NCBI RefSeq assembly: GCF_000165795.1
Contig: NZ_CM001022.1
Location: 558,001-622,000, forward strand
Direction of reading: 5' to 3'
DNA: 64,000 bases
Source of the DNA: Aminomonas paucivorans DSM 12260
GTDB taxonomy: Bacteria > Synergistota > Synergistia > Synergistales > Synergistaceae
Positions 1 to 64,000 of the stretch are shown in pieces. The notes under the pieces were generated by a model. That model searched no databases and was not told where the DNA came from. It worked only from the letters and a program-made list of their open reading frames with translations. How positions within the stretch are numbered: position 1 is the first letter of the stretch; each line of letters opens with the position of its first letter. The position numbers and the translations under genes are program-made.

Positions 1-1
1 G

Positions 2-409
2 ACCCGGGAACTGGTCGAGGCCTTTCGCCGCCTGGACCCGAGGCGCCGCGGCCTTGCCGGGGCGGTGATGGCGGGGTTGGGTTCCTCCCCGGACGCTCTC
101 CTCGCCGGCCCGTTTCCCAGCCCGGGGGAGCTGCGCAAGGGATTCCTGGCCCTGGGGGCCCTGGCGGATCCCCAGATCCTGGTACTGGACGAGCCCACGA
201 ACCACCTGGACCTGCCCGCCACGCTCCTGCTGGAGCGGGCTCTTGCCCCTTTTCCCGGGGCCCTGATCCTGGTGAGCCACGACGAGGTCTTTCTCCGCAC
301 CCTGACGACGAGGTGTTGGCATCTGTCCCGGGAGGAGGGTACGAGCCGCCTGGCGACGGAAGGCCCCGTCTCGGGGGGATCGGCTCAGAGAGAGGGAAAC
401 GCGCCTTGA
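2..409 (+). CDS. ABC-F family ATPase, C-terminal part (5' end outside window)
   Basis: Only the last 135 codons are present; the reading frame is open from base 2. The fragment holds the end of the second nucleotide-binding domain: Walker B with the ABC-F hallmark DEPTNHLDLP, followed by the H-loop LVSHDEVFL. ABC-F proteins lack membrane segments and act on the ribosome (translation factors or antibiotic protection) or as stress ATPases. The signature region normally reads LSGGE, but here it is SPGELRK, so it is degenerate. The hydrophilic C-terminal tail is short. The class within ABC-F cannot be told without the N-terminal half. Confidence 0.85.
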   Translation, partial: TRELVEAFRRLDPRRRGLAGAVMAGLGSSPDALLAGPFPSPGELRKGFLALGALADPQILVLDEPTNHLDLPATLLLERALAPFPGALILVSHDEVFLRTLTTRCWHLSREEGTSRLATEGPVSGGSAQREGNAP

Positions 410-498
410 TCCTCCTCCCCCGAGGGCCGATACTACCAGAAGGACAAGGAAACCCCTTGTGCATCCTGCGGCGCGCCGCAATTTCCGGGAGGATCACC

Positions 499-1449
499 GT
501 GAACCCTCTTCGACCGCTTCGCTCTCGCGTCCTCGTCGTCCTGGCATCGAGCCTGCTGGGGATCGCCCTGTGGGGGGCGGCCGCCCGGGCGGACGTGGTG
601 GACCCCCAGGTGGGGCTCCGCTTCCGCCTCGCCACCCCCATCCACAACCTGTCCTACTTCAAGGTGTGGCCCAGCCGCTACGAGCCCGGGGACGCCCTTC
701 CGGAGCATATGACCTTCTTCTTCCAGAACCTCCTCAAGGAGTCCCCTCTCATCACCGCCACCCTGGTGGACAAGGAACTGGGGGCGGGATGGCCCACCCA
801 CGGCTTCACCCCCGACGACGTGGTGCTCAAGATCAACCTGGAGGACGCGGCCTTCACGAACCGCAACACCATGGGCTCCAAGATGACCGGCCGGGCCTTC
901 GTGCGCATGACCGTCTACCGGGCCCTCACCAAGGACGTCCTCTTCACCACGGTGGTGAAGGGGCGGGAGACCCGCTGGAACCCGGAGTATCTGGACATCC
1001 TGGACAAACAGCCCGTGCTGTGGAAGGACTTCGAGCGCACCGTCTATTGGATGGCCATCCAGGACGCCCTGAGGCAGGCGGCGAACGAGCTGCTCCGGAA
1101 CTACACGGGCTACCGCATCCTGGGTCGCCTGACCGCGGTGGCCACCCCCGCGGAGGGTCTGGAGGGCACCTGGGACCGGCGGGCCAAGCGGTTCCACATC
1201 AACCTGGGGCGGGACGATTCCCTCAAGGTGGGGGACGTGCTGGCGGTGACCCGGGCGTCCGCAGCCCGCACCGTGGACGCGGAGGAGCCGGTGATGCTCT
1301 ACCCCCAGGTGGTGGGGAAGGTGAAGGTGGTGTTCCTCCAGGAGCGGGACGGGGTGGTGCAGGTGGTCTCGGAGCACAAACGGGCCCCCCTGGAGCCCGG
1401 AGACGCCCTCTCCGTGCCCATCCTGGCGCCCCGGAAGGGACAGCTTTGA
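499..1449 (+). CDS. Exported protein of unknown function
   Basis: The 316-residue product is not a family I recognise. A GTG start at 499 follows GGGAGG by 6 nt and opens directly into a signal peptide: basic start, hydrophobic run VLVVLASSLLGIALWG, then an ARA-DV cleavage site. The longer frame back to 313 was not used because it puts about 60 low-complexity residues ahead of the signal peptide. The mature part is mixed alpha/beta. Its C-terminal quarter (SLKVGDVLAV ... LEPGDAL) resembles the small beta-barrel seen in envelope proteins such as FlgT, but this is only an impression. It is followed by another exported protein gene. Confidence 0.75.
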   Translation: MNPLRPLRSRVLVVLASSLLGIALWGAAARADVVDPQVGLRFRLATPIHNLSYFKVWPSRYEPGDALPEHMTFFFQNLLKESPLITATLVDKELGAGWPTHGFTPDDVVLKINLEDAAFTNRNTMGSKMTGRAFVRMTVYRALTKDVLFTTVVKGRETRWNPEYLDILDKQPVLWKDFERTVYWMAIQDALRQAANELLRNYTGYRILGRLTAVATPAEGLEGTWDRRAKRFHINLGRDDSLKVGDVLAVTRASAARTVDAEEPVMLYPQVVGKVKVVFLQERDGVVQVVSEHKRAPLEPGDALSVPILAPRKGQL

Positions 1450-1582
1450 CGAGGGAACCCTCCTCGGGGCACTGGACGAGCTTCCCCGCTGCAGGAACCC
1501 TGGAACGGATCTCCCCTCTCCGGGGGATCGGGAGAGACCCCGCCCTTTGCGGGGGAGAGGCAGGAGAAAGGGGCGGCATGGC

Positions 1583-2464
1583 ATGAAGAACTGGTTGCGA
1601 AAAACCCTCGCGGCGGCGCTGATCCTGGGGGTGGCGGCGGGGTTGGGAAGCCCCGACGACGCGGAGGCGGCGAAACGCAAAAAGAAGGTCGCCCCCAAGC
1701 CCGTTTCCAAGGTGGAGCAGGAAGTGGTGCGTCAGGCTTGGCGGGCGGGGCAGCAGATGGTGGAGGAAGGGCGCCTCAAGGGGGCGGTGGTCTACCTGCG
1801 GCAGTATCTGGCCCTGAAGCCCCGGTCCGTGGACGGCTGGTACTGGCTGGGCCGGGCCTTCGCCGCCCAGGGGGACTACGAACGGGCCCAGAACGCCTTC
1901 GGTCGGGCCGTGGCCATCGATCCGGAGTATCCCGCCCTGACGCCGGGCCGGCGGGACCTTTGGCTTCGCCCCATGGTGGTGCACTCCCCCTGGAAAGCCC
2001 CGCTGCTGGCGGGGACCAGGGTTCCCGCCCAGGCTCCCGCTTCGGGAGACGCCGCGTCGGGGGCCCCCGCCTCCCTGGACCTTCCTCCGGCTCCCCCGGG
2101 CAGCCAGCCCGCGGAGGGGTGGGTGGTGGTCTCCGCCTGGATGACCGACCCCCGGTTCACCGCCGTGGGGGATTGGCGGGTCACGGTGGACCGGATGGGC
2201 CTGATGGACCAGCCTCGGGTTCCCGTGGCCTGGAAAGGGGACAAACCCTCGGTGGTCTACGCCTGGGGGGGAGACGGCTGGTTCACCCTGCGACCGGAGG
2301 AGCTGGAGTCCCCTCAGGACGTGCTGGGGCGTTCCCGCTCCCTGCTCCTGGCCCGTACGAAGGAGACCGGCTGGGTTCTGGGAAAGGAATCGGAACAGTA
2401 CCTCCCCGTGCAGGTCCGTTCCTGGCGTTTCCAGTGGTTGGGGACGGTGCTGACCCCGCGCTAG
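1583..2464 (+). CDS. Exported TPR-containing protein
   Basis: The 293-residue protein starts at the second of two close ATGs (MKNWLRK), which gives a normal signal peptide ending near DAEA. Residues about 50-120 form two tetratricopeptide-like helical pairs (AGQQMVEEGRLKGAVVYLRQ, then WYWLGRAFAAQGDYERAQNAF), a scaffold for protein contacts. A Pro/Ala/Ser-rich linker and a C-terminal domain of about 120 residues with many Trp follow; I do not recognise that domain. It probably works in the periplasm. A strong hairpin terminator follows directly. Confidence 0.8.
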   Translation: MKNWLRKTLAAALILGVAAGLGSPDDAEAAKRKKKVAPKPVSKVEQEVVRQAWRAGQQMVEEGRLKGAVVYLRQYLALKPRSVDGWYWLGRAFAAQGDYERAQNAFGRAVAIDPEYPALTPGRRDLWLRPMVVHSPWKAPLLAGTRVPAQAPASGDAASGAPASLDLPPAPPGSQPAEGWVVVSAWMTDPRFTAVGDWRVTVDRMGLMDQPRVPVAWKGDKPSVVYAWGGDGWFTLRPEELESPQDVLGRSRSLLLARTKETGWVLGKESEQYLPVQVRSWRFQWLGTVLTPR

Positions 2465-2488
2465 GGCCGGATGACTCGGGACGTGCCG

Positions 2489-2520
2489 ACGGGCCGCCTC
2501 CTTCGGGGGGCGGCCCGTTT
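2489..2520 (+). terminator. Rho-independent terminator after the TPR gene
   Basis: Perfect 10-bp stem ACGGGCCGCC (2489-2498) / GGCGGCCCGT (2509-2518) followed by a short T run. It separates the exported-protein genes from the ABC importer genes. Confidence 0.7.
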
Positions 2521-2581
2521 CGTTGTGTGCTACCATGCAGGCGATCCCGACTTCACGACCCTACGACGGAGGAGGCTCTCC

Positions 2582-4129
2582 ATGAACGACGGACCGGCCC
2601 CGCTGGTGTCCATGCGGGGCATCGACAAGACCTTTTTCGGGGTCCACGCCAACCGGGGCGTGGACTTCGACCTGTATCCCGGGGAGGTGCACAGCCTCCT
2701 GGGGGAGAACGGGGCGGGGAAGACCACCCTGATGAACGTCCTCTCGGGGATCTACGCCCCCGACGGGGGCACCCTGGAGGTCCAGGGGGTCCCCGTGGCC
2801 TTCCGCTCCCCCCGGGACGCCATCGCCCGGGGGATCGGCATGGTGCACCAGCACTTCATGCTCGTGCCGGTGCTCTCGGTGTGGGAGAACATGATCCTGG
2901 GGCTGGAGGACACCCCCCAGGTGCTTCCCCGCAGGGCGGTGGTGGAGCGGATCCGGGAGCTTTCGGGGCGCTACGGCCTGGAGGTGGACCCCCTGGCCCG
3001 GGTGTGGCAGCTCTCCATCGGAGAACAGCAGCGGGTGGAGATCCTGAAGATGCTCTACCGGGGAAGCCGGGTGCTGGTGCTGGACGAGCCCACGTCGGTT
3101 CTCACCCCCCAGGAGGCGAAGCAGCTCTTCGCCACCCTCCGCCGCATGACCGGGGAGGGGCACGGGGTGGTGTTCATCTCCCACAAGATGGAGGAGGTCC
3201 TGGCCCTGTCGGATCGCCTGACGGTGCTCCGCAAGGGGGTCCGGGTCTCCACGGTGCCCGCCTCGGGGGTGACCCGGGAGGAGCTGGCGGAAATGATGGT
3301 GGGCCGGAAGGTGGACTTCCAGGTCCCCCCCCGGGAGGGGCGTTCCGGGGCGACGGTGCTGGAGTGCCGGGACCTTCGGGCCCGCAACGACCGGGGGGTG
3401 GAGGTCCTGAAGGGCCTGTCCCTGTCCCTCCGCTCCGGGGAGATCCTGGGGCTGGCGGGGGTGGCGGGCAACGGCCAGCAGGAGCTTTGCGAGGTCTGCG
3501 CGGGGCTGCGCCCCCTGGAGGGAGGGCAGGTGTTCCTGGAGGGAGAGGACCTCACGGGGGCCTCTCCCCGGCGCTTCCAGGAGCGCCAGGTGGCCTACAT
3601 CCCCGCGGACCGGAAGGGCACGGGGCTGATCCCCAACATGAACCTCCGGGAGAACGTGGCCCTCAAGCGCTACTGGAAGAAGCCCGGGTGTCGCTGGCGC
3701 TTCTTCGTGGACTGGGAGGTGCTGGCGGGGATCACCGGGGAGCTGGTGGGGCGCTACGAGGTGTCCGCCCCCTCCCTGGGATCCCCCGTGCGGGTGCTTT
3801 CCGGGGGGAACCTGCAGAAGCTCATGCTGGCCCGGGAACTCTCCGACGAACCCCGGGTGGTGCTGGCCATGCAGCCCACCTGGGGTCTCGACGTGGGGGC
3901 CACCCAGTTCGTCCACCAGCAGCTCCGGCGGGAGCGGGACCGGGGGGCGGGGGTGCTCCTGGTGTCGGAGGACCTGGACGAGCTGCTGCAGCTCTCCGAC
4001 CGGCTGGCGGTGGTCTACCAGGGCCGGATCATGGGGGTCCTGGAGGATCCCCGAAGCTGCGGCCAGGAGACCGTGGGCCTGATGATGGCCGGGGCGGACG
4101 CGGGGCTGTGCGGGGGAGGTGCGGCGTGA
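2582..4129 (+). CDS. ABC importer ATPase, nucleoside/BMP-type (two fused ATPase domains)
   Basis: The 515-residue protein carries two ATPase domains in tandem, as in the sugar and BMP/nucleoside importers. Domain 1 has Walker A GENGAGKTT, signature LSIGEQQR and Walker B VLDEPTSVL. Domain 2 has the usual degenerate P-loop (GVAGNGQQEL), signature LSGGNLQK and a QPTWGLDVGA motif. ATG 2582 follows GGAGGAGG by 7-8 nt and matches the family N-terminus. The stop overlaps the next gene (TGATG), so translation is coupled to the two permeases. The usual BMP lipoprotein gene is not next to it. Substrate (purine nucleosides or similar) is inferred from family. Confidence 0.9.
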   Translation: MNDGPAPLVSMRGIDKTFFGVHANRGVDFDLYPGEVHSLLGENGAGKTTLMNVLSGIYAPDGGTLEVQGVPVAFRSPRDAIARGIGMVHQHFMLVPVLSVWENMILGLEDTPQVLPRRAVVERIRELSGRYGLEVDPLARVWQLSIGEQQRVEILKMLYRGSRVLVLDEPTSVLTPQEAKQLFATLRRMTGEGHGVVFISHKMEEVLALSDRLTVLRKGVRVSTVPASGVTREELAEMMVGRKVDFQVPPREGRSGATVLECRDLRARNDRGVEVLKGLSLSLRSGEILGLAGVAGNGQQELCEVCAGLRPLEGGQVFLEGEDLTGASPRRFQERQVAYIPADRKGTGLIPNMNLRENVALKRYWKKPGCRWRFFVDWEVLAGITGELVGRYEVSAPSLGSPVRVLSGGNLQKLMLARELSDEPRVVLAMQPTWGLDVGATQFVHQQLRRERDRGAGVLLVSEDLDELLQLSDRLAVVYQGRIMGVLEDPRSCGQETVGLMMAGADAGLCGGGAA

Positions 4130-5199
4130 TGGGTTTCCGTCTGGAGCCGAGGCTGGAGGTGCCCCGGTGGGTGAACCTGGCGGTGCCCGCAGGAGCCCTG
4201 GTGCTGGCGCTTCTTGCGGGGGGGGTGCTCTTCGCCCTCCTGGGGGTGAACCCCCTCCAGGCCTACGGGGAGATGTTCAAGGGGGCCCTGGGAAGCGCCT
4301 ACGGGGCCAGCGAGGTGGTGGTGAAGGCCATCCCCCTCACCCTCACGGGGCTGGCGGGGGCTCTGTGCTACCGGATGCTCCTGTGGAACATCGGCATGGA
4401 GGGGCAGCTCCACCTGGGGGCCCTGGCCACGGTGGCGGTGGTGCGCTACTGCTTCGTGGACAGCTCCCTGGCCATGTTCGTCCTCATGACCCTGGCTGCG
4501 GCGATCGCCGGGGGGCTGTGGGCGGCCCTGGCGGGCTTCCTCAAGGCCCGCTTCCACGTCAACGAGATCATCACCACCCTCATGCTGAACTACATCGGCA
4601 TCCTCCTGGTGGACTACTTCATCTACGGGGCCTGGAAGGACCCCACCAGCCTGGGCTTCCCCATGACCGCCGCGTTCCCCGACGCGGCCCGGCTGTTCCA
4701 CCTGGGGGACACCCGGATCCACCTGGGGCTGCTCCTGGCCCTGGGGGTGGCGGCGGCCTTCCGGGTGGTGCTCCGTTGGACCCGGTGGGGCTACGAGATC
4801 CGGGTCATCGGGGAGAACCCCAAGGCGGCGTCCTACGGGGGCATCCCCCTGCTGCGCAACGTGGTGCTGGTGATGTTCGTCTCCGGGGCCGTGGCAGGCC
4901 TGGCGGGGATGGGGGAGGTGGCGGGGCTCCAGGGACGGTTGGCCCGGGGCTTCTCCACGGGCTACGGCTACACGGGGATCATCGTGGCCTGGCTGGCCCG
5001 GCTGAACCCCCTGGCGGTCCCCCTGGTGGCCTTCTTCCTGGGGATCCTCCTGGTGGGGGGGGACACCCTGCAGATCGTCATGGGCCTTCCCCTGGCCAGC
5101 ACCCAGGTGCTCCAGGGGCTGATCCTGTTCTTCCTCCTGGCGGGGGAGACCTTCTGCCGCTACCGGGTGCGCCCGGTGCGGCGGCGCGGGGAGGAGTGA
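4129..5199 (+). CDS. ABC importer permease (BMP/nucleoside type), first subunit
   Basis: The 356-residue integral membrane protein has about 8-10 hydrophobic segments. It carries the family signature region NEIITTLMLNYI and the conserved loop GYEIRVIGENPKAASYGGI, which contacts the ATPase. It belongs to the branched-chain/BMP permease family and pairs with the following gene to form the channel. ATG 4129 overlaps the ATPase stop. Only 4 bp separate its stop from the next start. Confidence 0.9.
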   Translation: MGFRLEPRLEVPRWVNLAVPAGALVLALLAGGVLFALLGVNPLQAYGEMFKGALGSAYGASEVVVKAIPLTLTGLAGALCYRMLLWNIGMEGQLHLGALATVAVVRYCFVDSSLAMFVLMTLAAAIAGGLWAALAGFLKARFHVNEIITTLMLNYIGILLVDYFIYGAWKDPTSLGFPMTAAFPDAARLFHLGDTRIHLGLLLALGVAAAFRVVLRWTRWGYEIRVIGENPKAASYGGIPLLRNVVLVMFVSGAVAGLAGMGEVAGLQGRLARGFSTGYGYTGIIVAWLARLNPLAVPLVAFFLGILLVGGDTLQIVMGLPLASTQVLQGLILFFLLAGETFCRYRVRPVRRRGEE

Positions 5200-5203
5200 G
5201 ACC

Positions 5204-6133
5204 ATGGAGATCCTCGTTCCCATCCTGGCGGCGGCGGTGCGCAGCGGCACCCCGGTGCTCTACGCCACCCTGGGGGAGATCCTCACCGAGCGGGCGGGCA
5301 TCATGAACCTGGGGCTGGAGGGGGTCATGCTGGTGGGGGCCTACGCGGGCTTCTCCGTCACCAAGAGCACCGGGAACCCCTGGCTGGGGCTTCTGGCGGC
5401 GGCCCTGGCGGGGGCCCTGCTGGTGACGGTGCACGCCTTCGCCTGCATCCACCTGGGGGCCAACCAGGTGGTGAGCGGCCTGGCCCTCACCCTCTGCGGT
5501 ACCGGCCTGAGTTCCCTCCTGGGGCGCGCCTCCATCGGGGAGACCATCCGGGGCCTGGGGCCCCTGCCCCTTCCGGGGCTGTCCCAGATTCCCTTCCTCG
5601 GCCCCGTGTTCTTCCGCCACGACCCCCTGGTGTACGTCTCGTACCTCCTCACGGCCTTCCTGTGCTGGTTCCTCTTCTCCACCCGCAGCGGCCTGAACCT
5701 GCGGGCGGTGGGGGAGAACCCCCGGGCCGCCGACGCCATGGGGCTCCCGGTGGCCCGGATCCGGTACCTCTACACCCTGCTGGGGGGAGCCCTGGCGGGT
5801 CTGGGGGGGGCGTACCTGTCGGTGGTGTACACCCAGATGTGGGTGGAGGGCATGACCGCGGGGCGGGGCTGGATCGCCCTGGCCCTGGTGATCTTCGGCA
5901 TCTGGCATCCCCTGCGGGCCGCCCTGGGGTCCTACCTCTTCGGGGGGGTGGAGGCCCTGCAGCTCCGCATCCAGGCGGCGGGAAGCAGCGTTCCCGCGCC
6001 CCTTCTGCTCATGCTCCCCTACCTGCTCACCATCCTGGTGCTCCTGTTCATCTCCCTCCGCAAGGGCAAGGGGATCCTCCTGGGAGCCCCCGCCGCCCTG
6101 GGGGTGCCCTACAGGAGGGAAGAGCGGGAGTAA
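5204..6133 (+). CDS. ABC importer permease (BMP/nucleoside type), second subunit
   Basis: The 309-residue partner permease shows the conserved opening GEILTERAGIMNLGLEGVMLVGA, the coupling loop SGLNLRAVGENPRAADAMG, and about 8 membrane segments. It lies 4 bp after the first permease in the same operon. Order ATPase-permease-permease is the standard order of this importer family. Confidence 0.9.
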   Translation: MEILVPILAAAVRSGTPVLYATLGEILTERAGIMNLGLEGVMLVGAYAGFSVTKSTGNPWLGLLAAALAGALLVTVHAFACIHLGANQVVSGLALTLCGTGLSSLLGRASIGETIRGLGPLPLPGLSQIPFLGPVFFRHDPLVYVSYLLTAFLCWFLFSTRSGLNLRAVGENPRAADAMGLPVARIRYLYTLLGGALAGLGGAYLSVVYTQMWVEGMTAGRGWIALALVIFGIWHPLRAALGSYLFGGVEALQLRIQAAGSSVPAPLLLMLPYLLTILVLLFISLRKGKGILLGAPAALGVPYRREERE

Positions 6134-6231
6134 GTCGCGACAAAGACGTCGAGTTTCCTTTGGTCTCCTTCTTGTAACCCCGGGTCAATCCATGTACGAT
6201 GAATGCCACATCGGGCAAAGGGGGGAAGAGG

Positions 6232-7245
6232 ATGGAGCTGCGTCGTTTCGTCCATGCGGTGGACAGCCACACGGGAGGGGAACCCACCCGGATCATCCTG
6301 GCGGGGGGGCCGGTGCTTCGCGGGAAGACCATGATGGAGCGGTGGAAGGAGTTCCGGGAGGAACAGGAGGCCTTTCGCTGCTTCATCTCCCGGGAGCCCC
6401 GGGGGCACGGGGACATGGTCTGCGCCTTCCTCACCCCTCCCTGCCGGGAGGAGGCCCACGTGGGGGTGCTCTTCGTGGACACGGCGGGGTACCTCACCAT
6501 GTGCGGCCACGGCTCCATCGGCGTGGCCCGGGCCCTGCTGGACCTGGGGATGGTGCCCGCGGTGGAACCGGTGACGGAGGTGGTGCTGGACACCCCTGCG
6601 GGGCTGGTGCGCCTGGCCGTGGAGGTGTCCGGGGGCGTCACCGGGGACGTGACCCTGTCCAACGTGCCCTCCTTCGTGGCCGCCCGGGACTGCTCCGTCG
6701 TGCTGCCCTCCACGGGGCAACGGGTGGTCTTCGACATCGCCTTCGGGGGCAACTTCTTTGCCATCCTCCCGGGGGAGCAGCTGGGGTTCCAGGTCCAGGC
6801 GGAGGAGTGCGGCCGCATGACCTCCCTGGCCCTGGAGCTTCGGGACGTCATCAATCGGGAGGTCCCGGTGCGCCACCCCCTGGAGCCGGACATCGACCGA
6901 GTGGAACTGGTGGAGTTCTACAAGGAGATCCCCCAGGAGGGGCTCACCCGCAACTGCGTGGTCTTCGCCGAGGGTTCCGTGGACCGGTCTCCCTGCGGCA
7001 CCGGAACCAGCGCCAAGCTGGCCCTGCTGGCGGCGGAGGGGAAGCTGCGTCCCGGAGAGGTGTTCGTGCACCAGAGCGTCACGGGCAGCCTGTTCCGGGG
7101 AGGCTTCGAGCCGGGACCCCAGGTGGGGCCCTATGAAACGGTGCTGCCCTGGGTCCGGGGACGGCCCTCCGTGACGGGCTTCAACCTCCTGGTGGAACAG
7201 GCGGGGGACGAACTGGGCGGGGGGTTCCTGCTGGGACGCCGCTGA
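6232..7245 (+). CDS. Proline racemase / hydroxyproline epimerase family enzyme
   Basis: The 337-residue protein keeps both catalytic cysteines of this PLP-independent family: Cys91 in MCGHGSIG and Cys255 in DRSPCGTGT. Enzymes with two Cys are racemases or epimerases, whereas Thr at the first place marks the dehydratases. The product therefore most likely interconverts L- and D-proline or 4-hydroxyproline epimers. Start ATG 6232 has a GGGGGGAAGAGG leader at good distance; an upstream in-frame ATG at 6199 lacks one. It sits alone between a transporter operon and a hairpin terminator. Which substrate it uses cannot be read from motifs alone. Confidence 0.88.
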   Translation: MELRRFVHAVDSHTGGEPTRIILAGGPVLRGKTMMERWKEFREEQEAFRCFISREPRGHGDMVCAFLTPPCREEAHVGVLFVDTAGYLTMCGHGSIGVARALLDLGMVPAVEPVTEVVLDTPAGLVRLAVEVSGGVTGDVTLSNVPSFVAARDCSVVLPSTGQRVVFDIAFGGNFFAILPGEQLGFQVQAEECGRMTSLALELRDVINREVPVRHPLEPDIDRVELVEFYKEIPQEGLTRNCVVFAEGSVDRSPCGTGTSAKLALLAAEGKLRPGEVFVHQSVTGSLFRGGFEPGPQVGPYETVLPWVRGRPSVTGFNLLVEQAGDELGGGFLLGRR

Positions 7246-7268
7246 CCTTCCCCGAAGGACGGGACGAG

Positions 7269-7301
7269 ACGAAGGGCTCCGGCCATGCCGGAGCCCTTCG
7301 T
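7269..7301 (+). terminator. Hairpin terminator after the racemase gene
   Basis: A perfect 15-bp inverted repeat (7269-7283 / 7287-7301) with a 3-nt loop lies 23 bp past the racemase stop. No long T run follows. Confidence 0.6.
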
Positions 7302-7355
7302 GGTATCCTGGAGTCCATCCGGCGGCGGCCTCGCCGCCGCTCCAGGAGGCTGGTC

Positions 7356-9512
7356 ATGGCATCCATGTCGAGACGTTTCGTCGTCCTTTCCCTGGTCCTC
7401 TCGCTTCTGCTCGCCCTCGCGGGGGGGGCGCGGGCGGACGTGGGGGGAATCCCTCTGGTGGATCTGAAGCCCGGGGTGGTGCTGGTCCTCTCCGGAGGGG
7501 GCACCCGGGGGATCTCCCACATCGGGGTCCTGAAGGTCCTGGAGGAGCTGAAGGTCCCCATCTCCGCCATCGTGGGCACCAGCATGGGGTCCATCATCGG
7601 GGGGCTCTACGCCTGCGGCTACAGCGCCCAGGAACTCCACCGCCTGGTGGTGGAGTCCAACTTCCTGGACCTCCTCTCCGACCGGGCCCACCGGGAGCGG
7701 GTGGACACGGGGGATAACCGGCCCCCCGGGGGAGTGGTCTCCCTCTTCCAGGTCCACTTCGACAAGGACCACGACCGCATCGGCCCCATGGGGGGCATGG
7801 CGGCGGTGGGGCTGTTCAACTACCTGAACCAGATCACCGCCACCCGGGCCAGCGGCCCCAGCTTCAACGACCTGCCCATCCCCTTTGCGGCGGTGGCCAC
7901 GGACCTGCAGACGGGGGAGGCGGTGGTGCTGCGCCGGGGCAACCTGGCCTCCGCCCTGCGGGCCTCCATGTCCATCCCCGGGCTCTTCGACCCCTGGACC
8001 ATGGAGGGGAAGCTGCTGGTGGACGGGGGGCTGGTGGCGAACCTCCCCGTGTCCATCGCCCGGGAACTCTTTCCGGGGCACCCCATCCTGGCGGTGAACC
8101 TCTCCCCCGACGACATCACCAAGGACCGGAAGAGCTTCCGGTCCATCACCGACGTGATCTCCCAGACCCTGAACATCATGACCGCCCAGGGCATCCGGGA
8201 GGAGGCCCGCCGGGCGGACCTCCTCATCGCCCCGAACCTGGAGGGTTTCGGCATCCTGGACTCCTCGGGGTACGACCGCATCGTGGAGGCGGGGGAGACC
8301 GCCGCCCGGGGGATGTCCCCCCAGATCTGCGCCCTGACGGACTCCTGCTCCCTGGCCGCGGTGCCCCCGACCCCGTCGGCCTCTCCCGAACCACGGCGCA
8401 TCCCCCCGGTGACGGCCCTGCGCATCGAGGGACTGCCCGACTCCATGGCCCGGGACATCCGGCACCAGTACCAGCACTGGGTGGGGCATCCCCTGGACAT
8501 GGACGCGGTGAACCTCGCCGCGGACCGGCTGAGCCGCCGGGAGGACTTCGTCTCTGCCAGCGGCTACGTGGAGGACCAGGGCGACGGGGTGGCGGTGGTG
8601 CTCTCCTTCCAGCGCCGGCCCGCCATGGAGGTGGGGCTGGACGGCTACGTCACCAACCTGCACACCGACCGCTGGGTGAACCTCTCCGCCATCCGTCGGG
8701 ACCTGGTGCGGGAGGGGGACGTGATGGACTTCCAGTACCGCTTCGGGGACCAGTGGGGGGCGGAGCTGCGCTACTTCACCCCCTACCGGGGCAACAGCCA
8801 GTGGGGCTTCTCCCTCACCGCCCGGGAGGAGAACTACGAACCCTCCAACGCCCCGGCGGACGAGTGGGAGCGCTACGGCTTCCGGGGGGTCTACTACGTG
8901 GAGAACGGCAACACCCGCACGGGCTTCGGGGTGCTGGCGGAACACCTGCGCATCGACGGGCGGGACGAGGACTCCGTGGGGCCCTACCTGCACCTGGCCC
9001 ACAACGCCCTGGACAACGTGCTGTATCCCACCCGGGGCTACTCTGTCACCGCCGACGTGTGGTCCCCCAAGCTGGAGACGGTGCTCTCCCGCACGGAGTT
9101 CCAGGCCTACCTTCCCTGGCAGGAGGACTGGCGGGTGGTCCTGCGGGGCGGCGTGGAGACCGGGGACAACAGCAACCCCGCCCACCGGGCCTACCTGGGG
9201 GATCAGGAGGAGCTGTACAGCCTGGCGGATCACCCCCTCCAGGGGGAGCAGGCCGTCTGGGCCCAGCTGGGGGTGGGGCATACCCTCATGAAGACCTGGT
9301 GGGGACGGATCAACGCGGAGGTCTTCGGTACCTGGGGGGCGGTCTACGAGGACTGGTCCCGCACCGCCGAAGGATGGGAGACGGGGGTCTCCTTCTCCAT
9401 CCCCGGCCAGTTCTTCAACGGACGACTCCTGGTGGTGTATGACCAGAGCGGGGAGTTTACCTTCGGCTTCTCCTTGGGGGATCCGGTGTGGTGGAACAGC
9501 CCCATGCCTTAG
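7356..9512 (+). CDS. Patatin-like phospholipase with C-terminal outer-membrane barrel
   Basis: The 718-residue protein begins with a signal peptide (cleavage near residue 28). A patatin domain follows (about 40-330): oxyanion loop SGGGTRG, nucleophile Ser76 in GTSMG, and catalytic Asp223 in VDGG. Residues about 345-400 look like one POTRA unit. The rest (about 410-718) is an alternating, aromatic-rich beta-barrel of the Omp85/BamA superfamily. This is the plan of type Vd autotransporters (PlpD, FplA): a lipid hydrolase carried to the cell surface by its own barrel. The gene is flanked by hairpins on both sides and looks monocistronic. Confidence 0.88.
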   Translation: MASMSRRFVVLSLVLSLLLALAGGARADVGGIPLVDLKPGVVLVLSGGGTRGISHIGVLKVLEELKVPISAIVGTSMGSIIGGLYACGYSAQELHRLVVESNFLDLLSDRAHRERVDTGDNRPPGGVVSLFQVHFDKDHDRIGPMGGMAAVGLFNYLNQITATRASGPSFNDLPIPFAAVATDLQTGEAVVLRRGNLASALRASMSIPGLFDPWTMEGKLLVDGGLVANLPVSIARELFPGHPILAVNLSPDDITKDRKSFRSITDVISQTLNIMTAQGIREEARRADLLIAPNLEGFGILDSSGYDRIVEAGETAARGMSPQICALTDSCSLAAVPPTPSASPEPRRIPPVTALRIEGLPDSMARDIRHQYQHWVGHPLDMDAVNLAADRLSRREDFVSASGYVEDQGDGVAVVLSFQRRPAMEVGLDGYVTNLHTDRWVNLSAIRRDLVREGDVMDFQYRFGDQWGAELRYFTPYRGNSQWGFSLTAREENYEPSNAPADEWERYGFRGVYYVENGNTRTGFGVLAEHLRIDGRDEDSVGPYLHLAHNALDNVLYPTRGYSVTADVWSPKLETVLSRTEFQAYLPWQEDWRVVLRGGVETGDNSNPAHRAYLGDQEELYSLADHPLQGEQAVWAQLGVGHTLMKTWWGRINAEVFGTWGAVYEDWSRTAEGWETGVSFSIPGQFFNGRLLVVYDQSGEFTFGFSLGDPVWWNSPMP

Positions 9513-9542
9513 GGAGTCGGGACGGATCGAAGCGGGACGAAA

Positions 9543-9570
9543 GAGGGGAGGCCCCATGGGGCCTCCCCTC
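9543..9570. terminator. Bidirectional terminator between convergent genes
   Basis: A perfect palindrome with 13-bp arms (GAGGGGAGGCCCC and its complement) around an AT centre lies between the stops of the patatin gene (+) and panF (-). Confidence 0.7.
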
Positions 9571-9594
9571 GTCCATTTCAGTCCGGGGCGGAAG

Positions 9595-11085
9595 TCAGGG
9601 GAGGGGACGGTCCCCCCAGAAGAGGTGCAGCACCCGCTCCTTGGGAGGCGCCGTGACGAGGCTCACCGCCACGAAGGCCGCCGCTGCCAGGGCCAGGGAG
9701 GGGACGATGACGTGCATGTCCAGGACGCGCTTGGTCACCTGCTGGATCGCCACGAAGGAGACCATCCCCACGGCCATGGAGGCCAGGGCGCCCGGGGCGT
9801 TGGCCCGCTTCCAGTAGAGCCCCAGCACCGTGGGCAGCAGGAAGGCCGCCTCCAGCCCCCCGAAGGCGAACAGGTTGATCCACACGATGATGGTGGGCGG
9901 GTCGTAGGCCACCAGGAAGGGGAGGATTCCCAGGAGGGCGGTGCAGCCCAGGGAGAGGCGCTTCACCCGGGCCTTCCCCTCCGGGGTGGCCTCCGCCCCC
10001 GGGGAGACGTAGTTCAGGTACAGGTCCTTCACCACCGCCGCGGAGGCCAGGATGAGCTGGGAGTCCACCGTGGACATGATGGCCGCCAGGGGGCCCGCCA
10101 GGAAGAGCCCCGCCAGGACCGGGGGCAGAAGGTGCAGGGAGAGTTCCGGGATGATCCGGTCCACCTCCGTCAGGTCCGGCAGGACCGCCCGGCCGAAGAC
10201 CCCCGCCAGGTGCATCCCCAACATGAGGGCCGCCAGGACCCCGGTGCTCAGAAGGATCCCCCGGTGGAGGGATCGGCTGTCCCGGTAGCCCATGCAGCGC
10301 ACCGCCGAGAAGGGGAGGCCCACTACCCCGAAGCCCACCAGGACCCAGAAGGAGAGGATGTAGGGCCGGGACACGAAGCCCCCCGGGCCGAAGGGGGTGA
10401 GCAGGGCCGGGTCGATGGACCGCAGGGTGGCGGTGATGTGCCCGATCCCGCCCCCCGCCGCCACCGTGGCTCCCAGCAGCAGCAGGGTCCCCAGCAGCAT
10501 CACCACCCCCTGCACCGCGTCGGTGAGCACCACCGCCCGGAAGCCCCCCACGGTGGTGTAGAGCACCACCGTCCCGGCGAACAGGGCCAGCGCCCCCCCG
10601 TAGGGCAGCCCCGTGACGGACTGGAGGAGGCGTCCCCCCGCCACGAACTGGGCGGTCATGGCGGCGGAGAAGAACACCAGCGCCGCCACCGCCCCCAGGA
10701 CCACCACCCAGGGGCTCTCGTACCGGGCCCGAAGGAAGTCGTTCAGGGTCACCGCGCCGATGCGCCTCGCCAGGATGGCGAACCGCTTGCCCAGCACCCC
10801 CAGGGTGAGCAGGGCCGTGGGCACCTGGATCATGGCCAGAAGCACCCAGCCCAGGCCCATCTTGTAGGCCACCCCGGGTCCCCCCAGGAAGCTGCTGCCG
10901 CTGGCGTAGGTGGCCACCAGGGTGAGGCCCAGGACGAAGGCCCCCATGCCCCGGCTGCCCAGGAAGTACTCCTCCAGGAAGGAGGAGGAGCGGGTCATCA
11001 GGCGGTTCGAGCGGGCCGCCACCAGGTACAGGATCCCCAGGTAGGCCAGAATGGGGAGCAGCACCCCCCAGTTCAGGCCGCTCAT
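9595..11085 (-). CDS. panF: Sodium:pantothenate symporter
   Basis: The 496-residue sodium:solute symporter (SSS family) has about 13 membrane segments. Family features include LVATYASGSSFLGGPG near the N-terminus and GPLAAIMSTVDSQL around the sodium site. The PanF assignment rests on the SSS match plus its place as the last gene of a pantothenate operon, directly after a yhdT-like gene, the usual partner of panF. Start ATG at 11085 overlaps the upstream stop by 4 bp. It imports pantothenate with Na+. Confidence 0.88.
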   Translation of the reverse strand: MSGLNWGVLLPILAYLGILYLVAARSNRLMTRSSSFLEEYFLGSRGMGAFVLGLTLVATYASGSSFLGGPGVAYKMGLGWVLLAMIQVPTALLTLGVLGKRFAILARRIGAVTLNDFLRARYESPWVVVLGAVAALVFFSAAMTAQFVAGGRLLQSVTGLPYGGALALFAGTVVLYTTVGGFRAVVLTDAVQGVVMLLGTLLLLGATVAAGGGIGHITATLRSIDPALLTPFGPGGFVSRPYILSFWVLVGFGVVGLPFSAVRCMGYRDSRSLHRGILLSTGVLAALMLGMHLAGVFGRAVLPDLTEVDRIIPELSLHLLPPVLAGLFLAGPLAAIMSTVDSQLILASAAVVKDLYLNYVSPGAEATPEGKARVKRLSLGCTALLGILPFLVAYDPPTIIVWINLFAFGGLEAAFLLPTVLGLYWKRANAPGALASMAVGMVSFVAIQQVTKRVLDMHVIVPSLALAAAAFVAVSLVTAPPKERVLHLFWGDRPLP

Positions 11086-11366
11086 CGGGAGGTCTCCTCC
11101 CAGGGGTCCAGGGGCAGGTCCACGAAGACCCGACGGACCACCCAGGCCACGGCGATCAGGAACACCGGCCCCCCCAGGACGCAGCTTGCGGTGAACCAGA
11201 CGGGCAGGCCCCAGAGGAGCCGGGTTCCCGCGTCGGGGCCGCTTCCCAGGCCGTAGGCGAAGCCGAACCACCAGAGGAAATAGCCCGCCGTGAGGGCCAC
11301 GCTCCAGAGGGCCTCCCGATCCGCCTGACGGAAACGGCGGTCCTCCACCAGAAGATGAGGGTTCAC
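11082..11366 (-). CDS. YhdT-family small membrane protein (panF partner)
   Basis: The 94-residue protein has two hydrophobic segments (ALWSVALTAGYFLWWFGFAYG and VLGGPVFLIAVAWVV), typical of the YhdT/DUF997 family found next to panF. Its exact role in pantothenate uptake is not established. A GTG start at 11366 follows an AAGGAAGG ribosome site. It begins 1 nt after panE stops and overlaps panF by 4 bp. Confidence 0.8.
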   Translation of the reverse strand: MNPHLLVEDRRFRQADREALWSVALTAGYFLWWFGFAYGLGSGPDAGTRLLWGLPVWFTASCVLGGPVFLIAVAWVVRRVFVDLPLDPWEETSR

Positions 11367-11367
11367 G

Positions 11368-12297
11368 TCAATCCTTCCTTTCTTGCCGGCCGTCCAGGGC
11401 CGAGAGAAGCAGGTGGAGGGCCTCCGTGGCGGGGAGATCCAGTCCGTGGCGTTGCCCCCGTTCCAGCAGGGCCCCGCCCAGGGCGTCCGTCTCGGTGCGT
11501 TTTCCCGCCTCCCGGTCCTGGAGCATGGAGGTCCGGTTGGAGGCGGTGGCCCGGAGCACCGAAAGGATCCGCTCCCAGAGGGGTTCCTCCTCCAGGGGGA
11601 TTCCCTCCGCCCTTGCCGCCGCAAGGCCCTCCCGAAGCAGGTTCCTCATCAGCCGGAGGCTTGCGGGGTGCTCCAGAAGCGCCTCGTTGGGGCAGCCCAG
11701 CAGGGCGGATACGGGGTTCACCGAGGCGTTGAGCAGGACCTTCTCCCAAAGGGTCCGGGGCAGGTCCGGTGCCACCCGGGCATCGAGTCCCGCGGCCTGG
11801 AGGGTTTCCTCCACCTCCCTCAGGTCTCGCCCTTCCCGGAGGGGGCCGAAGCGGATCTGTCCCTCTCCGCCCCAGAGGACCGTCCCCTCCGCGTCCCTGT
11901 GCGCCCCGTAGGTGCAGGTCCCCAGGGCCACCCGGCGGGGTCCCAGGATCTCCCCCAGGACCTCCCCGTTGCCCAGGCCGTTCTGCAGGGACAGGACCAG
12001 CCCGTCCTCCTTCAGGAAGCGGGCGATGGATTCCGCCGCCCCCCGGGTCTGGGTCGCCTTGACCGTCAGGAGGACCAGGTCCGCCGGGTCCGCCCCTAGA
12101 GCTTCGGGGTCCTCCCGGACCTCCAGGGCGAAGGTCCGAAGGGTGCCCTCCCCGTCCCGGTAGCGAAGCCCCCGGTTCCGAAGGTTCTCCAGGGTGGTCC
12201 CGGGGCGCTGGAAGCCCCGAAGGGGCAGTCCCCGGAGCAGGAAGGCCGCCGCCAGGCGTCCCCCCAGGGCCCCCAGACCCGCCACCAGGGTCTTCAC
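11368..12297 (-). CDS. panE: 2-dehydropantoate 2-reductase
   Basis: The 309-residue NADPH enzyme reduces ketopantoate to pantoate. The N-terminal Rossmann motif reads GLGALGG; the catalytic-region Lys and Asn lie in TLWEKVLLNASVNPVSAL. GTG start at 12297 overlaps the panB stop (GTGA), so the two are translationally coupled in the order of the pathway. Length and motifs fit the ApbA/PanE family. Confidence 0.92.
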   Translation of the reverse strand: MKTLVAGLGALGGRLAAAFLLRGLPLRGFQRPGTTLENLRNRGLRYRDGEGTLRTFALEVREDPEALGADPADLVLLTVKATQTRGAAESIARFLKEDGLVLSLQNGLGNGEVLGEILGPRRVALGTCTYGAHRDAEGTVLWGGEGQIRFGPLREGRDLREVEETLQAAGLDARVAPDLPRTLWEKVLLNASVNPVSALLGCPNEALLEHPASLRLMRNLLREGLAAARAEGIPLEEEPLWERILSVLRATASNRTSMLQDREAGKRTETDALGGALLERGQRHGLDLPATEALHLLLSALDGRQERKD

Positions 12298-13130
12298 GAC
12301 GGCAGCTCCCTCAGGACCTCCGGGTCCAGGGAGAAGCCGTGTTCTTCCCCGGGGAACGCGCCGGAGCGGACCTCCCGGGTGTAGCTCTGCAGGGCCTCCC
12401 CCAGGAGGGTTCCCCCCTCGGCGTAGCGACGGACGAACTTGGGGGTGAAGTCCCGGAAGATCCCCAGAATGTCGTGGAACACCAGAACCTGCCCGTCGCA
12501 GCCTCCCCCCGCCCCGATGCCGATGGTGGGGATCTCCAGGCGCCGGGTGATGAGCTCCGCCAGGGGGGAGGGGACGCACTCCAGCACCACCATGCAGGCC
12601 CCCGCCCGCTGCACCGCCTCCGCGTCCTCCAGGATCTGCCGGGCCCGCCCCGCGTCCTTGCCCTGCACCCGGAACCCCCCGAGCTGCACCGCCGTCTGGG
12701 GGGTCAGTCCCACGTGCCCCACCACCGGGATGCCTGCGGTCACCAGGGTCCGGATGGTGGCCTCCCGGGAGGTCCCGCCCTCCAGCTTCACCGCGTCCAC
12801 CCCCGCCTCCTTCACCAGGCGCCCGGCGTTGCGCACCGCCTCCCGGTCGTCCACCTCGTAGGAGAGGAAGGGCAGATCCCCCACCACCAGGGCCCGGGTC
12901 CGGCGACGGGTCACGGCGGCGCAGTGGAGGAGCATCATCTCCAGGGTCACGGGGACCGTGGAGTCCAGGCCGTGTTCCACCATCCCCACGGAGTCCCCCA
13001 CCAGCACCACGTCCGCCCCCGCCCCCTCCACCAGGGCCATCTGCCAGGCGTTGTAGGCGGTGTGCATCACGATCCGATCCCCCCGGACCTTCATCTCCCG
13101 AAGCCGGGGCAGGGTCATCCGGTCCTTCAT
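12294..13130 (-). CDS. panB: Ketopantoate hydroxymethyltransferase
   Basis: The 278-residue TIM-barrel enzyme adds a hydroxymethyl group from methylene-tetrahydrofolate to 2-oxoisovalerate. Recognised by VLVGDSVGMVEHG, VKLEGG, VGHVGLTPQ and IGIGAGGGCDGQVLVFHD, which hold the metal and substrate ligands. ATG at 13130 overlaps the panC stop by 4 bp. Confidence 0.95.
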   Translation of the reverse strand: MKDRMTLPRLREMKVRGDRIVMHTAYNAWQMALVEGAGADVVLVGDSVGMVEHGLDSTVPVTLEMMLLHCAAVTRRRTRALVVGDLPFLSYEVDDREAVRNAGRLVKEAGVDAVKLEGGTSREATIRTLVTAGIPVVGHVGLTPQTAVQLGGFRVQGKDAGRARQILEDAEAVQRAGACMVVLECVPSPLAELITRRLEIPTIGIGAGGGCDGQVLVFHDILGIFRDFTPKFVRRYAEGGTLLGEALQSYTREVRSGAFPGEEHGFSLDPEVLRELPS

Positions 13131-13978
13131 CGTCCCGCCTCCGGGCACAGGGTCCCGTTGTCCAGAAGGCGGGTCTTGCCCACCCAGGCGGCCAGGATCA
13201 GGCGGCCTTCCCCGTCCAGGGTCTCCAGGGGTTCCAGGGTTTCCGGGTGTACCAGCTCCAGGTAATCCACCCGGATGCGGGGGTCCTCCTCCAGGTGGCG
13301 TCGCGCCGTCTCCCTCAGGGAGCGGGCGTCCCGCTGCCCACCCCGGGCTGCCTCCCGGGCCAGGGCGATGCACCGGGAAAGCCGGAGGGCGGAGGCCCGC
13401 TCCTCCGGGGAGAGGTAGGTGTTGCGGCTGCTCAGGGCCAGGCCGTCGGGCTCCCGGACCAGGGGGCACCCCACCACCTCGGTGGGGACGTTCAGGTCCC
13501 GGGTCATGCGGCGGATCACCTGGAGCTGCTGGTAGTCCTTCTCCCCGAAGTAGGCCCGGGTGGGGCCCACGATCTGGAACAGTTTCAGCACCACCGTACA
13601 GACCCCCCGGAAGTGGCCGGGGCGGGAGGCGCCGCAGAGGCCCGAGGCAAGCCGGGTCTCCTCCACCCAGGTGGAGGCGTCGGGGAAGTAGAGTTCCTCC
13701 GGTCGGGGGGCGAAGACCAGGTCCGCCCCTTCCCGTTCCAGGAGGGCCAGGTCCCGCTCCAGGTCCCGGGGGTAGGCCTCCAGGTCCTCCCCCGGCCCGA
13801 ACTGAGTGGGGTTCACAAAGAGGGATACCGCCGTGACGTCGTTCTCCTTCCGGCTCCGCCGGAGGAGGGACAGGTGTCCCTCGTGGAGGTACCCCATGGT
13901 GGGCACCAGACCGATGGAGCGCCCCGAGGCTTCCCGAAGGAAGGAGCGCACCTCCTGGATTCGCGAGACCTTCCGCAT
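13127..13978 (-). CDS. panC: Pantothenate synthetase
   Basis: The 283-residue ligase condenses pantoate and beta-alanine with ATP. It shows the HIGH-type nucleotide motif in PTMGYLHEGHLSL, the FVNPTQFGPGED loop, FGEKDYQQL, and the KMSKS-like region ALSSRNTYLSPEER. Of two close ATGs, 13978 is preferred because the AAGGGAG site is 8 nt upstream of it and only 2 nt from the one at 13984. It lies 29 bp after panD. Confidence 0.94.
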   Translation of the reverse strand: MRKVSRIQEVRSFLREASGRSIGLVPTMGYLHEGHLSLLRRSRKENDVTAVSLFVNPTQFGPGEDLEAYPRDLERDLALLEREGADLVFAPRPEELYFPDASTWVEETRLASGLCGASRPGHFRGVCTVVLKLFQIVGPTRAYFGEKDYQQLQVIRRMTRDLNVPTEVVGCPLVREPDGLALSSRNTYLSPEERASALRLSRCIALAREAARGGQRDARSLRETARRHLEEDPRIRVDYLELVHPETLEPLETLDGEGRLILAAWVGKTRLLDNGTLCPEAGR

Positions 13979-14007
13979 TCCCATCTCTCCCTTCCCCGCG
14001 TCCCGCC

Positions 14008-14385
14008 TCACCGGCAGAGACCGTGTTCCTCCCCCCGAAGGACCTCCACCACCCGGTTCTCCGAGTCCACCAGGGCGACCCGGGGCCTCCAGCCTCGGGC
14101 TTCCCCCTCCTCCATCCACCCGTAGGCGATGACCACGACCCGATCCCCGGGCTGCACCAGCCGGGCCGCCGGGCCGTTGAGGCAGACCGTCCCCCGGGGA
14201 CCCTCGATGGTGTAGGTCTCCAGACGGTTGCCGTTGTCCACGTCCAGGACCTGCACCGCCTCCCCCGGGAGGATCCCCGAGGCCTCCAGCAGTTCCTTCC
14301 CCAGGGTGATGCTGCCCACGTAGTGGAGGTTCGCCTCCGTCACCGTGGCCCGATGGACCTTGCCCCTGCACATCTTCACAAACAT
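14008..14385 (-). CDS. panD: Aspartate 1-decarboxylase precursor
   Basis: The 125-residue proenzyme makes beta-alanine from aspartate. Starting at ATG 14385, the self-cleavage site YVGSIT puts Gly24-Ser25 exactly where it is in characterised PanD; Ser25 becomes the pyruvoyl group. This supports 14385 over the in-frame ATG at 14403. Other family marks: HRATVTEANLHY before the site, NGPAARL and DRVVVIAYG after it. It is the first gene of the operon. Confidence 0.94.
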   Translation of the reverse strand: MFVKMCRGKVHRATVTEANLHYVGSITLGKELLEASGILPGEAVQVLDVDNGNRLETYTIEGPRGTVCLNGPAARLVQPGDRVVVIAYGWMEEGEARGWRPRVALVDSENRVVEVLRGEEHGLCR

Positions 14386-14439
14386 GCCGCGCTTCGCCTC
14401 CATGGGCCGTAAGGTCCCGGCTCTTTTCGCCCCGAAGGG

Positions 14440-14468
14440 GTCTTAAAGTCGGGGTCATGATGCCACAA
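14440..14468 (-). promoter_or_regulatory. Possible promoter of the pan operon
   Basis: On the minus strand, TTGTGG (14468-14463) and TAAGAC (14445-14440) are spaced by 17 bp, about 55-75 bp ahead of panD. The -10 match is weak. A small CCCC-TTCG-GGGG hairpin lies in the leader. Confidence 0.3.
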
Positions 14469-14492
14469 CTCGGGAGGATGGGAAAGGGGGCG

Positions 14493-15677
14493 TCAGGGAG
14501 AGGGGGGGGGAAGGGCGGGCAGGCGGACCTCCAGAAGCAGGATCTCCGGGAAACAGGAGGTGCGCACCGGGGGCCCCCAGGTGCCGTAGCCCGGGGAGAC
14601 CACCGCGGTGGTGGGGCCCATGCGCCGGGTCCCCCGGGGCAGGGGGAAGAGGCGGGCCACCACCCACTGGAAGGGAAAGAGCTGGCCGTAATGGGTGTGT
14701 CCCGAGAGCACCAGGGCCACCTTCCGGGCCGCCGCCTCCTCCAGGGCGGAGGCTGTGGGGGTGTGGTCCAGCAGCAGCACCGGCAGGTCCGGGGCCCCCT
14801 CCAGGATCCGATCCAGGGGCAGTCGGGGCAGGGCGAAACGAAGCCCCGCCCGGTCCATGCGTCCCGCCAGAACCAGCCCCGGGTCCGGCTGGGCCCACCG
14901 GTCCACCAGCACCCGGATCCCCGCGGATTCCAGGAAGGCGGCGGACCTCTTCGCCCCCTGATAGATTTCGTGGTTTCCCAGGACCGCCCAGGTCCCCAAC
15001 GGGGCCCGGAGGCTTCGGAAGGCCTCCCGGAACTCCGTCTCCCTCTCCGGGGAGAGGGAGGGGATGTCCTCGTCCAGCAGATCCCCCCCCAGGAGGATCA
15101 GGTCCGGCTTCAGGGCCTCCAGGCGTCGCCCCAGGTCCCGGATGCGTCCCGGCCCCACCAGGGTGCCCGCGTGGAGGTCCGTGGCGGCGGCGACCCGAAG
15201 GGTCCGGGCGGGGGACGTCTCCGCCAGGTCCAGGCTCTGGAGGCGCACCACGGGCATGCGGGCCGCCAGGGCTCCCCCCAGGGTGGCCCCCCCCGCCAGG
15301 AAGAGGGTGAGCAGCAGGGCGTGGAGCGCCGCCCGCTCCGGGCGCAGCTTCACCCAGGCGGGAAGCAGGGGGACGAACCGGTTCGCCCCGCTCAGGACGT
15401 GAAGGACCAGGACCACGGGCAGGGCGTGGAGCCCGAAGGCCAGGGCGACGGATCCCAGCAGGATCAGCCCGGCGGAGAAGGTCCCCGGCAGGAGCCGTTC
15501 CAGAAGTCGCCCGGCGGGGTAGGCGCACACCAGGGCCATGGCCAGGTCCATGGGGAGGGGGGAGGTCACGCCCAGGGCCAGGAGGACCCGACGGAACCGC
15601 CCCAACAGGTAGGCCCCCACCAGGGCGTAGATCCCCAGGACCGTCGCCAGAAAGAGCATCCAGCCGCCGCTTCCCAT
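14493..15677 (-). CDS. Membrane-anchored metallophosphoesterase
   Basis: The 394-residue protein has about four N-terminal membrane segments (residues 5-140) and a calcineurin-like phosphoesterase domain after them. The metal ligands are in order: TDLHAG, GGDLLDE, GNHE, LLDHTP and GHTHYGQ. The layout matches the YkoQ/YpbG-like family of membrane phosphoesterases, whose substrates are mostly unknown. It lies upstream of the pan operon on the same strand, but the gap of about 100 bp suggests separate transcription. Confidence 0.85.
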   Translation of the reverse strand: MGSGGWMLFLATVLGIYALVGAYLLGRFRRVLLALGVTSPLPMDLAMALVCAYPAGRLLERLLPGTFSAGLILLGSVALAFGLHALPVVLVLHVLSGANRFVPLLPAWVKLRPERAALHALLLTLFLAGGATLGGALAARMPVVRLQSLDLAETSPARTLRVAAATDLHAGTLVGPGRIRDLGRRLEALKPDLILLGGDLLDEDIPSLSPERETEFREAFRSLRAPLGTWAVLGNHEIYQGAKRSAAFLESAGIRVLVDRWAQPDPGLVLAGRMDRAGLRFALPRLPLDRILEGAPDLPVLLLDHTPTASALEEAAARKVALVLSGHTHYGQLFPFQWVVARLFPLPRGTRRMGPTTAVVSPGYGTWGPPVRTSCFPEILLLEVRLPALPPPSP

Positions 15678-15891
15678 CCCTTCACCCCCTCCTGCGGATT
15701 CGCTCCGTACCTCTTATCCGGCACCAGTATAGAGGAAGGGCGTCCTTTCCTCCGGGAGCGGGGGATTCGGTAGTTCTACGGGACGAGGGGTCGGGGAAAC
15801 CCCCGATGGGTTTTCGGGGGAGGGAACGTATCCTCATGATGCGACGCGGACGAAGCGGTCGCGACGGAGACGGAACGAGGAGGGATGGACG

Positions 15892-16287
15892 ATGAAGATG
15901 AGAAGGAACGTGATGATCCTCGCGGTGGTGGCCCTGGTGGCCTTCGCGGGTTCAGCCTTCGCCCACGGCCATGGAGGTTGGGGCGGGGGGCACCGCATGG
16001 GGGGCACAGATGCGGCCCTCTGCGGGGAAGGCGGCTTCGGCGGCGGCCCCCAGGGTGAACCGCGGGGCCAGGGAACCCGGATGATGGGCAAGGACGTCCC
16101 CCAGGCGATCCGCAACCTCATGAACGAGGCGCACCGGACCAACCTGCAGCTTCGCCTGGCCCTCACGGAGGACAAGGTGGACGCCGCCAAGGCGAAGGCC
16201 CTCTTCGAGAAGGCCCAGGAGCTTCGGGGCAAGATCGCCCGGTGGCGCTTCGAGGAGAGCCTCAAGAGGAAGGCCCCGGCCAACTAG
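15892..16287 (+). CDS. Small exported Spy/CpxP/ZraP-like protein
   Basis: The 131-residue protein has a signal peptide ending at SAFA-HG and a His/Gly/Met-rich stretch that could bind metal. A helical C-terminus with NEAHRTNLQLRLALTEDKVD and KAKALFEKAQELRGKI follows, as in periplasmic LTXXQ/heavy-metal-resistance proteins. A chaperone or metal-sensing role is inferred only. ATG 15892 follows GGAGGG by 7-8 nt. Confidence 0.7.
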   Translation: MKMRRNVMILAVVALVAFAGSAFAHGHGGWGGGHRMGGTDAALCGEGGFGGGPQGEPRGQGTRMMGKDVPQAIRNLMNEAHRTNLQLRLALTEDKVDAAKAKALFEKAQELRGKIARWRFEESLKRKAPAN

Positions 16288-16417
16288 AAACCGAGCCCTT
16301 CCCCGCTTCCCGCACCCCACTTGCGGGGACGGGAAGGGCGGCGCAACCCTTCGTCCCTCGCCGGGACGCACGCACACCCTCGCACAGAAGGAAGCCTCGC
16401 ACACTCCCTTCGAACGG

Positions 16418-16448
16418 AAGGAGGAGACCCGAACCGGGCCTCCTCCTT
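16418..16448. terminator. Terminator hairpin between convergent genes
   Basis: Fourteen-bp arms 16418-16431 and 16435-16448 pair with one non-Watson-Crick position, which is G-U on the minus-strand RNA. TTTT follows on the plus strand. It serves the Spy-like gene, and possibly the opposing hydrolase gene. Confidence 0.6.
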
Positions 16449-16462
16449 TTGGTACGGGTCGT

Positions 16463-18394
16463 CTAGAACCAGAACCCCAGCAGGTTCCACTGGTTCAGGA
16501 AGAAGTAGAACCCCACCCCCCCAAGAAGTTCCCCAAACAGCAACCCCTTCTCCCAGGAGGGCCCCGGGGCCCCCAGGGATCGGCATCCCCTCCAGACCGC
16601 CGCCCCCAGGAGGAACCCCGCCGCGAAGGGCAGCAGGAAGAGTCCCTTCACCCACAGGGGCAGCCCGTACCCCAACAGGGTCCCCAGGTTTCGGTCCGCC
16701 AGCCAGAGGGCCAGGAGGAACCCCCCCTGGAGGACCCAGAAAAGCCCCGCAAGCCCCCAGACCCCCGGGGGCAGCCCCGTGGGGTCCTCGTACCAGCGGG
16801 TCCGACCTCGGGTGCGCCACCGGAGCCCCGTCATCCCCAGGGCCCCGACCCCCAGAAGCAGGAAGGTCCCCAGGAACCGACGCTGCCAGGGGGCGGTCTC
16901 CCAGCGGGGGATGGGTTCGTAGCTCCCGTAGGAGTCCCGGAGGAACAGATGGGTGGCCTTCCCCTCCCCGTCGGTCCGGAAGGCCAGGTGTCCCTCGTCC
17001 TCCTCCGAGACGAAGAGCCCCGGCTCCAGGGGCACCCAGCGGGAAGGCGCCTGGTTCCACTCCGCCGGGAAACTCAGCTCCCCCCGTCCGTCCTCCAGGA
17101 TCCGCACCTCCAGAGGGTCCTCCAGCATCATGTAGGCCTTCTCCATGGTGCTTCGGGCGTAGCGGTTGTGCCGATAGGCTCCCGCCAAGGGGATTTCCCA
17201 GGGGAGGATCCGTCCCGGCGGCGGGGGAGGGGAGGGGCGCACGCGGGGAAAGTACCGGTCCATGAGGGCGTGCACCAGGGAGTCCCGCAGGTCCGCGTCG
17301 TCCGTGTTGGCGGCGTAGAAGAAGCCGAAGCGTTTCTCCGGCACCAGGAAGAGGAGACTGGAGAAGCCGTCCACGTCCCCGGCGTGCTCCACCCCCCGCA
17401 GGCCGTTGACGGTGCGCTCGTAGAATCCCAGGGCGGAGCCGTCCAGTCTCGGGTGGTCCCCGTAGTGCCGCCGCAGCAGCTCCCGCACGCAGGAGGCCGG
17501 GAGGACCCGCCGGTTCCCCAGGAGCCCCTCCCCGGTGAGGGCCAGGAGGAACCGCCCCATGTCCTCCCCCGTGGTGTTGAAGGAGATGGCGGGAGCGTCC
17601 TGGTAGTACTCGTACGTCACCGGGTAGGGCTCCGGGCCGTCGGTGTAGTACCCCGTGGCCAGATGCCTTTCCATCTCCTCGTCCAGGACGAAGCCGCTTC
17701 GGGTCATCCCCAGGGGGAGGAGGATGCGATCCCGCACCACCGAGGAGAAGGCCCTGCGGGCGACGGATTCCACGACCGCCCCCGCCAGGGCCACCCCGAA
17801 GTTGGAGTAGCTGTACACCGTCCCGGGGGGGAAGACCCGGGCGGGCATCAGGGCGGGCAGGGCCTTGGCGAAGTCCAGCTCCGCGATGCCGTCGGGGGCG
17901 GTGGAACCGATCCAGCGGTCGTCGAACCCCCCCGTGTGGGTCAGCAGGTGCACCAGGCGCACCGGCTCCGGGAAGGTGGCGGGCACCTTGAAGCGTCGCA
18001 GCCGGGCGTTCACGTCGTCCGAGAGGGCCAGCCGGCGGTCCGCCGCCAGCTGAAGCGTCGCCAGAGCGGTGAACACCTTGGACACCGAGGCGGCCCGGAA
18101 CACCGTCCGTTCCGGGTCCACGGGGCGTCCCGTCTCCAGGTCCGCCTGCCCGTAACCCCGGGCCAGCATCACCTTCCCGTCCGCCACCGCCACGAAGACC
18201 GCCCCGGGAACCCCCCAGGAAGAGCGATGGGAGGCGAAGAACCCGTCGACGAAGGCCCCCAGGTCTCGGGGGTCCTTCAGGGTGGGGGACGCCTTCTCCT
18301 CCGGGACGGCCCGGGGGGTCCTCGGGGCCCCCTGGGCGGGGAGGGCGCACAGAAGCAGCGTCAAAAGGAGCCAAAGCGGGATTCTTCGAGCCAT
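16463..18394 (-). CDS. Beta-lactamase-family serine hydrolase with membrane tail
   Basis: The 643-residue protein has a signal peptide and a class C beta-lactamase/penicillin-binding-like domain (about 45-400). Catalytic Ser103 and Lys106 are in SVSK, Tyr196 and Asn198 in YSN; a late HAGDVDGFSS motif stands where the third KTG box lies. A C-terminal region of about 150 residues holds 4-5 membrane segments. Such enzymes act as peptidases or esterases on peptidoglycan or peptides; antibiotic resistance should not be assumed. It is divergent from the next gene. Confidence 0.85.
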   Translation of the reverse strand: MARRIPLWLLLTLLLCALPAQGAPRTPRAVPEEKASPTLKDPRDLGAFVDGFFASHRSSWGVPGAVFVAVADGKVMLARGYGQADLETGRPVDPERTVFRAASVSKVFTALATLQLAADRRLALSDDVNARLRRFKVPATFPEPVRLVHLLTHTGGFDDRWIGSTAPDGIAELDFAKALPALMPARVFPPGTVYSYSNFGVALAGAVVESVARRAFSSVVRDRILLPLGMTRSGFVLDEEMERHLATGYYTDGPEPYPVTYEYYQDAPAISFNTTGEDMGRFLLALTGEGLLGNRRVLPASCVRELLRRHYGDHPRLDGSALGFYERTVNGLRGVEHAGDVDGFSSLLFLVPEKRFGFFYAANTDDADLRDSLVHALMDRYFPRVRPSPPPPPGRILPWEIPLAGAYRHNRYARSTMEKAYMMLEDPLEVRILEDGRGELSFPAEWNQAPSRWVPLEPGLFVSEEDEGHLAFRTDGEGKATHLFLRDSYGSYEPIPRWETAPWQRRFLGTFLLLGVGALGMTGLRWRTRGRTRWYEDPTGLPPGVWGLAGLFWVLQGGFLLALWLADRNLGTLLGYGLPLWVKGLFLLPFAAGFLLGAAVWRGCRSLGAPGPSWEKGLLFGELLGGVGFYFFLNQWNLLGFWF

Positions 18395-18481
18395 GGGAAC
18401 CTCCGGGAATCGGTTATCCTAGCAGTATAACGGGAAGGGAAGCCCTTGGGACCCGGAACGAGAAGAGGGGGAGGCGACGTC

Positions 18482-19366
18482 GTGGCGGCACGGGAGATGG
18501 AGCGGTTGGAGGGAAATACCTGGATCCTCCCCGGGGCGGTGAACCTGGGGCTCTACGAACGGAAGGGCCGGGCCTGGGGGGTGGACAGCGGCGGAGACGA
18601 CAGCTCCGGCCGTCGGGTCTTGCGTGCCCTGGAGGGTGAGGGGTGGATCCTGGAAGGGATCCTCTGCACCCACTCCCACGCGGACCACATCGGGGGCAAC
18701 GCCTTCCTCCAGCGGCGCAAGGGCTGCCGGGTGGCCGCCCCCCGGGGAGAGGCGGCGCTGGTGGAACGGCCGGACCTGGAGCCCTTCACCCTCTGGGGGG
18801 CCTTCCCCCCAAAGGCCCTGAGGACCAAGTTCCTCCAGGCCCCGCCCTCCCGGGTAACGGACCCTTTCGACCCGGGGGACGTGGTGGGGGGGTGCCTGAG
18901 GGCACTGGACCTGAAGGGGCATATGGTGGCCATGGCGGGGGCGGTGACCCCCGACGGGGTGGCCTTCGTGGGGGACAGCGTCCTGGGGGAGGAGATCCTG
19001 GCCAAGCACGGGGTGCCCTTCTTCGTGGACTACCGCCAGTCCCTGGAGACCCTGGACCGCCTGGAGGCCCTGGAAGCGCGCCTCTTCGTCCCCTCCCACG
19101 GGGAACCGGTGCGGGACGTGCGCCCCCTGGCGGAGGCCAACCGCCGGGTGCTTTCGTCCCTCCGGGAGGAGGTTCGGGACCTGTGCCGCCTCCGGACCCG
19201 GGACGGCATCGTGGGAGCCCTGACGGCGGCGCGGGGAAGGAAAAACGACCTGGTGGCGGAGGTCCTCCACCGGGCCTCCGTCTCCGCCCTGCTCTCGGAT
19301 CTTCTGGACGCGGGGGAGGTGCAGGTCCAGGAAGCCCCCGAAGGGCTGGTCTACCAGCGGGTCTAG
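18482..19366 (+). CDS. Metallo-beta-lactamase-fold hydrolase
   Basis: The 294-residue protein has the zinc motif THSHADHIGG, a later GDSV aspartate and SHGEP histidine, giving the usual MBL ligand set. GTG 18482 follows GGGGAGG by about 8 nt; ATG 18497 is an alternative. The C-terminal 90 residues look like the small winged-helix tail of glyoxalase II-like and RNase Z-unrelated MBL proteins. Likely a thioester or lactone hydrolase; the substrate is unknown. Confidence 0.82.
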   Translation: MAAREMERLEGNTWILPGAVNLGLYERKGRAWGVDSGGDDSSGRRVLRALEGEGWILEGILCTHSHADHIGGNAFLQRRKGCRVAAPRGEAALVERPDLEPFTLWGAFPPKALRTKFLQAPPSRVTDPFDPGDVVGGCLRALDLKGHMVAMAGAVTPDGVAFVGDSVLGEEILAKHGVPFFVDYRQSLETLDRLEALEARLFVPSHGEPVRDVRPLAEANRRVLSSLREEVRDLCRLRTRDGIVGALTAARGRKNDLVAEVLHRASVSALLSDLLDAGEVQVQEAPEGLVYQRV

Positions 19367-19386
19367 GGACGGAAGAAGGGAGGGGC

Positions 19387-19633
19387 TCAGCGGCCCGGGA
19401 TGGCGTTCCTCCACAGGGTGAAGCTCTGCCCCTCCAGAAAATCACAGGAACCGGCCAGATCGTAACCCGCCCCGGTCAGGGTGCTGCGGATCGTCTCCAA
19501 GGGGGTCGTGTGGCCGAAGAGACGGACGAAGGACGCGCCTTTCGCGCGATTTCCGCGCGAAAGGCGCGAAGAGACGGACCGTCTCGCCCATCAGGCCTTC
19601 CAGGTCCTCGGGGAAGGCGTTTGACCTCACCAT
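19387..19633 (-). pseudogene. Small gene broken by a palindromic insertion
   Basis: The frame starting at ATG 19633 (MVRSNAFPEDLEG) runs into an inserted palindrome, shifts frame and ends early at 19442. If the 52 bp between two exact 13-bp direct repeats are removed, the frame is restored to 64 codons ending RNAIPGR at a TGA (19389-19387). The restored C-terminus (SFTLWRNA) recalls the ends of some methyltransferases, but I cannot name a family. The insertion length (52) is not a multiple of three, so the present gene cannot make the full product. Confidence 0.6.
19515..19579. repeat. Palindromic element flanked by 13-bp direct repeats
   Basis: Direct repeats CGAAGAGACGGAC at 19515-19527 and 19567-19579 flank a perfect inverted repeat with 15-bp arms (19534-19548 and 19554-19568) and a 5-nt loop. 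The arrangement looks like a tiny mobile palindrome with target duplication, or a slippage product. Confidence 0.7.
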
Positions 19634-19728
19634 GACCTGTACTGTTTCACGAAGGTATGTATCTTACCCAATGGGACAGGTTGGAGGCTCTGGGGGGGAA
19701 GGGCAAGGTTCCGGCGGGGGAAGGGCAT

Positions 19729-19767
19729 AAAAAAGGGAGAAAGCGTCAGGGGTATCCGCTTTCTCCC
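19729..19767 (-). terminator. Rho-independent terminator, minus strand
   Basis: On the minus strand, an 11-bp stem GGGAGAAAGCG (19767-19757 with 19745-19735) is followed by six T. This is a textbook terminator. No convincing gene ends just before it. Confidence 0.85.
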
Positions 19768-20200
19768 GGCGGCCCTTCCGGGTCGCTTTCCGGCTTGATT
19801 ACCGGCTCGTGGTCCGTTTTGAATTGGGGGTTCCTCGGTCGATTTCCCATGTTTTCGGTGGACGTTCCCCCTCTCCGGTGGTCCCGGTTGCGGAAGCGGT
19901 AGATGGGTCGGACGGCCGGTCCGGGTTGCCTGCTGCCGCTTCTTTTCCTATGGGTACCACCTGCTTTGCTTTCGGATCCGCTGCCTGGTGCCGTTGCGTG
20001 GAGCTGTGGTGCGCCTAGCCGTTGCGGTGGTCCTGTCCGGTGCCCTTACCCGTTTCCGTTCGTGTCCTGCGGCGCAAAAGTCTGCGTCGAACTGCTGGCT
20101 CTTTTCCCGGAACGGTTGTTGCCCTCAAGGACCGGCCACCCGACCCTGGGGCGAAGAGGTTCGCCCTGTTGCTGGCTTCTTCCCTTCCTCCTAGCCCTAT
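19730..20200 (-). ncRNA. Candidate structured non-coding RNA of about 470 nt
   Basis: A good promoter at 20235-20207 and a strong terminator at 19767-19729 define a minus-strand transcript without a credible long reading frame. The RNA would be purine- and C-rich, poor in U, with several hairpins. One example is GAAGCGG (19942-19936) with CCGCTTC (19899-19893), enclosing CGGAC/GTCCG. Conserved marks of RNase P RNA, tmRNA and 6S RNA were looked for and not found. A short coding RNA is not excluded: one minus frame of 76 codons spans 20245-20015, but it starts upstream of the promoter -10. Confidence 0.5.
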
Positions 20201-20206
20201 GACAAG

Positions 20207-20235
20207 ATGATAGGCTGGAATGGTGGCATTATCAA
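20207..20235 (-). promoter_or_regulatory. Sigma-70-type promoter, minus strand
   Basis: TTGATA (20235-20230) and TATCAT (20212-20207) are spaced by exactly 17 bp. Predicted start of transcription is near 20200. Confidence 0.65.
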
Positions 20236-20276
20236 AGCGCACCATGGTCCATGGCGTCGGGATAGGGGAAAGAAAA

Positions 20277-20302
20277 GGGCGGGAAGCTTGCGCTTCCCGC
20301 CC
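20277..20302 (-). terminator. Terminator of the phosphomannomutase gene
   Basis: Eleven-bp arms GGGCGGGAAGC (20277-20287) and its complement (20292-20302) with a 4-nt loop lie 46 bp past the stop. T-rich tails follow on both strands, so it may also work on the plus strand. Confidence 0.8.
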
Positions 20303-20347
20303 TTTTTGCCGTTTCTCGTTGTCCTTCGCGAAAAAACCGCTGCCGTA

Positions 20348-21733
20348 CTAGTATTCCCACTGGAAGTCCTGGACCCCCGCCGACAGGATCCTGTCTTTCA
20401 CGTCCCCGGCGATGGCCTTCAGGTCCTCCTCGGTCTTCCCCTCGCACCGGGCCACCAGGACCGGCTGGGTGTTGGAGGGCCGGATGAGGCCCCACCCCCC
20501 GGGGTAGAGGATCCGCACCCCGTCCACGGTGATGGCCTCGTGGGTCTTCAGGGCTTCCTCCCGGATGCGGTCCACCACCTGGAACTTCACGTCGTCGGGG
20601 CAGTCGATGCGGGTCTCCGCCGTGCTGGGGTAGAGGGGGATGTCCGCCATCAGCTCCGACAGCTTCTTGTCCGTGTGGGAGAGGATGCGCAGCAGCCGTC
20701 CCGCGGCGTAGAAGGCGTCGTCGAAGCCGTAGAACTCGTCGGCGAAGAACATGTGCCCCGACACCTCCCCGGTGAAGAGGGCCCCGATCTCCTTCATCTT
20801 GGCCTTGATGAGGGAGTGCCCGGACTTCCACCACAGGGGGCGGCCTCCCATGCGGCGCACCTCGTCGGGCAGGGCCATGGAGCTTTTCACCTCCACGATC
20901 ACCTCCGCCCCCGGGTGCTTGGGGAGAATCTCCGTCCAGTACAGGAGCATCAGCCGATCTCCCCAGATGACCTCCCCCCGGTCGTCCACCACCCCGATGC
21001 GGTCCGAGTCCCCGTCGAAGCCGATGCCCAGGTCCGCTCCCTCCCGGCGCACCGTCTCGATGAGGGCGGGGAGGTTCTCCCGCTTGGTGGGGTCCGGGTG
21101 GTGGTTGGGGAAGGTGCCGTCCGCCTCGCTGTACAGGTCCACCACCCGGCAGCCCAGACGACGCACGAACTCCGGGGCGAAGGCCCCCCCCGTGCCGTTG
21201 CCCGAGTCCAGCACCACCACGGGCTTGCGGGGTCCCAGGGCGATCCGGGAGACCAGCATGTCCAGGTAGGCCCCCCGGATGTCCTGGTGTTCCAGGGTAC
21301 CCGGGCGGTCCGCCGAAGCGATGCGTCCCTCGTCGATGATGCGCCGGATCTCCTGGATCTCGTCGCCGTAGAGGGTGACCTTGCCGAAGGCCAGCTTCAG
21401 TCCGTTGAACTCCTTGGGGTTGTGGCTGCCCGTCACCATGACGCCCCCGTCCAGGGCGAAGTGGTGGAGGCTCCAGTAGAAGCAGGGGGTGGCCACGGTG
21501 CCGATGTCGATGACGTCGATCCCCGCCGCCTCCGCCCCCTCGATGATGTTGGCCTTGATGCGCTCCGTGGAGAGGCGCACGTCCCCTCCCACGGACATGC
21601 GGGAGATCCCCTGGGATCTCAGGAAGGTGCCGTAGGCCTGCCCGATGAGGCGCACCACCTCGGGAGTCAGTTCCTCCTCCGCGAGGCCTCGGATGTCGTA
21701 TTCCCGGAAGATGTTCGACGGAACCCTGCTCAT
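20348..21733 (-). CDS. Phosphomannomutase / phosphoglucomutase
   Basis: The 461-residue alpha-D-phosphohexomutase carries all four family motifs: the phosphoserine loop TGSHNP (Ser103), metal loop DGDSDRIG, sugar-binding GEVSGH and phosphate-binding RPSNTQP. It interconverts hexose 6- and 1-phosphates for nucleotide-sugar and envelope polysaccharide synthesis. Of the two main specificities the AlgC/ManB-type bifunctional class fits best by length and motif spacing. Start ATG 21733 begins MSRVPSNIFREYDIRG, the usual N-terminus. Confidence 0.92.
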   Translation of the reverse strand: MSRVPSNIFREYDIRGLAEEELTPEVVRLIGQAYGTFLRSQGISRMSVGGDVRLSTERIKANIIEGAEAAGIDVIDIGTVATPCFYWSLHHFALDGGVMVTGSHNPKEFNGLKLAFGKVTLYGDEIQEIRRIIDEGRIASADRPGTLEHQDIRGAYLDMLVSRIALGPRKPVVVLDSGNGTGGAFAPEFVRRLGCRVVDLYSEADGTFPNHHPDPTKRENLPALIETVRREGADLGIGFDGDSDRIGVVDDRGEVIWGDRLMLLYWTEILPKHPGAEVIVEVKSSMALPDEVRRMGGRPLWWKSGHSLIKAKMKEIGALFTGEVSGHMFFADEFYGFDDAFYAAGRLLRILSHTDKKLSELMADIPLYPSTAETRIDCPDDVKFQVVDRIREEALKTHEAITVDGVRILYPGGWGLIRPSNTQPVLVARCEGKTEEDLKAIAGDVKDRILSAGVQDFQWEY

Positions 21734-22038
21734 GCCTTCGCCTCCTTCTCGGTGGCTGGATCCGGTTGTCTGAAGCCCGTGATAGGCGCTTGCCTCGCCC
21801 CTCGAAGGGGCGGCGAACCCCCCGGGGGAAAGGACCCCCTGGGGCGATCCTTTGGAACGCGCTCTCCTTCGGCATGGGGTCTCCGGGGGGGAAAGGCCCG
21901 GGGATCGGAGGCCTTCAAGGCGGGGCGTTCTTTCGACCATGGAATTCTCCTTGGGACGCGGAGTCCCGCAATGATAATATATACGATGGAAGGGGACGGG
22001 AAGGTGTTCCCTTGCTTTTTTCGAGGAGGTTGCGCGCC
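21734..22038. other. Divergent intergenic region
   Basis: This 305-bp gap separates two divergent genes. It holds a plus-strand promoter (21951-21980) and several GC-rich inverted stretches around 21795-21850. I see no gene in it. Confidence 0.6.
21951..21980 (+). promoter_or_regulatory. Probable promoter of the MazG-like/HD/dpaL gene group
   Basis: TTGGGA at 21951-21956 with GATAAT at 21973-21978 (16-bp spacer) or TAATAT at 21975-21980 (18 bp). The stretch is AT-rich against a GC-rich background and lies 60 bp before the first start codon. Confidence 0.55.
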
Positions 22039-22440
22039 ATGACCGATGGTTTCCGAAGCCTGGTGGAGGACTTCCACCAGGCCATGGGTTTGCCTGTGGA
22101 CGGTTCCCTGACCGACCGGGGGCTCCAGGCCCTGCGTCTGGGGCTGCTGCGGGAGGAGCTGGAAGAACTGGAGGAGGCGGTCCAGGCCTACCAGGAATCG
22201 CCGGACCCCTCCCGCGCCGGGGCGCTGCTCAAGGAACTGGCGGATCTTCAGTACGTGGTCACGGGGTACGCCGTCACCTTCGGTCTGCCCCTGGAGGAGG
22301 CCTTCCTGCGGGTTCACGAGAGCAACCTCACCAAGCGGGACCCCCAGGGCCGCCCGACGGTCCGGGAGGACGGCAAGGTCCTCAAGGGGTCCCACTACCG
22401 CCCCCCGCATCTGGACGACCTGATGGAGGCGGGGCGATGA
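22039..22440 (+). CDS. MazG-like / phosphoribosyl-ATP pyrophosphohydrolase-like protein
   Basis: The 133-residue all-alpha protein shows the metal-binding pattern of the MazG/PRA-PH superfamily: REELEELEEA (ExxE) followed by KELADLQYVV (ExxD). It probably hydrolyses a nucleoside triphosphate to monophosphate and pyrophosphate (house-cleaning), but the substrate is unknown. ATG 22039 follows GAGGAGG. Its last bases overlap the next start (ATGA). Confidence 0.75.
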   Translation: MTDGFRSLVEDFHQAMGLPVDGSLTDRGLQALRLGLLREELEELEEAVQAYQESPDPSRAGALLKELADLQYVVTGYAVTFGLPLEEAFLRVHESNLTKRDPQGRPTVREDGKVLKGSHYRPPHLDDLMEAGR

Positions 22441-23204
22441 AGGAGGTCTTCGAGGCCCTTCGGGAGCGGTTCGACGCCCAGGTGGACCGGTTCCGGGAGG
22501 GCGGAGCCCTGAAGGAGCTCCACGATCTGAAGTACCGCCACTGCTTCCGCGTCTCCCGGGAGGCGGAGGGCATCGCCTCCGACCTGGGATGGGAGGCGGA
22601 CCGGGTGGCCTGCGCCCGGGGCCTGGGGCTGCTCCACGACCTGGGTCGCTTCGAGCAGTACGCCCGACATGGCACCTTCAACGATCGGGTCTCGGTGGAT
22701 CACGGCGACCTGGGGGCAACCCTGGTGCGGGAGCACTTCGCCGACCTGCTGTCCCAGACCTGGCTGAGGGTGATCCCCCCGGCGATCCGCTGGCACAACA
22801 AGCGACGTCTTCCCGCGGACCTGGACCCGGAGCTTCTGCCCTTTGCCCGGCTCATCCGGGATGCGGACAAGGTGGACGTGTATCGGGTCATTCGGGAGCA
22901 CCTGGAGGCGGGACGCATCCGACAGCTGATCCCGCGGCTCACGGACCTGGAGGGGCCCCCCTCCGAAGCCCTGGTGGGGGTTCTGCTGGAGGAGCACACC
23001 GCGGACTACGGTATGGTGCGCAATCTGGCGGATCTGCTCCTGGTCCAGGCGTGTTGGGTGTACGACATGCACTTTCCCCCGGCGCTCCGGCGCCTGCTGG
23101 ATCGACGCCTTCTGGAGGGACTTCGGGCCTGGATTTGCCCCACCCCTGCGGTGGACCGCATCTTCGCCGAAGCGGCAGATTGGGCGCAGAAGGCCTGCGC
23201 TTGA
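22437..23204 (+). CDS. HD-domain phosphohydrolase
   Basis: The 255-residue protein has HCFRVSREAEGIA, the HD pair in LLHDLGRFEQ, a DHGDLG motif and a late IRDADKVDVYR aspartate, the ligand order of HD metal hydrolases. Substrate is probably a nucleotide. It is coupled to the MazG-like gene by a 4-bp overlap, so a joint nucleotide clean-up role is likely by inference. Confidence 0.82.
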   Translation: MKEVFEALRERFDAQVDRFREGGALKELHDLKYRHCFRVSREAEGIASDLGWEADRVACARGLGLLHDLGRFEQYARHGTFNDRVSVDHGDLGATLVREHFADLLSQTWLRVIPPAIRWHNKRRLPADLDPELLPFARLIRDADKVDVYRVIREHLEAGRIRQLIPRLTDLEGPPSEALVGVLLEEHTADYGMVRNLADLLLVQACWVYDMHFPPALRRLLDRRLLEGLRAWICPTPAVDRIFAEAADWAQKACA

Positions 23205-23247
23205 GGTGTTTACCGTGGAACGGGAACGGAAAGAAGGAGGGAAGACC

Positions 23248-24480
23248 ATGAACGAAGAGACGCGACGCTTCTCCGGGCCGGACCTGGACGCCCTGGTGCG
23301 TACCCCGGGAGGAGAAATCCTCCCGGCTCCCCTGGGGCTTCGGGAAGCGCAACGGGTGCGCCGCTTCCATCGCACCCTGCCGGGCTACCGAGCTACCCCC
23401 CTGGCGAGCCTGGACGGGCTGGCGGCCCGATTGGGGGTGGCCCGTCTGTTCGTGAAGGACGAATCCCCCCGCTTCGGACTCAACGCCTTCAAGGTCCTGG
23501 GGGGCTCCTACGCCATCGCCCGAATTCTCGGGCAGAGGCTGGGGATCCCGGAGGAAGACCTGACCTTCCCCCTGCTTCAGTCCGAAGGGGTGCGGGAGAG
23601 GGCCGGGTCCCTCACCTTCGCCACCGCCACGGACGGCAACCACGGACGCGGTGTGGCCTGGGCGGCCCGGACCCTGGGCTACCACGCGGTGATCTTCCTA
23701 CCCCGGGGCACCGCCCGAAGCCGCGTCGCCGCCATCGAGGCCACCGGGGCGGAGGCCATCGTCACGGAGCTTACCTACGACGACGCGGTGCGCCAGGCTC
23801 GGAAGATCGCCAAGGACCGGGGCTGGGTGGTGGTGCAGGACACCGCCTGGGATGGGTACGAGGAGATCCCCTCCTGGGTTCTCCAGGGCTACCTCACCAT
23901 GGCCGACGAGGCGGCGGACCAGTTGGCCCTGGAGGGGGTGGAGGCCCCCACCCACGTGTTCCTCCAGGCGGGGGTGGGCACCATGGCCGCCTCCGCGGCA
24001 GGCTACCTGGCCCAACGGTGCAGGCCCCTGCCCCGGTTCCTGCTGGTGGAGCCGGACCGGGCGGACTGTCTCTTCGTCTCCGCCGAGGCGGGGGACGGGA
24101 GGCCCCACCCCACGGAGGGGGACCTGACCTCCATCATGGCGGGGCTCTCCTGCGGGGAGCCCAACCCCCAGGTCTGGCCCATCCTTCAGGACCTGGGCAC
24201 CGCCTTCTTCCGTTGCCGCGATCACGTGGCCGCCCTGGGGATGCGCCTTCTGGCCCACCCCCTTCCCGGGGACCCGGCGGTGCTCTCCGGGGAGTCCGGG
24301 GCGGTGGGGCCGGGGCTTCTCTACCTCCTCCAGACCCGGGAGGCCTACGCCCCCCTTCGGGCCGCCCTGAACCTGGGTCCCGATTCCACGGTGCTCTGCT
24401 TCAGCACCGAGGGGGACACGGACCCGGAGAACTACCGTCGGGTCCTCTGGGAGGGGGCCTACCCCCTGCCGGAAGCCTGA
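23248..24480 (+). CDS. dpaL: Diaminopropionate ammonia-lyase
   Basis: The 410-residue PLP enzyme of fold type II has the Schiff-base Lys82 in NAFKVLGGSYA, the phosphate-side loop DGNHGRG and a glycine-rich QAGVGTMAAS. The sequence order fits YgeX/DpaL, which splits 2,3-diaminopropionate (and D- or L-serine slowly) to pyruvate and ammonia. ATG 23248 follows AAGGAGG by about 8 nt. In this context it would feed amino-acid fermentation. A terminator follows. Confidence 0.85.
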   Translation: MNEETRRFSGPDLDALVRTPGGEILPAPLGLREAQRVRRFHRTLPGYRATPLASLDGLAARLGVARLFVKDESPRFGLNAFKVLGGSYAIARILGQRLGIPEEDLTFPLLQSEGVRERAGSLTFATATDGNHGRGVAWAARTLGYHAVIFLPRGTARSRVAAIEATGAEAIVTELTYDDAVRQARKIAKDRGWVVVQDTAWDGYEEIPSWVLQGYLTMADEAADQLALEGVEAPTHVFLQAGVGTMAASAAGYLAQRCRPLPRFLLVEPDRADCLFVSAEAGDGRPHPTEGDLTSIMAGLSCGEPNPQVWPILQDLGTAFFRCRDHVAALGMRLLAHPLPGDPAVLSGESGAVGPGLLYLLQTREAYAPLRAALNLGPDSTVLCFSTEGDTDPENYRRVLWEGAYPLPEA

Positions 24481-24521
24481 CTTCTGTCCACGAAGCGAAA
24501 AGGCTAGAATCGACTCATACC

Positions 24522-24560
24522 TGCGGGGGAGCCATGTAATGGGGTTCCCCCGCATCTTTT
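24522..24560 (+). terminator. Terminator after dpaL
   Basis: Nine-bp stem TGCGGGGGA (24522-24530) / TCCCCCGCA (24546-24554), then TCTTTT. It separates dpaL from the electron-transfer genes. Confidence 0.7.
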
Positions 24561-24657
24561 GTCCGGCAAGAGCATGTGGTATACACGTGCAAAAAGAAGC
24601 AAAATGGGGTATCCTCGTGACGTTGGGCACACATCCTGCGAAGGAACGGTGATTTCC

Positions 24658-25146
24658 ATGTCCCGATGTTGCGAGGTCCCGCTCCCCCCTGCTTTTGACC
24701 TGGAAGCCCTTCTTCGTCGCTATCCCCCCCACCCGAGGTATCTCCTGGCCATCCTTCAGGACGTCCAATCGGCTTGCCGTTTCCTGCCCCGGACCGTTTT
24801 GGGGCGGGTGGCGGAGTACCTTCGGGTTCCCGAAAGCCGCGTCTTCGGGGTGGCCACGTTCTACAAGGCCCTGAGCCTGACCCCTCGGGGACGGAAGACC
24901 GTGAAGGTCTGCATGGGCACCGCCTGCCACCTCCGGGGGGCGCCGAAGGTCCTGGAGGCCCTGGAGGCCGCCCTGGGCATTCGCAGCGGAGGCACCACCG
25001 AGGACGGAGCCTTCTCCCTGGAGACGGTGAACTGCCTGGGGGCCTGCGCCCTGGCTCCGGTGGTGACGGTGGAGGACACCCCCTACGGAACCATGAGCCC
25101 CGCCAAGGTGCAGGCCATGCTGGAGGAGCGGGACCATGAGGCTTGA
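24658..25146 (+). CDS. NuoE-like [2Fe-2S] thioredoxin-fold subunit
   Basis: The 162-residue protein has a helical N-terminus ([16 protein letters not shown]) and the four-Cys cluster site [11 protein letters not shown] ... [11 protein letters not shown]. This is the pattern of NuoE and of the small subunits of NAD-linked hydrogenases and formate dehydrogenases. ATG 24658 begins MSRCCEVP; the frame open further upstream to 24559 has no ribosome site near its start. It overlaps the next gene by 11 bp. It is the first of a three-gene set. Confidence 0.88.
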
Positions 25147-27001
25147 AAACGCCGCAGACCTGGAACGGTGGCGGGAGGAGCTTCGGGCGGCCCGGGCGGC
25201 CTCGTCCCGGGTGCGGGTCTGCGCGGGGACGGGGTGTCTTGCCGGAGGCAGCGCCCGGGTGAAGGAGGCCTTCGAGGTGGAGGCGGCCCGCCGGGGTCTG
25301 GCCCTGGGGGTGGATTTTCGGGCGGAGACCACGGGGTGCCACGGTTTCTGCGAGGAAGGTCCCCTGGTGGTGGCGGAGCCCGGGGGGATCCTCTACCGCC
25401 GGGTGACCCCCTCGGATGTGCCGGAGATCCTGGACGCCCTGGCCTCCGGGGTCCCGGTGCAGCGGCTTCTCTACAAGGATGCCTCCGGGAAGGTCTGTCC
25501 CACCGAGGATTCCATCCCCTTCTACGCGGGGCAGGATCGGCAGGTGCTGCGGCACTGCGGCCACATCGATCCCCGGGAACTGAGGGACTCTGTCCGCGCC
25601 GGGGGCTACCGGGCCCTGGGTCTGGCCCTGGGCATGGAGCCGGAGGACGTGGTGAAGGCCGTGTCCGATTCGGGGCTTCGCGGCCGGGGGGGCGGAGGTT
25701 TCCCCACGGGGATCAAGTGGGACTCCTGCCGGAGGGCCAAGGGGAAGCATCGGTTCGTCCTGGCCAACGGGGACGAGGGGGATCCGGGGGCCTTCATGGA
25801 CCGCAGCCTCATGGAGGGGGATCCCCACTCGGTGCTGGAGGGCATGATCATCGGGGCCCACGCCGTGGGGGCCCGAAAGGGGTTCCTCTACGTCCGGGCG
25901 GAGTACCCCCTGGCAGTGGAACACCTGAACCGGGCCATCGCCCAGGCCCGGGAGGCGGGGCTTCTGGGGCGGAACATCCTGGGCAGCGGGTTGGACTTCG
26001 ACCTGGAGGTCTGCCGAGGCGGGGGGGCCTTCGTGTGCGGCGAGTCCTCCGCCCTCATGGCCTCCATCGAGGGGCGAGCCGGGGAGCCCCGGGTGAAGTA
26101 CATCCGCTCCACCGAGCGGGGGCTCTGGGACTGCCCCACGGTGCTGAACAACGTGGAGACCTGGGCCAACGTGCCCCTGGTGATCCCGCAGGGAGCGCAG
26201 GCCTACCGCACCAAGGGCACCGACGGAAGCCCGGGCACCAAGGTCTTCTCCCTGGTGGGAAAGGTCCGGCACAGCGGTCTGGTGGAGGTCCCCATGGGCA
26301 CCACCCTCCGGGAGATCATCTTCGGCCTGGGGGGGGGCGTCCTGGGACGGGGGCGGTTCAAGGCGGTGCAGACCGGGGGGCCTTCCGGGGGCTGCCTGCC
26401 CGAGGACCGGCTGGACATCCCCGTGGACTTCGACCGTCTGGTGGAGGAGGGCTCCATGATGGGCTCCGGGGGCATGATCGTCATGGACCACCGGACCTGC
26501 ATGGTGGACGTGGCCCGGTACTTCGTCCACTTCCTGGCGGAGGAGTCCTGCGGCAAGTGCGTTCCCTGTCGGGAGGGGCTCCAGGCCATCCTGGACATCC
26601 TGAACGACCTGACCCAGGGGCGGGGACGCCCGGGGGACGGGAGGCGGCTGGAGGAGATGGGCCGGGCCCTTTCGGACACCGCCCTCTGCGGCCTGGGACA
26701 GACCGCCGCCAACCCGGTGCTTTCCACCCTGCGGTTCTTCCCGGAGGAGTACCGGGAGCACGAAGAGCAGGGGTTCTGTCGCGCCGGGGTCTGCACGGGG
26801 CTCTTCGTGGTCCGGGTGACCCCGGAATCCTGCGTGGGCTGCGGGGCCTGCAAGCGGGCCTGTCCCGTCGGGGCCATCTCCGGGGAGACCAGGCAGGCCC
26901 ATTCCGTGGACCCGACGGCCTGCATCGGCTGCGGCGCCTGCCTGGACACCTGCCCGTTCGGGGCCCTGTCCCCGGCCCCCAAGGAGGGATCGAACCGATG
27001 A
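25136..27001 (+). CDS. NuoF-like NADH-binding flavo-iron-sulfur subunit
   Basis: The 621-residue protein is built of four parts. A thioredoxin-like [2Fe-2S] part (1-120) has [10 protein letters not shown] and TGCHGFCE. The NuoF core binds FMN and NADH ([27 protein letters not shown]). The [4Fe-4S] site reads [12 protein letters not shown]. The C-terminus has two ferredoxin clusters ([24 protein letters not shown]). This matches the HydB/HndC type that exchanges electrons between NAD(P)H and ferredoxin, often as an electron-bifurcating flavoprotein. It overlaps both neighbours. Confidence 0.92.
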
Positions 27002-27744
27002 AGACCCTGGTGGTGGACGGAAAGACCCTCTCCGTGGAGCCCGGAACCCTGCTCTACGACGCCGCCGTGGCGTCCGGGGCGCACATTCCCGCCCTGTGCC
27101 GCCACGAGGGGCTGCCCCACGAGGGGGCCTGTCGGGTCTGCGTGGTGGAGCTGGTGCGCCGGGGGACCTCCCGTCTGGTGGCCTCCTGCATGTTCCCGGT
27201 GAACGAGGACGGCCTGGAGGTGCTCACCGATTCCCCGAGGGTGCGGGAGGCGAGGCGCTTCGTGATCCGCCTTCTCCTTCGCCGGAACGCCTTGTCCCCG
27301 GTCATCCAGCAGCTGGCTCGGGAGGAGGGGGTGGAGCCGGACGAACGCCTGAGTCCCTACGACGGGGAGCTGTGCATCCGCTGCGGTCGCTGTGTCCGGG
27401 CCTGTGCCCTGGACGGCACCGACGCCCTGGGATTCGCCCTTCGGGGGTGGGACCGGAAGGTGTCCCCGCCCTTCGAGGAGGCCCCGGAGTCCTGCGTGGG
27501 CTGCCTGGCCTGCGCGGAGGTCTGCCCCACCGGGCACATCACCTACGAGGAGAGGGAAGGGACCCGGCGCATCTGGGGGCGCACCTTCGAGCTGGTGCGC
27601 TGCCAGGTCTGCGGCGAGGCCTTCGCCACGGCGGAACAGCTGGCCTTCCAGAAGGTGCCGGAGGAGGACCGGACCGTCTGTCCCCGGTGCCGCCGGGCCC
27701 GCCTGGGCCGGAAGTTCACCCTGGAGGGCACCAAGGGGGGATGA
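26998..27744 (+). CDS. NuoG-N-terminus-like iron-sulfur subunit
   Basis: The 248-residue protein has an N-terminal [2Fe-2S] plant-type domain ([18 protein letters not shown]) and two [4Fe-4S] sites ([23 protein letters not shown]). A C-terminal zinc-ribbon-like pair follows (RCQVCGEAF ... VCPRCRRA). This resembles the electron-wire part of NuoG, HydA or FdhA without the catalytic domain. With the two genes before it, it would hand electrons between NAD(P)H and an enzyme coded elsewhere; the AOR cluster just downstream is the obvious candidate. Confidence 0.85.
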
Positions 27745-27863
27745 CCGCGCAAGCCTCCGGGGACGCAAACACCCCATAGGGAACCTTCGACCCGCGCCGC
27801 CTCACTGAGGGGACCCGGGCGCTGGGGGCGGGGAGCGATCCCTTCCCCTGCCGAGTTCGCAAA

Positions 27864-27894
27864 GAAGGGAGACCGTCGCGGACGGTCTCCCTTC
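27864..27894 (+). terminator. Hairpin terminator after the NuoEFG-like genes
   Basis: Perfect 14-bp stem (27864-27877 / 27881-27894) with a 3-nt loop and no strong T run. It lies midway between the NuoG-like stop and the ferredoxin start. Confidence 0.6.
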
Positions 27895-28000
27895 GTGCTT
27901 CGAAAGACCCGTCCGAAGGGAGGGGGAAAGACCCGTCGTCCGAGGGAGTCTTGAGGAAGGACAAGAGGCAGGATCCACAGGAGGGAGGAGAGGAGCGACT

Positions 28001-28477
28001 ATGGAAAAGGTGCTTCTGGTATCGCCGGAGAGGTGCATCGCCTGCGGGAGCTGCGAGCTGGCCTGTTCCTTCTGCAAGGAGGGGGAGTTCCGGCCTGCGG
28101 TGTCCCGCATCGCCGTCCACCGGTTCGAGAAGGGGCAGAACATCCCCATGACCTGCTTCCAGTGCGAGGACGCGGCGTGCCTCAAGGTCTGCAAGACCGG
28201 GGCCCTGTATCGGGACGCCGACGGGGTGGTGCAGGTGGACCGGGAGAAGTGCATCGGCTGTCGCATGTGCGTCATGGCCTGTCCCTTCGGGAACATCCTC
28301 TACCACCGTGAGGTCAAGAGGGTTCTCAAGTGCGACCAGTGCGGCGGGGATCCGCAGTGCGTCGCCTTCTGTCCCACCAAGGCCATCGAGTACCTGCCCG
28401 CGGAGACCGCCAACCTGAACCGCAAGCGGAACTTCGCCGCCAAGATGGCCCAGGCTCTGGAGGAGGTGAAGGACTAG
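28001..28477 (+). CDS. Four-cluster ferredoxin-like electron-transfer subunit
   Basis: The 158-residue protein is of the HycB/DmsB/AorA type: [42 protein letters not shown] and [15 protein letters not shown], for four [4Fe-4S] clusters. It is directly followed by the AOR gene with no gap, so it is most likely the electron carrier subunit of that enzyme, as in known AorA-AorB pairs. Confidence 0.9.
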
Positions 28478-30277
28478 ATGTACGGCTGGACGGGAAACGT
28501 GCTGCGCGTGAACCTGGCCGACGGGTCCTTCCGCAGGGAGGCCCTGAGGGAGGACCTGGCCCGGGACTATCTGGGCGCCCGGGGTCTGGGGACCCGCTAC
28601 TTCGTGGACGAGGTGGACCCGATGGTGGACCCCCTCGCCCCGGAAAACAAGCTCTTCTTCGTCGCCGGCCCCCTCACGGGGACCCTGGCCACCTCCGCGG
28701 GACGGTTCAACGTGGTGGCCAAAAGCCCCCTCACCGGGACCATCGGGGCCTCCAACTCCGGGGGCTACTGGGGGCCGGAGCTGAAGTTCGCCGGCTGGGA
28801 CATGGTGGTCCTGGAGGGGAAATCCCCCAAGCCGGTGTACCTGTACCTCTACAACGACAAGGCGGAGCTTCGGGACGCCTCCGCCCTGTGGGGCAAGGAC
28901 ACCCACGAGGCCACGGACCTGCTCCTGGGGGAGACGGACCCGGAGGCCAAGGTGGCCTGCATCGGCCCGGCGGGGGAGAATCTGGTCCTTTTGGCCAACA
29001 TCATCAACGACAAGCACCGTGCCCCCGGTCGGGGCGGCATGGGGGCCGTCATGGGCTCCAAGAACGTGAAGGCCCTGGTGGTGCGAGGCACCAAGGGGGT
29101 CCGGGTGGCGGACAGGGAGGCCTTCCTGGACGCGGTCAAACAGGCCCGGGCCAAGCTGGCGGCCCACCCCGTCACCTCCGGCGGCCTGCCCCTCTACGGG
29201 ACCAACGTGCTGGTGAACATCCTCAACCAGTCCGGCGGGCTGCCCACCCGGAACTTCCAGACGGGGGTCTTCGAGGGGGCGGACAGGATCGGGGGAGAGA
29301 CCCAGCGGGACACCCGACTGCACCGCAACAAGGGATGCTTCGGCTGCACCGTGGCCTGCGGCCGGGTCTCCTTCGCCGCGGACCCCTACGCCCACGAGGG
29401 GGAGGGGCCGGAGTACGAGTCCACCTGGTCCTTCGGGGCGGACTGCGGGGTGGACGACATCGACGCCATCGCCGTGGCCAACTACCGGTGTAACGAGCTG
29501 GGTCTGGACACCATCTCCCTGGGCAGCACCCTGGCCTGCGCCATGGAGCTGTACGAACGGGGCTACCTGGATCGCCAGACCGCCGGGCACGACCTGCGCT
29601 TCGGCAACGCCCGGGCCATGGTGGATCTGGTGGAGGATGCGGGGTATCGTCGGGGCTTCGGAGAGCTGTTGGGCCAGGGTTCCTGGCGCCTGGCCAGCCA
29701 CTTCGGCCACCCGGAGCTTTCCATGACCGTGAAGAAACAGGAGATGCCCGCCTACGATCCTCGGGCCATCCAGGGAATCGGTCTGAACTACGCCACCAGC
29801 AATCGCGGGGGGTGCCACGTCCGGGGCTACCTCATCTCCCCGGAGATCCTGGGGGTGCCCCAGAAGCTGGATCCCCAGTCCATCGAGGAGAAACCCGCCT
29901 GGGACAAGGTCTTCCAGGACCTCACCGCCGCGGTGGACTCCGCAGGGCTCTGTCTGTTCACCACCTTCGGCATCGGGGGGGAGGAGGTGGCGGCGCAGCT
30001 TGCCGCCGCCACGGGGGTGCCCTACACGGCCGAAGACGTCCTGAAGGTGGGGGAACGGATCTGGAATCTGGAACGGCTCTTCAACCTGAAGGCGGGTTTC
30101 TCCGCCGCCGACGACACCCTGCCGCCCCGTCTCCTGGGGGATCCCATGCCCGAAGGGCCCCACAAGGGCAGGGTGAGCCGGGTTCCGGAGATGCTGCCTC
30201 GGTACTACGAGGCCCGGGGGTGGGACGCCCGGGGAGTCCCCACGCCGGAGAAGCTGGCGGAGCTGGGGCTGGACTAG
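28478..30277 (+). CDS. aor: Tungsten-type aldehyde:ferredoxin oxidoreductase
   Basis: The 599-residue enzyme opens with [13 protein letters not shown] and GARGLGTRY, the standard AOR N-terminus that binds the bis-pterin cofactor, and has [12 protein letters not shown] and [13 protein letters not shown] for the [4Fe-4S] cluster. AOR oxidises aldehydes to acids, or runs in reverse with low-potential electrons. In amino-acid fermenters it handles aldehydes from 2-oxo acids. The start adjoins the ferredoxin subunit stop. A MoaD-like gene follows 25 bp later. Confidence 0.93.
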
Positions 30278-30302
30278 GGGCGGTTTCGGGGAGGATCGGG
30301 CG

Positions 30303-30572
30303 GTGAAGGTGCTCTTCTTCGCCACCATCCGGGACCTGACGGGGTGCAAGGAGACCCAGGTCCCTGCGCCCTCTTCGGTGCGGGACCTGCTGGAGGCCCT
30401 CTCGGTCCGCTACGGTTTCGCCTTTCGCCGCAAGGCCCTGGAGGGGACCGAACCCTCCCCGGAACTCATCGTGCTGGTGAACGGCCACCACATCGCCCAC
30501 CTCCGGGGAGGGGACACCCCCCTCTCGGAAGGGGATCAGGTGAGCCTCTTCCCCGTCATCGGCGGGGGATGA
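30303..30572 (+). CDS. MoaD/ThiS-family sulfur carrier protein
   Basis: The 89-residue beta-grasp protein begins MKVLFFATIRDLTG and ends FPVIGGG, with the C-terminal Gly-Gly that is thiocarboxylated. Such proteins donate sulfur for molybdopterin/tungstopterin. AOR clusters often carry one, so this is probably dedicated to the AOR cofactor. Confidence 0.9.
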   Translation: MKVLFFATIRDLTGCKETQVPAPSSVRDLLEALSVRYGFAFRRKALEGTEPSPELIVLVNGHHIAHLRGGDTPLSEGDQVSLFPVIGGG

Positions 30573-30600
30573 GGGAGAAAGGGAAACGGACGAAGGACGC

Positions 30601-30629
30601 CGGGGAGGGCCCGTGAAGGGTCCTCCCCG
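30601..30629 (+). terminator. Terminator after the AOR operon
   Basis: Twelve-bp arms CGGGGAGGGCCC (30601-30612) and GGGTCCTCCCCG (30618-30629) with one G-U pair; a TCTTTC stretch follows. Confidence 0.6.
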
Positions 30630-30683
30630 GTCCGTCTTTCGGCCCGTCCCGTCTGCGGGTAAGATGGGGCGGGAGGTGGTCCC

Positions 30684-31007
30684 ATGAGACGGATCGTCTT
30701 GAGCGTCCTGGCGGCGCTGTGTCTTGGCGTCCTCGGGGCGGGGGAGGTCTCGGCCGCGGGGTGGGGAGCCTACGCGGAGGGGCGGTTGGAGCTGTTCCGG
30801 CCCCGAATCCTGCTGGTGTACCCCCGGGGAAGGGACGTGGACGCCCGGGAGGTGCGGATTCCCGACGGTCGCTACGAGATCCTCAACTACGGATGGGACA
30901 ACGTGAACCTGGTGATCAACTGCCGTCGCCTGTCCGGAAACGGGCCTCGGGCCCTGCGCTTCGTGTACATCACCCCCCACCGCTGGCACGCCGAAACCCC
31001 CTACTAG
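30684..31007 (+). CDS. Small exported protein of unknown function
   Basis: The 107-residue protein has a clear signal peptide (MRRIVLSVLAALCLGVLGAG, cleavage near VSA-AG). The short mature part is rich in Tyr, Arg and Asn and contains no motif I know. ATG 30684 follows GGGAGGTGG. The next gene starts 44 bp later on the same strand. Confidence 0.65.
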   Translation: MRRIVLSVLAALCLGVLGAGEVSAAGWGAYAEGRLELFRPRILLVYPRGRDVDAREVRIPDGRYEILNYGWDNVNLVINCRRLSGNGPRALRFVYITPHRWHAETPY

Positions 31008-31051
31008 GGGAGCGGCGTCGCCGGACGGAACCCACCCCAAGGGAGGCCGCC

Positions 31052-32572
31052 ATGAACTCCGATCCCGGTTCCTTCGTCCTCGCCCAGAACGAGAACCCCG
31101 TGCTCTTCCGTCCCCGGATGGGCAACCGCCACGGCCTCATCACCGGGGCCACGGGCACGGGGAAGACCGTGACCCTCCAGGTCCTGGCGGAGAACTTCAG
31201 CCGCCTGGGGGTGCCGGTGTTCCTGCCGGACGTGAAGGGAGACCTCTCGGGCCTCGCCCGTCCCGGTACCCCGGCGCCGGCCATCGACCGGCGCCGGGAG
31301 ATGCTGGGCGTCGCGGACCACCCCTTCGAGGGGTACCCCCTGCTCTTCTGGGACCTCTTCGGTCGGGCGGGGCTGCCGTTGCGCACCACCGTCTCGGACA
31401 TGGGCCCCCTGCTCCTCTCCCGGCTCTTCGACCTCAACGAGACCCAAAGCGGCGTGCTCTCGGTGCTCTTCCGCATGGCCGACGACGAGGGCCTCCTGCT
31501 GCTGGACCTGAAGGACCTGCGGGCCCTCCTGTCCTTCGTCCAGGAAAAGGACACCATGAAGGAGGTCTCTGCCCGGTACGGCCTCGTCTCCGCCGCCTCC
31601 CTGGGGGCGATCCAGCGGGCCCTCCTGACCCTGGAGGAACAGGGAGGGGAGCACCTCTTCGGGGAGCCCATGCTCCGGGTGGCGGATCTGCTGGGCAACG
31701 ACGACCGGGGCTACGGGCGCATCAACGTCCTGGCGGCGGACGAGCTGATCCAGCGCCCTCGGCTTTACGCGGCCTTCCTCCTGTGGCTCCTGTCGGAGCT
31801 GTACGAGAACCTCCCCGAGGTGGGGGACCTGGACAAGCCCCGGCTCATCCTCTGCTTCGACGAGGCCCACCTGATCTTCCGGGACGCCCCGGAGGCCCTC
31901 ATGGAGAAGGTGGAGCTGGTGGTGCGTCTCATCCGCTCCAAGGGGGTGGGGGTCTACTTCATCACCCAGAACCCCGCGGACGTCCCGGAGGTCATCCTGG
32001 GACAGCTGGGCAATCGGGTGATGCACGCCCTGCGGGCCTTCACCCCCAAGGATCAGAAGGCCGTCCGGGCCGCCGCCCAGACCTTCCGGCAGAACCCCCG
32101 GGTGGACGCGGAGAAGGTCCTGACGGAGCTGGAGGTGGGGGAGGCCCTGGTCTCCCTGCTGGACCCCAAGGGAGTCCCCCTGCCGGTGGAACGGGCCTGG
32201 GTGCTGCCCCCCCGGTCCCAGATCGGCCCCATCCCCTCGGAGGAGCGCCGACGCATCGGCGCCTTGAGCCCCCTGGCGTCCCTCTACGAGGAGGAGGTGG
32301 ATCGGGAGTCGGCCTACGAAAAGCTCTCCCGCCGGGTGGAGGCGTCGTCCCCGGAGCCGGAGGCGCTTCCCCCCACCCCGCCGAAGCGGCCGGAGCGGGC
32401 CGAACCGGACCCCTTGCCCCCGCGCTCCGAGCGGCCCCCCCTGCGCCGGGGGGACACCCTGCTGGAGGCCATGGCCAAAAGCGCCATGCGCGCCGCCAGC
32501 TCCCAGCTGGGGCGCACCCTGGTGCGCAGCGTCCTGGGATCCCTCCTGGGGGGGAGCACCCGCAGGTTCTGA
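31052..32572 (+). CDS. HerA/YjgR-family (DUF853) ATPase
   Basis: The 506-residue P-loop ATPase has Walker A TGATGTGKTVT, Walker B LILCFDEAHLIF and a late ITQNPADVPEVIL sensor motif, as in the YjgR/DUF853 group of HerA-FtsK ATPases. The C-terminal 100 residues are Pro/Arg-rich and probably disordered. The family probably pumps DNA or remodels protein complexes, but no function is firmly known. ATG 31052 follows GGGAGG. Confidence 0.85.
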   Translation: MNSDPGSFVLAQNENPVLFRPRMGNRHGLITGATGTGKTVTLQVLAENFSRLGVPVFLPDVKGDLSGLARPGTPAPAIDRRREMLGVADHPFEGYPLLFWDLFGRAGLPLRTTVSDMGPLLLSRLFDLNETQSGVLSVLFRMADDEGLLLLDLKDLRALLSFVQEKDTMKEVSARYGLVSAASLGAIQRALLTLEEQGGEHLFGEPMLRVADLLGNDDRGYGRINVLAADELIQRPRLYAAFLLWLLSELYENLPEVGDLDKPRLILCFDEAHLIFRDAPEALMEKVELVVRLIRSKGVGVYFITQNPADVPEVILGQLGNRVMHALRAFTPKDQKAVRAAAQTFRQNPRVDAEKVLTELEVGEALVSLLDPKGVPLPVERAWVLPPRSQIGPIPSEERRRIGALSPLASLYEEEVDRESAYEKLSRRVEASSPEPEALPPTPPKRPERAEPDPLPPRSERPPLRRGDTLLEAMAKSAMRAASSQLGRTLVRSVLGSLLGGSTRRF

Positions 32573-32600
32573 ACCCCTCGCCCCTGGGACTCGAAAAACG

Positions 32601-32647
32601 GACGAAGGGGCGGGACCTCCCTACAAGGGAGAGCCCGCCCCTTCGTC
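32601..32647. terminator. Bidirectional terminator between convergent genes
   Basis: Fourteen-bp arms (32601-32614 / 32634-32647) with an inner TCCCT/AGGGA stem lie between the HerA-like gene and the efflux operon end. Confidence 0.7.
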
Positions 32648-32666
32648 ATGGTGTGTCCGAAGTCTC

Positions 32667-33809
32667 TCAGTCCGAGGAGACGCGGTCGCCGTCTGTCAGG
32701 GCGTCGCCGCCCCCCACCACCACCCGGTCCCCGGAGGCCACGCCGGAGAGGATCTGCACCCGGTCAGGCAGGACGAGGCCCACCGTCACGGCCCGACGCC
32801 GCGCCTTCCCGTCCTCCACCACGAAGACCCCCCCGTCCCGGATCACCGTCGGGGGCAGGGTCAGGGCGTCCTTCGCCGTGGCCTCCACCAGGAACACCTT
32901 GGCGAACATGCCCGGCTTGAGGGGGGCCTCCGAGCCTCCGTTGGGCACCTGCACCTCCACCCGGGCGGTGCGGGTGGAGGGGTCCACGTAGGGGTCGATG
33001 CGTCGCACCGTCCCCGTCACCTCCCGCCCCGGGAAGCCCTCCCCGGTGAGGAGCCCCGTCATCCCCTCCCGCACCCGGGGGAGCTGGTTCTCCGGGACCT
33101 GGATCACCGCCTTGAGGGTGTCGATCTGCGCCACCTCCGCCACCGGGGAGGAGACCCCCAGAAGGGCCCCCGGGGCCAGGTCGTAGTCCTTCAGCACCAC
33201 CCCGTCCATGGGGGCCAGGATGACGAACTCCGACCGGTTCACCTGCTGGGCCTGGAGGCTGGCCTGGGACTGCCGCACCGTGGCGACGGCGCGGTTGTAC
33301 GCCGCCTGGGCGGTCTGCAGGGTGGTGACCCGGGTGTCCAGCTCCTGTTTGGTGGCGTAGCCCTCCGCCAGCAGTTTGCGGTACCGCTCCCGTTCCCGCT
33401 GGGCCTGCTCCAGTTCCGCCCGGGCCTGGTCCAGCCCCGCCCGGTTCACCGCCGTCTGGGCGCTCAAGGCCCCCACCTGGGCGTCCTGGTCCCGGTGGTC
33501 CAGCACCGCCAGCACCTGTCCCCGTCGGACCCGGTCCCCCGGGGACACCCGAAGCTCCTTGAGTTTCCCCGATACCTTGGGCACCAGCACCACGTCCTCC
33601 AGGGCCTCCAGGGTGGCGCTGGCGGAGAAGCCCTGCCGCAACAGGGGCTCGGCAGCAGGGGACACCACGTCCACCCGGGCCGCCGCAGGGGGAGGGGGCG
33701 GGGGCACCGCCCGGGAGCGCCCTGCCAGGGAGGCGATCCCCACGATTCCCAGCACCGCCAGCAGGAGCAGCGCTCCCCGTTTGCCCTTCCACAGTTCCCG
33801 GATCTTCAT
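32667..33809 (-). CDS. RND efflux periplasmic adaptor
   Basis: The 380-residue membrane-fusion protein has one N-terminal membrane anchor (LLLLAVLGIVGIASLAG), a Pro-rich linker and a lipoyl half (VVLVPKVSGKLKELRVSPGDRVRRGQ). A coiled-coil hairpin with many Gln/Arg/Glu heptads (about 110-190), the second lipoyl half and a beta-barrel follow. ATG 33809 is chosen because GGAGG lies 8 nt upstream; the ATG at 33827 overlaps the TolC stop but has no good site. Last gene of the operon. Confidence 0.9.
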   Translation of the reverse strand: MKIRELWKGKRGALLLLAVLGIVGIASLAGRSRAVPPPPPPAAARVDVVSPAAEPLLRQGFSASATLEALEDVVLVPKVSGKLKELRVSPGDRVRRGQVLAVLDHRDQDAQVGALSAQTAVNRAGLDQARAELEQAQRERERYRKLLAEGYATKQELDTRVTTLQTAQAAYNRAVATVRQSQASLQAQQVNRSEFVILAPMDGVVLKDYDLAPGALLGVSSPVAEVAQIDTLKAVIQVPENQLPRVREGMTGLLTGEGFPGREVTGTVRRIDPYVDPSTRTARVEVQVPNGGSEAPLKPGMFAKVFLVEATAKDALTLPPTVIRDGGVFVVEDGKARRRAVTVGLVLPDRVQILSGVASGDRVVVGGGDALTDGDRVSSD

Positions 33810-33823
33810 CCTACCGTCCTCCT

Positions 33824-35131
33824 TCATCGGGCCTTCAGGGCCTGGTCCACCAGGATCCCCTGGGACCGCCACAGTCGAGCCAGGGCCACCCGGTGGTCTC
33901 TTTGTGCCCCGGAGAGCTTCTGGCGGGCCTCCGTCACGGAGGTTCGGGCCGCCAGCACGTCCAGCTGGGTGTCCACGCCCTCCCGGTAGCCCACCTCCGC
34001 CAGCCGCAGGCTCTCCCGGGCCAGATCCAGGTTCTTCCTGGCCGAAGTCACCGCCTCGGCGGCGCTGTTCAGGGTCAGCCCCGCGTCCACCACCTCCGCC
34101 CGGACCGCATCCTCCTTCTGGGACACGCTCTGCTCCGTCTGTCGGAGGACCGCGCTCTCCTGGGTCACCTTGCCCCGGGTCTTCCCCCCGTCGAAGAGGG
34201 GGACGCTCACGTTCAGCGTGGCGATCCAGTCGTCGTCCTTCGTGTTGGAGGAGGGGTTGGAGTCGTAGACGAACTGGTAGGACCCCGTGAGGGTCACCGT
34301 GGGCCGCATCCCCGCTTTGGCGATGTCCACCGCCTGTTTCTGGATCGCCGCGGCGGTGCGCAGGGCCAGCAGGTCAGGGCGACGGTTCAGGGCCTGGGCC
34401 GCCAGGGATGGCGCGTCCACCGAGACAGCCGTCACAGTCAGATCCCCCGAGACCACCGTGGGGGCCTCCGGGGGCAGCCTCAGCAGGGTGAACAGCACGA
34501 TCCGGGCGGCGGAGAGGTTGTTGGCGGCGGTGATCACGTCCACCCGGGCGTTCTCCCGCTGCTGTTCCATCCGGGACAGGTCCAGCCTGGTGGACAGGCC
34601 CAGCTCCAGGCGCTTGCGAAGGTCCTTCGTGGCCTTGTCGTAGTATCCCAGGGCATCCTCGGCGGTCTTCAGGTTCTCCCCCCGAAGCAGCACCCCGCAG
34701 AAGGCCTCGTAGACCTTCAGCGCCACGGTCTCTCGGGTCTCCTCCAGGGATTCCTGAGCCTTCTGCCGGTTCAGCAGGGCCTGCTGCTCCCCCGCCCGGA
34801 TCACCCCTCCGGCGTAGAGGGTCTGGGAGAGGGCCAGGGAGCCCGTCCCCTCCCGTTCGGGCTTGGAAGAGTCCTCGTTGCGCCCCGTGGCGCTGCCCAC
34901 CGCGGAAAGGGCGGGCAGCAGGGCCGACCGGGCCTGGGTCAGCAGGCCCTCCGCCTTGTCCAACTCCTCCTTGGCCCGGGCCACCTCCAGGTTCGTCTCC
35001 AGCCCCAGCGACAGGGCCTCCTCCAGGGAGAGGTCCGCCGGAGTCTCCGACGCCCCCAAGGATCCCGCAGGTACCAGAAGCAGCAGAGCCGTAAGGCCCG
35101 CCAGGATATTGCGACGAAGAATGCGGTTCAT
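33824..35131 (-). CDS. TolC-family outer-membrane efflux channel
   Basis: The 435-residue protein has a signal peptide and two OEP repeats of long helices and strands (LSLEEALSLGLETNLEVARAKEEL opens the first). The second ends with AEVGYREGVDTQLDVLAARTSV, a strong TolC hallmark. ATG 35131 has GGGAGG 9 nt upstream; a GTG six bases earlier overlaps the RND stop. It forms the exit duct for the pump genes on both sides. Confidence 0.92.
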   Translation of the reverse strand: MNRILRRNILAGLTALLLLVPAGSLGASETPADLSLEEALSLGLETNLEVARAKEELDKAEGLLTQARSALLPALSAVGSATGRNEDSSKPEREGTGSLALSQTLYAGGVIRAGEQQALLNRQKAQESLEETRETVALKVYEAFCGVLLRGENLKTAEDALGYYDKATKDLRKRLELGLSTRLDLSRMEQQRENARVDVITAANNLSAARIVLFTLLRLPPEAPTVVSGDLTVTAVSVDAPSLAAQALNRRPDLLALRTAAAIQKQAVDIAKAGMRPTVTLTGSYQFVYDSNPSSNTKDDDWIATLNVSVPLFDGGKTRGKVTQESAVLRQTEQSVSQKEDAVRAEVVDAGLTLNSAAEAVTSARKNLDLARESLRLAEVGYREGVDTQLDVLAARTSVTEARQKLSGAQRDHRVALARLWRSQGILVDQALKAR

Positions 35132-35133
35132 GC

Positions 35134-38100
35134 TCACTTGCCTCCCGTGGGGGTCGGTTCCCCCGTATTGACGAATTTGCGTCCCGGACGAAGCCCCCCC
35201 AGCCAGCGCAGCAGGGCTCGGGCCCGGTCTCGGGCGTCGTCCAGCACCAGGTACACCACCGGCACCACGAACAGGGTCAGGAGGGTGGAGGTGACCAGAC
35301 CTCCCACCACCGCCACCGCCATGGGCTGACGCATCTCCGCCCCCTCCCCCAGCTTCAGGGCCACCGGCAGGGAGCCCACCATGGTGGACACGGCGGTCAT
35401 GAGGATGGGACGAAGGCGCAACGGCCCCGCCGCCAGGGCTGCGGCCACCTTGTTGGTTCCCCGGGCCCGCTCCTGGTTGATGAAGTCCACCAGGATGATG
35501 CCGTTGTTCACCACGATGCCCACCAGGAGGATGATGCCCATGAAGCTCATCATGTCCAGGTTGTTCCCCGCCAGGAAGAGCAGCCCGAAGGCCCCGGGGG
35601 TGAGCAGGGGCAGGGAGAACATCACCGTGAAGGGGTGGAGGAACGACTCGAACTGGATCGCCATGACCAGGTACACCAGGGCGATGGCCACCAGAAGCGC
35701 CGTGATGAGCCGCCCGAAGTCCTCCCGCTGGGTCTTGGACCGTCCCGTGGCCTGGATGCGGATGTCCCCGTCCTTCGGGATGTGCCTCCGGAGGGTTTGT
35801 TCCACCAGGACCATGCCTTCTCCGGAGGAGAAGCCCGGTCCCACGTTGGCGCTGATCTCCAGGGAACTCTGCCGGGCGTAGCGCTTCACCACGTTGGGGG
35901 CCCGCACCTCCCGCACCGACACCAGCCCGGGCACCCGAACGATCTGCCCCGCCCCGTTGCGCACCGCGATGCGCTCCACGTCAACCGGGGAGGACCGCAT
36001 GGACCGGTCCGCCATGAGGCGGATGTCGTACCGGAAGCCCCGATCCTTGAAGACCCCCGCCTTGAGCCCCCCGAAGAAGGCCTGCACCTCCGTGGACAGG
36101 TCCCGGATGTTCAGGTTCATGTCGTCCGTGCGGCCCCGGTTCAGGTCGATCTGCAGCTGCGGCTTGTCCAGCCGCACGTCCGTCTTCAGGTCCAGGAGTC
36201 GCCCGTCCCGGCGCAGGTCCGCCAGGACCTTGTCGGACACCGCCACCAGCTCCTCCGGGGTGCCCCCCACCAGGGTCATGGTGAGGTCCGCCCCCCCCCG
36301 GGTGGCGTAGGTGAGCTTGGCGTCCCGGTACCCCGAGAGGTCCCGGCGTACCCGGGCCATGACCTCCGTCACTCCCGGGCGTTCTCGGCGGGGCACCAGC
36401 TCCACCGTGAGGGTACCTTTGTTGACCTCCTGCCCCATGCCGGAGCCTACCTCCCCGTAGGTGTAGGCCACCGAGGGGTCGGTGCGCACCTGCCGGTCCA
36501 TCTTCACCAGGAGCCGTTCCGTCTCCTCCAGGGAGGTGCCAGAAGGCAGTTCCACGCTGATGTTGAAGGACCCCTGGTCGTCGGAGGGAAAGAACCCGGT
36601 GCCCACGTGGGCGGCGAAGAACAGCCCCAGGGCGAAGAGCCCCACCGCCGCCCCCAGGGTCACCCACCGGAAGGCCACCGCCTTCTCCAGGGCCACCCGG
36701 TAGGCCTGCTCCAACCCCTCCAGGAGCCCCTCCACCCAACGGGCGAGGCGTCCCGGGTGGTCCTTGTGGAGGATCCGGGAGCACAGGAAGGGGGTCAGGG
36801 ACAGGGACAGCAGCAGGGACAGCAGGATGGTGCAGACCACCGTGATCCCGAAGGAGTAGAAGAACCGCCCCACGATGCCCCCCATGAAGGCCACCGGGGC
36901 GAACACCGCCACCGTGGTGGTGGCTCCCCCCAGCACCGAGAAGGCCACCTCGTCGGTGCCCACCTGGCTGGCCCGCAGGGCGGGCATGCCCTCCTCCATG
37001 TGCCGGTGGATGTTCTCCAGCACCACCGTGGTGGCGTCCACCACCATCCCCACCGCCAGGGAGATCCCCATCATGGTCAGGTTGTTCACCGAAAGCCCCA
37101 AACCCTTCATGAAGAGGAAGCTCCCCAGGAGACACACGGGGATGGTGATCACCGCCACGAAGGTCGCCCGGAGGGTGCGCAGGAAGAACAGCATGATGAG
37201 GGAGCACAGGGCCACCGCCTGCATCACGTTGGAGGCCACGCCCTTCATGGAGCGGCGCACGAAGTCCGCCTGGTTGGAGAGGACCTTCAGCTCGATGCCC
37301 TTGGGAGCCTCCCGGCGCAGTTCCTCCAGCATCTTCAGGGTCCCGTCCGCCACCGCCACCTCGTTGGCCCCCCGCTGCTTGCGCACCGTCAGGAAGAGCA
37401 CGCCTTGACCGTTGTAACTGGCCCCGTCGGTGCGCTCCGCGAAGCCGTCCTCCACCCGGGCCACGTCCCGCAGGCGGATCACGCTGCCCTTCCGCACCGC
37501 CACGGGCAGAGAGGCCAGATCCTCCACGGTGCCGTATTCCCCCGTCAGGCGCAGCTCCACCTTCCGGCGGTCCGTCTGCACGCTTCCCGCAGGCAGCTCC
37601 ACGTGCTTGTTCTTGATGGCGTCGGACACGTCCTTCACCGTCAGGCTCCGGGCCTCCAGAAGCGCCGGGTCCAGCCACAGCCGGATCTCCCGCTCCCGCA
37701 GCCCCGGGGTGCCCACGTCCCCCACGCCGCTCACCGACTGGAGCCGCGCCTTGGCCACCTTGTCGGCGAACTGGACCTTCTCCCGGTACGACGCGGGACC
37801 CAGCACCGCCACCGTCACCAGGGCGTCGTCTCCGATGGTGAACTTCTGCACCACCGGGGTCTCCGCCTCGTCGGGCAGGTCCGACAGGGCCAGGTTCACC
37901 TTGTCCCGCACGTCCGCCGCCGCCGCGTCCACGTCCCGGCCCAGGTCGAACTGCACCGTGGTCACCGAGCGTCCCTCGTAGCTGCTGGAGGCCAGGCTTT
38001 CGATGCCGGAGATGCTGGATAGCTTCTCCTCGATCACGTCCGCCACGTCGTGGTCCATCACCGTGGCGCTGGCCCCCTTCATGACGGTGGTCACCGTCAC

Positions 38101-38232
38101 CAGGGGGAAGTCCACGTCGGGGATCCGCTGCACCCCCATGGCCTTCAGGGCCAACAGACCGAAGATCACCAGGGCCAGGGTGCACATGACCACCGTCACG
38201 GGACGGCGCAGGGAGGTCTCGGTCAGCTTCAT
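35134..38232 (-). CDS. RND multidrug efflux transporter (HAE1 type)
   Basis: The 1032-residue inner-membrane pump has twelve membrane segments in two halves and large periplasmic loops. It shows RRPVTVVMCTLALVIFGLLAL at the start, GMVVDATTVVLENIHRH with the proton-relay Asp of segment 4, and LLVGIVVNNGIILVDFINQ near segment 11. It starts 4 bp inside the regulator gene's end (ATGA). Substrate range unknown; drugs, bile salts or solvents are usual. Confidence 0.94.
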   Translation of the reverse strand: MKLTETSLRRPVTVVMCTLALVIFGLLALKAMGVQRIPDVDFPLVTVTTVMKGASATVMDHDVADVIEEKLSSISGIESLASSSYEGRSVTTVQFDLGRDVDAAAADVRDKVNLALSDLPDEAETPVVQKFTIGDDALVTVAVLGPASYREKVQFADKVAKARLQSVSGVGDVGTPGLREREIRLWLDPALLEARSLTVKDVSDAIKNKHVELPAGSVQTDRRKVELRLTGEYGTVEDLASLPVAVRKGSVIRLRDVARVEDGFAERTDGASYNGQGVLFLTVRKQRGANEVAVADGTLKMLEELRREAPKGIELKVLSNQADFVRRSMKGVASNVMQAVALCSLIMLFFLRTLRATFVAVITIPVCLLGSFLFMKGLGLSVNNLTMMGISLAVGMVVDATTVVLENIHRHMEEGMPALRASQVGTDEVAFSVLGGATTTVAVFAPVAFMGGIVGRFFYSFGITVVCTILLSLLLSLSLTPFLCSRILHKDHPGRLARWVEGLLEGLEQAYRVALEKAVAFRWVTLGAAVGLFALGLFFAAHVGTGFFPSDDQGSFNISVELPSGTSLEETERLLVKMDRQVRTDPSVAYTYGEVGSGMGQEVNKGTLTVELVPRRERPGVTEVMARVRRDLSGYRDAKLTYATRGGADLTMTLVGGTPEELVAVSDKVLADLRRDGRLLDLKTDVRLDKPQLQIDLNRGRTDDMNLNIRDLSTEVQAFFGGLKAGVFKDRGFRYDIRLMADRSMRSSPVDVERIAVRNGAGQIVRVPGLVSVREVRAPNVVKRYARQSSLEISANVGPGFSSGEGMVLVEQTLRRHIPKDGDIRIQATGRSKTQREDFGRLITALLVAIALVYLVMAIQFESFLHPFTVMFSLPLLTPGAFGLLFLAGNNLDMMSFMGIILLVGIVVNNGIILVDFINQERARGTNKVAAALAAGPLRLRPILMTAVSTMVGSLPVALKLGEGAEMRQPMAVAVVGGLVTSTLLTLFVVPVVYLVLDDARDRARALLRWLGGLRPGRKFVNTGEPTPTGGK

Positions 38233-38864
38233 GCGTCGGTCCCCTTCCGGGGGAGGATGCCGTGGAGGACCAGGTCCTTCACCATCTCCGAGATCACCTC
38301 CGGGTTCCCGTCGAAGGCGCCGATGCCGAACATCCGCCCCAGGCTCATGAGGATGCCGTGGATCAGGTCCTCCATCAGCCCCGGGTCGAAGGACCGGAAG
38401 GTCCCGCACTCCACGCCTCGGGTCAGGACCTTCAGCACCGCCTCTCGGGCCTGACGCATGGGGTGGTTCTTGCTGCCCGGGCCGTGGAGGGAGTGCAGCT
38501 CCGGGTTTTCCTCCACCACCCGGATCACCGCGGCGATGACGTTGCGGTGCCGATGGATCCCCAGCACCAGGGACTCCAGGACCCGCTGCAGCTCCGCCGC
38601 CGGATCCAGCCCCAGCATGCGGATCTCCTCCATCTCCCGGGTGAGGGCCTCCCCGTTGCGTTTGAGGACGAAGAAGACCACCTCCTTCTTGTCGGCGAAG
38701 TAGTTGTACACCGTCCCCTTCGCCACCCCCGCCCGCTGGGCCAGCTTTTCCATGGTGAGCCCCATCCACCCTTCCGCCTCCAGGATGGACAGCGCCGCCT
38801 CGTACAGGGCGTCCCGGGTCATGGACTCCAGCACCGCCCGCTTCTGTTCCGAAAGCCTCGGCAT
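38229..38864 (-). CDS. TetR-family repressor of the efflux operon
   Basis: The 211-residue protein has an N-terminal helix-turn-helix (LTMEKLAQRAGVAKGTVYNYFADK) and a helical ligand-binding half. It is the first gene of the operon, overlapping the pump gene, so it would repress itself and the pump until a ligand binds. A palindrome upstream at 38911-38925 is the likely operator. Confidence 0.9.
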   Translation of the reverse strand: MPRLSEQKRAVLESMTRDALYEAALSILEAEGWMGLTMEKLAQRAGVAKGTVYNYFADKKEVVFFVLKRNGEALTREMEEIRMLGLDPAAELQRVLESLVLGIHRHRNVIAAVIRVVEENPELHSLHGPGSKNHPMRQAREAVLKVLTRGVECGTFRSFDPGLMEDLIHGILMSLGRMFGIGAFDGNPEVISEMVKDLVLHGILPRKGTDA

Positions 38865-38910
38865 GAGCGAACCGTCTCCTTCCAGGAAGGCAAGACCGAC
38901 CTTCCTAATG

Positions 38911-38925
38911 ATGACCGATGGTCAT
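38911..38925 (-). promoter_or_regulatory. Likely TetR operator
   Basis: Perfect inverted repeat ATGACC-GAT-GGTCAT, 47 bp before the tetR start, in an AT-richer promoter stretch. A related half-site GACCGA lies closer to the gene at 38893-38899. Confidence 0.55.
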
Positions 38926-39131
38926 AACAATGAGAGGGATTCTAGCTACCCGCCCGGGGGCTGTCAATGCGTGCTAAGGCGGATTTCTCTTCTCCCTTGC
39001 CCTTCCTCCGGGGCGGGCTCGGGTTCTCGGGGGTGTATCGGGGAGGGGTGTCCCGGAGGATTTGCCGGGCTTTGCCGAAGGGGGTACAAGAACGGCAGAA
39101 CATCGAAGAATCCCACGAGGAGGGGTAGGAC

Positions 39132-40040
39132 ATGGGCGAGGCGGTCTGGTTCTTCAGCATGGGGGAGGGGGTGCACCACGTCTCCCGAGATGTTTACACC
39201 CGGGTGGAGGCGCTTTTCTCCCCCGAGCCGGAGGGGTGGAGCGTGGACGGGTACCCGGTGACCCGGTGTCGGGACGCCTGGGGCCACACCCACCGGTTCC
39301 TTCGCACCCGAACCCTGGTGAGCTACGACTACGCCGCCTACCTGCCGGTGCTGCGGGAGCGCTTCGCCGGGGCGGACCTGGCGGGGGAGGTCACCTGGCA
39401 CGCCGGGGACAACGCCCCGGATCGGGTGCTCACCGCCCACACCATCGGCGACGTGCCCTCCGGGGTCTTCTGCTCCTCCCGTCCCGAGGTGCTGCGCAAC
39501 CTGTTGGAGAGCCTGGAGGACCACGCCGCCGCCCTGGGGCTGGAGGGATGGCGGGCGCTGCCCGAGGCCACCCACTGGTCCGGCTCCTGCCACGGGGGGA
39601 ACCCGGCGGACCTGAGCCGGTACCCCTCCATGCTGGTGGACGTGGAGCTGGGCAGCACCCCCGATGCCTGGGAGAACCCCCGGGCCCAGGAAGCCCTGGC
39701 CCGGAGCCTCCTGGAGGCCCTGCGTCCCCGGCCCCGCATGGTCCACCTGCTCTGCCTGGGGGGCGTGCACTTCGAGCCCTCCTTCGCCGAGGGGGCCACG
39801 GACCGAAGCCGCGACCTGGGGCTGGGGCACGTGCTGCCCAACCAGTGGGTCGTGTCGGGGCGCTACGAGGACGAGGACGGCCCCGCCAAGCTGGACGCCG
39901 CCGCGGCCTCCGTACAGGGCGGGGTGGACGCGGTGGTGTACCACGAGGGCCTCAAGGGCTGTTACCGCCAGCTCTGCCGCGACCTGGGAGCCCGCCTCGC
40001 CGTGCCCGTCTGGAAGCACCGGGGGATGAGGAAGGGGTAG
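39132..40040 (+). CDS. Possible archaeal/plant-type D-aminoacyl-tRNA deacylase (DtdA/GEK1-like)
   Basis: The 302-residue protein recalls the archaeal DTD2 family in the order of its motifs: EATHWSGS (family EATHHGP), VDVELGSTPDAWEN (family EIGST..W), LGGVHFEPSF (family GGxHYxPxF), and LGHVLPN (family GHI). These enzymes remove D-amino acids from tRNA. The match is by eye and the N-terminal third is divergent, so this is a tentative call. ATG 39132 follows GAGGAGGGG. A terminator hairpin follows, just before the CRISPR locus. Confidence 0.5.
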   Translation: MGEAVWFFSMGEGVHHVSRDVYTRVEALFSPEPEGWSVDGYPVTRCRDAWGHTHRFLRTRTLVSYDYAAYLPVLRERFAGADLAGEVTWHAGDNAPDRVLTAHTIGDVPSGVFCSSRPEVLRNLLESLEDHAAALGLEGWRALPEATHWSGSCHGGNPADLSRYPSMLVDVELGSTPDAWENPRAQEALARSLLEALRPRPRMVHLLCLGGVHFEPSFAEGATDRSRDLGLGHVLPNQWVVSGRYEDEDGPAKLDAAAASVQGGVDAVVYHEGLKGCYRQLCRDLGARLAVPVWKHRGMRKG

Positions 40041-40101
40041 GGGTGAAGGACAACGTCCCCAAGCACGAGGACCGACGTAAAGTGTCGGGGGGATCGCGTA
40101 T

Positions 40102-40130
40102 AAGGGGGGTGGCTCTCGGCCACCCCCCTT
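40102..40130 (+). terminator. Terminator after the DtdA-like gene
   Basis: Perfect 12-bp stem AAGGGGGGTGGC (40102-40113) / GCCACCCCCCTT (40119-40130), 5-nt loop. Confidence 0.65.
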
Positions 40131-40148
40131 GTGAGTGGGGAGAAAACA

Positions 40149-40172
40149 CCAGCCCCAAACGCCGGGGCCTGG
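40149..40172 (-). terminator. Terminator of the mini-array transcript
   Basis: On the minus strand CCAGGCCCC (40172-40164) pairs with GGGGCTGG (40156-40149) with one bulged G, followed by TGTTTTCT. Confidence 0.6.
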
Positions 40173-40180
40173 CTTGAAAC

Positions 40181-40269
40181 CGGTTCATCCCCACTTGCGT
40201 GGGGAAAGAGGGCCCCTTCGCATAGAGGAAGGATGAACCTCGGTTCATCCCCACCTGGGTGGGGAACCC
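40181..40269 (-). CRISPR. Two-repeat degenerate mini-array upstream of cas3
   Basis: Two 29-nt repeats (40269-40241 and 40209-40181, read on the minus strand) flank a 31-nt spacer (40240-40210). They run opposite to the main array and differ from its consensus at a few places. In the first repeat the stem reads CCCCACC-CA-GGTGGGG against the consensus CCCCACG-CA-CGTGGGG, a compensatory pair change. In the second it reads CCCCAC-GCAA-GTGGGG. Both end in the intact handle ATGAACCG. Confidence 0.8.
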
Positions 40270-40313
40270 TCGGCCTCCTGGACAGAGGTCAAGGGCACGG
40301 AGGGATGATAAGA

Positions 40314-40322
40314 ATTGTAGCA
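40314..40322 (-). promoter_or_regulatory. Extended -10 promoter of the mini-array
   Basis: On the minus strand TGC-TACAAT (40322-40314) fits the extended -10 form TGn-TATAAT. No good -35 is seen, as is common for that class. Confidence 0.5.
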
Positions 40323-40349
40323 TGCCGGATATTTTAGAATGAACCTCTT
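40316..40349 (-). promoter_or_regulatory. Predicted partial protospacer with AAG PAM at the cas3 promoter
   Basis: On the minus strand, AAG (40349-40347) is followed by AGGTTCAT (40346-40339), identical to spacer positions 1-8 of the mini-array. Positions 10 and 11 also match; beyond that the match is at chance. The site covers the mini-array promoter and ends 10 bp before the cas3 -35. Confidence 0.55.
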
Positions 40350-40359
40350 GGTTTAATCT

Positions 40360-40388
40360 TTGACAAATCAAAAGAGTCGCATTATGAT
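40360..40388 (+). promoter_or_regulatory. Promoter of the cas operon
   Basis: Consensus -35 TTGACA (40360-40365) and TATGAT (40383-40388) with an exact 17-bp spacer. Transcription would start near 40395, only about 12 nt before the cas3 ATG. Confidence 0.75.
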
Positions 40389-40406
40389 TTCGTGGGAGGT
40401 GGGGGA

Positions 40407-43178
40407 ATGGGTGTAAGCAATAGCTGCGGGGGGGCGACACCGGTCTCGCAAAACCTCTTGTGGCTGCTCTGGGGTAAATCCAACAGGGAATCCGGCGAGA
40501 TCCATCCCCTGGTTCGGCACCTTCTGGAAGCTGCTGCGGTTTGTCGCATGCTGCTGGAGCGTCGGCCCTGTCTCCGAAGGCAGTTCGCAAAACTCCTGGG
40601 GGTGGCGGAGGATCAGGTGTTGGAGTGGGTTCCCTTTCTCTGTGCCCAGCACGACCTGGGCAAGGCGGGACCCTTTCAGTTTTGCCCCCATGGTCCCTGG
40701 GGAAAGTGCGAACAGGTTCCTCCGGCGTGGCAATCCTTCTTTCCTCGGTCAAACGCGGGTCACCCCTCTCATGGAAGCTACACCACGCGGTACCTCCAGG
40801 TGCTGCTGCCTGAACTGCTGAAGAAAGGCGTCATCGGAGCTTTGGATCCCTCCGTCGTGAAACGCCTTGCCTCTGCGCTGGGGGGGCATCACGGCGCGTT
40901 TGTCTGCAACAGCATGATCAGCTCCCTGGAGAAGGAGATTCGGGCAGATGCCGGGTCTTCGTATCCATGGCTTGGAGTAGCGCGTCGGTTGCTGGAGATC
41001 CCCCTGTTGTGGCTGAGTCCCTCCGAACCGCTGGATCCCGTCAAGGGAAACGCCTGGCCTGTCCTTCTGGCGGGGGTGGTCAGCCTGTCGGACTGGATCG
41101 CGTCCAACGAAGCGTTTTTCCCCTATCGCTCCCTTCCCGACTCCCCGGATCTCCCGAATGATCTGTGGGAAACGACCTTGAAGCATGCCGGACTCATCCT
41201 GGACGAAGCGGGGTTTCGGGAGGTCGTTTCCCCTGCTCCTGCCACGTTCTCCGAGTTGTTCGCTTTTGATCCTCGGCCACTGCAACATCGAATGGACGAA
41301 CTGTTGCCCATGGAAAGGATGGTGGACCTGCCGCGGTTTCTCATCCTCGAAGCCCCCATGGGGGAAGGGAAGACCGAGGCGGCTCTTTTCGCTCTGGATC
41401 GTTGGCAGATATCCCTGGGGAGAAACGGAGTCTACGTGGCCATGCCGACCACTGCCACCAGCAACCAGATGTACTGTCGAGTGGAGCGTTTTCAGGAGAA
41501 CCGCCGTCCCGGGGGGCGAGAGAATCTGCACCTTCTCCATGGCCAGGCGTTGCTCTCCGACGACTACGATCGCCTGAAAGCTCGGTCGGTGGCTCCAGAC
41601 GAGGGAGAAACCCCTTCGGTCCAGGCGGACGAGTGGTTTTGCGCCCCCAAACGGGGGCTTCTCGCCTCAGGGGCCGTGGGCACCGTGGATCAGGCGCTCC
41701 TAGGGGTCCTTCAGACCCGGTACCAGTACCTGCGGCTTTTCGGGCTGGCGGGGAAGACGGTGATCTTCGACGAAGTCCACGGTTACGACGCCTACATGCT
41801 CACGGAGTACGAGAACCTGTTGCGATGGCTTGCCGCCCTGAACTGCACCGTGGTGGTCCTTTCTGCCACCCTCCCCGCTGCGACCCGGCGCAGGATGGTC
41901 CAGGCCTTCTCCGAGGGGATGGAAGCCCCTGTGTCTCTGGATGTGCTGGACGGGGTGTCCTATCCGCGGGTGACCACCCTAAGGGACAGCGGAGACCTTT
42001 CCTGCGACACCTTCCCTTCTGCGAGATCCTTCTCCTGTCGTATTCGTTGGGAGCACGATAGACGGTCTGTGGCCCAATCCCTGGCAGAGGAGATGAAGGA
42101 GGAAGGAGGAGCCGTGGCCTGGATCTGCAACACCGTGCGCAGTGCCCAGGAGACCTATGACCTCCTGAAGGAGGTTTTTCGGGACAGCAAAATCGATGTG
42201 ATGCTCTTTCATGCTCGGTATCAGGCGGGGGAGCGTCGCAGACGGGAAAAGGCGGTTCTGGAGCGCTTCGGACCAGGCAGGAAGGGCGGAGACGGGGTGG
42301 TTCTGGTGGCGACCCAAGTGGTGGAGCAGAGCTTGGATCTGGATTTCGACCACATGATCACCGAGCTGGCCCCCGTGGACCTGATCCTCCAACGATTGGG
42401 GCGGGAGCATCGTCATGGGGGGTGCGCGAGGCCCAAAGCCTTTGTGGAACCCTGGCTGCGCATCCTCGTCCCCGAAGGATTGCCGGATGATTTCGGGGCG
42501 AGCGGCAAGGTCTACTTGCCCTTCGTTCTCCTTCGTACCTGGCTTGTCCTGAAGGACCGGGCATCTCTTGCCCTGCCTGGTCAGATGGATGACCTCATGG
42601 AAGCCGTCTATGGCGAAGCGGGGGATTTCCCCGAAGAGTATCGGTCCCTGCTTGCGAGATGGCAGGAGGAACACTCGAAAGGAGAGGACGGGTCGCGCTT
42701 CAAGGCCGCGAGCATCCTCATTCCCGATCCAGGAGGGAGGGATGTGACCCAGGCCTTCTCTCAGGGGGTTCAGGAGGACGAGGGGGTTTGTCCAAGGGCC
42801 CGGACCCGACTTTCCAAAGAAGACCGAATCCCTGTCGTTTTGCTGCACCGCAAAGGGGAGGTGTCCTATCAGGACCGAAGCGGTACCGCCCCGGTCTCCG
42901 AGATTCCTCCTCGGGACCCAGAAGAGCGCAGGAGATGGGAGAAGCGGATGGTGGAACTCTCGGTGGATCTTCCAACATGGTTTCTGCGGGATGTGGACCG
43001 GATTCCGGAACCGCGGTGGAAAGGGTGTGCGCTCCTTCGGCATCACGGGTTGCTTCTCTTGGAGGACGGCAAGGTCGTCCTGGGTGAGGGGAGGTGTCTG
43101 GAGGTGGATGAAGAAAAAGGCGTGATCCGTCATTTCGGCTCTGAGAAAGGAGGTGCATCCCGTGGAAGGGACGTTTGA
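40407..43178 (+). CDS. cas3: CRISPR-associated helicase/nuclease Cas3
   Basis: The 923-residue protein is the DNA-degrading effector of type I systems. The N-terminal HD nuclease shows His33, His82-Asp83 (QHDLGK) and GGHHG near residue 160. The SF2 helicase has Walker A APMGEGKT (Lys322), DEVH box (455-458), SATLP, TQVVEQSLDLDFD and QRLGREHRHG. ATG 40407 follows a GGAGGTGGGGG stretch; the frame-open GTG at 40392 would lie before the predicted transcript start. It overlaps casA by 17 bp. Confidence 0.95.
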   Translation: MGVSNSCGGATPVSQNLLWLLWGKSNRESGEIHPLVRHLLEAAAVCRMLLERRPCLRRQFAKLLGVAEDQVLEWVPFLCAQHDLGKAGPFQFCPHGPWGKCEQVPPAWQSFFPRSNAGHPSHGSYTTRYLQVLLPELLKKGVIGALDPSVVKRLASALGGHHGAFVCNSMISSLEKEIRADAGSSYPWLGVARRLLEIPLLWLSPSEPLDPVKGNAWPVLLAGVVSLSDWIASNEAFFPYRSLPDSPDLPNDLWETTLKHAGLILDEAGFREVVSPAPATFSELFAFDPRPLQHRMDELLPMERMVDLPRFLILEAPMGEGKTEAALFALDRWQISLGRNGVYVAMPTTATSNQMYCRVERFQENRRPGGRENLHLLHGQALLSDDYDRLKARSVAPDEGETPSVQADEWFCAPKRGLLASGAVGTVDQALLGVLQTRYQYLRLFGLAGKTVIFDEVHGYDAYMLTEYENLLRWLAALNCTVVVLSATLPAATRRRMVQAFSEGMEAPVSLDVLDGVSYPRVTTLRDSGDLSCDTFPSARSFSCRIRWEHDRRSVAQSLAEEMKEEGGAVAWICNTVRSAQETYDLLKEVFRDSKIDVMLFHARYQAGERRRREKAVLERFGPGRKGGDGVVLVATQVVEQSLDLDFDHMITELAPVDLILQRLGREHRHGGCARPKAFVEPWLRILVPEGLPDDFGASGKVYLPFVLLRTWLVLKDRASLALPGQMDDLMEAVYGEAGDFPEEYRSLLARWQEEHSKGEDGSRFKAASILIPDPGGRDVTQAFSQGVQEDEGVCPRARTRLSKEDRIPVVLLHRKGEVSYQDRSGTAPVSEIPPRDPEERRRWEKRMVELSVDLPTWFLRDVDRIPEPRWKGCALLRHHGLLLLEDGKVVLGEGRCLEVDEEKGVIRHFGSEKGGASRGRDV

Positions 43179-44736
43179 TCTGACGGAGCGTCCGTGGATC
43201 CTCTGCAGGCTTCGGGATGGCTCGACGGTGTCCTTGGGGCTCCTGGATCTGTTCCTTCGGGCGCCTGAGATCGAGGGAATCGTCGGTGGCGATCCCCTGG
43301 AAGAAGGGGCACTCTATCGGTTTCTCGTTGTAGTGGCCCACCGAATCCTCCAGGGCCCCGTTTCCAGCGCCCAATGGGAAGACCTGTGGGACCGAGGGGC
43401 GTTCGATCCCCCCGGAGTGAGGGAATACTTCCGTGTCTGGAAAGACCGTTTCGACCTCTTCCATCGGGAGTTTCCCTTTTTTCAGCACCCGGGATGTGGG
43501 GATGTGGAGGCGAATTCTGCGACGGTGATGGCCCATTCTCTGGCTTCGGGAAACAACGCCGTTCTGTTCGATCACCACGAGGATGGGGTGTCTGTCCGCT
43601 GGTCCCCCGCCACGGCGGCCCGAAAGCTCCTGGTCGCCCAGGGTTATTCCCTGGGTGGGCTGGGGCCTTCGTATAAAGGGTCCAGACAGCAGTTCTACCA
43701 GGCCCCCCTCGTCCCGGGGGCTCTGGTGATTCTTCGGGGAGACAACCTGTTCCAGACGGTGATGCTGAACCTCCTGGTTCTGGGGAAGGATCACCCCTTG
43801 CCTGGTTCTGGTTCCGCTTCCGATCTCCCCCTGTGGGAACAGGATCCGAGGCCTTTTCGGCCCGGGGAGGAAAGGGTTCCCAAGGGATACCTGGATTACA
43901 TGACCTGGCAGGCCCGGCTGGTGCAGATCCTTCCCGAGGAGGACGGAACCGTGGCAAGGGTGCGATGGATTCAGGGGGTACGGACTCCCGACATCGGTAC
44001 GGGGGAGCCCATGATGGTCTTTCGCAGACAGGAAGCCAAGGCAGGGAAGGCAAAACCGGGTTCTCCGGAATGGTTTCCCCTTCGTTTCTCGGAGGGAAGG
44101 GCCTGCTGGAGAGACAGCGCAGCCCTGGCGGCCCCGGTGAAGGACCAAACAGATCGCTACCGCCCCCCGGAGACCCTTCTGGCTTTGGTGAACGACCACA
44201 GGGACCACCCGGGGGTCCCCCAGGTGGTGCGGGTGAATCTCTACGGTCTTCTGGCGGATAAGGCCAAACCCCTGCTCTGGCGCAAGGAGAGCCTGCCCAT
44301 CCCCGTGGCCTATTTGGCGGAGGACCGCTGGTACCTGGCCCTGGAACAGGCCCTCCTCTTGGCCGAAGAGGTGGCTTCCCGGTCCTTGGGTTGGGGGCTT
44401 CGCCTTGCGGCGGACGACCTGGAGGACCCCCTACGCAAGGAGGCGAAGGAAGCCTTTGCCCAGTGGGCCCGCAACACGGTCCAAACCTCCTACTGGGCTT
44501 CCTTGGAGGTCCCCTTCTACCGTCTTTTCCTGGCAGGGAATCCTGCCACGCTTCCCCAGGAGGATCTGGAATCCCGATGGCGACGCCAGTTGGGTCGAAG
44601 CGCCCGATCGGCCTTCCACCAGGTGGGGGGCGCGTTGGAGGGCAAATCGGAGGGACTGCGGGCCTGGGCACGAGGAAAACAGGGATTGGATGGTAGCCTG
44701 TACCGACTGCTCGGCGACGATGCGAAGGAGGGATGA
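43162..44736 (+). CDS. casA: Cascade large subunit Cas8e/Cse1
   Basis: The 524-residue protein recognises the PAM and recruits Cas3 in type I-E Cascade. The opening FDLTERPWILCRLRDGS is the typical Cse1 start, and FPFFQHPG and a four-helix C-terminus follow. GTG 43162 is preferred over GTG 43153 because AGGAGG ends 8 nt before it. Base use is less GC-biased than in the flanking chromosome, as in the rest of the cas genes. Confidence 0.92.
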   Translation: MEGTFDLTERPWILCRLRDGSTVSLGLLDLFLRAPEIEGIVGGDPLEEGALYRFLVVVAHRILQGPVSSAQWEDLWDRGAFDPPGVREYFRVWKDRFDLFHREFPFFQHPGCGDVEANSATVMAHSLASGNNAVLFDHHEDGVSVRWSPATAARKLLVAQGYSLGGLGPSYKGSRQQFYQAPLVPGALVILRGDNLFQTVMLNLLVLGKDHPLPGSGSASDLPLWEQDPRPFRPGEERVPKGYLDYMTWQARLVQILPEEDGTVARVRWIQGVRTPDIGTGEPMMVFRRQEAKAGKAKPGSPEWFPLRFSEGRACWRDSAALAAPVKDQTDRYRPPETLLALVNDHRDHPGVPQVVRVNLYGLLADKAKPLLWRKESLPIPVAYLAEDRWYLALEQALLLAEEVASRSLGWGLRLAADDLEDPLRKEAKEAFAQWARNTVQTSYWASLEVPFYRLFLAGNPATLPQEDLESRWRRQLGRSARSAFHQVGGALEGKSEGLRAWARGKQGLDGSLYRLLGDDAKEG

Positions 44737-44740
44737 AGGC

Positions 44741-45289
44741 TTGGAGAGCTCGGGACGGAATGCCTCGGAAAAAAAAGAGGGGAAAGCCGGTCGTTTGGTC
44801 GAACGGCTCCTCTCCTGGAAGGAGGATCTTGGCGCTCTTGCGGCTCTGCGCCGCGGCTGGGGGAAAGAGCCTGGAACGGCACCGGAGATGTTTCCCTATG
44901 TGGCGTCTTTCGACGATTCTCGGTGGGAAGGCGAAGTGGTCTACATCGTGGCGGGGCTTTTCGGCATGTGGCCCCAGCACGACCCTTCCTCCGGGTCCTT
45001 CGGCGCGTCGATGCGTCGCTTGGTGGAGCCGGAGGAGGACGTGCAGGGGACAAGCGTGGAAAAGCGATTCCTCTCGTTGTTGGATGCGGATGCGGGAGAG
45101 CTGTATCAGGCCCTTCCCCGCATGGTGGGCCTGCTGAAGGCAAAGGAGGTTCCCCTGAACTACCTTCTGCTGACCCAGCATCTTTTCCACTGGAAAGATG
45201 CTGGAATCCACAATGTCCGTCGTCGTTGGGCGGTGGACTTTTGGCGTCGTCCATTCACTCGATCCGTGGAAACGACAAAGGAGGATTGA
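44741..45289 (+). CDS. casB: Cascade small subunit Cse2
   Basis: The 182-residue helical protein has the Cse2 pattern of a Trp/Arg-rich RRGWGKEPGTAPEMFPYV near residue 45 and DAGELYQALPRMVGLLK. The start is a TTG at 44741: GGAGGG lies 8 nt upstream, and no ATG or GTG fits the frame nearby. The last residues, RSVETTKED, recur at the end of the next short frame because of a tandem duplication. Confidence 0.88.
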   Translation: MESSGRNASEKKEGKAGRLVERLLSWKEDLGALAALRRGWGKEPGTAPEMFPYVASFDDSRWEGEVVYIVAGLFGMWPQHDPSSGSFGASMRRLVEPEEDVQGTSVEKRFLSLLDADAGELYQALPRMVGLLKAKEVPLNYLLLTQHLFHWKDAGIHNVRRRWAVDFWRRPFTRSVETTKED

Positions 45290-45292
45290 GCC

Positions 45293-45487
45293 ATGTCCGA
45301 GTTTGAGGTGCGGTGTCTGACCCAGAGCGTTGCCCCATCCTGCCTGAACCGAGACGGTACCGGTTTGCCCAAGGACTGCCCGTCCTGCGGTGTCTGCAGG
45401 ACGGGTGTTTCCGGCCAATCCTTGAAGCGTGCCCTCCGGGAACGTTTGGGTATCCATCGATCCTTGGAAACGACAAAGGAGGACTGA
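45293..45487 (+). pseudogene. Duplicated, diverged N-terminal fragment of cas7e (still open)
   Basis: The 64-codon frame begins like Cas7e (TQSVAPSCLNRD ... PKDC ... SGQSLKRALRE) and ends RSLETTKED like CasB. It is the product of a 198-bp tandem duplication that joined the cas7e 5' end to the casB 3' end. About 34 of the first 54 residues equal those of intact Cas7e next door. The Cas7 motif RRARVSSQSFKRA has become CRTGVSGQSLKRA. It keeps its own AAAGGAGG site and ATG, so a peptide may be made. Either a harmless remnant or a small Cas7-derived product. Confidence 0.8.
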
Positions 45488-45490
45488 GCA

Positions 45491-46684
45491 ATGTCCAAGT
45501 TCGTGGAACTGCATCTGATCCAGAGCGTTGCCCCATCCTGCCTGAATCGAGACGACACCGGTTCGCCCAAGGACTGCCAGTTCGGCGGTGTCCGTCGGGC
45601 GCGCGTTTCCAGTCAGTCCTTCAAACGGGCCATCCGGGAAAGCTTTCGCACCCATGAGAGATTGGCCGCTTCCATGGGAGTGCGCACCAAGCGCCTCGTG
45701 GAGGGAACGGCTCAAAGGCTGGCTCTTCGGGGACGTGATGAGGAGATAGGGCGTAAGGTTGCCCGTAACCTGCTGAACGTGGTTTTCGACAAGGACATGT
45801 TCGACGGGAAAACAACGGACAAGACGAAATACCTCCTGTTCCTCTCCCCCTCGGAAGTTCAGGCCTTCGGCGAGATCGCCGAAGGTTTCTGGGATGAGCT
45901 TTCGGCCATGGAAACCCAGAAGGCCGAAACTCCTTCGGGAGAGGAACCGGAGGAGGCTGCCCCGAAGGCGTCCCGTAAAGGCGCCAAAACGAAGAAGACC
46001 GAGGGAAGCAAGGAATTGCTTGCGGCGGTGAAGGGGCTGTTCGGCAAGACCCCCGGTGTCGACCTGGCCCTTTTCGGTCGCATGATCGCCGATCGTCCGG
46101 ACGACAACATCGATGGGGTTTGCCAGGTGGCCCATGCCATCTCCACCCACCAAACTGCCAAGGAGGTGGATTTCTTCACCGCCCTGGATGACCTCAAGCC
46201 CGACGATACCTCCGGTTCCGACATGATGGGGGTGGTGGAGTTCAACAGTGCCTGCCTCTACCGCTACCTCACTCTGGACTGGGATTCCCTGGTGAGCCTT
46301 CTGGGGAACGAGGCATTCGCCAGGACCGCCCTGGAGGGTTTTCTGGAAGCCGCCGTACGGGCCCTTCCCTCGGGGAGGCAGAACTCCTTTGCCGCCCACA
46401 ACCTTCCGAGCCTGGCTTTTGCCTGTGTCCACGACGGCCAACGATTCTCTCTAGTCAACGCATTCGAGAAACCCGTGAAGCCCAGGGATGGTCTGGTGGA
46501 GGAATCCGTCCGGCGCATGGACGAATACCTGGGCCTTCTGGAAAAGGAGTACGGTCGCTACCTCGTTGGCACCGGGGCCGTGAAGCTGCACTGCGGCCCC
46601 GCCGCAGGGGGTGGACTTGTCCACCTGGGCGAGCGGGCCGACAACCTGGAAGCCTGGATCCAGGCCATTCTCCGGGCCCTTTAG
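45491..46684 (+). CDS. cas7e: Cascade backbone subunit Cas7e/Cse4
   Basis: The 397-residue RAMP protein forms the crRNA-binding backbone (six copies in known Cascade). It shows LHLIQSVAPSCLNRDDTGSPKDC and VRRARVSSQSFKRAIRESF at the start, and FNSACLYRYLTLDWDSL and LPSGRQNSFAAHNLP later. A Glu/Lys/Ala-rich insert lies near residues 137-175. ATG 45491 follows AAAGGAGG; the same leader stands before the truncated copy. Confidence 0.94.
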   Translation: MSKFVELHLIQSVAPSCLNRDDTGSPKDCQFGGVRRARVSSQSFKRAIRESFRTHERLAASMGVRTKRLVEGTAQRLALRGRDEEIGRKVARNLLNVVFDKDMFDGKTTDKTKYLLFLSPSEVQAFGEIAEGFWDELSAMETQKAETPSGEEPEEAAPKASRKGAKTKKTEGSKELLAAVKGLFGKTPGVDLALFGRMIADRPDDNIDGVCQVAHAISTHQTAKEVDFFTALDDLKPDDTSGSDMMGVVEFNSACLYRYLTLDWDSLVSLLGNEAFARTALEGFLEAAVRALPSGRQNSFAAHNLPSLAFACVHDGQRFSLVNAFEKPVKPRDGLVEESVRRMDEYLGLLEKEYGRYLVGTGAVKLHCGPAAGGGLVHLGERADNLEAWIQAILRAL

Positions 46685-46694
46685 GGGTATCGTC

Positions 46695-47405
46695 GTGCCC
46701 AGCCTGTTGCTTCGCCTGGGTGCCCCCATGCAGTCCTGGGGCGTGCACAGTGCCTTCGGCATCCGGGACACCGGTAGGGAGCCTTCCAAGAGCGGCGTGG
46801 TAGGGTTGCTGGCTGCGGCTCTCGGAAGGGACCGTCATGACCCTCTGGACGACCTGGCTTCCCTCGTTCTGGGGGTCAGGGTCGACCGAGAGGGCAGCCT
46901 GATGCGGGATTTTCAGACTGCTGGGGGAGGGCAGTTCTGCGGCTCCCCCTACGGCGTGCGAAAGGCCAACGGCAAGGCGGGCGACACGGTCGTCTCCCCT
47001 CGCTGGTATCTTGCCGATGCCCTCTTTCTCGTGGCCCTCGGGGGGGAGGATCCGGCTTTCCTGAAGAGCCTGGAGGAGGCTCTCCTTCGCCCCCGTTACC
47101 CTCTCTACCTGGGGCGACGTTCCTACCCACCCACCTTTCCTTTGGTGCTGGGTGTGGTCTCGGAAGCGGCGGAAGAGGCGTTGCGCTCCTATCCTGTCCT
47201 CCCGGGATCTGATGGCGGGGGAAGGATGCTTCGCCTTGTCCTGGAATCCTCCCCCGAGGAGGGGGGGACTCCCCGCATGGATGTGCCTCTTTCGTTCGAT
47301 CCCCTGGAAAGGCGCTACGGCGTGCGCTACGTCCGCACCGAACTGGTGGAGGTGGTCCCCTCGGACAGGCGAAGGGAGGAGATGCCATGTACCTCTCCAG
47401 GTTGA
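46695..47405 (+). CDS. cas5e: Cascade subunit Cas5e
   Basis: The 236-residue RAMP protein caps the 5' handle of the crRNA. It shows LLLRLGAPMQSWG at the start, TGREPSKSGVVGLLAAALG, and RRSYPPTFPL. GTG 46695 is the first start after the cas7e stop that leaves the family N-terminus intact. It overlaps cas6e by 19 bp. Confidence 0.92.
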   Translation: MPSLLLRLGAPMQSWGVHSAFGIRDTGREPSKSGVVGLLAAALGRDRHDPLDDLASLVLGVRVDREGSLMRDFQTAGGGQFCGSPYGVRKANGKAGDTVVSPRWYLADALFLVALGGEDPAFLKSLEEALLRPRYPLYLGRRSYPPTFPLVLGVVSEAAEEALRSYPVLPGSDGGGRMLRLVLESSPEEGGTPRMDVPLSFDPLERRYGVRYVRTELVEVVPSDRRREEMPCTSPG

Positions 47406-48097
47406 TCCTTGATCCTCGAAGTCGCCAGGTTCGCCGAGACACGGGAGACTGCCAGCAGATGCACCGAACACTTTGTCGGGCTTTCCCGGGCACGGAAGGC
47501 AAGGACCCGCGGTTTCGCAGTCGAGCGGGTCTGCTGTGGCGCCTGGATCGGCGGGAGGACGGAACCCTTTGCGTGATCGCTCAAAGCGAAGCGGAGCCGA
47601 ATTGGGGGTTTCTCCAGGAGTGTCCCGGCTACTTGCTCCCCTCCTTCCCCTGTCCTGCCGTTCGCTCCCTGGATCCTCTGTGGAGTCGCCTCGTCGCCGG
47701 CACGGTGTGGCAATTTCTGTTGCGCGCCAACCCCACCCGAAAGGTGGCGACAAAATCCTCCCCCGACGGCTCCAAGTCCAACGGCCGTCGGCTTCCCTTG
47801 GATACGGAGGAGGACGAGCTTCGCTGGTTCCTTCGCAAAGCGGCGGAGGGGGGATTCTACCTGGCCCCCGAGGGGAGGCAGGGGGAGGAATCACGCCGCC
47901 TTCGAGTCTGTCGGGAAACCCCCCTGAAGGGGTCGCGAGGGGCACAGGGCGATTCCCACGGGATGACCTTCCATGCCGTTCGTTTTGAAGGGTATCTGCA
48001 GGTTACCGATGGGGACCGGTTTCGAGAAATCCTGAAGAACGGTCTGGGCAGCGCCAAAGCCTATGGTTTCGGCCTGCTCTCCCTGGCCCCCGTATAG
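47387..48097 (+). CDS. cas6e: crRNA-processing endoribonuclease Cas6e
   Basis: The 236-residue double-ferredoxin-fold RNase cuts each repeat 8 nt before the spacer. It opens MYLSRLILDP and has the general-acid His26 in MHRTL at the position known in the family. The glycine-rich loop NGLGSAKAYGFGLLSL closes the protein. It should also process the mini-array, whose repeats keep the same hairpin and handle. Confidence 0.94.
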   Translation: MYLSRLILDPRSRQVRRDTGDCQQMHRTLCRAFPGTEGKDPRFRSRAGLLWRLDRREDGTLCVIAQSEAEPNWGFLQECPGYLLPSFPCPAVRSLDPLWSRLVAGTVWQFLLRANPTRKVATKSSPDGSKSNGRRLPLDTEEDELRWFLRKAAEGGFYLAPEGRQGEESRRLRVCRETPLKGSRGAQGDSHGMTFHAVRFEGYLQVTDGDRFREILKNGLGSAKAYGFGLLSLAPV

Positions 48098-48099
48098 CC

Positions 48100-49050
48100 A
48101 TGGCACTGGGAGACCTGCACATCCTCCCCAAATTCCGGGATGGCCTATCCTATCTGTATGTGGAACACTGTCGCGTGGAGCAGGAGGGCAAGGCGGTGGC
48201 TCTTTGGGATGCCCGGGGAGTCACCCCTGTGCCCTGTGCCTCCTTGGCCCTGCTCCTCCTCGGGCCGGGGACGCAGATATCCCATGCCGCTGTGAAGGCT
48301 TTGGCGGATTGTGGATGCCTCGCGGCATGGTGCGGCGAAGAGGGGGTCCGTTTCTACGCTTCCGGCACGGGAGAGACCCGAAGCTCCCGCAACCTCCAGA
48401 AACAGGTCCTGCTGTGGGCTCGGGAGGAAACCCGCATGAAAGTGGTGCGGACCATGTATGCTATGCGCTTCGGTGAAGTGGTGCCCGACACCCTCTCTCT
48501 CCAGCAGCTTCGAGGCCGGGAGGGCGCTCGCATGCGGGACGCCTACCAGCGGATTGCGCAGGAGACCGGCGTTCCTTGGAGCGGGAGGCAGTATGACCGC
48601 AATTCCTGGAACAGCGCGGACCCCGTGAACCGGGTTCTTTCTGCGGCGAACTCCTGCCTTTACGGGGTGTGCCATGCCGCCATCGTCAGCCTGGGGTACA
48701 GTCCCGCTCTGGGGTTTATCCACACGGGAAAGCAGTTGTCCCTGGTGTACGATCTTGCGGATCTCTACAAAGTGGAGACCACCATTCCCGTCTCCTTCGA
48801 GACCGTTCGGGAGGGCACGACTCCCCTGGAACGAACCGCCAGGATTCGCCTGAGGGATCGTTTCCGGGAGACCCGTCTGCTGGAGCGGATCGTCTCGGAC
48901 CTGGATGCCCTGTTCGGCTCCGTGGACTTGGCACCGCAAGATGTGGGGCTGATGGATCCGGACGAAGACATGGCAGCCCCTGGAGGATTGTGGAATGGGG
49001 ATGGCCAGGTCCTTGGAGGGGTCTGTTACGAGGCGTCGGACGGGCCATGA
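48100..49050 (+). CDS. cas1: CRISPR integrase Cas1 (type I-E)
   Basis: The 316-residue integrase has its metal ligands at the same numbers as in E. coli Cas1: Glu141 (RGREGARM), His208 (FIHTG), Asp218 and Asp221 (VYDLADLYK). The start follows the cas6e stop by 2 bp; the stop overlaps cas2. Confidence 0.95.
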   Translation: MALGDLHILPKFRDGLSYLYVEHCRVEQEGKAVALWDARGVTPVPCASLALLLLGPGTQISHAAVKALADCGCLAAWCGEEGVRFYASGTGETRSSRNLQKQVLLWAREETRMKVVRTMYAMRFGEVVPDTLSLQQLRGREGARMRDAYQRIAQETGVPWSGRQYDRNSWNSADPVNRVLSAANSCLYGVCHAAIVSLGYSPALGFIHTGKQLSLVYDLADLYKVETTIPVSFETVREGTTPLERTARIRLRDRFRETRLLERIVSDLDALFGSVDLAPQDVGLMDPDEDMAAPGGLWNGDGQVLGGVCYEASDGP

Positions 49051-49334
49051 TGGTTCTGGTCCTGGAGAAAGTTCCGCCCTCCTTGAGGGGAGAACTCTGT
49101 CGATGGCTCATTGAACCCAAAGCAGGGGTTTTCGTGGGTCAGGTCTCTGCCTTGGTTCGGGAGAAACTTTGGCGACAGATTTGCCAGGGCGCGAGGGAAG
49201 GGAGCTGCCTTCTGCTCTATTCCTCCAATACAGAGCAGGGTTTTCGGTTTGACGTCTGGGGAAGCCGGGAACGCCTGGTGGCAGATTGGGAAGGGTTGAC
49301 CTTGGTAACTCGAAGTAGTCATAAGGGTGATTGA
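49047..49334 (+). CDS. cas2: Cas2 (type I-E), spacer-acquisition partner
   Basis: The 95-residue protein opens MMVLVLEKVPPSLRGELCRW and has KAGVFVGQVSALVREKLW, the Cas2e signature. ATG 49047 overlaps the cas1 stop; ATG 49050 is equally possible. The gene ends only 15 bp before the first repeat, so its 3' end must double as array leader. Confidence 0.92.
   Translation: MMVLVLEKVPPSLRGELCRWLIEPKAGVFVGQVSALVREKLWRQICQGAREGSCLLLYSSNTEQGFRFDVWGSRERLVADWEGLTLVTRSSHKGD
49296..49325 (+). promoter_or_regulatory. Possible array promoter inside cas2
   Basis: TTGACC (49296-49301) and CATAAG (49320-49325) are spaced by 18 bp in the last codons of cas2. Transcription would start near 49333, about 17 nt before the first repeat. 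Confidence 0.45.
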
Positions 49335-49962
49335 TCGACATCTCGAAGACATTTCCCCACGCACGTGGGGATGAACCGGTGGTAGCCGACACCGCCACGG
49401 TGATGCACCGCATTTCCCCACGCACGTGGGGATGAACCGTATGGTTCTTATGACAAAGGAATGGTGGCGGTCCATTTCCCCACGCACGTGGGGATGAACC
49501 GCGGGGCGCTGGCCACGGGAACGACACCCTATGACATTTCCCCACGCACGTGGGGATGAACCGCCAACGACACCCTTCGGTGGCTCGGGCGGAGCCATTT
49601 CCCCACGCACGTGGGGATGAACCGAAATCGCAAACCCTGTCAAGAGATCCACTTGACATTTCCCCACGCACGTGGGGATGAACCGTCTCCCCGATTGATG
49701 AAATGATGATATCTAACCATTTCCCCACGCACGTGGGGATGAACCGTGTCATATCGACAGGAGTGTGATAATCCCCCACATTTCCCCACGCACGTGGGGA
49801 TGAACCGGCTTGGGCGCTGGGAAAACTGGACGCCCTGGACCATTTCCCCACGCACGTGGGGATGAACCGTAATTAGCTATTTGTGAAGTTTTCGCCCAAA
49901 ACATTTCCCCACGCACGTGGGGATGAACCGGCGGCGGGGGACGCTCCCCCGGGCCCGCCGCC

Positions 49963-50820
49963 CATTTCCCCACGCACGTGGGGATGAACCGGAGAGGAAC
50001 AACGATGACTTACGGATACCCCAACATTTCCCCACGCACGTGGGGATGAACCGGATCTTTTCCCAAAGGTCTGCACCAAGAACGACATTTCCCCACGCAC
50101 GTGGGGATGAACCGGGAAATGCAAAAGTTACGCATGCAAAGGTGATCATTTCCCCACGCACGTGGGGATGAACCGTGGCTGACACCTTTAGCATGGGCGT
50201 CGAAGACCATTTCCCCACGCACGTGGGGATGAACCGGAAGATATGAAGATGCAGATGGCTAAGAAGAACATTTCCCCACGCACGTGGGGATGAACCGTCG
50301 GAAGAATGGATGCCTGGGCAGACGCGATGCATTTCCCCACGCACGTGGGGATGAACCGCCGTTCACGCTCTTCGAGCGGCAGAAGCGTGACCATTTCCCC
50401 ACGCACGTGGGGATGAACCGGAGAGGAACAACGATGACTTACGGATACCCCAACATTTCCCCACGCACGTGGGGATGAACCGGATCTTTTCCCAAAGGTC
50501 TGCACCAAGAACGACATTTCCCCACGCACGTGGGGATGAACCGGGAAATGCAAAAGTTACGCATGCAAAGGTGATCATTTCCCCACGCACGTGGGGATGA
50601 ACCGTGGCTGACACCTTTAGCATGGGCGTCGAAGACCATTTCCCCACGCACGTGGGGATGAACCGGAAGATATGAAGATGCAGATGGCTAAGAAGAACAT
50701 TTCCCCACGCACGTGGGGATGAACCGTCGGAAGAATGGATGCCTGGGCAGACGCGATGCATTTCCCCACGCACGTGGGGATGAACCGCCGTTCACGCTCT
50801 TCGAGCGGCAGAAGCGTGAC
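49963..50820 (+). repeat. Tandem 429-bp duplication of seven repeat-spacer units in the array
   Basis: The seven spacers following repeats at 49963-50330 recur in the same order after repeats at 50392-50759, without a base change that I could find. Confidence 0.95.
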
Positions 50821-51247
50821 CATTTCCCCACGCACGTGGGGATGAACCGCCGTCGGGGCCTGGGCCGAGGAGGAGCTTGACCATTTCCCCACGCACGTGG
50901 GGATGAACCGGATCGTTTCCACCGGCTACCCCTCCCCCGCAACATTTCCCCACGCACGTGGGGATGAACCGAGATGCACGTCAAGGGGTCCCGTGGCGAC
51001 GGGCATTTCCCCACGCACGTGGGGATGAACCGAGGGCCGCAAAAATCCTCCTGGCAGACATCCCCATTTCCCCACGCACGTGGGGATGAACCGGGACTGG
51101 GGCTTGGAGTTTCGGACCTGGAGAACATTTCCCCACGCACGTGGGGATGAACCGCTGGCGGCGCTCCCGGAGAAGGGCAACGAGGCCATTTCCCCACGCA
51201 CGTGGGGATGAACCGCAGGGTTAGCACTTTGTCTGTCTGATTCATCC

Positions 51248-51369
51248 CATTTCCCCACGCACGTGGGGATGAACCGAGAAGCGTTTGATAAGACAGTGGA
51301 GAGCGCACCATTTCCCCACGCACGTGGGGATGAACCGAGAAGCGTTTGATAAGACAGTGGAGAGCGCAC
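51248..51369 (+). repeat. Two adjacent identical spacers
   Basis: Spacers at 51277-51308 and 51338-51369 are the same 32 nt (begin AGAAGCGTTTG). Confidence 0.95.
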
Positions 51370-52536
51370 CATTTCCCCACGCACGTGGGGATGAACCGCG
51401 CCAGGACCTTCCCCCCCGCCCACAGCGCGGCATTTCCCCACGCACGTGGGGATGAACCGTGAGCGAGCTGAAGCCGTGCCCGTTTTGTGGCCATTTCCCT
51501 ACGCACGTGGGGATGAACCGCCTCCAGGTACCGGTCCCCCACGCTGACGCCCCATTTCCCCACGCACGTGGGGATGAACCGGGGGCCCGGGGCGACTGGA
51601 AGGACCTGGACTCCATTTCCCCACGCACGTGGGGATGAACCGGTGACGGTCCCGACGAACGTGCAGGGGCTTCGCATTTCCCCACGCACGTGGGGATGAA
51701 CCGCGTCGCGGAAACGGAGTGGTGGATATGATCTTCATTTCCCCACGCACGTGGGGATGAACCGGTGCCGGGTGCTGGGCTACGCGGCTTCCAGTGCATT
51801 TCCCCACGCACGTGGGGATGAACCGCGCTTGGACGCCACCAGCCGAACGACCAGGGCCATTTCCCCACGCACGTGGGGATGAACCGTATTCCACCGGATG
51901 CCGAACCCTGCGGAACATGCCATTTCCCCACGCACGTGGGGATGAACCGAAACCGCGCGGGTGGGACGATTCCAGGAAGGCCATTTCCCCACGCACGTGG
52001 GGATGAACCGGCGTTCGCGGCAGCCTGGGGGGCAACGTCCCCATTTCCCCACGCACGTGGGGATGAACCGGTCAAGGTGGGCGGGGCGGACGTGACGGGG
52101 TACATTTCCCCACGCACGTGGGGATGAATCGGCGTGCAAGACCGACGAGGAGCGAATCGAGGTCATTTCCCCACGCACGTGGGGATGAACCGGGGTGCCC
52201 CCCGTCCCGGGCGGTGATCTATGGCATTTCCCCACGCACGTGGGGATGAACCGGAATGAGCCAGATCGCCCAGGAGACCGGACTCCATTTTTCCACGCAC
52301 GTGGGGATGAACCGAACGACTCCGTGACGGATCGGGTGGACGAGCCCATTTCTCCGCACACGTGGGGATGAACCGCTGTCCTGGCAGGCCCGGTTCCCGT
52401 GGAGGCTCATTTCCCCACGCACGTGGGGATGAACCGTAGTAGGGCCAGGGTTGTTCGTCGTAAAGTCCCATTTTCCCACGCACGGGGGATGAACCAATTT
52501 AATAGTCTTTGTATGAAGGGTTTGCCTGGCTGCGCT

Positions 52537-52737
52537 CTAGCCGAAGAAGCCAAACAACCACAAAATGGCGACGAAGCCCCCGATCTTGCATAGGATCCGC
52601 CAGGCATCATGGCACCAGAAAGTGTGAACTTCCTTCGCAAGGGCCTCAAGAGTTTCTTGCGTCCTCGCCAGGTCCGACTCAACAGGGCCAAGTTCCTCCC
52701 TTTGTGCGTGTTTCCCATAGGAACCCCGTTGTTCCAT
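52537..52737 (-). CDS. Small putative membrane protein at the array's distal end
   Basis: The 66-residue product has an acidic helical middle (ESDLARTQETLEALAKEV) and one C-terminal membrane segment (ILCKIGGFVAILWLFGFFG) that ends the protein. ATG 52737 follows CAGGGGTG by about 8 nt. The layout recalls small phage or toxin-type tail-anchored proteins such as XhlA, but there is no clear match. The region is AT-richer than the chromosome around it, hinting at transfer. The longer plus-strand frame over it (52509-52856) looks like a shadow. Confidence 0.5.
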   Translation of the reverse strand: MEQRGSYGKHAQREELGPVESDLARTQETLEALAKEVHTFWCHDAWRILCKIGGFVAILWLFGFFG

Positions 52738-53046
52738 GCCGAACACCCCTGCTTGATTTTACTGCAATCCTCACGGGGTATCGTGGTGCATTGCTATCTT
52801 TATTTGCAGCCCGAATCCCCGACGAAACGGACCTGACGGTCCTGCGGAAAGGCTGACGGGGTACTACCAGGATCAGGGATCGTCCGGGCACATCGAATTT
52901 GGAGCTGGAACGGTTCTTCTCAAGGACTGTCCCCCGGCAGGTTGCCCTTCCCGGGTCCGGGGCGTTTCCCCGCGTGCCCTTCACCCTTTCTCCCCGTCAT
53001 CCGAGGAAGGAAGAACAGGTTGTGTTGCCGGGAGGGAGGAGCGGGG
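52738..53046. other. Intergenic stretch without a recognised gene
   Basis: About 310 bp, AT-richer on the left and normal on the right. It must hold the promoter of the small minus-strand gene and that of the VOC gene. I see no convincing gene, repeat or terminator. Confidence 0.5.
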
Positions 53047-53700
53047 ATGGAGCTGGATCACCTGTTTCTGTGTGTGGGGGATCGGGGGCGGTGCGGGGAT
53101 CTGCTGACGGAGTTCGGCCTGCGGGAGGGAAGTGGGAACCGGCACGAGGGGCAGGGGACGGCGAACCGACGGTTTTTCTTCCGCAACCTGATGCTGGAGA
53201 TCCTGTGGGTGGAGGACGAGGAGGAGGCCCGAAGCCCCCTGACCGCCCCCATGGGGCTCTGGGAGCGGTGCGGCGGGGAGGAGGGGCGTTCCCCCTTCGG
53301 GATCGGCCTTCGGGTGCAGGACCCGGAGGAGGTCTTGCCCTTCCCCATCTGGGAATTTTGCCCCCCGTATCTGGGGGGACGGGGGTGCATCCGGGTGGGG
53401 TGTGGAGCGGGGACGGAGGAGCCCCTGGTCTTCTGCATCCCCGCGGGGGCGGGGCCCTACGGGGAGCGCAACGCCTCGCAGCCCAAGGCGGAGGTGGCGG
53501 GGGCGGGGTGGGTTCGGGAGGTGGAGCTTCGGTCGAAGCAGGGGGTTCCCCTTTCGGGCCCCCTGGAGGCCGTGAACGGTCTGGCGGGTTTTCGGGCCTT
53601 CCGGGGGGACGAAGACCTGCTGACGCTGCGCCTGGGGCCCGGGCCGGGGACGCGGCGGCGCTGCTTCGCCCCGGCGCTGCCCCTGGAGCTTCGCTGGTAG
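53047..53700 (+). CDS. VOC/glyoxalase-fold protein
   Basis: The 217-residue protein opens MELDHLFLCVGD and has FFFRNLMLEILWVEDEEEA, the beta-alpha-beta-beta-beta start of the vicinal-oxygen-chelate fold with a metal His and Glu. A second, less clear half follows. ATG 53047 follows GGAGGAGCGGGG. Reaction unknown. Confidence 0.7.
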   Translation: MELDHLFLCVGDRGRCGDLLTEFGLREGSGNRHEGQGTANRRFFFRNLMLEILWVEDEEEARSPLTAPMGLWERCGGEEGRSPFGIGLRVQDPEEVLPFPIWEFCPPYLGGRGCIRVGCGAGTEEPLVFCIPAGAGPYGERNASQPKAEVAGAGWVREVELRSKQGVPLSGPLEAVNGLAGFRAFRGDEDLLTLRLGPGPGTRRRCFAPALPLELRW

Positions 53701-53836
53701 GCCCTGGGGGAGAGGCGGAGGCGCTTTTGCCTTTTCCTGCCCTCCGTCTTCCGTCTGTGTCCTCCCTGTGCGGTTCCCGTAACGAAGCCGTGATCCCGCC
53801 TTGATATTCTGTCCCCGAACGGAAGGGGTGGAGGGT

Positions 53837-55681
53837 ATGGAGGCGTTGCGGGACGAGGGGGAAGTGCGGGAGCTGGAGCGACTGCTGGAGGCCCAGGCGG
53901 TGACGCCGGTGTTCCAGCCCATCGTGGACCTTCGGTGCGGGAAACTCCTGGGGTACGAGATCCTCTCCCGGGGGGCGGAGCCCCTGAGGAGCCCGATGGA
54001 CCTGTTCCGCATCGCCGAGGGGTGCGGTCTGGTGTGGGAACTGGAGTACGCCTGCCGCCTCGCCGCCATCCGCGGGGTGGCGGATCTGCCCGATTCCGCC
54101 CGGGAGGGGCGCAAGTTCTTCCTCAACGTGAGCCCTCGGATCTTCGGGGACCCCCGGTTCGCCAAGGGGTTCACCCTTTCCCATCTGAAAAGCTACGGTC
54201 TGGACCAGCGGATGTTCGTCCTGGAGATCACCGAGCGGGGCAATCTGGAGGACCAGGACCGCTTCGAGACCCTCATCGCCCACTACATCAACCAGGGGTT
54301 CCAGCTGGCCCTGGACGACTTCGGGGTGGGGAACTCGGGTCTCCTCACCCTCATCAGCTGCGCTCCCCACTACCTGAAGCTGGACATGGGCATCGTCCAG
54401 GGGATCCACCAGTCCCCGTACAAACAGCTTTTGGTGAAGGCCCTGGTGTCCTTTTCCCACAACGTCAGCTCCCGGATCATCGCCGAGGGGGTGGAGACCT
54501 GGAAGGACCTGGAGACCCTGCTGCGCCTGGGGGTGGACCTGGGTCAGGGTTTCCTCTTCGCCCGGCCGGAGCCGCAACCGGGGGACGTGGACCCGGCGGT
54601 GGCGGAGCGCCTTCGGGGGATGCACGATCAGGTCTGCCCGCCCGCCCTGGACGGGGGCGAGCAGGTCCGTCAGTTGGTGCTTCAGTGTCGGGACCTCCAG
54701 GAGGGGGCGGCCACCTGCGAGGAGGTGGATCGCTTCTTCCGTCGGGACCTGAACCTGGACCATCTGGTGCTGCTTCGGGGGCAGACTCCCGTGGGGCTGG
54801 TGACCCGGCAGTCCTTCTACTCCAAGACCGGCGGCCCCGTGGGGTACCACCTGTTCCAGAAGAAGCCCGTGGAGGTGGTGGCTAAGCGGGATCCCCTGGT
54901 GGTGCCTGAGACCATCCCCGTCACCGCCCTGGCGAAGCGGGCCATGGAGCGGGGGCGGGAGGATCTGTACGATCCGGTGGTGGTGACGGGGCCCCGTCAG
55001 GAGTTCCTGGGCACCCTCACCATCCAGCAGCTCATCGCCCGGGCCACCCAGTTGGAGATCGAGACGGCCCAGGGGGCGAACCCCCTGACGGGGCTTCCGG
55101 GGAACCGGCTCATCGAGCAGTGGATCGGACAGGTCCTGGAGCGGGAGGAGTTCGGGGTGATCTATGCGGACCTGGACCGGTTCAAGGAGTACAACGACCG
55201 GTACGGTTTCCTCAAGGGAGACGAGATGATCCGCCTGAGCGGCCGGGTTCTGGGGGGGCTGGGAGGGGTGCTCCCCCCCGGGACCACCCTGGGGCACGTG
55301 GGGGGGGACGACTTCATCCTGGTCTGTCCGGGCAGGGTTTCCGAGGAGGTGTTGGAGGAGATCTGCGGGGCCTTCGATCGGGAGAAGGAGGGGTTGTTCA
55401 CCCTGGAGGATTTGGACCGAGGGGCCTATTGGGCCACGGACCGCACGGGGAACCGGGTCTGCGTGCCCCTGGTGACCCTGAGCCTGGCGGTGGTGCACCC
55501 GGAGTGCTTCGGAGGGGACCGCCACCCGGCGCTGCTCTCGGAACTGGCCGCCCAGGCGAAGAAGCAGGCCAAGATCCGCTCCGCCCTGCTTCGGAGAAGC
55601 AGCTACGCCTGCGCCCTTCCCCTGGATCTTGCCGTCCCTCCCTTGCGGACGGAAAGCCGCGGAACCCCGGTTATGGCATAA
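53837..55681 (+). CDS. EAL-CBS-GGDEF cyclic-di-GMP protein
   Basis: The 614-residue protein has an N-terminal EAL phosphodiesterase domain (10-260). Its motif is EIL (Glu41), with the other catalytic residues present: FLNVSP, LEITER, ALDDFGVGNSG, LKLDMGIV, IAEGVETW and QGFLFARP. A CBS-pair-like sensor region follows (about 275-415), then a GGDEF domain with GGDDF (about 425-600). Intact EAL residues suggest it degrades c-di-GMP; the GGDEF half may make it or bind GTP. ATG 53837 has AAGGGG 8 nt upstream. Confidence 0.9.
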   Translation: MEALRDEGEVRELERLLEAQAVTPVFQPIVDLRCGKLLGYEILSRGAEPLRSPMDLFRIAEGCGLVWELEYACRLAAIRGVADLPDSAREGRKFFLNVSPRIFGDPRFAKGFTLSHLKSYGLDQRMFVLEITERGNLEDQDRFETLIAHYINQGFQLALDDFGVGNSGLLTLISCAPHYLKLDMGIVQGIHQSPYKQLLVKALVSFSHNVSSRIIAEGVETWKDLETLLRLGVDLGQGFLFARPEPQPGDVDPAVAERLRGMHDQVCPPALDGGEQVRQLVLQCRDLQEGAATCEEVDRFFRRDLNLDHLVLLRGQTPVGLVTRQSFYSKTGGPVGYHLFQKKPVEVVAKRDPLVVPETIPVTALAKRAMERGREDLYDPVVVTGPRQEFLGTLTIQQLIARATQLEIETAQGANPLTGLPGNRLIEQWIGQVLEREEFGVIYADLDRFKEYNDRYGFLKGDEMIRLSGRVLGGLGGVLPPGTTLGHVGGDDFILVCPGRVSEEVLEEICGAFDREKEGLFTLEDLDRGAYWATDRTGNRVCVPLVTLSLAVVHPECFGGDRHPALLSELAAQAKKQAKIRSALLRRSSYACALPLDLAVPPLRTESRGTPVMA

Positions 55682-55682
55682 T
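55674..55682 (+). promoter_or_regulatory. Possible extended -10 promoter of ppk
   Basis: TGG-CATAAT (55674-55682) at the end of the upstream gene fits an extended -10 element; transcription would begin near 55690, ahead of the chosen ppk start. Confidence 0.35.
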
Positions 55683-55743
55683 GGAATGTATCATCTCATT
55701 CCCCGGCGCACAGGTGCCGTCGCCGGTCGAGGAGGCCCTTCCT

Positions 55744-57888
55744 GTGGGGGACGATCCGAAGAAACAAGCCTCGGCGAAACAGCCCAAGCAGCCCCGGAAG
55801 AAGAGCGAGCCCTTCTGCTTCTTCAACCGGGAGCTGAGCTGGCTGCGCTTCAACGAACGGGTCCTGGCCCAGGCCCTGGACCCCTCCACGCCCCTGCTGG
55901 AGCGGGTGAAGTTCCTGGCCATCTTCGGCAGCAACCTGGACGAGTTCTTCATGATCCGGGTCTCGGGGCTGCGCCGCCAGTTTCTGGAGGGGGTCCTGGA
56001 CCTTCCCCCCGACGGCATGACCCCGGCGGAGCAGTTGGGGGCGGTGCGCAAGCGTCTGCTGCCCACCCTGGACCAGGTGTCGGCGTGCTGGCAGAAGGAC
56101 CTGCTTCCTCGGCTGCGGGATGCGGGCATCGACGTGGTGCCCTACGACTCCGTGAAGGACAAGCACCGGTCGGGGCTGCGGCGCTTCTTCGAGCGGGAGA
56201 TCTTCCCCATCCTCACCCCCCTGGCCTTTGACCCGGGGCATCCCTTTCCCCACATCTCCAACCTCAGCCTGAACCTGGCCATCGTCCTCAAAGACCCCCG
56301 GCGGGGGGAGCGCTTCGCCCGGCTCAAGGTGCCCGGCACTTTTCCGCGTCTGCTGCCCGTGCCCAACGACGACGACGAGGGTCTGCACAAGATCGGCCTG
56401 AAGACCCACGCGCCCCGGCGCTTTCTCTGGTTCGAGGAGATGATCCGGGCCAACCTGGACATGCTCTTCCCGGGCTACCAGGTGGAGGAGTCCTTCCTCT
56501 TCCGGGTCACCCGGGACGCGGACATCGAGATCGAGGAGGACGAGGCGGACGACCTGCTGGAGTCCATCCAGGAGGGCATCGATCGGCGCCGCTTCGGGTC
56601 GGTGGTGCGCCTGGAGATCGAGAAGGACGCCCCCAAGCGCATCCGGGACATCCTGACCCGCAACCTGGAGCTGGCGCCCTACCAGGTCTACTCCCTGGAC
56701 GTCCCCATCGGCGCGGCGGACCTGATGGAGCTGTGCAAAACCGAGCGGCCGGACCTGAAGGACCCCCCCTTTCAGCCCGCGGTGCCCCGGGACCTGGTGC
56801 GGGGCAAGCCCCTGGTGGAAGCCATCCGTCAAAGGGACCTGCTGCTCTACCACCCCTACGACTCCTTCGTCCCGGTGGTGGACTTCCTCCGCCAGGCGGC
56901 GAACGATCCGGATGTGCTGGCCATCAAGCAGACCCTCTACCGGGTGGGGGGCAACTCCCCCATCGTGGAGGCCCTCATGGAGGCCCGGCAGCAGGACAAA
57001 CAGGTGGCGGTGCTGGTGGAGCTGAAGGCCCGGTTCGACGAGGAGAACAACATCGGCTGGGCCCGGGCGCTGGAAAGCGCGGGGGTCCACGTGGTGTACG
57101 GTTTCGTGGGCCTGAAGACCCACGCCAAGGTCTGCATGGTGATCCGTCGGGAGAAGGGGGGCATCCGGCGGTACGTCCACCTGGGCACGGGGAACTACAA
57201 CGCGGGCACCGCGGCGGTGTACGGGGACTTCGGCCTCCTCACCTGCGACCCCGACATCGGGGCGGACGCCTCGGAGCTGTTCAACTCCCTCACGGGCTAC
57301 TCCCGTCAGCAGGCCTACCGCAGGCTTCTGGTGGCCCCGGGGAACCTGCGGCAGGAGATCCTGCGGCGCATCCACCGGGAGGTGGAGCAGCACGTCGCCT
57401 GCGGGGGCGGGCGCCTGGCCTTCAAGCTCAACGCCCTGGTGGACCGGGAGTGCATCCAGGCCCTCTACCGGGCCAGCCAGGCGGGGGTGAAGGTGGACCT
57501 CCAGGTGCGGGGCATCTGCTGCCTCTGCCCCGGGGTGCCGGGGGTGAGCGAGAACATCCGGGTCACCTCCGTGGTGGGGCGCTTCCTGGAGCACGCCCGG
57601 GTCTTCGCCTTCCACAACGGGGGGGAGGAGGAGGTCTTCCTGGGCAGCGCGGACCTCATGCCCCGCAACCTGGACCGGCGGGTGGAGGTGCTCTTCCCGG
57701 TTCTGGACCCGCAGATTCGGGCCAGCATCCTGGAGAACATCCTGCCCATGCACCTGCGGGACAACCGCCGGGCCTTCCTCCTGGGTTCCGACGGGGAGTA
57801 CGTCCGCCTGACCCCCCAGGAGGGAGAGGAGCCGGTGGACTCCCAACAGTGGCTGGTGGATCATCGGGGGACCTGGCATCGCCGGTGA
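55744..57888 (+). CDS. ppk1: Polyphosphate kinase
   Basis: The 714-residue PPK1 builds polyphosphate from ATP. It shows NRELSWLRFNERVL, NLDEFFMIRVSG, the catalytic autophosphorylated His460 in GLKTHAKVCMVIR, VHLGTGNYN, and a second HKD-like domain with FLGSADLMPRNLDRRVE. GTG 55744 is taken as start because AGGAGG lies 8 nt upstream and a likely promoter lies at 55674-55682. The ATG at 55681 overlaps the previous stop but adds 21 atypical residues. Confidence 0.93.
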   Translation: MGDDPKKQASAKQPKQPRKKSEPFCFFNRELSWLRFNERVLAQALDPSTPLLERVKFLAIFGSNLDEFFMIRVSGLRRQFLEGVLDLPPDGMTPAEQLGAVRKRLLPTLDQVSACWQKDLLPRLRDAGIDVVPYDSVKDKHRSGLRRFFEREIFPILTPLAFDPGHPFPHISNLSLNLAIVLKDPRRGERFARLKVPGTFPRLLPVPNDDDEGLHKIGLKTHAPRRFLWFEEMIRANLDMLFPGYQVEESFLFRVTRDADIEIEEDEADDLLESIQEGIDRRRFGSVVRLEIEKDAPKRIRDILTRNLELAPYQVYSLDVPIGAADLMELCKTERPDLKDPPFQPAVPRDLVRGKPLVEAIRQRDLLLYHPYDSFVPVVDFLRQAANDPDVLAIKQTLYRVGGNSPIVEALMEARQQDKQVAVLVELKARFDEENNIGWARALESAGVHVVYGFVGLKTHAKVCMVIRREKGGIRRYVHLGTGNYNAGTAAVYGDFGLLTCDPDIGADASELFNSLTGYSRQQAYRRLLVAPGNLRQEILRRIHREVEQHVACGGGRLAFKLNALVDRECIQALYRASQAGVKVDLQVRGICCLCPGVPGVSENIRVTSVVGRFLEHARVFAFHNGGEEEVFLGSADLMPRNLDRRVEVLFPVLDPQIRASILENILPMHLRDNRRAFLLGSDGEYVRLTPQEGEEPVDSQQWLVDHRGTWHRR

Positions 57889-57902
57889 CCGGGAAGGGAA
57901 GG

Positions 57903-58883
57903 ATGGACGTGGAGGAACGACTGCCCTGCCGCTCCCGGGCGGATTTCGCCGCCGAGCGGATTCTGGGGCACCTCAAGGACCTGCGGAAGGAGATCCCCGG
58001 GGTCCGGCGCAACGAAGACATCGAGCCCCTGCACCGCATGCGGGTGGCTTCCCGGCGGGTGCGCAGCGCCCTGGCCCTTCTGGGGGACGCGGCCGACGTG
58101 CCCGCCTCCGCGGGGCGGGAGGTCCGGACGATCACCCGAAGGCTGGGGGCCGCACGGGACCGGGACGTGCAGATCCAGTGGCTGGTCTCCTTCCGGGAGG
58201 GGGATGCCGCCAAGGGGGACCACCAGGGGGTGGATCGCCTCCTGCTGCGCCTCCGACAGGAACGGGGACGCCTCCAGCCTAAGCTGGAGCGGCTGCTCCT
58301 CCGGCTGGAGGAGGGGGACGGGATCGCCCGGCTGGAGGAACACCTCCACCGGCAGCGCCTGGCCGCCTCCCTGGGGGAGGAGGAGCCGGGCTGGGTCGCC
58401 GATGCCCGCCGGAGAGCCTACCAGGACCTGGGCATCCTGGCGGAGCGTCTTTTGTCTTACGAGCCCTACCTGTCCCGTCCCGAGGCGGCGGAACAGCACC
58501 ACGCCATGAGGATCCGGGCCAAGGCCCTGCGCTACGGCCTGGAACTCTTCTCCCCCCTGTACGACGACGAGCTGGACCCCCTGGCGGACCGGATCCGCAA
58601 GCTCCAGTCCGCCCTGGGGGAGGTGCACGACGGGGACGTGTGGGTGGAGCGGGTGGACCGGTTCCTGGAGGAGGAGCGTCGCCGGGCCCTGGACTACCTG
58701 GGACACGCCCGTTCCCTTTCCCGTTTGGTGCCGGGGGCCCGGGCGGTGCGGGAGGACCGGGCCCGAGCCCGGGAGGAGGCCCACCGCAAGGCCCGGGAGC
58801 TTTGGGAGCGCTTCGCCCAGGAGGACCTCTGGGGACAGATCCGAACCACCCTGGGGAAGGACGTGGTCCCATCGGCGTCGTGA
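57903..58883 (+). CDS. CHAD-domain protein
   Basis: The 326-residue helical protein has the CHAD marks EPLHRMRVASRRVRSAL, RDRDVQ, and HHAMRIRAKALRYGLELF. Its conserved His/Arg/Lys-lined channel binds polyphosphate in known members. It lies 14 bp after ppk, which supports polyphosphate binding or granule association. ATG 57903 follows GGGAAGGGAAGG. Confidence 0.9.
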   Translation: MDVEERLPCRSRADFAAERILGHLKDLRKEIPGVRRNEDIEPLHRMRVASRRVRSALALLGDAADVPASAGREVRTITRRLGAARDRDVQIQWLVSFREGDAAKGDHQGVDRLLLRLRQERGRLQPKLERLLLRLEEGDGIARLEEHLHRQRLAASLGEEEPGWVADARRRAYQDLGILAERLLSYEPYLSRPEAAEQHHAMRIRAKALRYGLELFSPLYDDELDPLADRIRKLQSALGEVHDGDVWVERVDRFLEEERRRALDYLGHARSLSRLVPGARAVREDRARAREEAHRKARELWERFAQEDLWGQIRTTLGKDVVPSAS

Positions 58884-59473
58884 AGGGACTGGACGAAGGT
58901 GCGAGGGAGCGGATCGAGGCCTTTGCCCGGCCCCTGGACCCGGACCCGGCCCACAGCCACCAGGTGGCCCGTCTGTCCCTTCTTTTGTTCGACGGACTTC
59001 GAGGGGTCCACGGCCTCAAGGGGAGAGACCGCCCCCTGCTGGAGGCGGCGGCGCTGCTCCACGACGTGGGGTGGTCCAGGGGAGGCAAGGGACACCACAA
59101 GCACGCCTACGACCTGATCCGCCGGGGGGAGGACCTGCCCTTTCCCGAGGAGGACCGGAACCTGGTGGCCGCCGTGGCCCGGTACCACCGCAAGGCCCTG
59201 CCCCGGGCCCGCCACCGGGCCATGAGAGACCTGTCCCCGAAGGACCGTCGGCGGGTGCGCTGGCTGGCGGCGCTGCTTCGGGTGGCCGACGGCCTGGACG
59301 TGGAGCACCGGGGCCGCGTCCAGGGGCTGCGCTGCCGCTTTCGGGACGGGGTGCCCCTGCTGGAGGTGTGGTCCGAGGAGCCCCCCGAGGCGGCCCTGCG
59401 GGCGGCGGACCGCAAGGCGGACCTGTTCCGCCGACTCCATGAAAGAAACCTGGTGATGCGATGGAAACCCTAG
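58880..59473 (+). CDS. HD-domain protein like the C-terminal part of Ppx/GppA
   Basis: The 197-residue protein has HSHQVARLSLLLFDGL, LLHDVGWSRGG, GHHKHAYDLI and LLRVADGLDVEH. This is the HD layout found in the C-terminal half of exopolyphosphatases, and the following gene has a second copy of it. GTG 58880 overlaps the CHAD stop (GTGA). The stop lies inside the next gene. Probably a phosphohydrolase acting with the Ppx next to it. Confidence 0.85.
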   Translation: MKGLDEGARERIEAFARPLDPDPAHSHQVARLSLLLFDGLRGVHGLKGRDRPLLEAAALLHDVGWSRGGKGHHKHAYDLIRRGEDLPFPEEDRNLVAAVARYHRKALPRARHRAMRDLSPKDRRRVRWLAALLRVADGLDVEHRGRVQGLRCRFRDGVPLLEVWSEEPPEAALRAADRKADLFRRLHERNLVMRWKP

Positions 59474-61032
59474 AGACCCCTCGCCGGACGGTGGGGCTGT
59501 TCGACATCGGCACCAACTCCGTGCGCCTGTCGGTGGTGCAGATCCGCGACGGCGCCCCGGTGGTGGTGAACCAGCAGCGGGAGATGGTCCGCCTGGGGGA
59601 GGGGGAGTTTGGCGGTGGGGAACTCCAGCCCGAGGCCATGGATCGGTGCGTGGCGGTGTGCCGCCGCTTCCGGGACCTGGTGCGTTCCTACGGGGACGGG
59701 GAGATCGTGGCGGTGGCCACCTCCGCCACCCGGGACGCGGCCAACCAGATGCGCTTTCTGGCCCGGCTTCGCGAGGAGGCGGACCTGGACGTGCGGGTCG
59801 TCTCCGGTCGGGAGGAAGCCCGGCTCATCTACCTGGGGGTGGCCAGCGGCCTCCACCTGGGAGCGGCCCGGGGGCTCTTCGTGGACATCGGAGGGGGCAG
59901 CACGGAGCTGGTGGTGGGCACCCAGCACCAGCACGAGTACCTGGACACCCTCAAGCTGGGGGCCATCCGGGTCTCCAGCCTCTTCCAGGGGAAGGACCGC
60001 CGGGCTCCCATCCCCGAGGGGACCTATCGGGACATGAAACAGTACGTCCGGGACGCCTCGGTGCGCTCGGTGCAGCGGATCCGCGCCCTGGGGGTGGACC
60101 GGGCCTTCGGCAGCTCCGGGACCTTGCTGAACCTGGGGGAGATCTGCTCTCTCCGGACGGGGGACCCGGACCGGAGGATCCCCCTGCCCTGCCTGCGGGA
60201 GGTGCTGCGGGATCTCCGGGGGCTGGACCTGGAGGGGCGCAGACGCTTTCCGGGCATCCAGCCGGAACGGGCGGACATCCTGGTGGGAGGCGGAGCCATC
60301 GTGGAGACCCTGATGGAGGGACTGGACATCCCCCTGTTGGAGACCAGCGACCGCAGCCTGCGGGACGGTCTGCTGGTGGACTACCTGGCCCGGACGGCCC
60401 CGGAGGCCTGGGGAGCGGACCTCTCCGCCCGGGAGCGCAGCGTCCTCCAGCTGGGGCGCACCTGTCACTTCGACGAGCCCCACGCCCGGCACATCGCCCA
60501 GAGGGCGGCGGAACTCTTCGACACGGGGAGGGAGGCCCGGCTCCACGACCTGGGGGACCGGGAGCGGGAGCTGCTGGTCTACGCGGCGCTGCTCCACGAC
60601 ATCGGCATGTTCCTCTCCTTCTCCAACCACCACACCCACACCCACTACCTGATCCGCAACGCGGAGCTGCTGGGGTTCGACCAGACGGAGATCCAGATCA
60701 TGGCCGCCACGGCGTACTACCACCGCAAGAAGCTCCCCCGGCGCAAGCATCCCCAGTTCGCGGAACTGGACGAACTCAGCCAGGGAAAGGTCCGGGTGCT
60801 GTGCCTCCTGCTGCGCTTGGCGGAGAGCCTGGACCGGAGCCACTCCGGGGTGGTGCGCTCCGCCCGCTTCCGGGAGGCGGGGCGCCGACGGGTGGAGCTG
60901 GAGCTGTACGCCTCCGGGGAATGCCAGCTGGAACTCTGGGGCCTTTCGGGACACCAGGAGGCCTTCCGGGAGGTCTTCAAGAAGGACCTGGTCTCCCGCC
61001 TCTTTCCCACCCTGCGCAGCGAGGCGTCCTGA
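59461..61032 (+). CDS. Exopolyphosphatase / pppGpp phosphatase (Ppx/GppA)
   Basis: The 523-residue protein has an actin-fold phosphatase core (GLFDIGTNSVRLSV, ATSATRDAAN, GLFVDIGGGSTELVVG, VGGGAIVETLM) and an HD tail (LLHDIGMFLSFSNHHTHTHYLI, LRLAESLDRSHSG). It removes phosphate from the ends of polyphosphate or from pppGpp. Next to ppk and CHAD, polyphosphate is the more likely substrate. It overlaps the HD gene by 13 bp. Confidence 0.92.
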   Translation: METLETPRRTVGLFDIGTNSVRLSVVQIRDGAPVVVNQQREMVRLGEGEFGGGELQPEAMDRCVAVCRRFRDLVRSYGDGEIVAVATSATRDAANQMRFLARLREEADLDVRVVSGREEARLIYLGVASGLHLGAARGLFVDIGGGSTELVVGTQHQHEYLDTLKLGAIRVSSLFQGKDRRAPIPEGTYRDMKQYVRDASVRSVQRIRALGVDRAFGSSGTLLNLGEICSLRTGDPDRRIPLPCLREVLRDLRGLDLEGRRRFPGIQPERADILVGGGAIVETLMEGLDIPLLETSDRSLRDGLLVDYLARTAPEAWGADLSARERSVLQLGRTCHFDEPHARHIAQRAAELFDTGREARLHDLGDRERELLVYAALLHDIGMFLSFSNHHTHTHYLIRNAELLGFDQTEIQIMAATAYYHRKKLPRRKHPQFAELDELSQGKVRVLCLLLRLAESLDRSHSGVVRSARFREAGRRRVELELYASGECQLELWGLSGHQEAFREVFKKDLVSRLFPTLRSEAS

Positions 61033-61152
61033 CGTCCCCCGTCTTCCGCAAGGGTCCCGTATTGGGGTAAGATGACGGGGTGGAATCACGAAGCGGGCAG
61101 TGCGGGGACGCACGACGGGCCTTCAGTGGACTTGCGAAAACGGGGTGATGGC

Positions 61153-62058
61153 ATGCAGGACGAGAAAATCCTGACTGAAGTGGGCACCAACGAATGGCAG
61201 GTGGTCGTGTTCATGCTCGGGACCCAGCCGTTCGCCATCAACGTGGACAAAACCCGAGAGATCCTTCGATGGACCGGCGTCCGTCCTGTTCCCAAGGCGC
61301 ACCCGGCGATGCGGGGCATCACGACCATCCGGGGCGAGGTGATCCCTCTCATCGACCTTCGGGCGTACCTGGGCATCGAACCCGGGGTGGAGGAGGAGCA
61401 GAGCAAGCTCATCGTGGCGGAGTTCAACCGTATGAAGCTGGGCTTCGTGGTGGACGCGGTGGACCGCATCTACCGCATCAACTCCGAGGAGCTGGACGCC
61501 TCCCTCACCGGGACCTTCCTGGGGGACAACGCCCTGTACGTCATCAAGCGGGAGGGGCGCAACATCCTCCTCCTGGACTACGAGCGCATCGTCCAGGTGG
61601 TGAACCCCGCCGTGGCGGAGCAGTTCAGGATGGACGAGGGGCACGCCCGGAAGATCACCGCCTCCCTGGGGGACCCGAACCAGTACAAGATCCTCGTGGC
61701 GGAGGACTCCCCCCTCATCCGGCGCCTCATCCAGGACGCCCTGGCGGAAGGGGGCTTCCACAATCTGGAGCTGGTGGGGCACGGCAAGGCCGCCTGGGAC
61801 CGCCTCAACGACGAGGAGGACACCTTCCACCTGCTCATCACGGACATCGAGATGCCCAAGATGGACGGCCTGGCCCTGACCCGCAAGGTCAAGGAATCCT
61901 CCCTGCTGAAGCACATCCCCACCATCGTCTTCTCCTCCATCGTGGCGGAGGACATCAAGCGCAAGGCCCAGAGCGTGGGGGCGGACGCCCAGATCTCCAA
62001 GCCGGAGATCTCCCTGCTGGTGGAGACGGTGACGCGGCTGCTCAAGGCGCAGGGCTAG
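61153..62058 (+). CDS. cheV: Chemotaxis coupling protein CheV (CheW-receiver)
   Basis: The 301-residue protein has an N-terminal CheW domain (VVFMLGTQPFAINVDKTREIL, TIRGEVIPLIDLRAYLG) and a C-terminal receiver. In the receiver the acidic pair is in VAEDS, the phosphorylated Asp in LITDIEMPKMDG and the conserved Lys in SKPE. It couples receptors to CheA and adapts by phosphorylation. ATG 61153 is the family start; a longer frame opens at 61072. Confidence 0.92.
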   Translation: MQDEKILTEVGTNEWQVVVFMLGTQPFAINVDKTREILRWTGVRPVPKAHPAMRGITTIRGEVIPLIDLRAYLGIEPGVEEEQSKLIVAEFNRMKLGFVVDAVDRIYRINSEELDASLTGTFLGDNALYVIKREGRNILLLDYERIVQVVNPAVAEQFRMDEGHARKITASLGDPNQYKILVAEDSPLIRRLIQDALAEGGFHNLELVGHGKAAWDRLNDEEDTFHLLITDIEMPKMDGLALTRKVKESSLLKHIPTIVFSSIVAEDIKRKAQSVGADAQISKPEISLLVETVTRLLKAQG

Positions 62059-62064
62059 GTCCGG

Positions 62065-62760
62065 GTGGTTCAAAGCCTGCTCTACTGGAACCGGAACGTG
62101 GACCTGGACATCTCGTCCTGGATCCCCTACGGGGTGGACTACTCCCCCGTGTCCGCGAACCGGCTCCACAGCGATCGGCTCGCCCGCATCGCCTCCTTCG
62201 CCATGGACATGGACAGCGAGCTGCTCTTTCTTCGCAGCTTCCAGAGCGGCAACGGGGGCACCCTCTTCCGGGACCACCTCTACGACCCGGACCGGAGCGG
62301 CGAGGCGGAGCTGGGCTTCACCTTGGTGTTCACCTACTCCAAGGCCATTGAGGATCTGCTGGCGGGGCTGGAGGCCAAGTACGGCAACATCCGGGCGGGG
62401 CTCACCCTCTGCGGCGTCTGGGACCGGTCGGTCCTGCTGGACGAGTGCAAGGTGGTGGCCCTGGTGAGCGAGGACCCCTTCTTCGACGAAGACCGGTTCC
62501 TCGAAGGGCTGGAGGGGGACTTCTCCGCAGTGGTGGGGAGCCGCCACGGTTCCGCGGGGTTCTTCGCGGAGCGTTTCGGCTACCGCCGGGGGTCCATCCC
62601 CTACGAGACGGACGACGTGGTGCAGATGGCCATCGCCCAGGTGCTCTTCGACATCACCCTGGAGGAGACCCGGCGCATCGTGGGCCCTCCCCCGGAGGTG
62701 GCCTTCCCGGCCCTCCTGGAGGGGCTGCCTCCCCCGGAGGAGGAGGACGGAGCCCCGTAG
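62065..62760 (+). CDS. Protein of unknown function downstream of cheV
   Basis: The 231-residue soluble protein, Asp/Glu-rich and with a Pro/Glu-rich tail, belongs to no family I recognise. A GTG at 62065 lies 6 bp after the cheV stop, so it is probably in the same transcript. A strong terminator follows. Confidence 0.7.
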   Translation: MVQSLLYWNRNVDLDISSWIPYGVDYSPVSANRLHSDRLARIASFAMDMDSELLFLRSFQSGNGGTLFRDHLYDPDRSGEAELGFTLVFTYSKAIEDLLAGLEAKYGNIRAGLTLCGVWDRSVLLDECKVVALVSEDPFFDEDRFLEGLEGDFSAVVGSRHGSAGFFAERFGYRRGSIPYETDDVVQMAIAQVLFDITLEETRRIVGPPPEVAFPALLEGLPPPEEEDGAP

Positions 62761-62768
62761 CAAAACGC

Positions 62769-62804
62769 AGGCGGCCGACCCGGAAAGGGTCGGCCGCCTT
62801 TTTT
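62769..62804 (+). terminator. Strong rho-independent terminator
   Basis: Perfect 13-bp stem (62769-62781 / 62787-62799), 5-nt loop and six T. Ends the cheV transcript. Confidence 0.9.
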
Positions 62805-62813
62805 CCCCAGATC

Positions 62814-63014
62814 TCAGGCTTCCTTCGGAAGCGCTGGCGTCGAGGTTCCGTCCTTGGGGTAGCCCTTGAAGCGGTCCACCATGTCCAGGAGGGTGTCGTA
62901 GGTTTTCTGGAGCCCCTCGTCGGCCTGCCGCTTCAGAAACTCTCCGATCCGCTTCGCCGCGTCCTGGAAGATCTTCTCGTAGTTGAGGCGCTGAGCGGAG
63001 GAGGGGACCGAAAT
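62814..63014 (-). pseudogene. Short minus-strand reading frame without a standard start
   Basis: A frame that looks protein-like (NYEKIFQDAAKRIGEFLKRQ, then a helical LQKTYDTLLDMVDRFKGYP, end KEA) stops at TGA 62816-62814. It is open upstream to about 63100, but no ATG, GTG or TTG lies in frame before an internal Met. The best early codon is ATT at 63014. It may be a 5'-truncated gene, have a frameshift near 63040 (an ATG in another frame sits at 63051), or use a rare start. No family recognised. Confidence 0.4.
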
Positions 63015-63085
63015 GGCCCGGGCGGAGAAGTCTACTTCCCCGGGACCATCTAGCGGGGCGCCTGCCCCTGAAGGAGGGTACAGCC

Positions 63086-63835
63086 ATGGACATTCCCCGG
63101 ATCTTCAACATCACCGAAAGCGCTCACCGCATCCATAACCCCTTCACCCCCGAAAAACTCGCCACCCTCGGCGCGGCGCTGCGCCTGGAGGCGGGGACCC
63201 GGCTGCTCGACCTGGGCAGCGGTTCGGGGGAGATGCTGTGCACCTGGGCCCGGGATTACGGGATCGGGGGCACGGGGGTCGACATGAGCCCGCTGTTCAC
63301 CGAACAGGCGGTGGCCCGGGCGGTGGAGCTGGGCGTCGCCGACCGGGTCACGTTCCTCCACGGCGATGCGGCAGGTTTCGTTTCGGAAGACAAGGTGGGC
63401 GTGGCGGCCTGCGTGGGTGCCACGTGGATCGGCGGAGGGGTCCCCGGGACGATCGAGCTTCTGTCGCGGAGCCTGCGCCCCGGGGGGATCCTGCTCCTGG
63501 GCGAGCCCTTCTGGCGTCAGGTACCCCCGACGGAGGAGGATGCCAAGGGGTGTCTTGCCCAATCCATCTCCGACTTCCTCTCCCTTCCGGGGCTTCTCGC
63601 GTCCTTCGGCGGTCTGGGCTACGACGTCGTGGAAATGGTCCTGGCGGACCAGGACGGTTGGGACCGATACGAGGCGGCCAAATGGCTCACCATGCGCCGC
63701 TGGCTGGAGGCCCATCCCGGCGACGAGATGGCCCAGGAAGTGCGAGACCTGCTGACCTCGGAACCGGTGCGCCACGCCGCCTACACCCGGGAATACCTGG
63801 GGTGGGGCGTGTTCGCGCTGATGCCCCGGGGATGA
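63086..63835 (+). CDS. Class I SAM-dependent methyltransferase
   Basis: The 249-residue protein has motif I LLDLGSGSGEML, motif II GTGVDMSP, GDAAGF and a proline-rich motif SLRPGGILLLGEPFW. Substrate is unknown. ATG 63086 follows GAAGGAGGG. It overlaps the next gene (ATGA). Confidence 0.88.
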   Translation: MDIPRIFNITESAHRIHNPFTPEKLATLGAALRLEAGTRLLDLGSGSGEMLCTWARDYGIGGTGVDMSPLFTEQAVARAVELGVADRVTFLHGDAAGFVSEDKVGVAACVGATWIGGGVPGTIELLSRSLRPGGILLLGEPFWRQVPPTEEDAKGCLAQSISDFLSLPGLLASFGGLGYDVVEMVLADQDGWDRYEAAKWLTMRRWLEAHPGDEMAQEVRDLLTSEPVRHAAYTREYLGWGVFALMPRG

Positions 63836-64000
63836 AGGGTTTCCCGTGTGTCCCGGGTCCTGATCTGGTTGTATCCCTGCACACCCGGAGGCTGATCCTT
63901 GATCCGCTGGACGTCGCCGACGCGGCGGCGGTCTTCCGGTACCGTTCCCTCCCCTCGGTCCGGCGCTTTCAGATGTGGGAACCTGGGTCCCCTGAGGAGG
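63832..64000 (+). CDS. GNAT acetyltransferase, N-terminal part (runs off the window)
   Basis: Fifty-six codons are present. LHTRRLILDPLDVADAAAVF and RFQMWEP are typical of RimJ/RimL-like GNAT N-termini. ATG 63832 overlaps the methyltransferase stop. The acetyl-CoA site lies beyond the window. Confidence 0.75.
   Translation, partial: MKGFPCVPGPDLVVSLHTRRLILDPLDVADAAAVFRYRSLPSVRRFQMWEPGSPEE

Follow-up and report, generated by a model that had tools for sequence, protein, structure and literature searches.

Directly downstream of a phosphomannomutase gene of Aminomonas paucivorans, a bacterium that ferments amino acids, we identified a unit that is probably an independent gene for a structured non-coding RNA of approximately 400-470 nt, furnished with a sigma-70-type promoter and an intrinsic terminator of its own. 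The analysis was centred on a window of 64,000 nucleotides (64 kb) of the genome, which consists of a single contig of 2,630,170 bases (G000), and all positions given without a locus refer to this window. The unit has no catalogued match and seems to be a genuine new family of RNA; its conservation between two genera of Synergistota is a new point. Transcription signals, syntenic conservation and, in part of the helices, conserved pairing are all present at the sequence level. The unit is predicted to be transcribed from its own promoter, and the folded RNA, of regulatory or RNP type, would most likely act in trans.

Predicted transcription unit

The promoter (minus strand, 20235-20207) consists of TTGATA (20235-20230), a 17-nt spacer and TATCAT (20212-20207), with 10/12 matches to the pattern, and was the only sigma-70-like site within 18500-21500, against 0.2 in shuffles. 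The intrinsic terminator (19767-19729) comprises an 11-bp stem, GGGAGAAAGCG / CGCTTTCTCCC, closing an 11-nt loop (19767-19735) and followed by TTTTTT (19734-19729); it was absent from the output of the pattern scanner because the loop limit of the latter was 8 nt. With the start placed from the promoter and the end from the terminator, the predicted RNA extends over ~470 nt on the minus strand, from about 20199 to 19729. A previous sequence-only reading of the region had proposed the same promoter, a strong terminator with six T and approximately 470 nt between them on the minus strand, all of which was borne out, as was its statement that base use differs from that of the coding DNA nearby. 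The minus-strand composition is 10.5% U and 27.7% A, G+C is flat across codon positions, and the AT skew falls within the top 0.06% among 470-nt steps of the 64-kb window; the composition of the unit is thus noncoding and U-poor, unlike that of its surroundings.

Promoter and terminator patterns would carry little weight by themselves; at the equivalent place in three other genomes, however, the RNA core is again preceded by the -10 box and by the terminator of the gene upstream. A promoter and terminator belonging to the unit itself are conserved in relatives. The upstream same-strand neighbour, phosphomannomutase (PF02878-PF02880 and PF00408, Pfam), has an intrinsic terminator with a perfect 15-bp stem and a 4-nt loop (minus strand, 20306-20273), and in 4/4 genomes a strong hairpin with T-rich sequence behind it stands at the same place at the 3' end of this gene. 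Since phosphomannomutase ends in its own terminator, the RNA forms a separate unit. The TATCAT hexamer is identical in all four genomes; the -35 hexamer has 5/6 matches in the window genome and G002, with lower agreement in G021 and G031. Only in the window genome is the RNA terminator stem followed by a clean T run.

Homologues and distribution

Homologues of ~400 nt were found at L002:1194-1598 (minus strand), L101:3052-3456 (plus) and L100:3055-3455 (plus). Their genomes, G002, G021 and G031, fit a single sister genus, which would be Thermanaerovibrio. In all four cases, the window included, the RNA lies directly downstream of phosphomannomutase, and the order is the same: phosphomannomutase terminator, TATCAT -10 box, and RNA with the invariant core CGCAGACTTTTGC. 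Identity was 0.33-0.40 for pairs of RNAs from different genera and 0.53-0.70 for pairs from the sister genus, and the alignment of the four consists of strongly identical blocks between variable stretches. When the window unit was compared by blastn with 60 genomes, two had matches, namely the window genome itself and G002; the latter match (E 8.3e-4) was the sole one in that genome and lay at the syntenic place downstream of phosphomannomutase.

The annotated contigs closest to the window by their phosphomannomutase belong to Synergistota. Phosphomannomutase was detected at E 1e-120 in 157 of the 185 Synergistota genomes, and loci were obtained for 30. Among 114 loci, some places being represented repeatedly, the core was found downstream of this gene in the window genome, G002, G021 and G031 only; L031 had one core match with three mismatches, at a different distance from phosphomannomutase. 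Core matches with one mismatch in G019, G090 and G111 (L097, L094 and L095, respectively) were rejected, as by inspection the surrounding sequence reads as coding; this inspection covered these three loci and left out L093 (G078).

Covariance models were built for the 5' core (R1) and the 3' core (R2), and matches of either to the window prove nothing, because both contain the window sequence. Each matched 4/185 Synergistota genomes at E 0.05. In a permissive search of 40 family genomes at E 1, R1 matched 6/40 and R2 15/40, with only the same four below E 0.05. Other Synergistaceae gave weak matches (E 0.05-1), which we attribute to chance: 7/7 of those checked (L138-L142, L144 and L145; L143 and matches without a locus were left out) lay in long stop-free frames. 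The match in L007 (19.8 bits) was likewise discarded, being mostly inside an ORF of 1086 codons. Phosphomannomutase neighbourhoods (54 loci, including the three homologues) were searched with the default filters of Infernal. After a permissive first pass, the whole-genome model searches scored only the top candidates (25 of 1804 for R1 in G000) and may have missed distant copies of the RNA. No further copy was found across the 185 Synergistota genomes searched, and phages and viral contigs gave no match. A third model, R3, calculated from the three other genomes without the window sequence, found the window at 19885-19765 with an E-value of 1.1e-5 (rough, owing to short calibration), the next best match being at 0.48.

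Predicted secondary structure and conserved elements

The 5' domain would be closed by the long-range helix P1, span 212-242 nt, and comprise an interrupted arm with the invariant CGCAGACUUUUGC at its tip, together with a variable middle, poorly conserved in the alignment (19923..20049; this and the following elements are all on the minus strand). The strands of P1 (5', 20129..20146; 3', 19905..19922) are 89% complementary over 18 nt in the window; the helix measures 6-7 nt in the other three, its counterparts being GGGUCGG/CCGACCC in G002 and GGGCCG/CGGCCC in G021 and G031. It is present in the minimum free energy (MFE) structure of all four domains and shows a C-G to U-A exchange. Shuffle counts for the P1 domain were 1, 7, 2 and 6 of 200, biased in favour of P1 because the domain ends had been chosen for pairing. 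Outside P1, a hairpin GGGCGAA-CCTC-TTCGCCC (20149..20166) occurs in the window genome only, within inserted sequence that the other three lack.

The arm P2 (20050..20115) is made up of an outer helix and inner helices and ends in the tip GCAG-ACUU-UUGC. Its seven-pair helix contains two fully compensatory pairs between G002 and G021; the window aligns badly here and may use CCGUUC/GAACGG instead, and the window arm folded alone adopted a different shape (z 0.34). The core CGACGCAGACTTTTGC (20074..20089) lies within the arm; its 16 nt are identical in G002, and the part found in all four is that given above.

The predicted 3' domain holds a G-rich conserved segment, GGGGGAAC (19864..19871), which may lie in the loop of a hairpin in G002, G021 and G031. 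A pair of small hairpins and the stem of the terminator complete the domain. The hairpins are GCCGGUA...CCGG (19790..19806), which is conserved, and GCGACCC-GGAA-GGGCCGC (19769..19786; GCGGTTC-N4-GAACCGC in the others), in which two U-A to C-G exchanges, changed on both sides, accompany one mismatch. The invariant U-rich tip and the G-rich segment are putative contact sites; by eye, CUUUU could pair with GAAAG, GAAGG or GAGAG, and it is speculative that the two touch each other.

The structure on alignment A2 had 89.7% of cells paired and 5/20 pairs changed on both sides, the percentage being reached by 0/500 shuffles and the pair count by 22/500; on alignment A3, the values were 87.5% and 4/16, reached by 1/500 and 14/500, respectively. 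The consensus of the whole four-sequence alignment, in which by our reading MAFFT misplaces the window P1, had 60 pairs, 16 of them changed on both sides, with an RNAalifold covariation term of only -0.81. Covariation is thin, with four sequences only. The folding energy of the whole RNA was only mildly better than that of shuffles, with z of -1.05 for the window and -0.92, -2.60 and -2.12 for the others.

Alternative explanations

The claim that no frame encodes a plausible protein stood for the most part; it is qualified by a candidate ORF of 34 codons plus stop (19850-19746, minus strand), which overlaps the two 3' hairpins and has an ATG-started open counterpart in each of the other genomes. 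In all four, the frame starting at the ATG of ATGNGAAA stays open for 30-39 codons. The unit could thus be, solely or as a dual-function RNA, an mRNA for a hydrophilic protein of 30-39 residues made from its 3' half, and part of the 3' conservation of the RNA could be explained by the shared ORF. The aligned part has only a 3-nt indel, third-position changes are the commonest in three of four compared pairs (tying with first positions in the remaining one), and the BLOSUM score of differing codons is 0.62 against 0.03 +- 0.40 in column shuffles, 7% of which reach it; 12% of column shuffles are likewise stop-free. Still, these codon tests lean towards coding without any being significant, and stops are rare in a U-poor RNA. 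The window has no Shine-Dalgarno sequence at the usual spacing, GGGGG standing 16 nt before the ATG; the ORF ends vary between genomes; and the pairing of hairpin 19786-19769 is kept while the peptide differs (GSAEPPG versus DPEGPPG). Pfam gave no match for the four peptides, nor for two other window ORFs tested, and a 2-nt indel means that the 5' core cannot be coding throughout. We therefore consider a protein-coding role unlikely, though the candidate ORF retains a small chance of being an alternative product or a second one.

Quite improbable, in our view, is a long cis leader, an attenuator or riboswitch with a regulated terminator, serving a downstream serine-hydrolase gene that later became separated from it in the window. 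Such a gene, of PF00144 type and on the same strand, starts shortly after the terminator in G002 (Pfam) and G021 (resemblance by eye), and an ORF of G031 stands at equal distance from the terminator. In the window, though, an oppositely oriented metallo-beta-lactamase gene (PF00753, Pfam; 18446-19366), convergent with the RNA, separates it from the hydrolase gene (PF00144, Pfam; 16463-18394, minus strand). With this gene intervening and the starts of the two genes only ~50 bp apart, the RNA probably does not serve as a leader of the hydrolase there, and the retention of the promoter-RNA-terminator unit with the hydrolase out of reach is the strongest argument against a cis leader; no Rfam cis-regulatory match was obtained either. 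The intervening gene therefore favours a stand-alone unit. That the region is intergenic DNA of chance sequence without function, or the remnant of a gene, would agree with a window RNA folding energy near that of shuffles and with the failure to find a copy beyond the two genera, yet conserved blocks despite 33-40% overall identity to the other genus, the shared promoter and synteny, detection of the window by R3 and helices kept through both-side changes make it very improbable.

Relation to known RNAs

The earlier reading had called the unit a candidate novel ncRNA distinct from RNase P RNA, tmRNA and 6S RNA, and had suggested an Rfam/Infernal scan and comparative folding with relatives as checks. 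Rfam 15, applied to the entire 64-kb window at gathering thresholds, gave no match and hence no family at the unit, and a permissive Rfam search of the region and its homologues yielded isolated sub-threshold matches only, none common to the homologues. Comparative folding revealed several helices that keep their pairing through changes on both sides. Taken with the homologues of conserved structure in three related genomes, these results support the candidacy.

Like RNase P RNA, tmRNA, large SRP RNA and 6S RNA, the unit would be a stand-alone structured RNA gene, of similar size class (6S RNA is shorter). None of these matched at the unit, and their places lie elsewhere in the genome: RNase P RNA (RF00010) at G000:C1:1606405-1606733, tmRNA (RF00023 / ARAGORN) at G000:C1:1668170-1668520, the bacterial large SRP RNA (RF01854) at G000:C1:1244928-1245060 and, for 6S RNA (RF00013), a best place at G000:C1:1892360-1892538. 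The last is a probable 6S RNA, scoring 46.1 bits, just under the Rfam cut-off of 46.4.

Orphan large RNAs of bacteria, among them OLE, raiA, GOLLD and ROOL, are long and multi-branched, with their own transcription units and functions not evident from their neighbours. The unit is similar in its length, predicted branching, own transcription unit and uninformative neighbours; it differs in having no Rfam 15 match at, or meaningfully below, the gathering score, and in its very narrow distribution. CsrA sponges of CsrB/RsmZ type were also considered, the RNA being purine-rich and CsrA encoded in 4/4 genomes. GGA motifs are in clear excess in the window RNA (21 versus 15.2 +- 2.5 in shuffles) but not in the other three (11, 17 and 14 versus 15.1, 13.5 and 14.5), and this assignment was rejected. 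With SgrS and RNAIII, which are dual-function sRNAs, the RNA shares a possible small ORF.

Few large structured RNAs are known from bacteria, and unusual functions have come to light for several of them. It is possible, if doubtful, that the unit exemplifies a new class of large tertiary-folded RNA of the Aminomonas-Thermanaerovibrio lineage, with the U-rich tip and G-rich segment as contacts, which would serve as an RNP scaffold, ribozyme or global trans-regulator and might also encode a small protein. With a delimited transcription unit, four homologues and helices open to testing, this RNA offers enough to seed a family model. Synergistota is a phylum for which little RNA work was found in the literature searched, and no description of this RNA was found there. 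PMC6429828 deals with another Synergistetes genome, that of Thermovirga lienii; the main texts of this article and of PMC8632094 do not name Aminomonas or Thermanaerovibrio.

Further observations on the neighbourhood

In G002 (Pfam) and G021 (ORF resemblance), too, phosphomannomutase and the RNA are followed by the serine hydrolase gene (PF00144), and an ORF of G031 is placed like it, at equal distance from the RNA. Only the window genome has a metallo-beta-lactamase gene (PF00753) between the RNA and the hydrolase, divergent from the latter. Between this gene and the RNA there is, at 19532-19570, a perfect 15-bp hairpin (CGCGCCTTTCGCGCG-5 nt-CGCGCGAAAGGCGCG), of which no second copy occurs within the 64-kb window and which has AAGAGACGGAC on each flank.

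Follow-up and report, generated by a model that had tools for sequence, protein, structure and literature searches.

A candidate CreR-type regulatory mini-CRISPR divergent from cas3 in the type I-E system of Aminomonas paucivorans DSM 12260

Some 140 bp upstream of cas3 in A. paucivorans, and divergent from it, lies a mini-array of two minus-strand repeat copies, 60 bp apart, around a single spacer. CreR (cas-regulating RNA) mini-CRISPRs of type I-B, I-E and V-A systems are covered in three reviews (PMC13131331, PMC12948488, PMC12737573), and, as in these, the two repeat-like units flank a spacer close to the cas operon. The original prediction for this DNA had argued for function from a base change in one of the two repeats. 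In the current study the repeats, the spacer and the surrounding promoters were compared with the main array and with type I-E loci of other genomes.

The locus and its mini-array

The plus strand of the window (the whole stretch of 64,000 nucleotides that was analysed) carries a type I-E system with cas3, cas8e, cas7e, cas5e, cas6e, cas1e and cas2e, all recognised by family models, and with an array (Table 1). The ORF at 44733-45137, which occupies the cas11 (cse2) position between cas8e and cas7e, was matched by no family. The start of cas7 has undergone a 198-bp tandem duplication (81% alike, 45259-45654), so that a fragment matching positions 9-57 of the Cas7 profile lies directly upstream of the intact gene. 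The main array contains an exact internal duplication (49962-50261 equals 50391-50690), 42 of its 50 spacer intervals are unique, and its trailing repeats (52286-52497) are decayed, the stem of the last one carrying a deletion. Only 15 bp separate the stop codon of cas2 from the first repeat (49334-49350), which means that any leader would need to extend into cas2.

Table 1. Features of the type I-E locus and its mini-array, in positions of the window
Feature	Position	Strand	Basis and remarks
Terminator-like hairpin, then T-rich stretch	40149..40169	-	Consensus scan, 8 pairs; 11 bp past psiR2; putative function
psiR2, second mini-array repeat	40181..40209	-	TCTTTCCCCACGCAAGTGGGGATGAACCG; 29-nt match to main repeat, 3 substitutions, all outside stem and handle; loop GCAA; handle intact
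Mini-array spacer, 31 nt	40210..40240	-	AGGTTCATCCTTCCTCTATGCGAAGGGGCCC; sequence between both repeats
Mini-array spacer next to 5' handle ATGAACCG in the predicted RNA		-	AGGTTCATCC
psiR1, mini-array repeat transcribed first	40241..40269	-	GGGTTCCCCACCCAGGTGGGGATGAACCG; 29-nt match to main repeat, 5 substitutions, all outside stem and handle; loop CCAG; 3' handle ATGAACCG intact
Extended -10 element, likely mini-array promoter	40314..40322	-	TGCTACAAT; read from the sequence, absent from consensus scan output
Putative weak -35-like TTCATT of mini-array promoter	40343-40338	-
Predicted target	40316..40349	-	PAM AAG 40349-40347, protospacer 40346-40316; seed positions 1-8, 10 and 11 match spacer
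cas3 promoter, TTGACA-17-TATGAT	40360..40388	+	Agrees with consensus at 11 of 12 positions; 0.1 such promoters expected in shuffled sequence
cas3	40407..43178	+	NCBIfam cas3 core and HD domain models
cas3 start	ATG 40407	+	Chosen start, preceded by GGAGGTGGGGGA; ORF listed from GTG 40392
cas8e (cse1)	43153..44736	+	TIGR02547
cas7e	45491..46684	+	TIGR01869
cas5e	46611..47405	+	TIGR01868
cas6e	47387..48097	+	TIGR01907; putative processing of mini-array RNA
cas1e	48100..49050	+	TIGR03638
cas2e	49047..49334	+	TIGR01873
Main CRISPR array	49350..52497	+	51 repeats and a decayed last one; repeat CATTTCCCCACGCACGTGGGGATGAACCG

A search of Rfam gave no match to the mini-array near gathering score, and no DNA similar to it was found in the plasmids and phages searched. 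Within 40210-40269, there is complementarity between the repeat handle GGATGAACC and the first 9 nt of the spacer after its leading A (GGTTCATCC). The seed of the spacer thus resembles an inverted repeat handle, and the predicted fold of the full transcript accordingly pairs the spacer with psiR2.

Repeat hairpins at this locus and in other genomes

The original prediction read the letters correctly. The stretches 40241-40269 and 40181-40209 are minus-strand copies of the main I-E repeat, and the two letter changes described in the former (G12>C and C15>G) are real and still complementary to each other. The prediction was mistaken in placing them in the stem as a compensatory change. By folding, the main repeat, psiR1 and psiR2 share an identical 7-bp stem, TCCCCAC/GTGGGGA (outer T-A pair included), and positions 12 and 15 sit in the tetraloop, which is GCAC in the main repeat. 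The cores read CCCCAC-GCAC-GTGGGG in the main repeat, CCCCAC-CCAG-GTGGGG in the copy at 40241 and CCCCAC-GCAA-GTGGGG in that at 40181; the outer letters of the loop had been read as a seventh pair on the inner side of the stem, in which case just 2 nt would remain for the loop. At the same two places psiR2 has G and A, which do not pair. Since the stem letters are identical in all three repeats, there is no covariation and nothing has been compensated at this locus, and a compensatory stem change here is hardly credible, even though the changed letters complement each other.

Constraint on these hairpins is supported by where the substitutions fell, rather than by covariation. The two mini-repeats together carry 8 substitutions, all of them in the 5' flank (first three nt) or the loop, so that the stem and the 3' handle are unchanged. 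The chance of such a placement is about 7e-6 if substitutions are random over the 29 nt, and about 0.006 when the first 3 nt are left out. An orthologous mini-array was sought among the I-E loci of the window's phylum and none was found.

Mini-arrays were sought upstream of cas3 in approximately 100 I-E loci (the window's phylum, with samples from the phyla of loci L034, L035 and L036), using repeat similarity and a hairpin of at least 5 of 6 pairs, and making no use of targets. Six loci have a cas3-proximal mini-array, namely that of the window and L140, L164, L169, L178 and L186; no further one was found among the I-E loci of the window's own phylum, and none among those surveyed from the phylum of genome G190. 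In L148, L151 and L159 a single repeat-like unit, with no partner repeat, lies upstream of cas3; these units were set aside. A solitary unit of this kind also lies upstream of cas3 in L054 (2487-2515, minus strand), with 5 mismatches to the unusual repeat of that locus, CTGAGCTCCACGCAAGTGGAGATGTCCCC.

In the 12 mini-array repeats of the six loci, pairing is seen in 97.6% of stem cells, and both-sided changes occur in 5 of 7 pairs; the covariation score was reached by no shuffle and slid registers came nowhere near it, but the main repeats themselves vary from genome to genome and account for part of these figures, and the search also favoured hairpins. The mini-repeats were also compared with the main repeat of their own genome in four cases (the window, L140, L164 and L186). 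This comparison gave three true double changes that keep pairing (C-G to T-A in L140, A-T to G-C in L164 and C-G to T-A in L186), together with two single changes, after which a pair is retained or newly formed; no substitution unpairs any of the inner six pairs. In L140, L164 and L186, psiR1 has largely retained its handle and that of psiR2 has decayed; the window's psiR2 still has its handle. The pattern in these three loci agrees with what is described for creA genes (PMC8501985).

The comparative data support the view that mini-array hairpins, as a class, are under selection. To this extent the earlier claim of selected RNA hairpins holds for the class, on evidence other than the base change cited for it. 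Mini-arrays with unpaired repeats beside intact cas genes, which had been named as the finding that would count against it, were not encountered, but a search demanding at least 5 of 6 pairs would have missed mini-arrays of that kind.

The spacer and its predicted target

On the minus strand, the region upstream of cas3 reads AAG-AGGTTCATTCTAAAATATCCGGCATGCTACA, starting with the classical PAM of type I-E systems; the mini-spacer begins AGGTTCATCCTTCC and matches at 10 of its first 12 nt. As in CreR, therefore, the spacer has limited complementarity to the cas promoter region, next to a PAM. The protospacer covers most of the extended -10 element TGCTACAAT, the predicted promoter of the mini-array itself. 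Between the target and the -35 box of the cas3 promoter there are 10 bp, and the predicted transcription start of cas3 follows about 50 bp downstream of the target.

Taken alone, the match of this spacer is modest and only suggestive, as a comparable one would be expected by chance in about 1% of cases: among 400 segments drawn at random from the locus, 4 match as well as the mini-spacer does, and in a larger trial 30 of 3000 had an 8-nt seed and a canonical PAM. None of the main-array spacers of this genome matches the region with a canonical PAM. Two other AAG-seed sites occur in the genome, both within genes, and were set aside as targets.

Across the six loci, a full-seed target with an AAG PAM upstream of cas3 was found for 4 of 6 mini-spacers, as against 5 of 2303 main-array spacers (80 loci), or for 3 of 6 if L178, whose target falls just outside the stretch used for the control spacers, is not counted. 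In L169, AAG-TAGCGCGCTCT is found upstream of the mini-array and ATG-TAGCGCGCT near cas3. In L178, AAG-GAGGTATTGGTACAAAG adjoins promoter-like TTGACT/TATACT, and in L186 AAG-AATTATGGTTGTAAACAATC directly follows TTGACA-17-TATACT, so that the sites in both of these loci abut or overlap promoter-like sequences. The L178 site, beside its promoter-like sequence, is about 450 bp upstream of cas3. Random segments matched as well in 0 of 400 (L169), 0 of 400 (L178) and 1 of 400 (L186) cases. Several of the target mismatches fall at positions 6, 12 or 18, the bases of which are flipped out by Cascade. The mini-arrays of L140 and L164 have no convincing AAG-PAM full-seed target upstream of cas3.

A regulatory reading, its alternatives and known systems

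The build of the mini-array, the match of its spacer in seed and PAM, and the like arrangement in other I-E loci make a CreR-type regulatory mini-CRISPR of the type I-E system the probable identity of the element. A short minus-strand RNA would comprise psiR1, the spacer and psiR2 and end at the terminator-like hairpin. Cas6e would cut it at the two hairpins, and the guide would be taken into Cascade, which, having only seed-level complementarity, may bind the AAG-flanked site at 40349-40316 without cleavage. Since the site spans the mini-array promoter and ends just short of the cas3 -35 box, bound Cascade would limit the supply of its own guide and probably repress the cas operon too; given the distance to the predicted cas3 start, repression of cas3 would be less direct than that of the mini-array. 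Repression would be released once Cascade is occupied by ordinary crRNAs or by anti-CRISPR proteins (PMC12737573, PMC13131331). It is also conceivable, though we hold it to be doubtful, that the single Cascade site between divergent promoters acts as a self-limiting autorepressor that shuts off both mini-array and cas operon, with the complementarity of seed and handle serving as a brake on processing or loading. That same likeness of the seed to an inverted repeat handle counts against the CreR reading, because the target match could stem from repeat-like sequence. Further points against it are the predicted pairing of the spacer with psiR2, the modest improbability of this one match, the distance of the site from the cas3 transcription start and the mini-arrays of L140 and L164, for which no comparable target was found.

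The element might instead be an ordinary minimal array with one mobile-element spacer, or the decaying rest of a longer array, in either case without regulation. Its repeats are indeed still near the main repeat, the psiR2 handle is kept, unlike in the other mini-arrays found, and the promoter match of this one spacer is only a 1% event. That substitutions spare stem and handle argues against such an origin, as does the enrichment of promoter targets at the level of the class; viral contigs also contain no exact 22-nt match to the spacer, although this is true of most spacers. On balance we think a minimal array or relic unlikely. Far less probable is that the mini-array serves as CreA antitoxin in a CreTA pair and that its guide represses a small RNA toxin and not cas genes. 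Its build of two repeats is shared with creA genes (PMC8501985), but only 18 bp lie between the -10 box of the plus-strand promoter and the ATG of cas3, too few for a toxin gene to fit there, and the minus-strand promoter runs into the mini-array itself.

If the CreR reading is true, promoter-targeting type I-E mini-CRISPRs extend to a lineage whose examined relatives have none, and comparative support, by sequence alone, is added for mini-arrays being retained for regulation. This support rests on compensatory stem changes in other genomes, on a psiR2 handle that is free to decay, and on AAG-flanked sites upstream of cas3 that are matched far more often by mini-spacers than by ordinary spacers.

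Among known systems, the creA genes of CreTA (PMC8501985) resemble the element in having two divergent repeats around a spacer partly complementary to a nearby promoter, but here the target-to-cas3 interval is without a toxin gene. Autorepression of Cas9 by a natural guide, mentioned in PMC13131331, is similar in that an effector lowers its own expression; the effector is of type II, and a mini-array of this kind is not part of that system. The closest likeness is to CreR: the mini-CRISPR adjoins the cas operon, complementarity between its guide and the cas promoter region is limited, it is not coupled to a toxin gene and the effector comes from the same system. The window locus differs from CreR in having one site between divergent promoters that spans the predicted promoter of the mini-array itself, an intact psiR2 handle, and a seed complementary to the repeat handle. 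It would appear to be a new CreR member.
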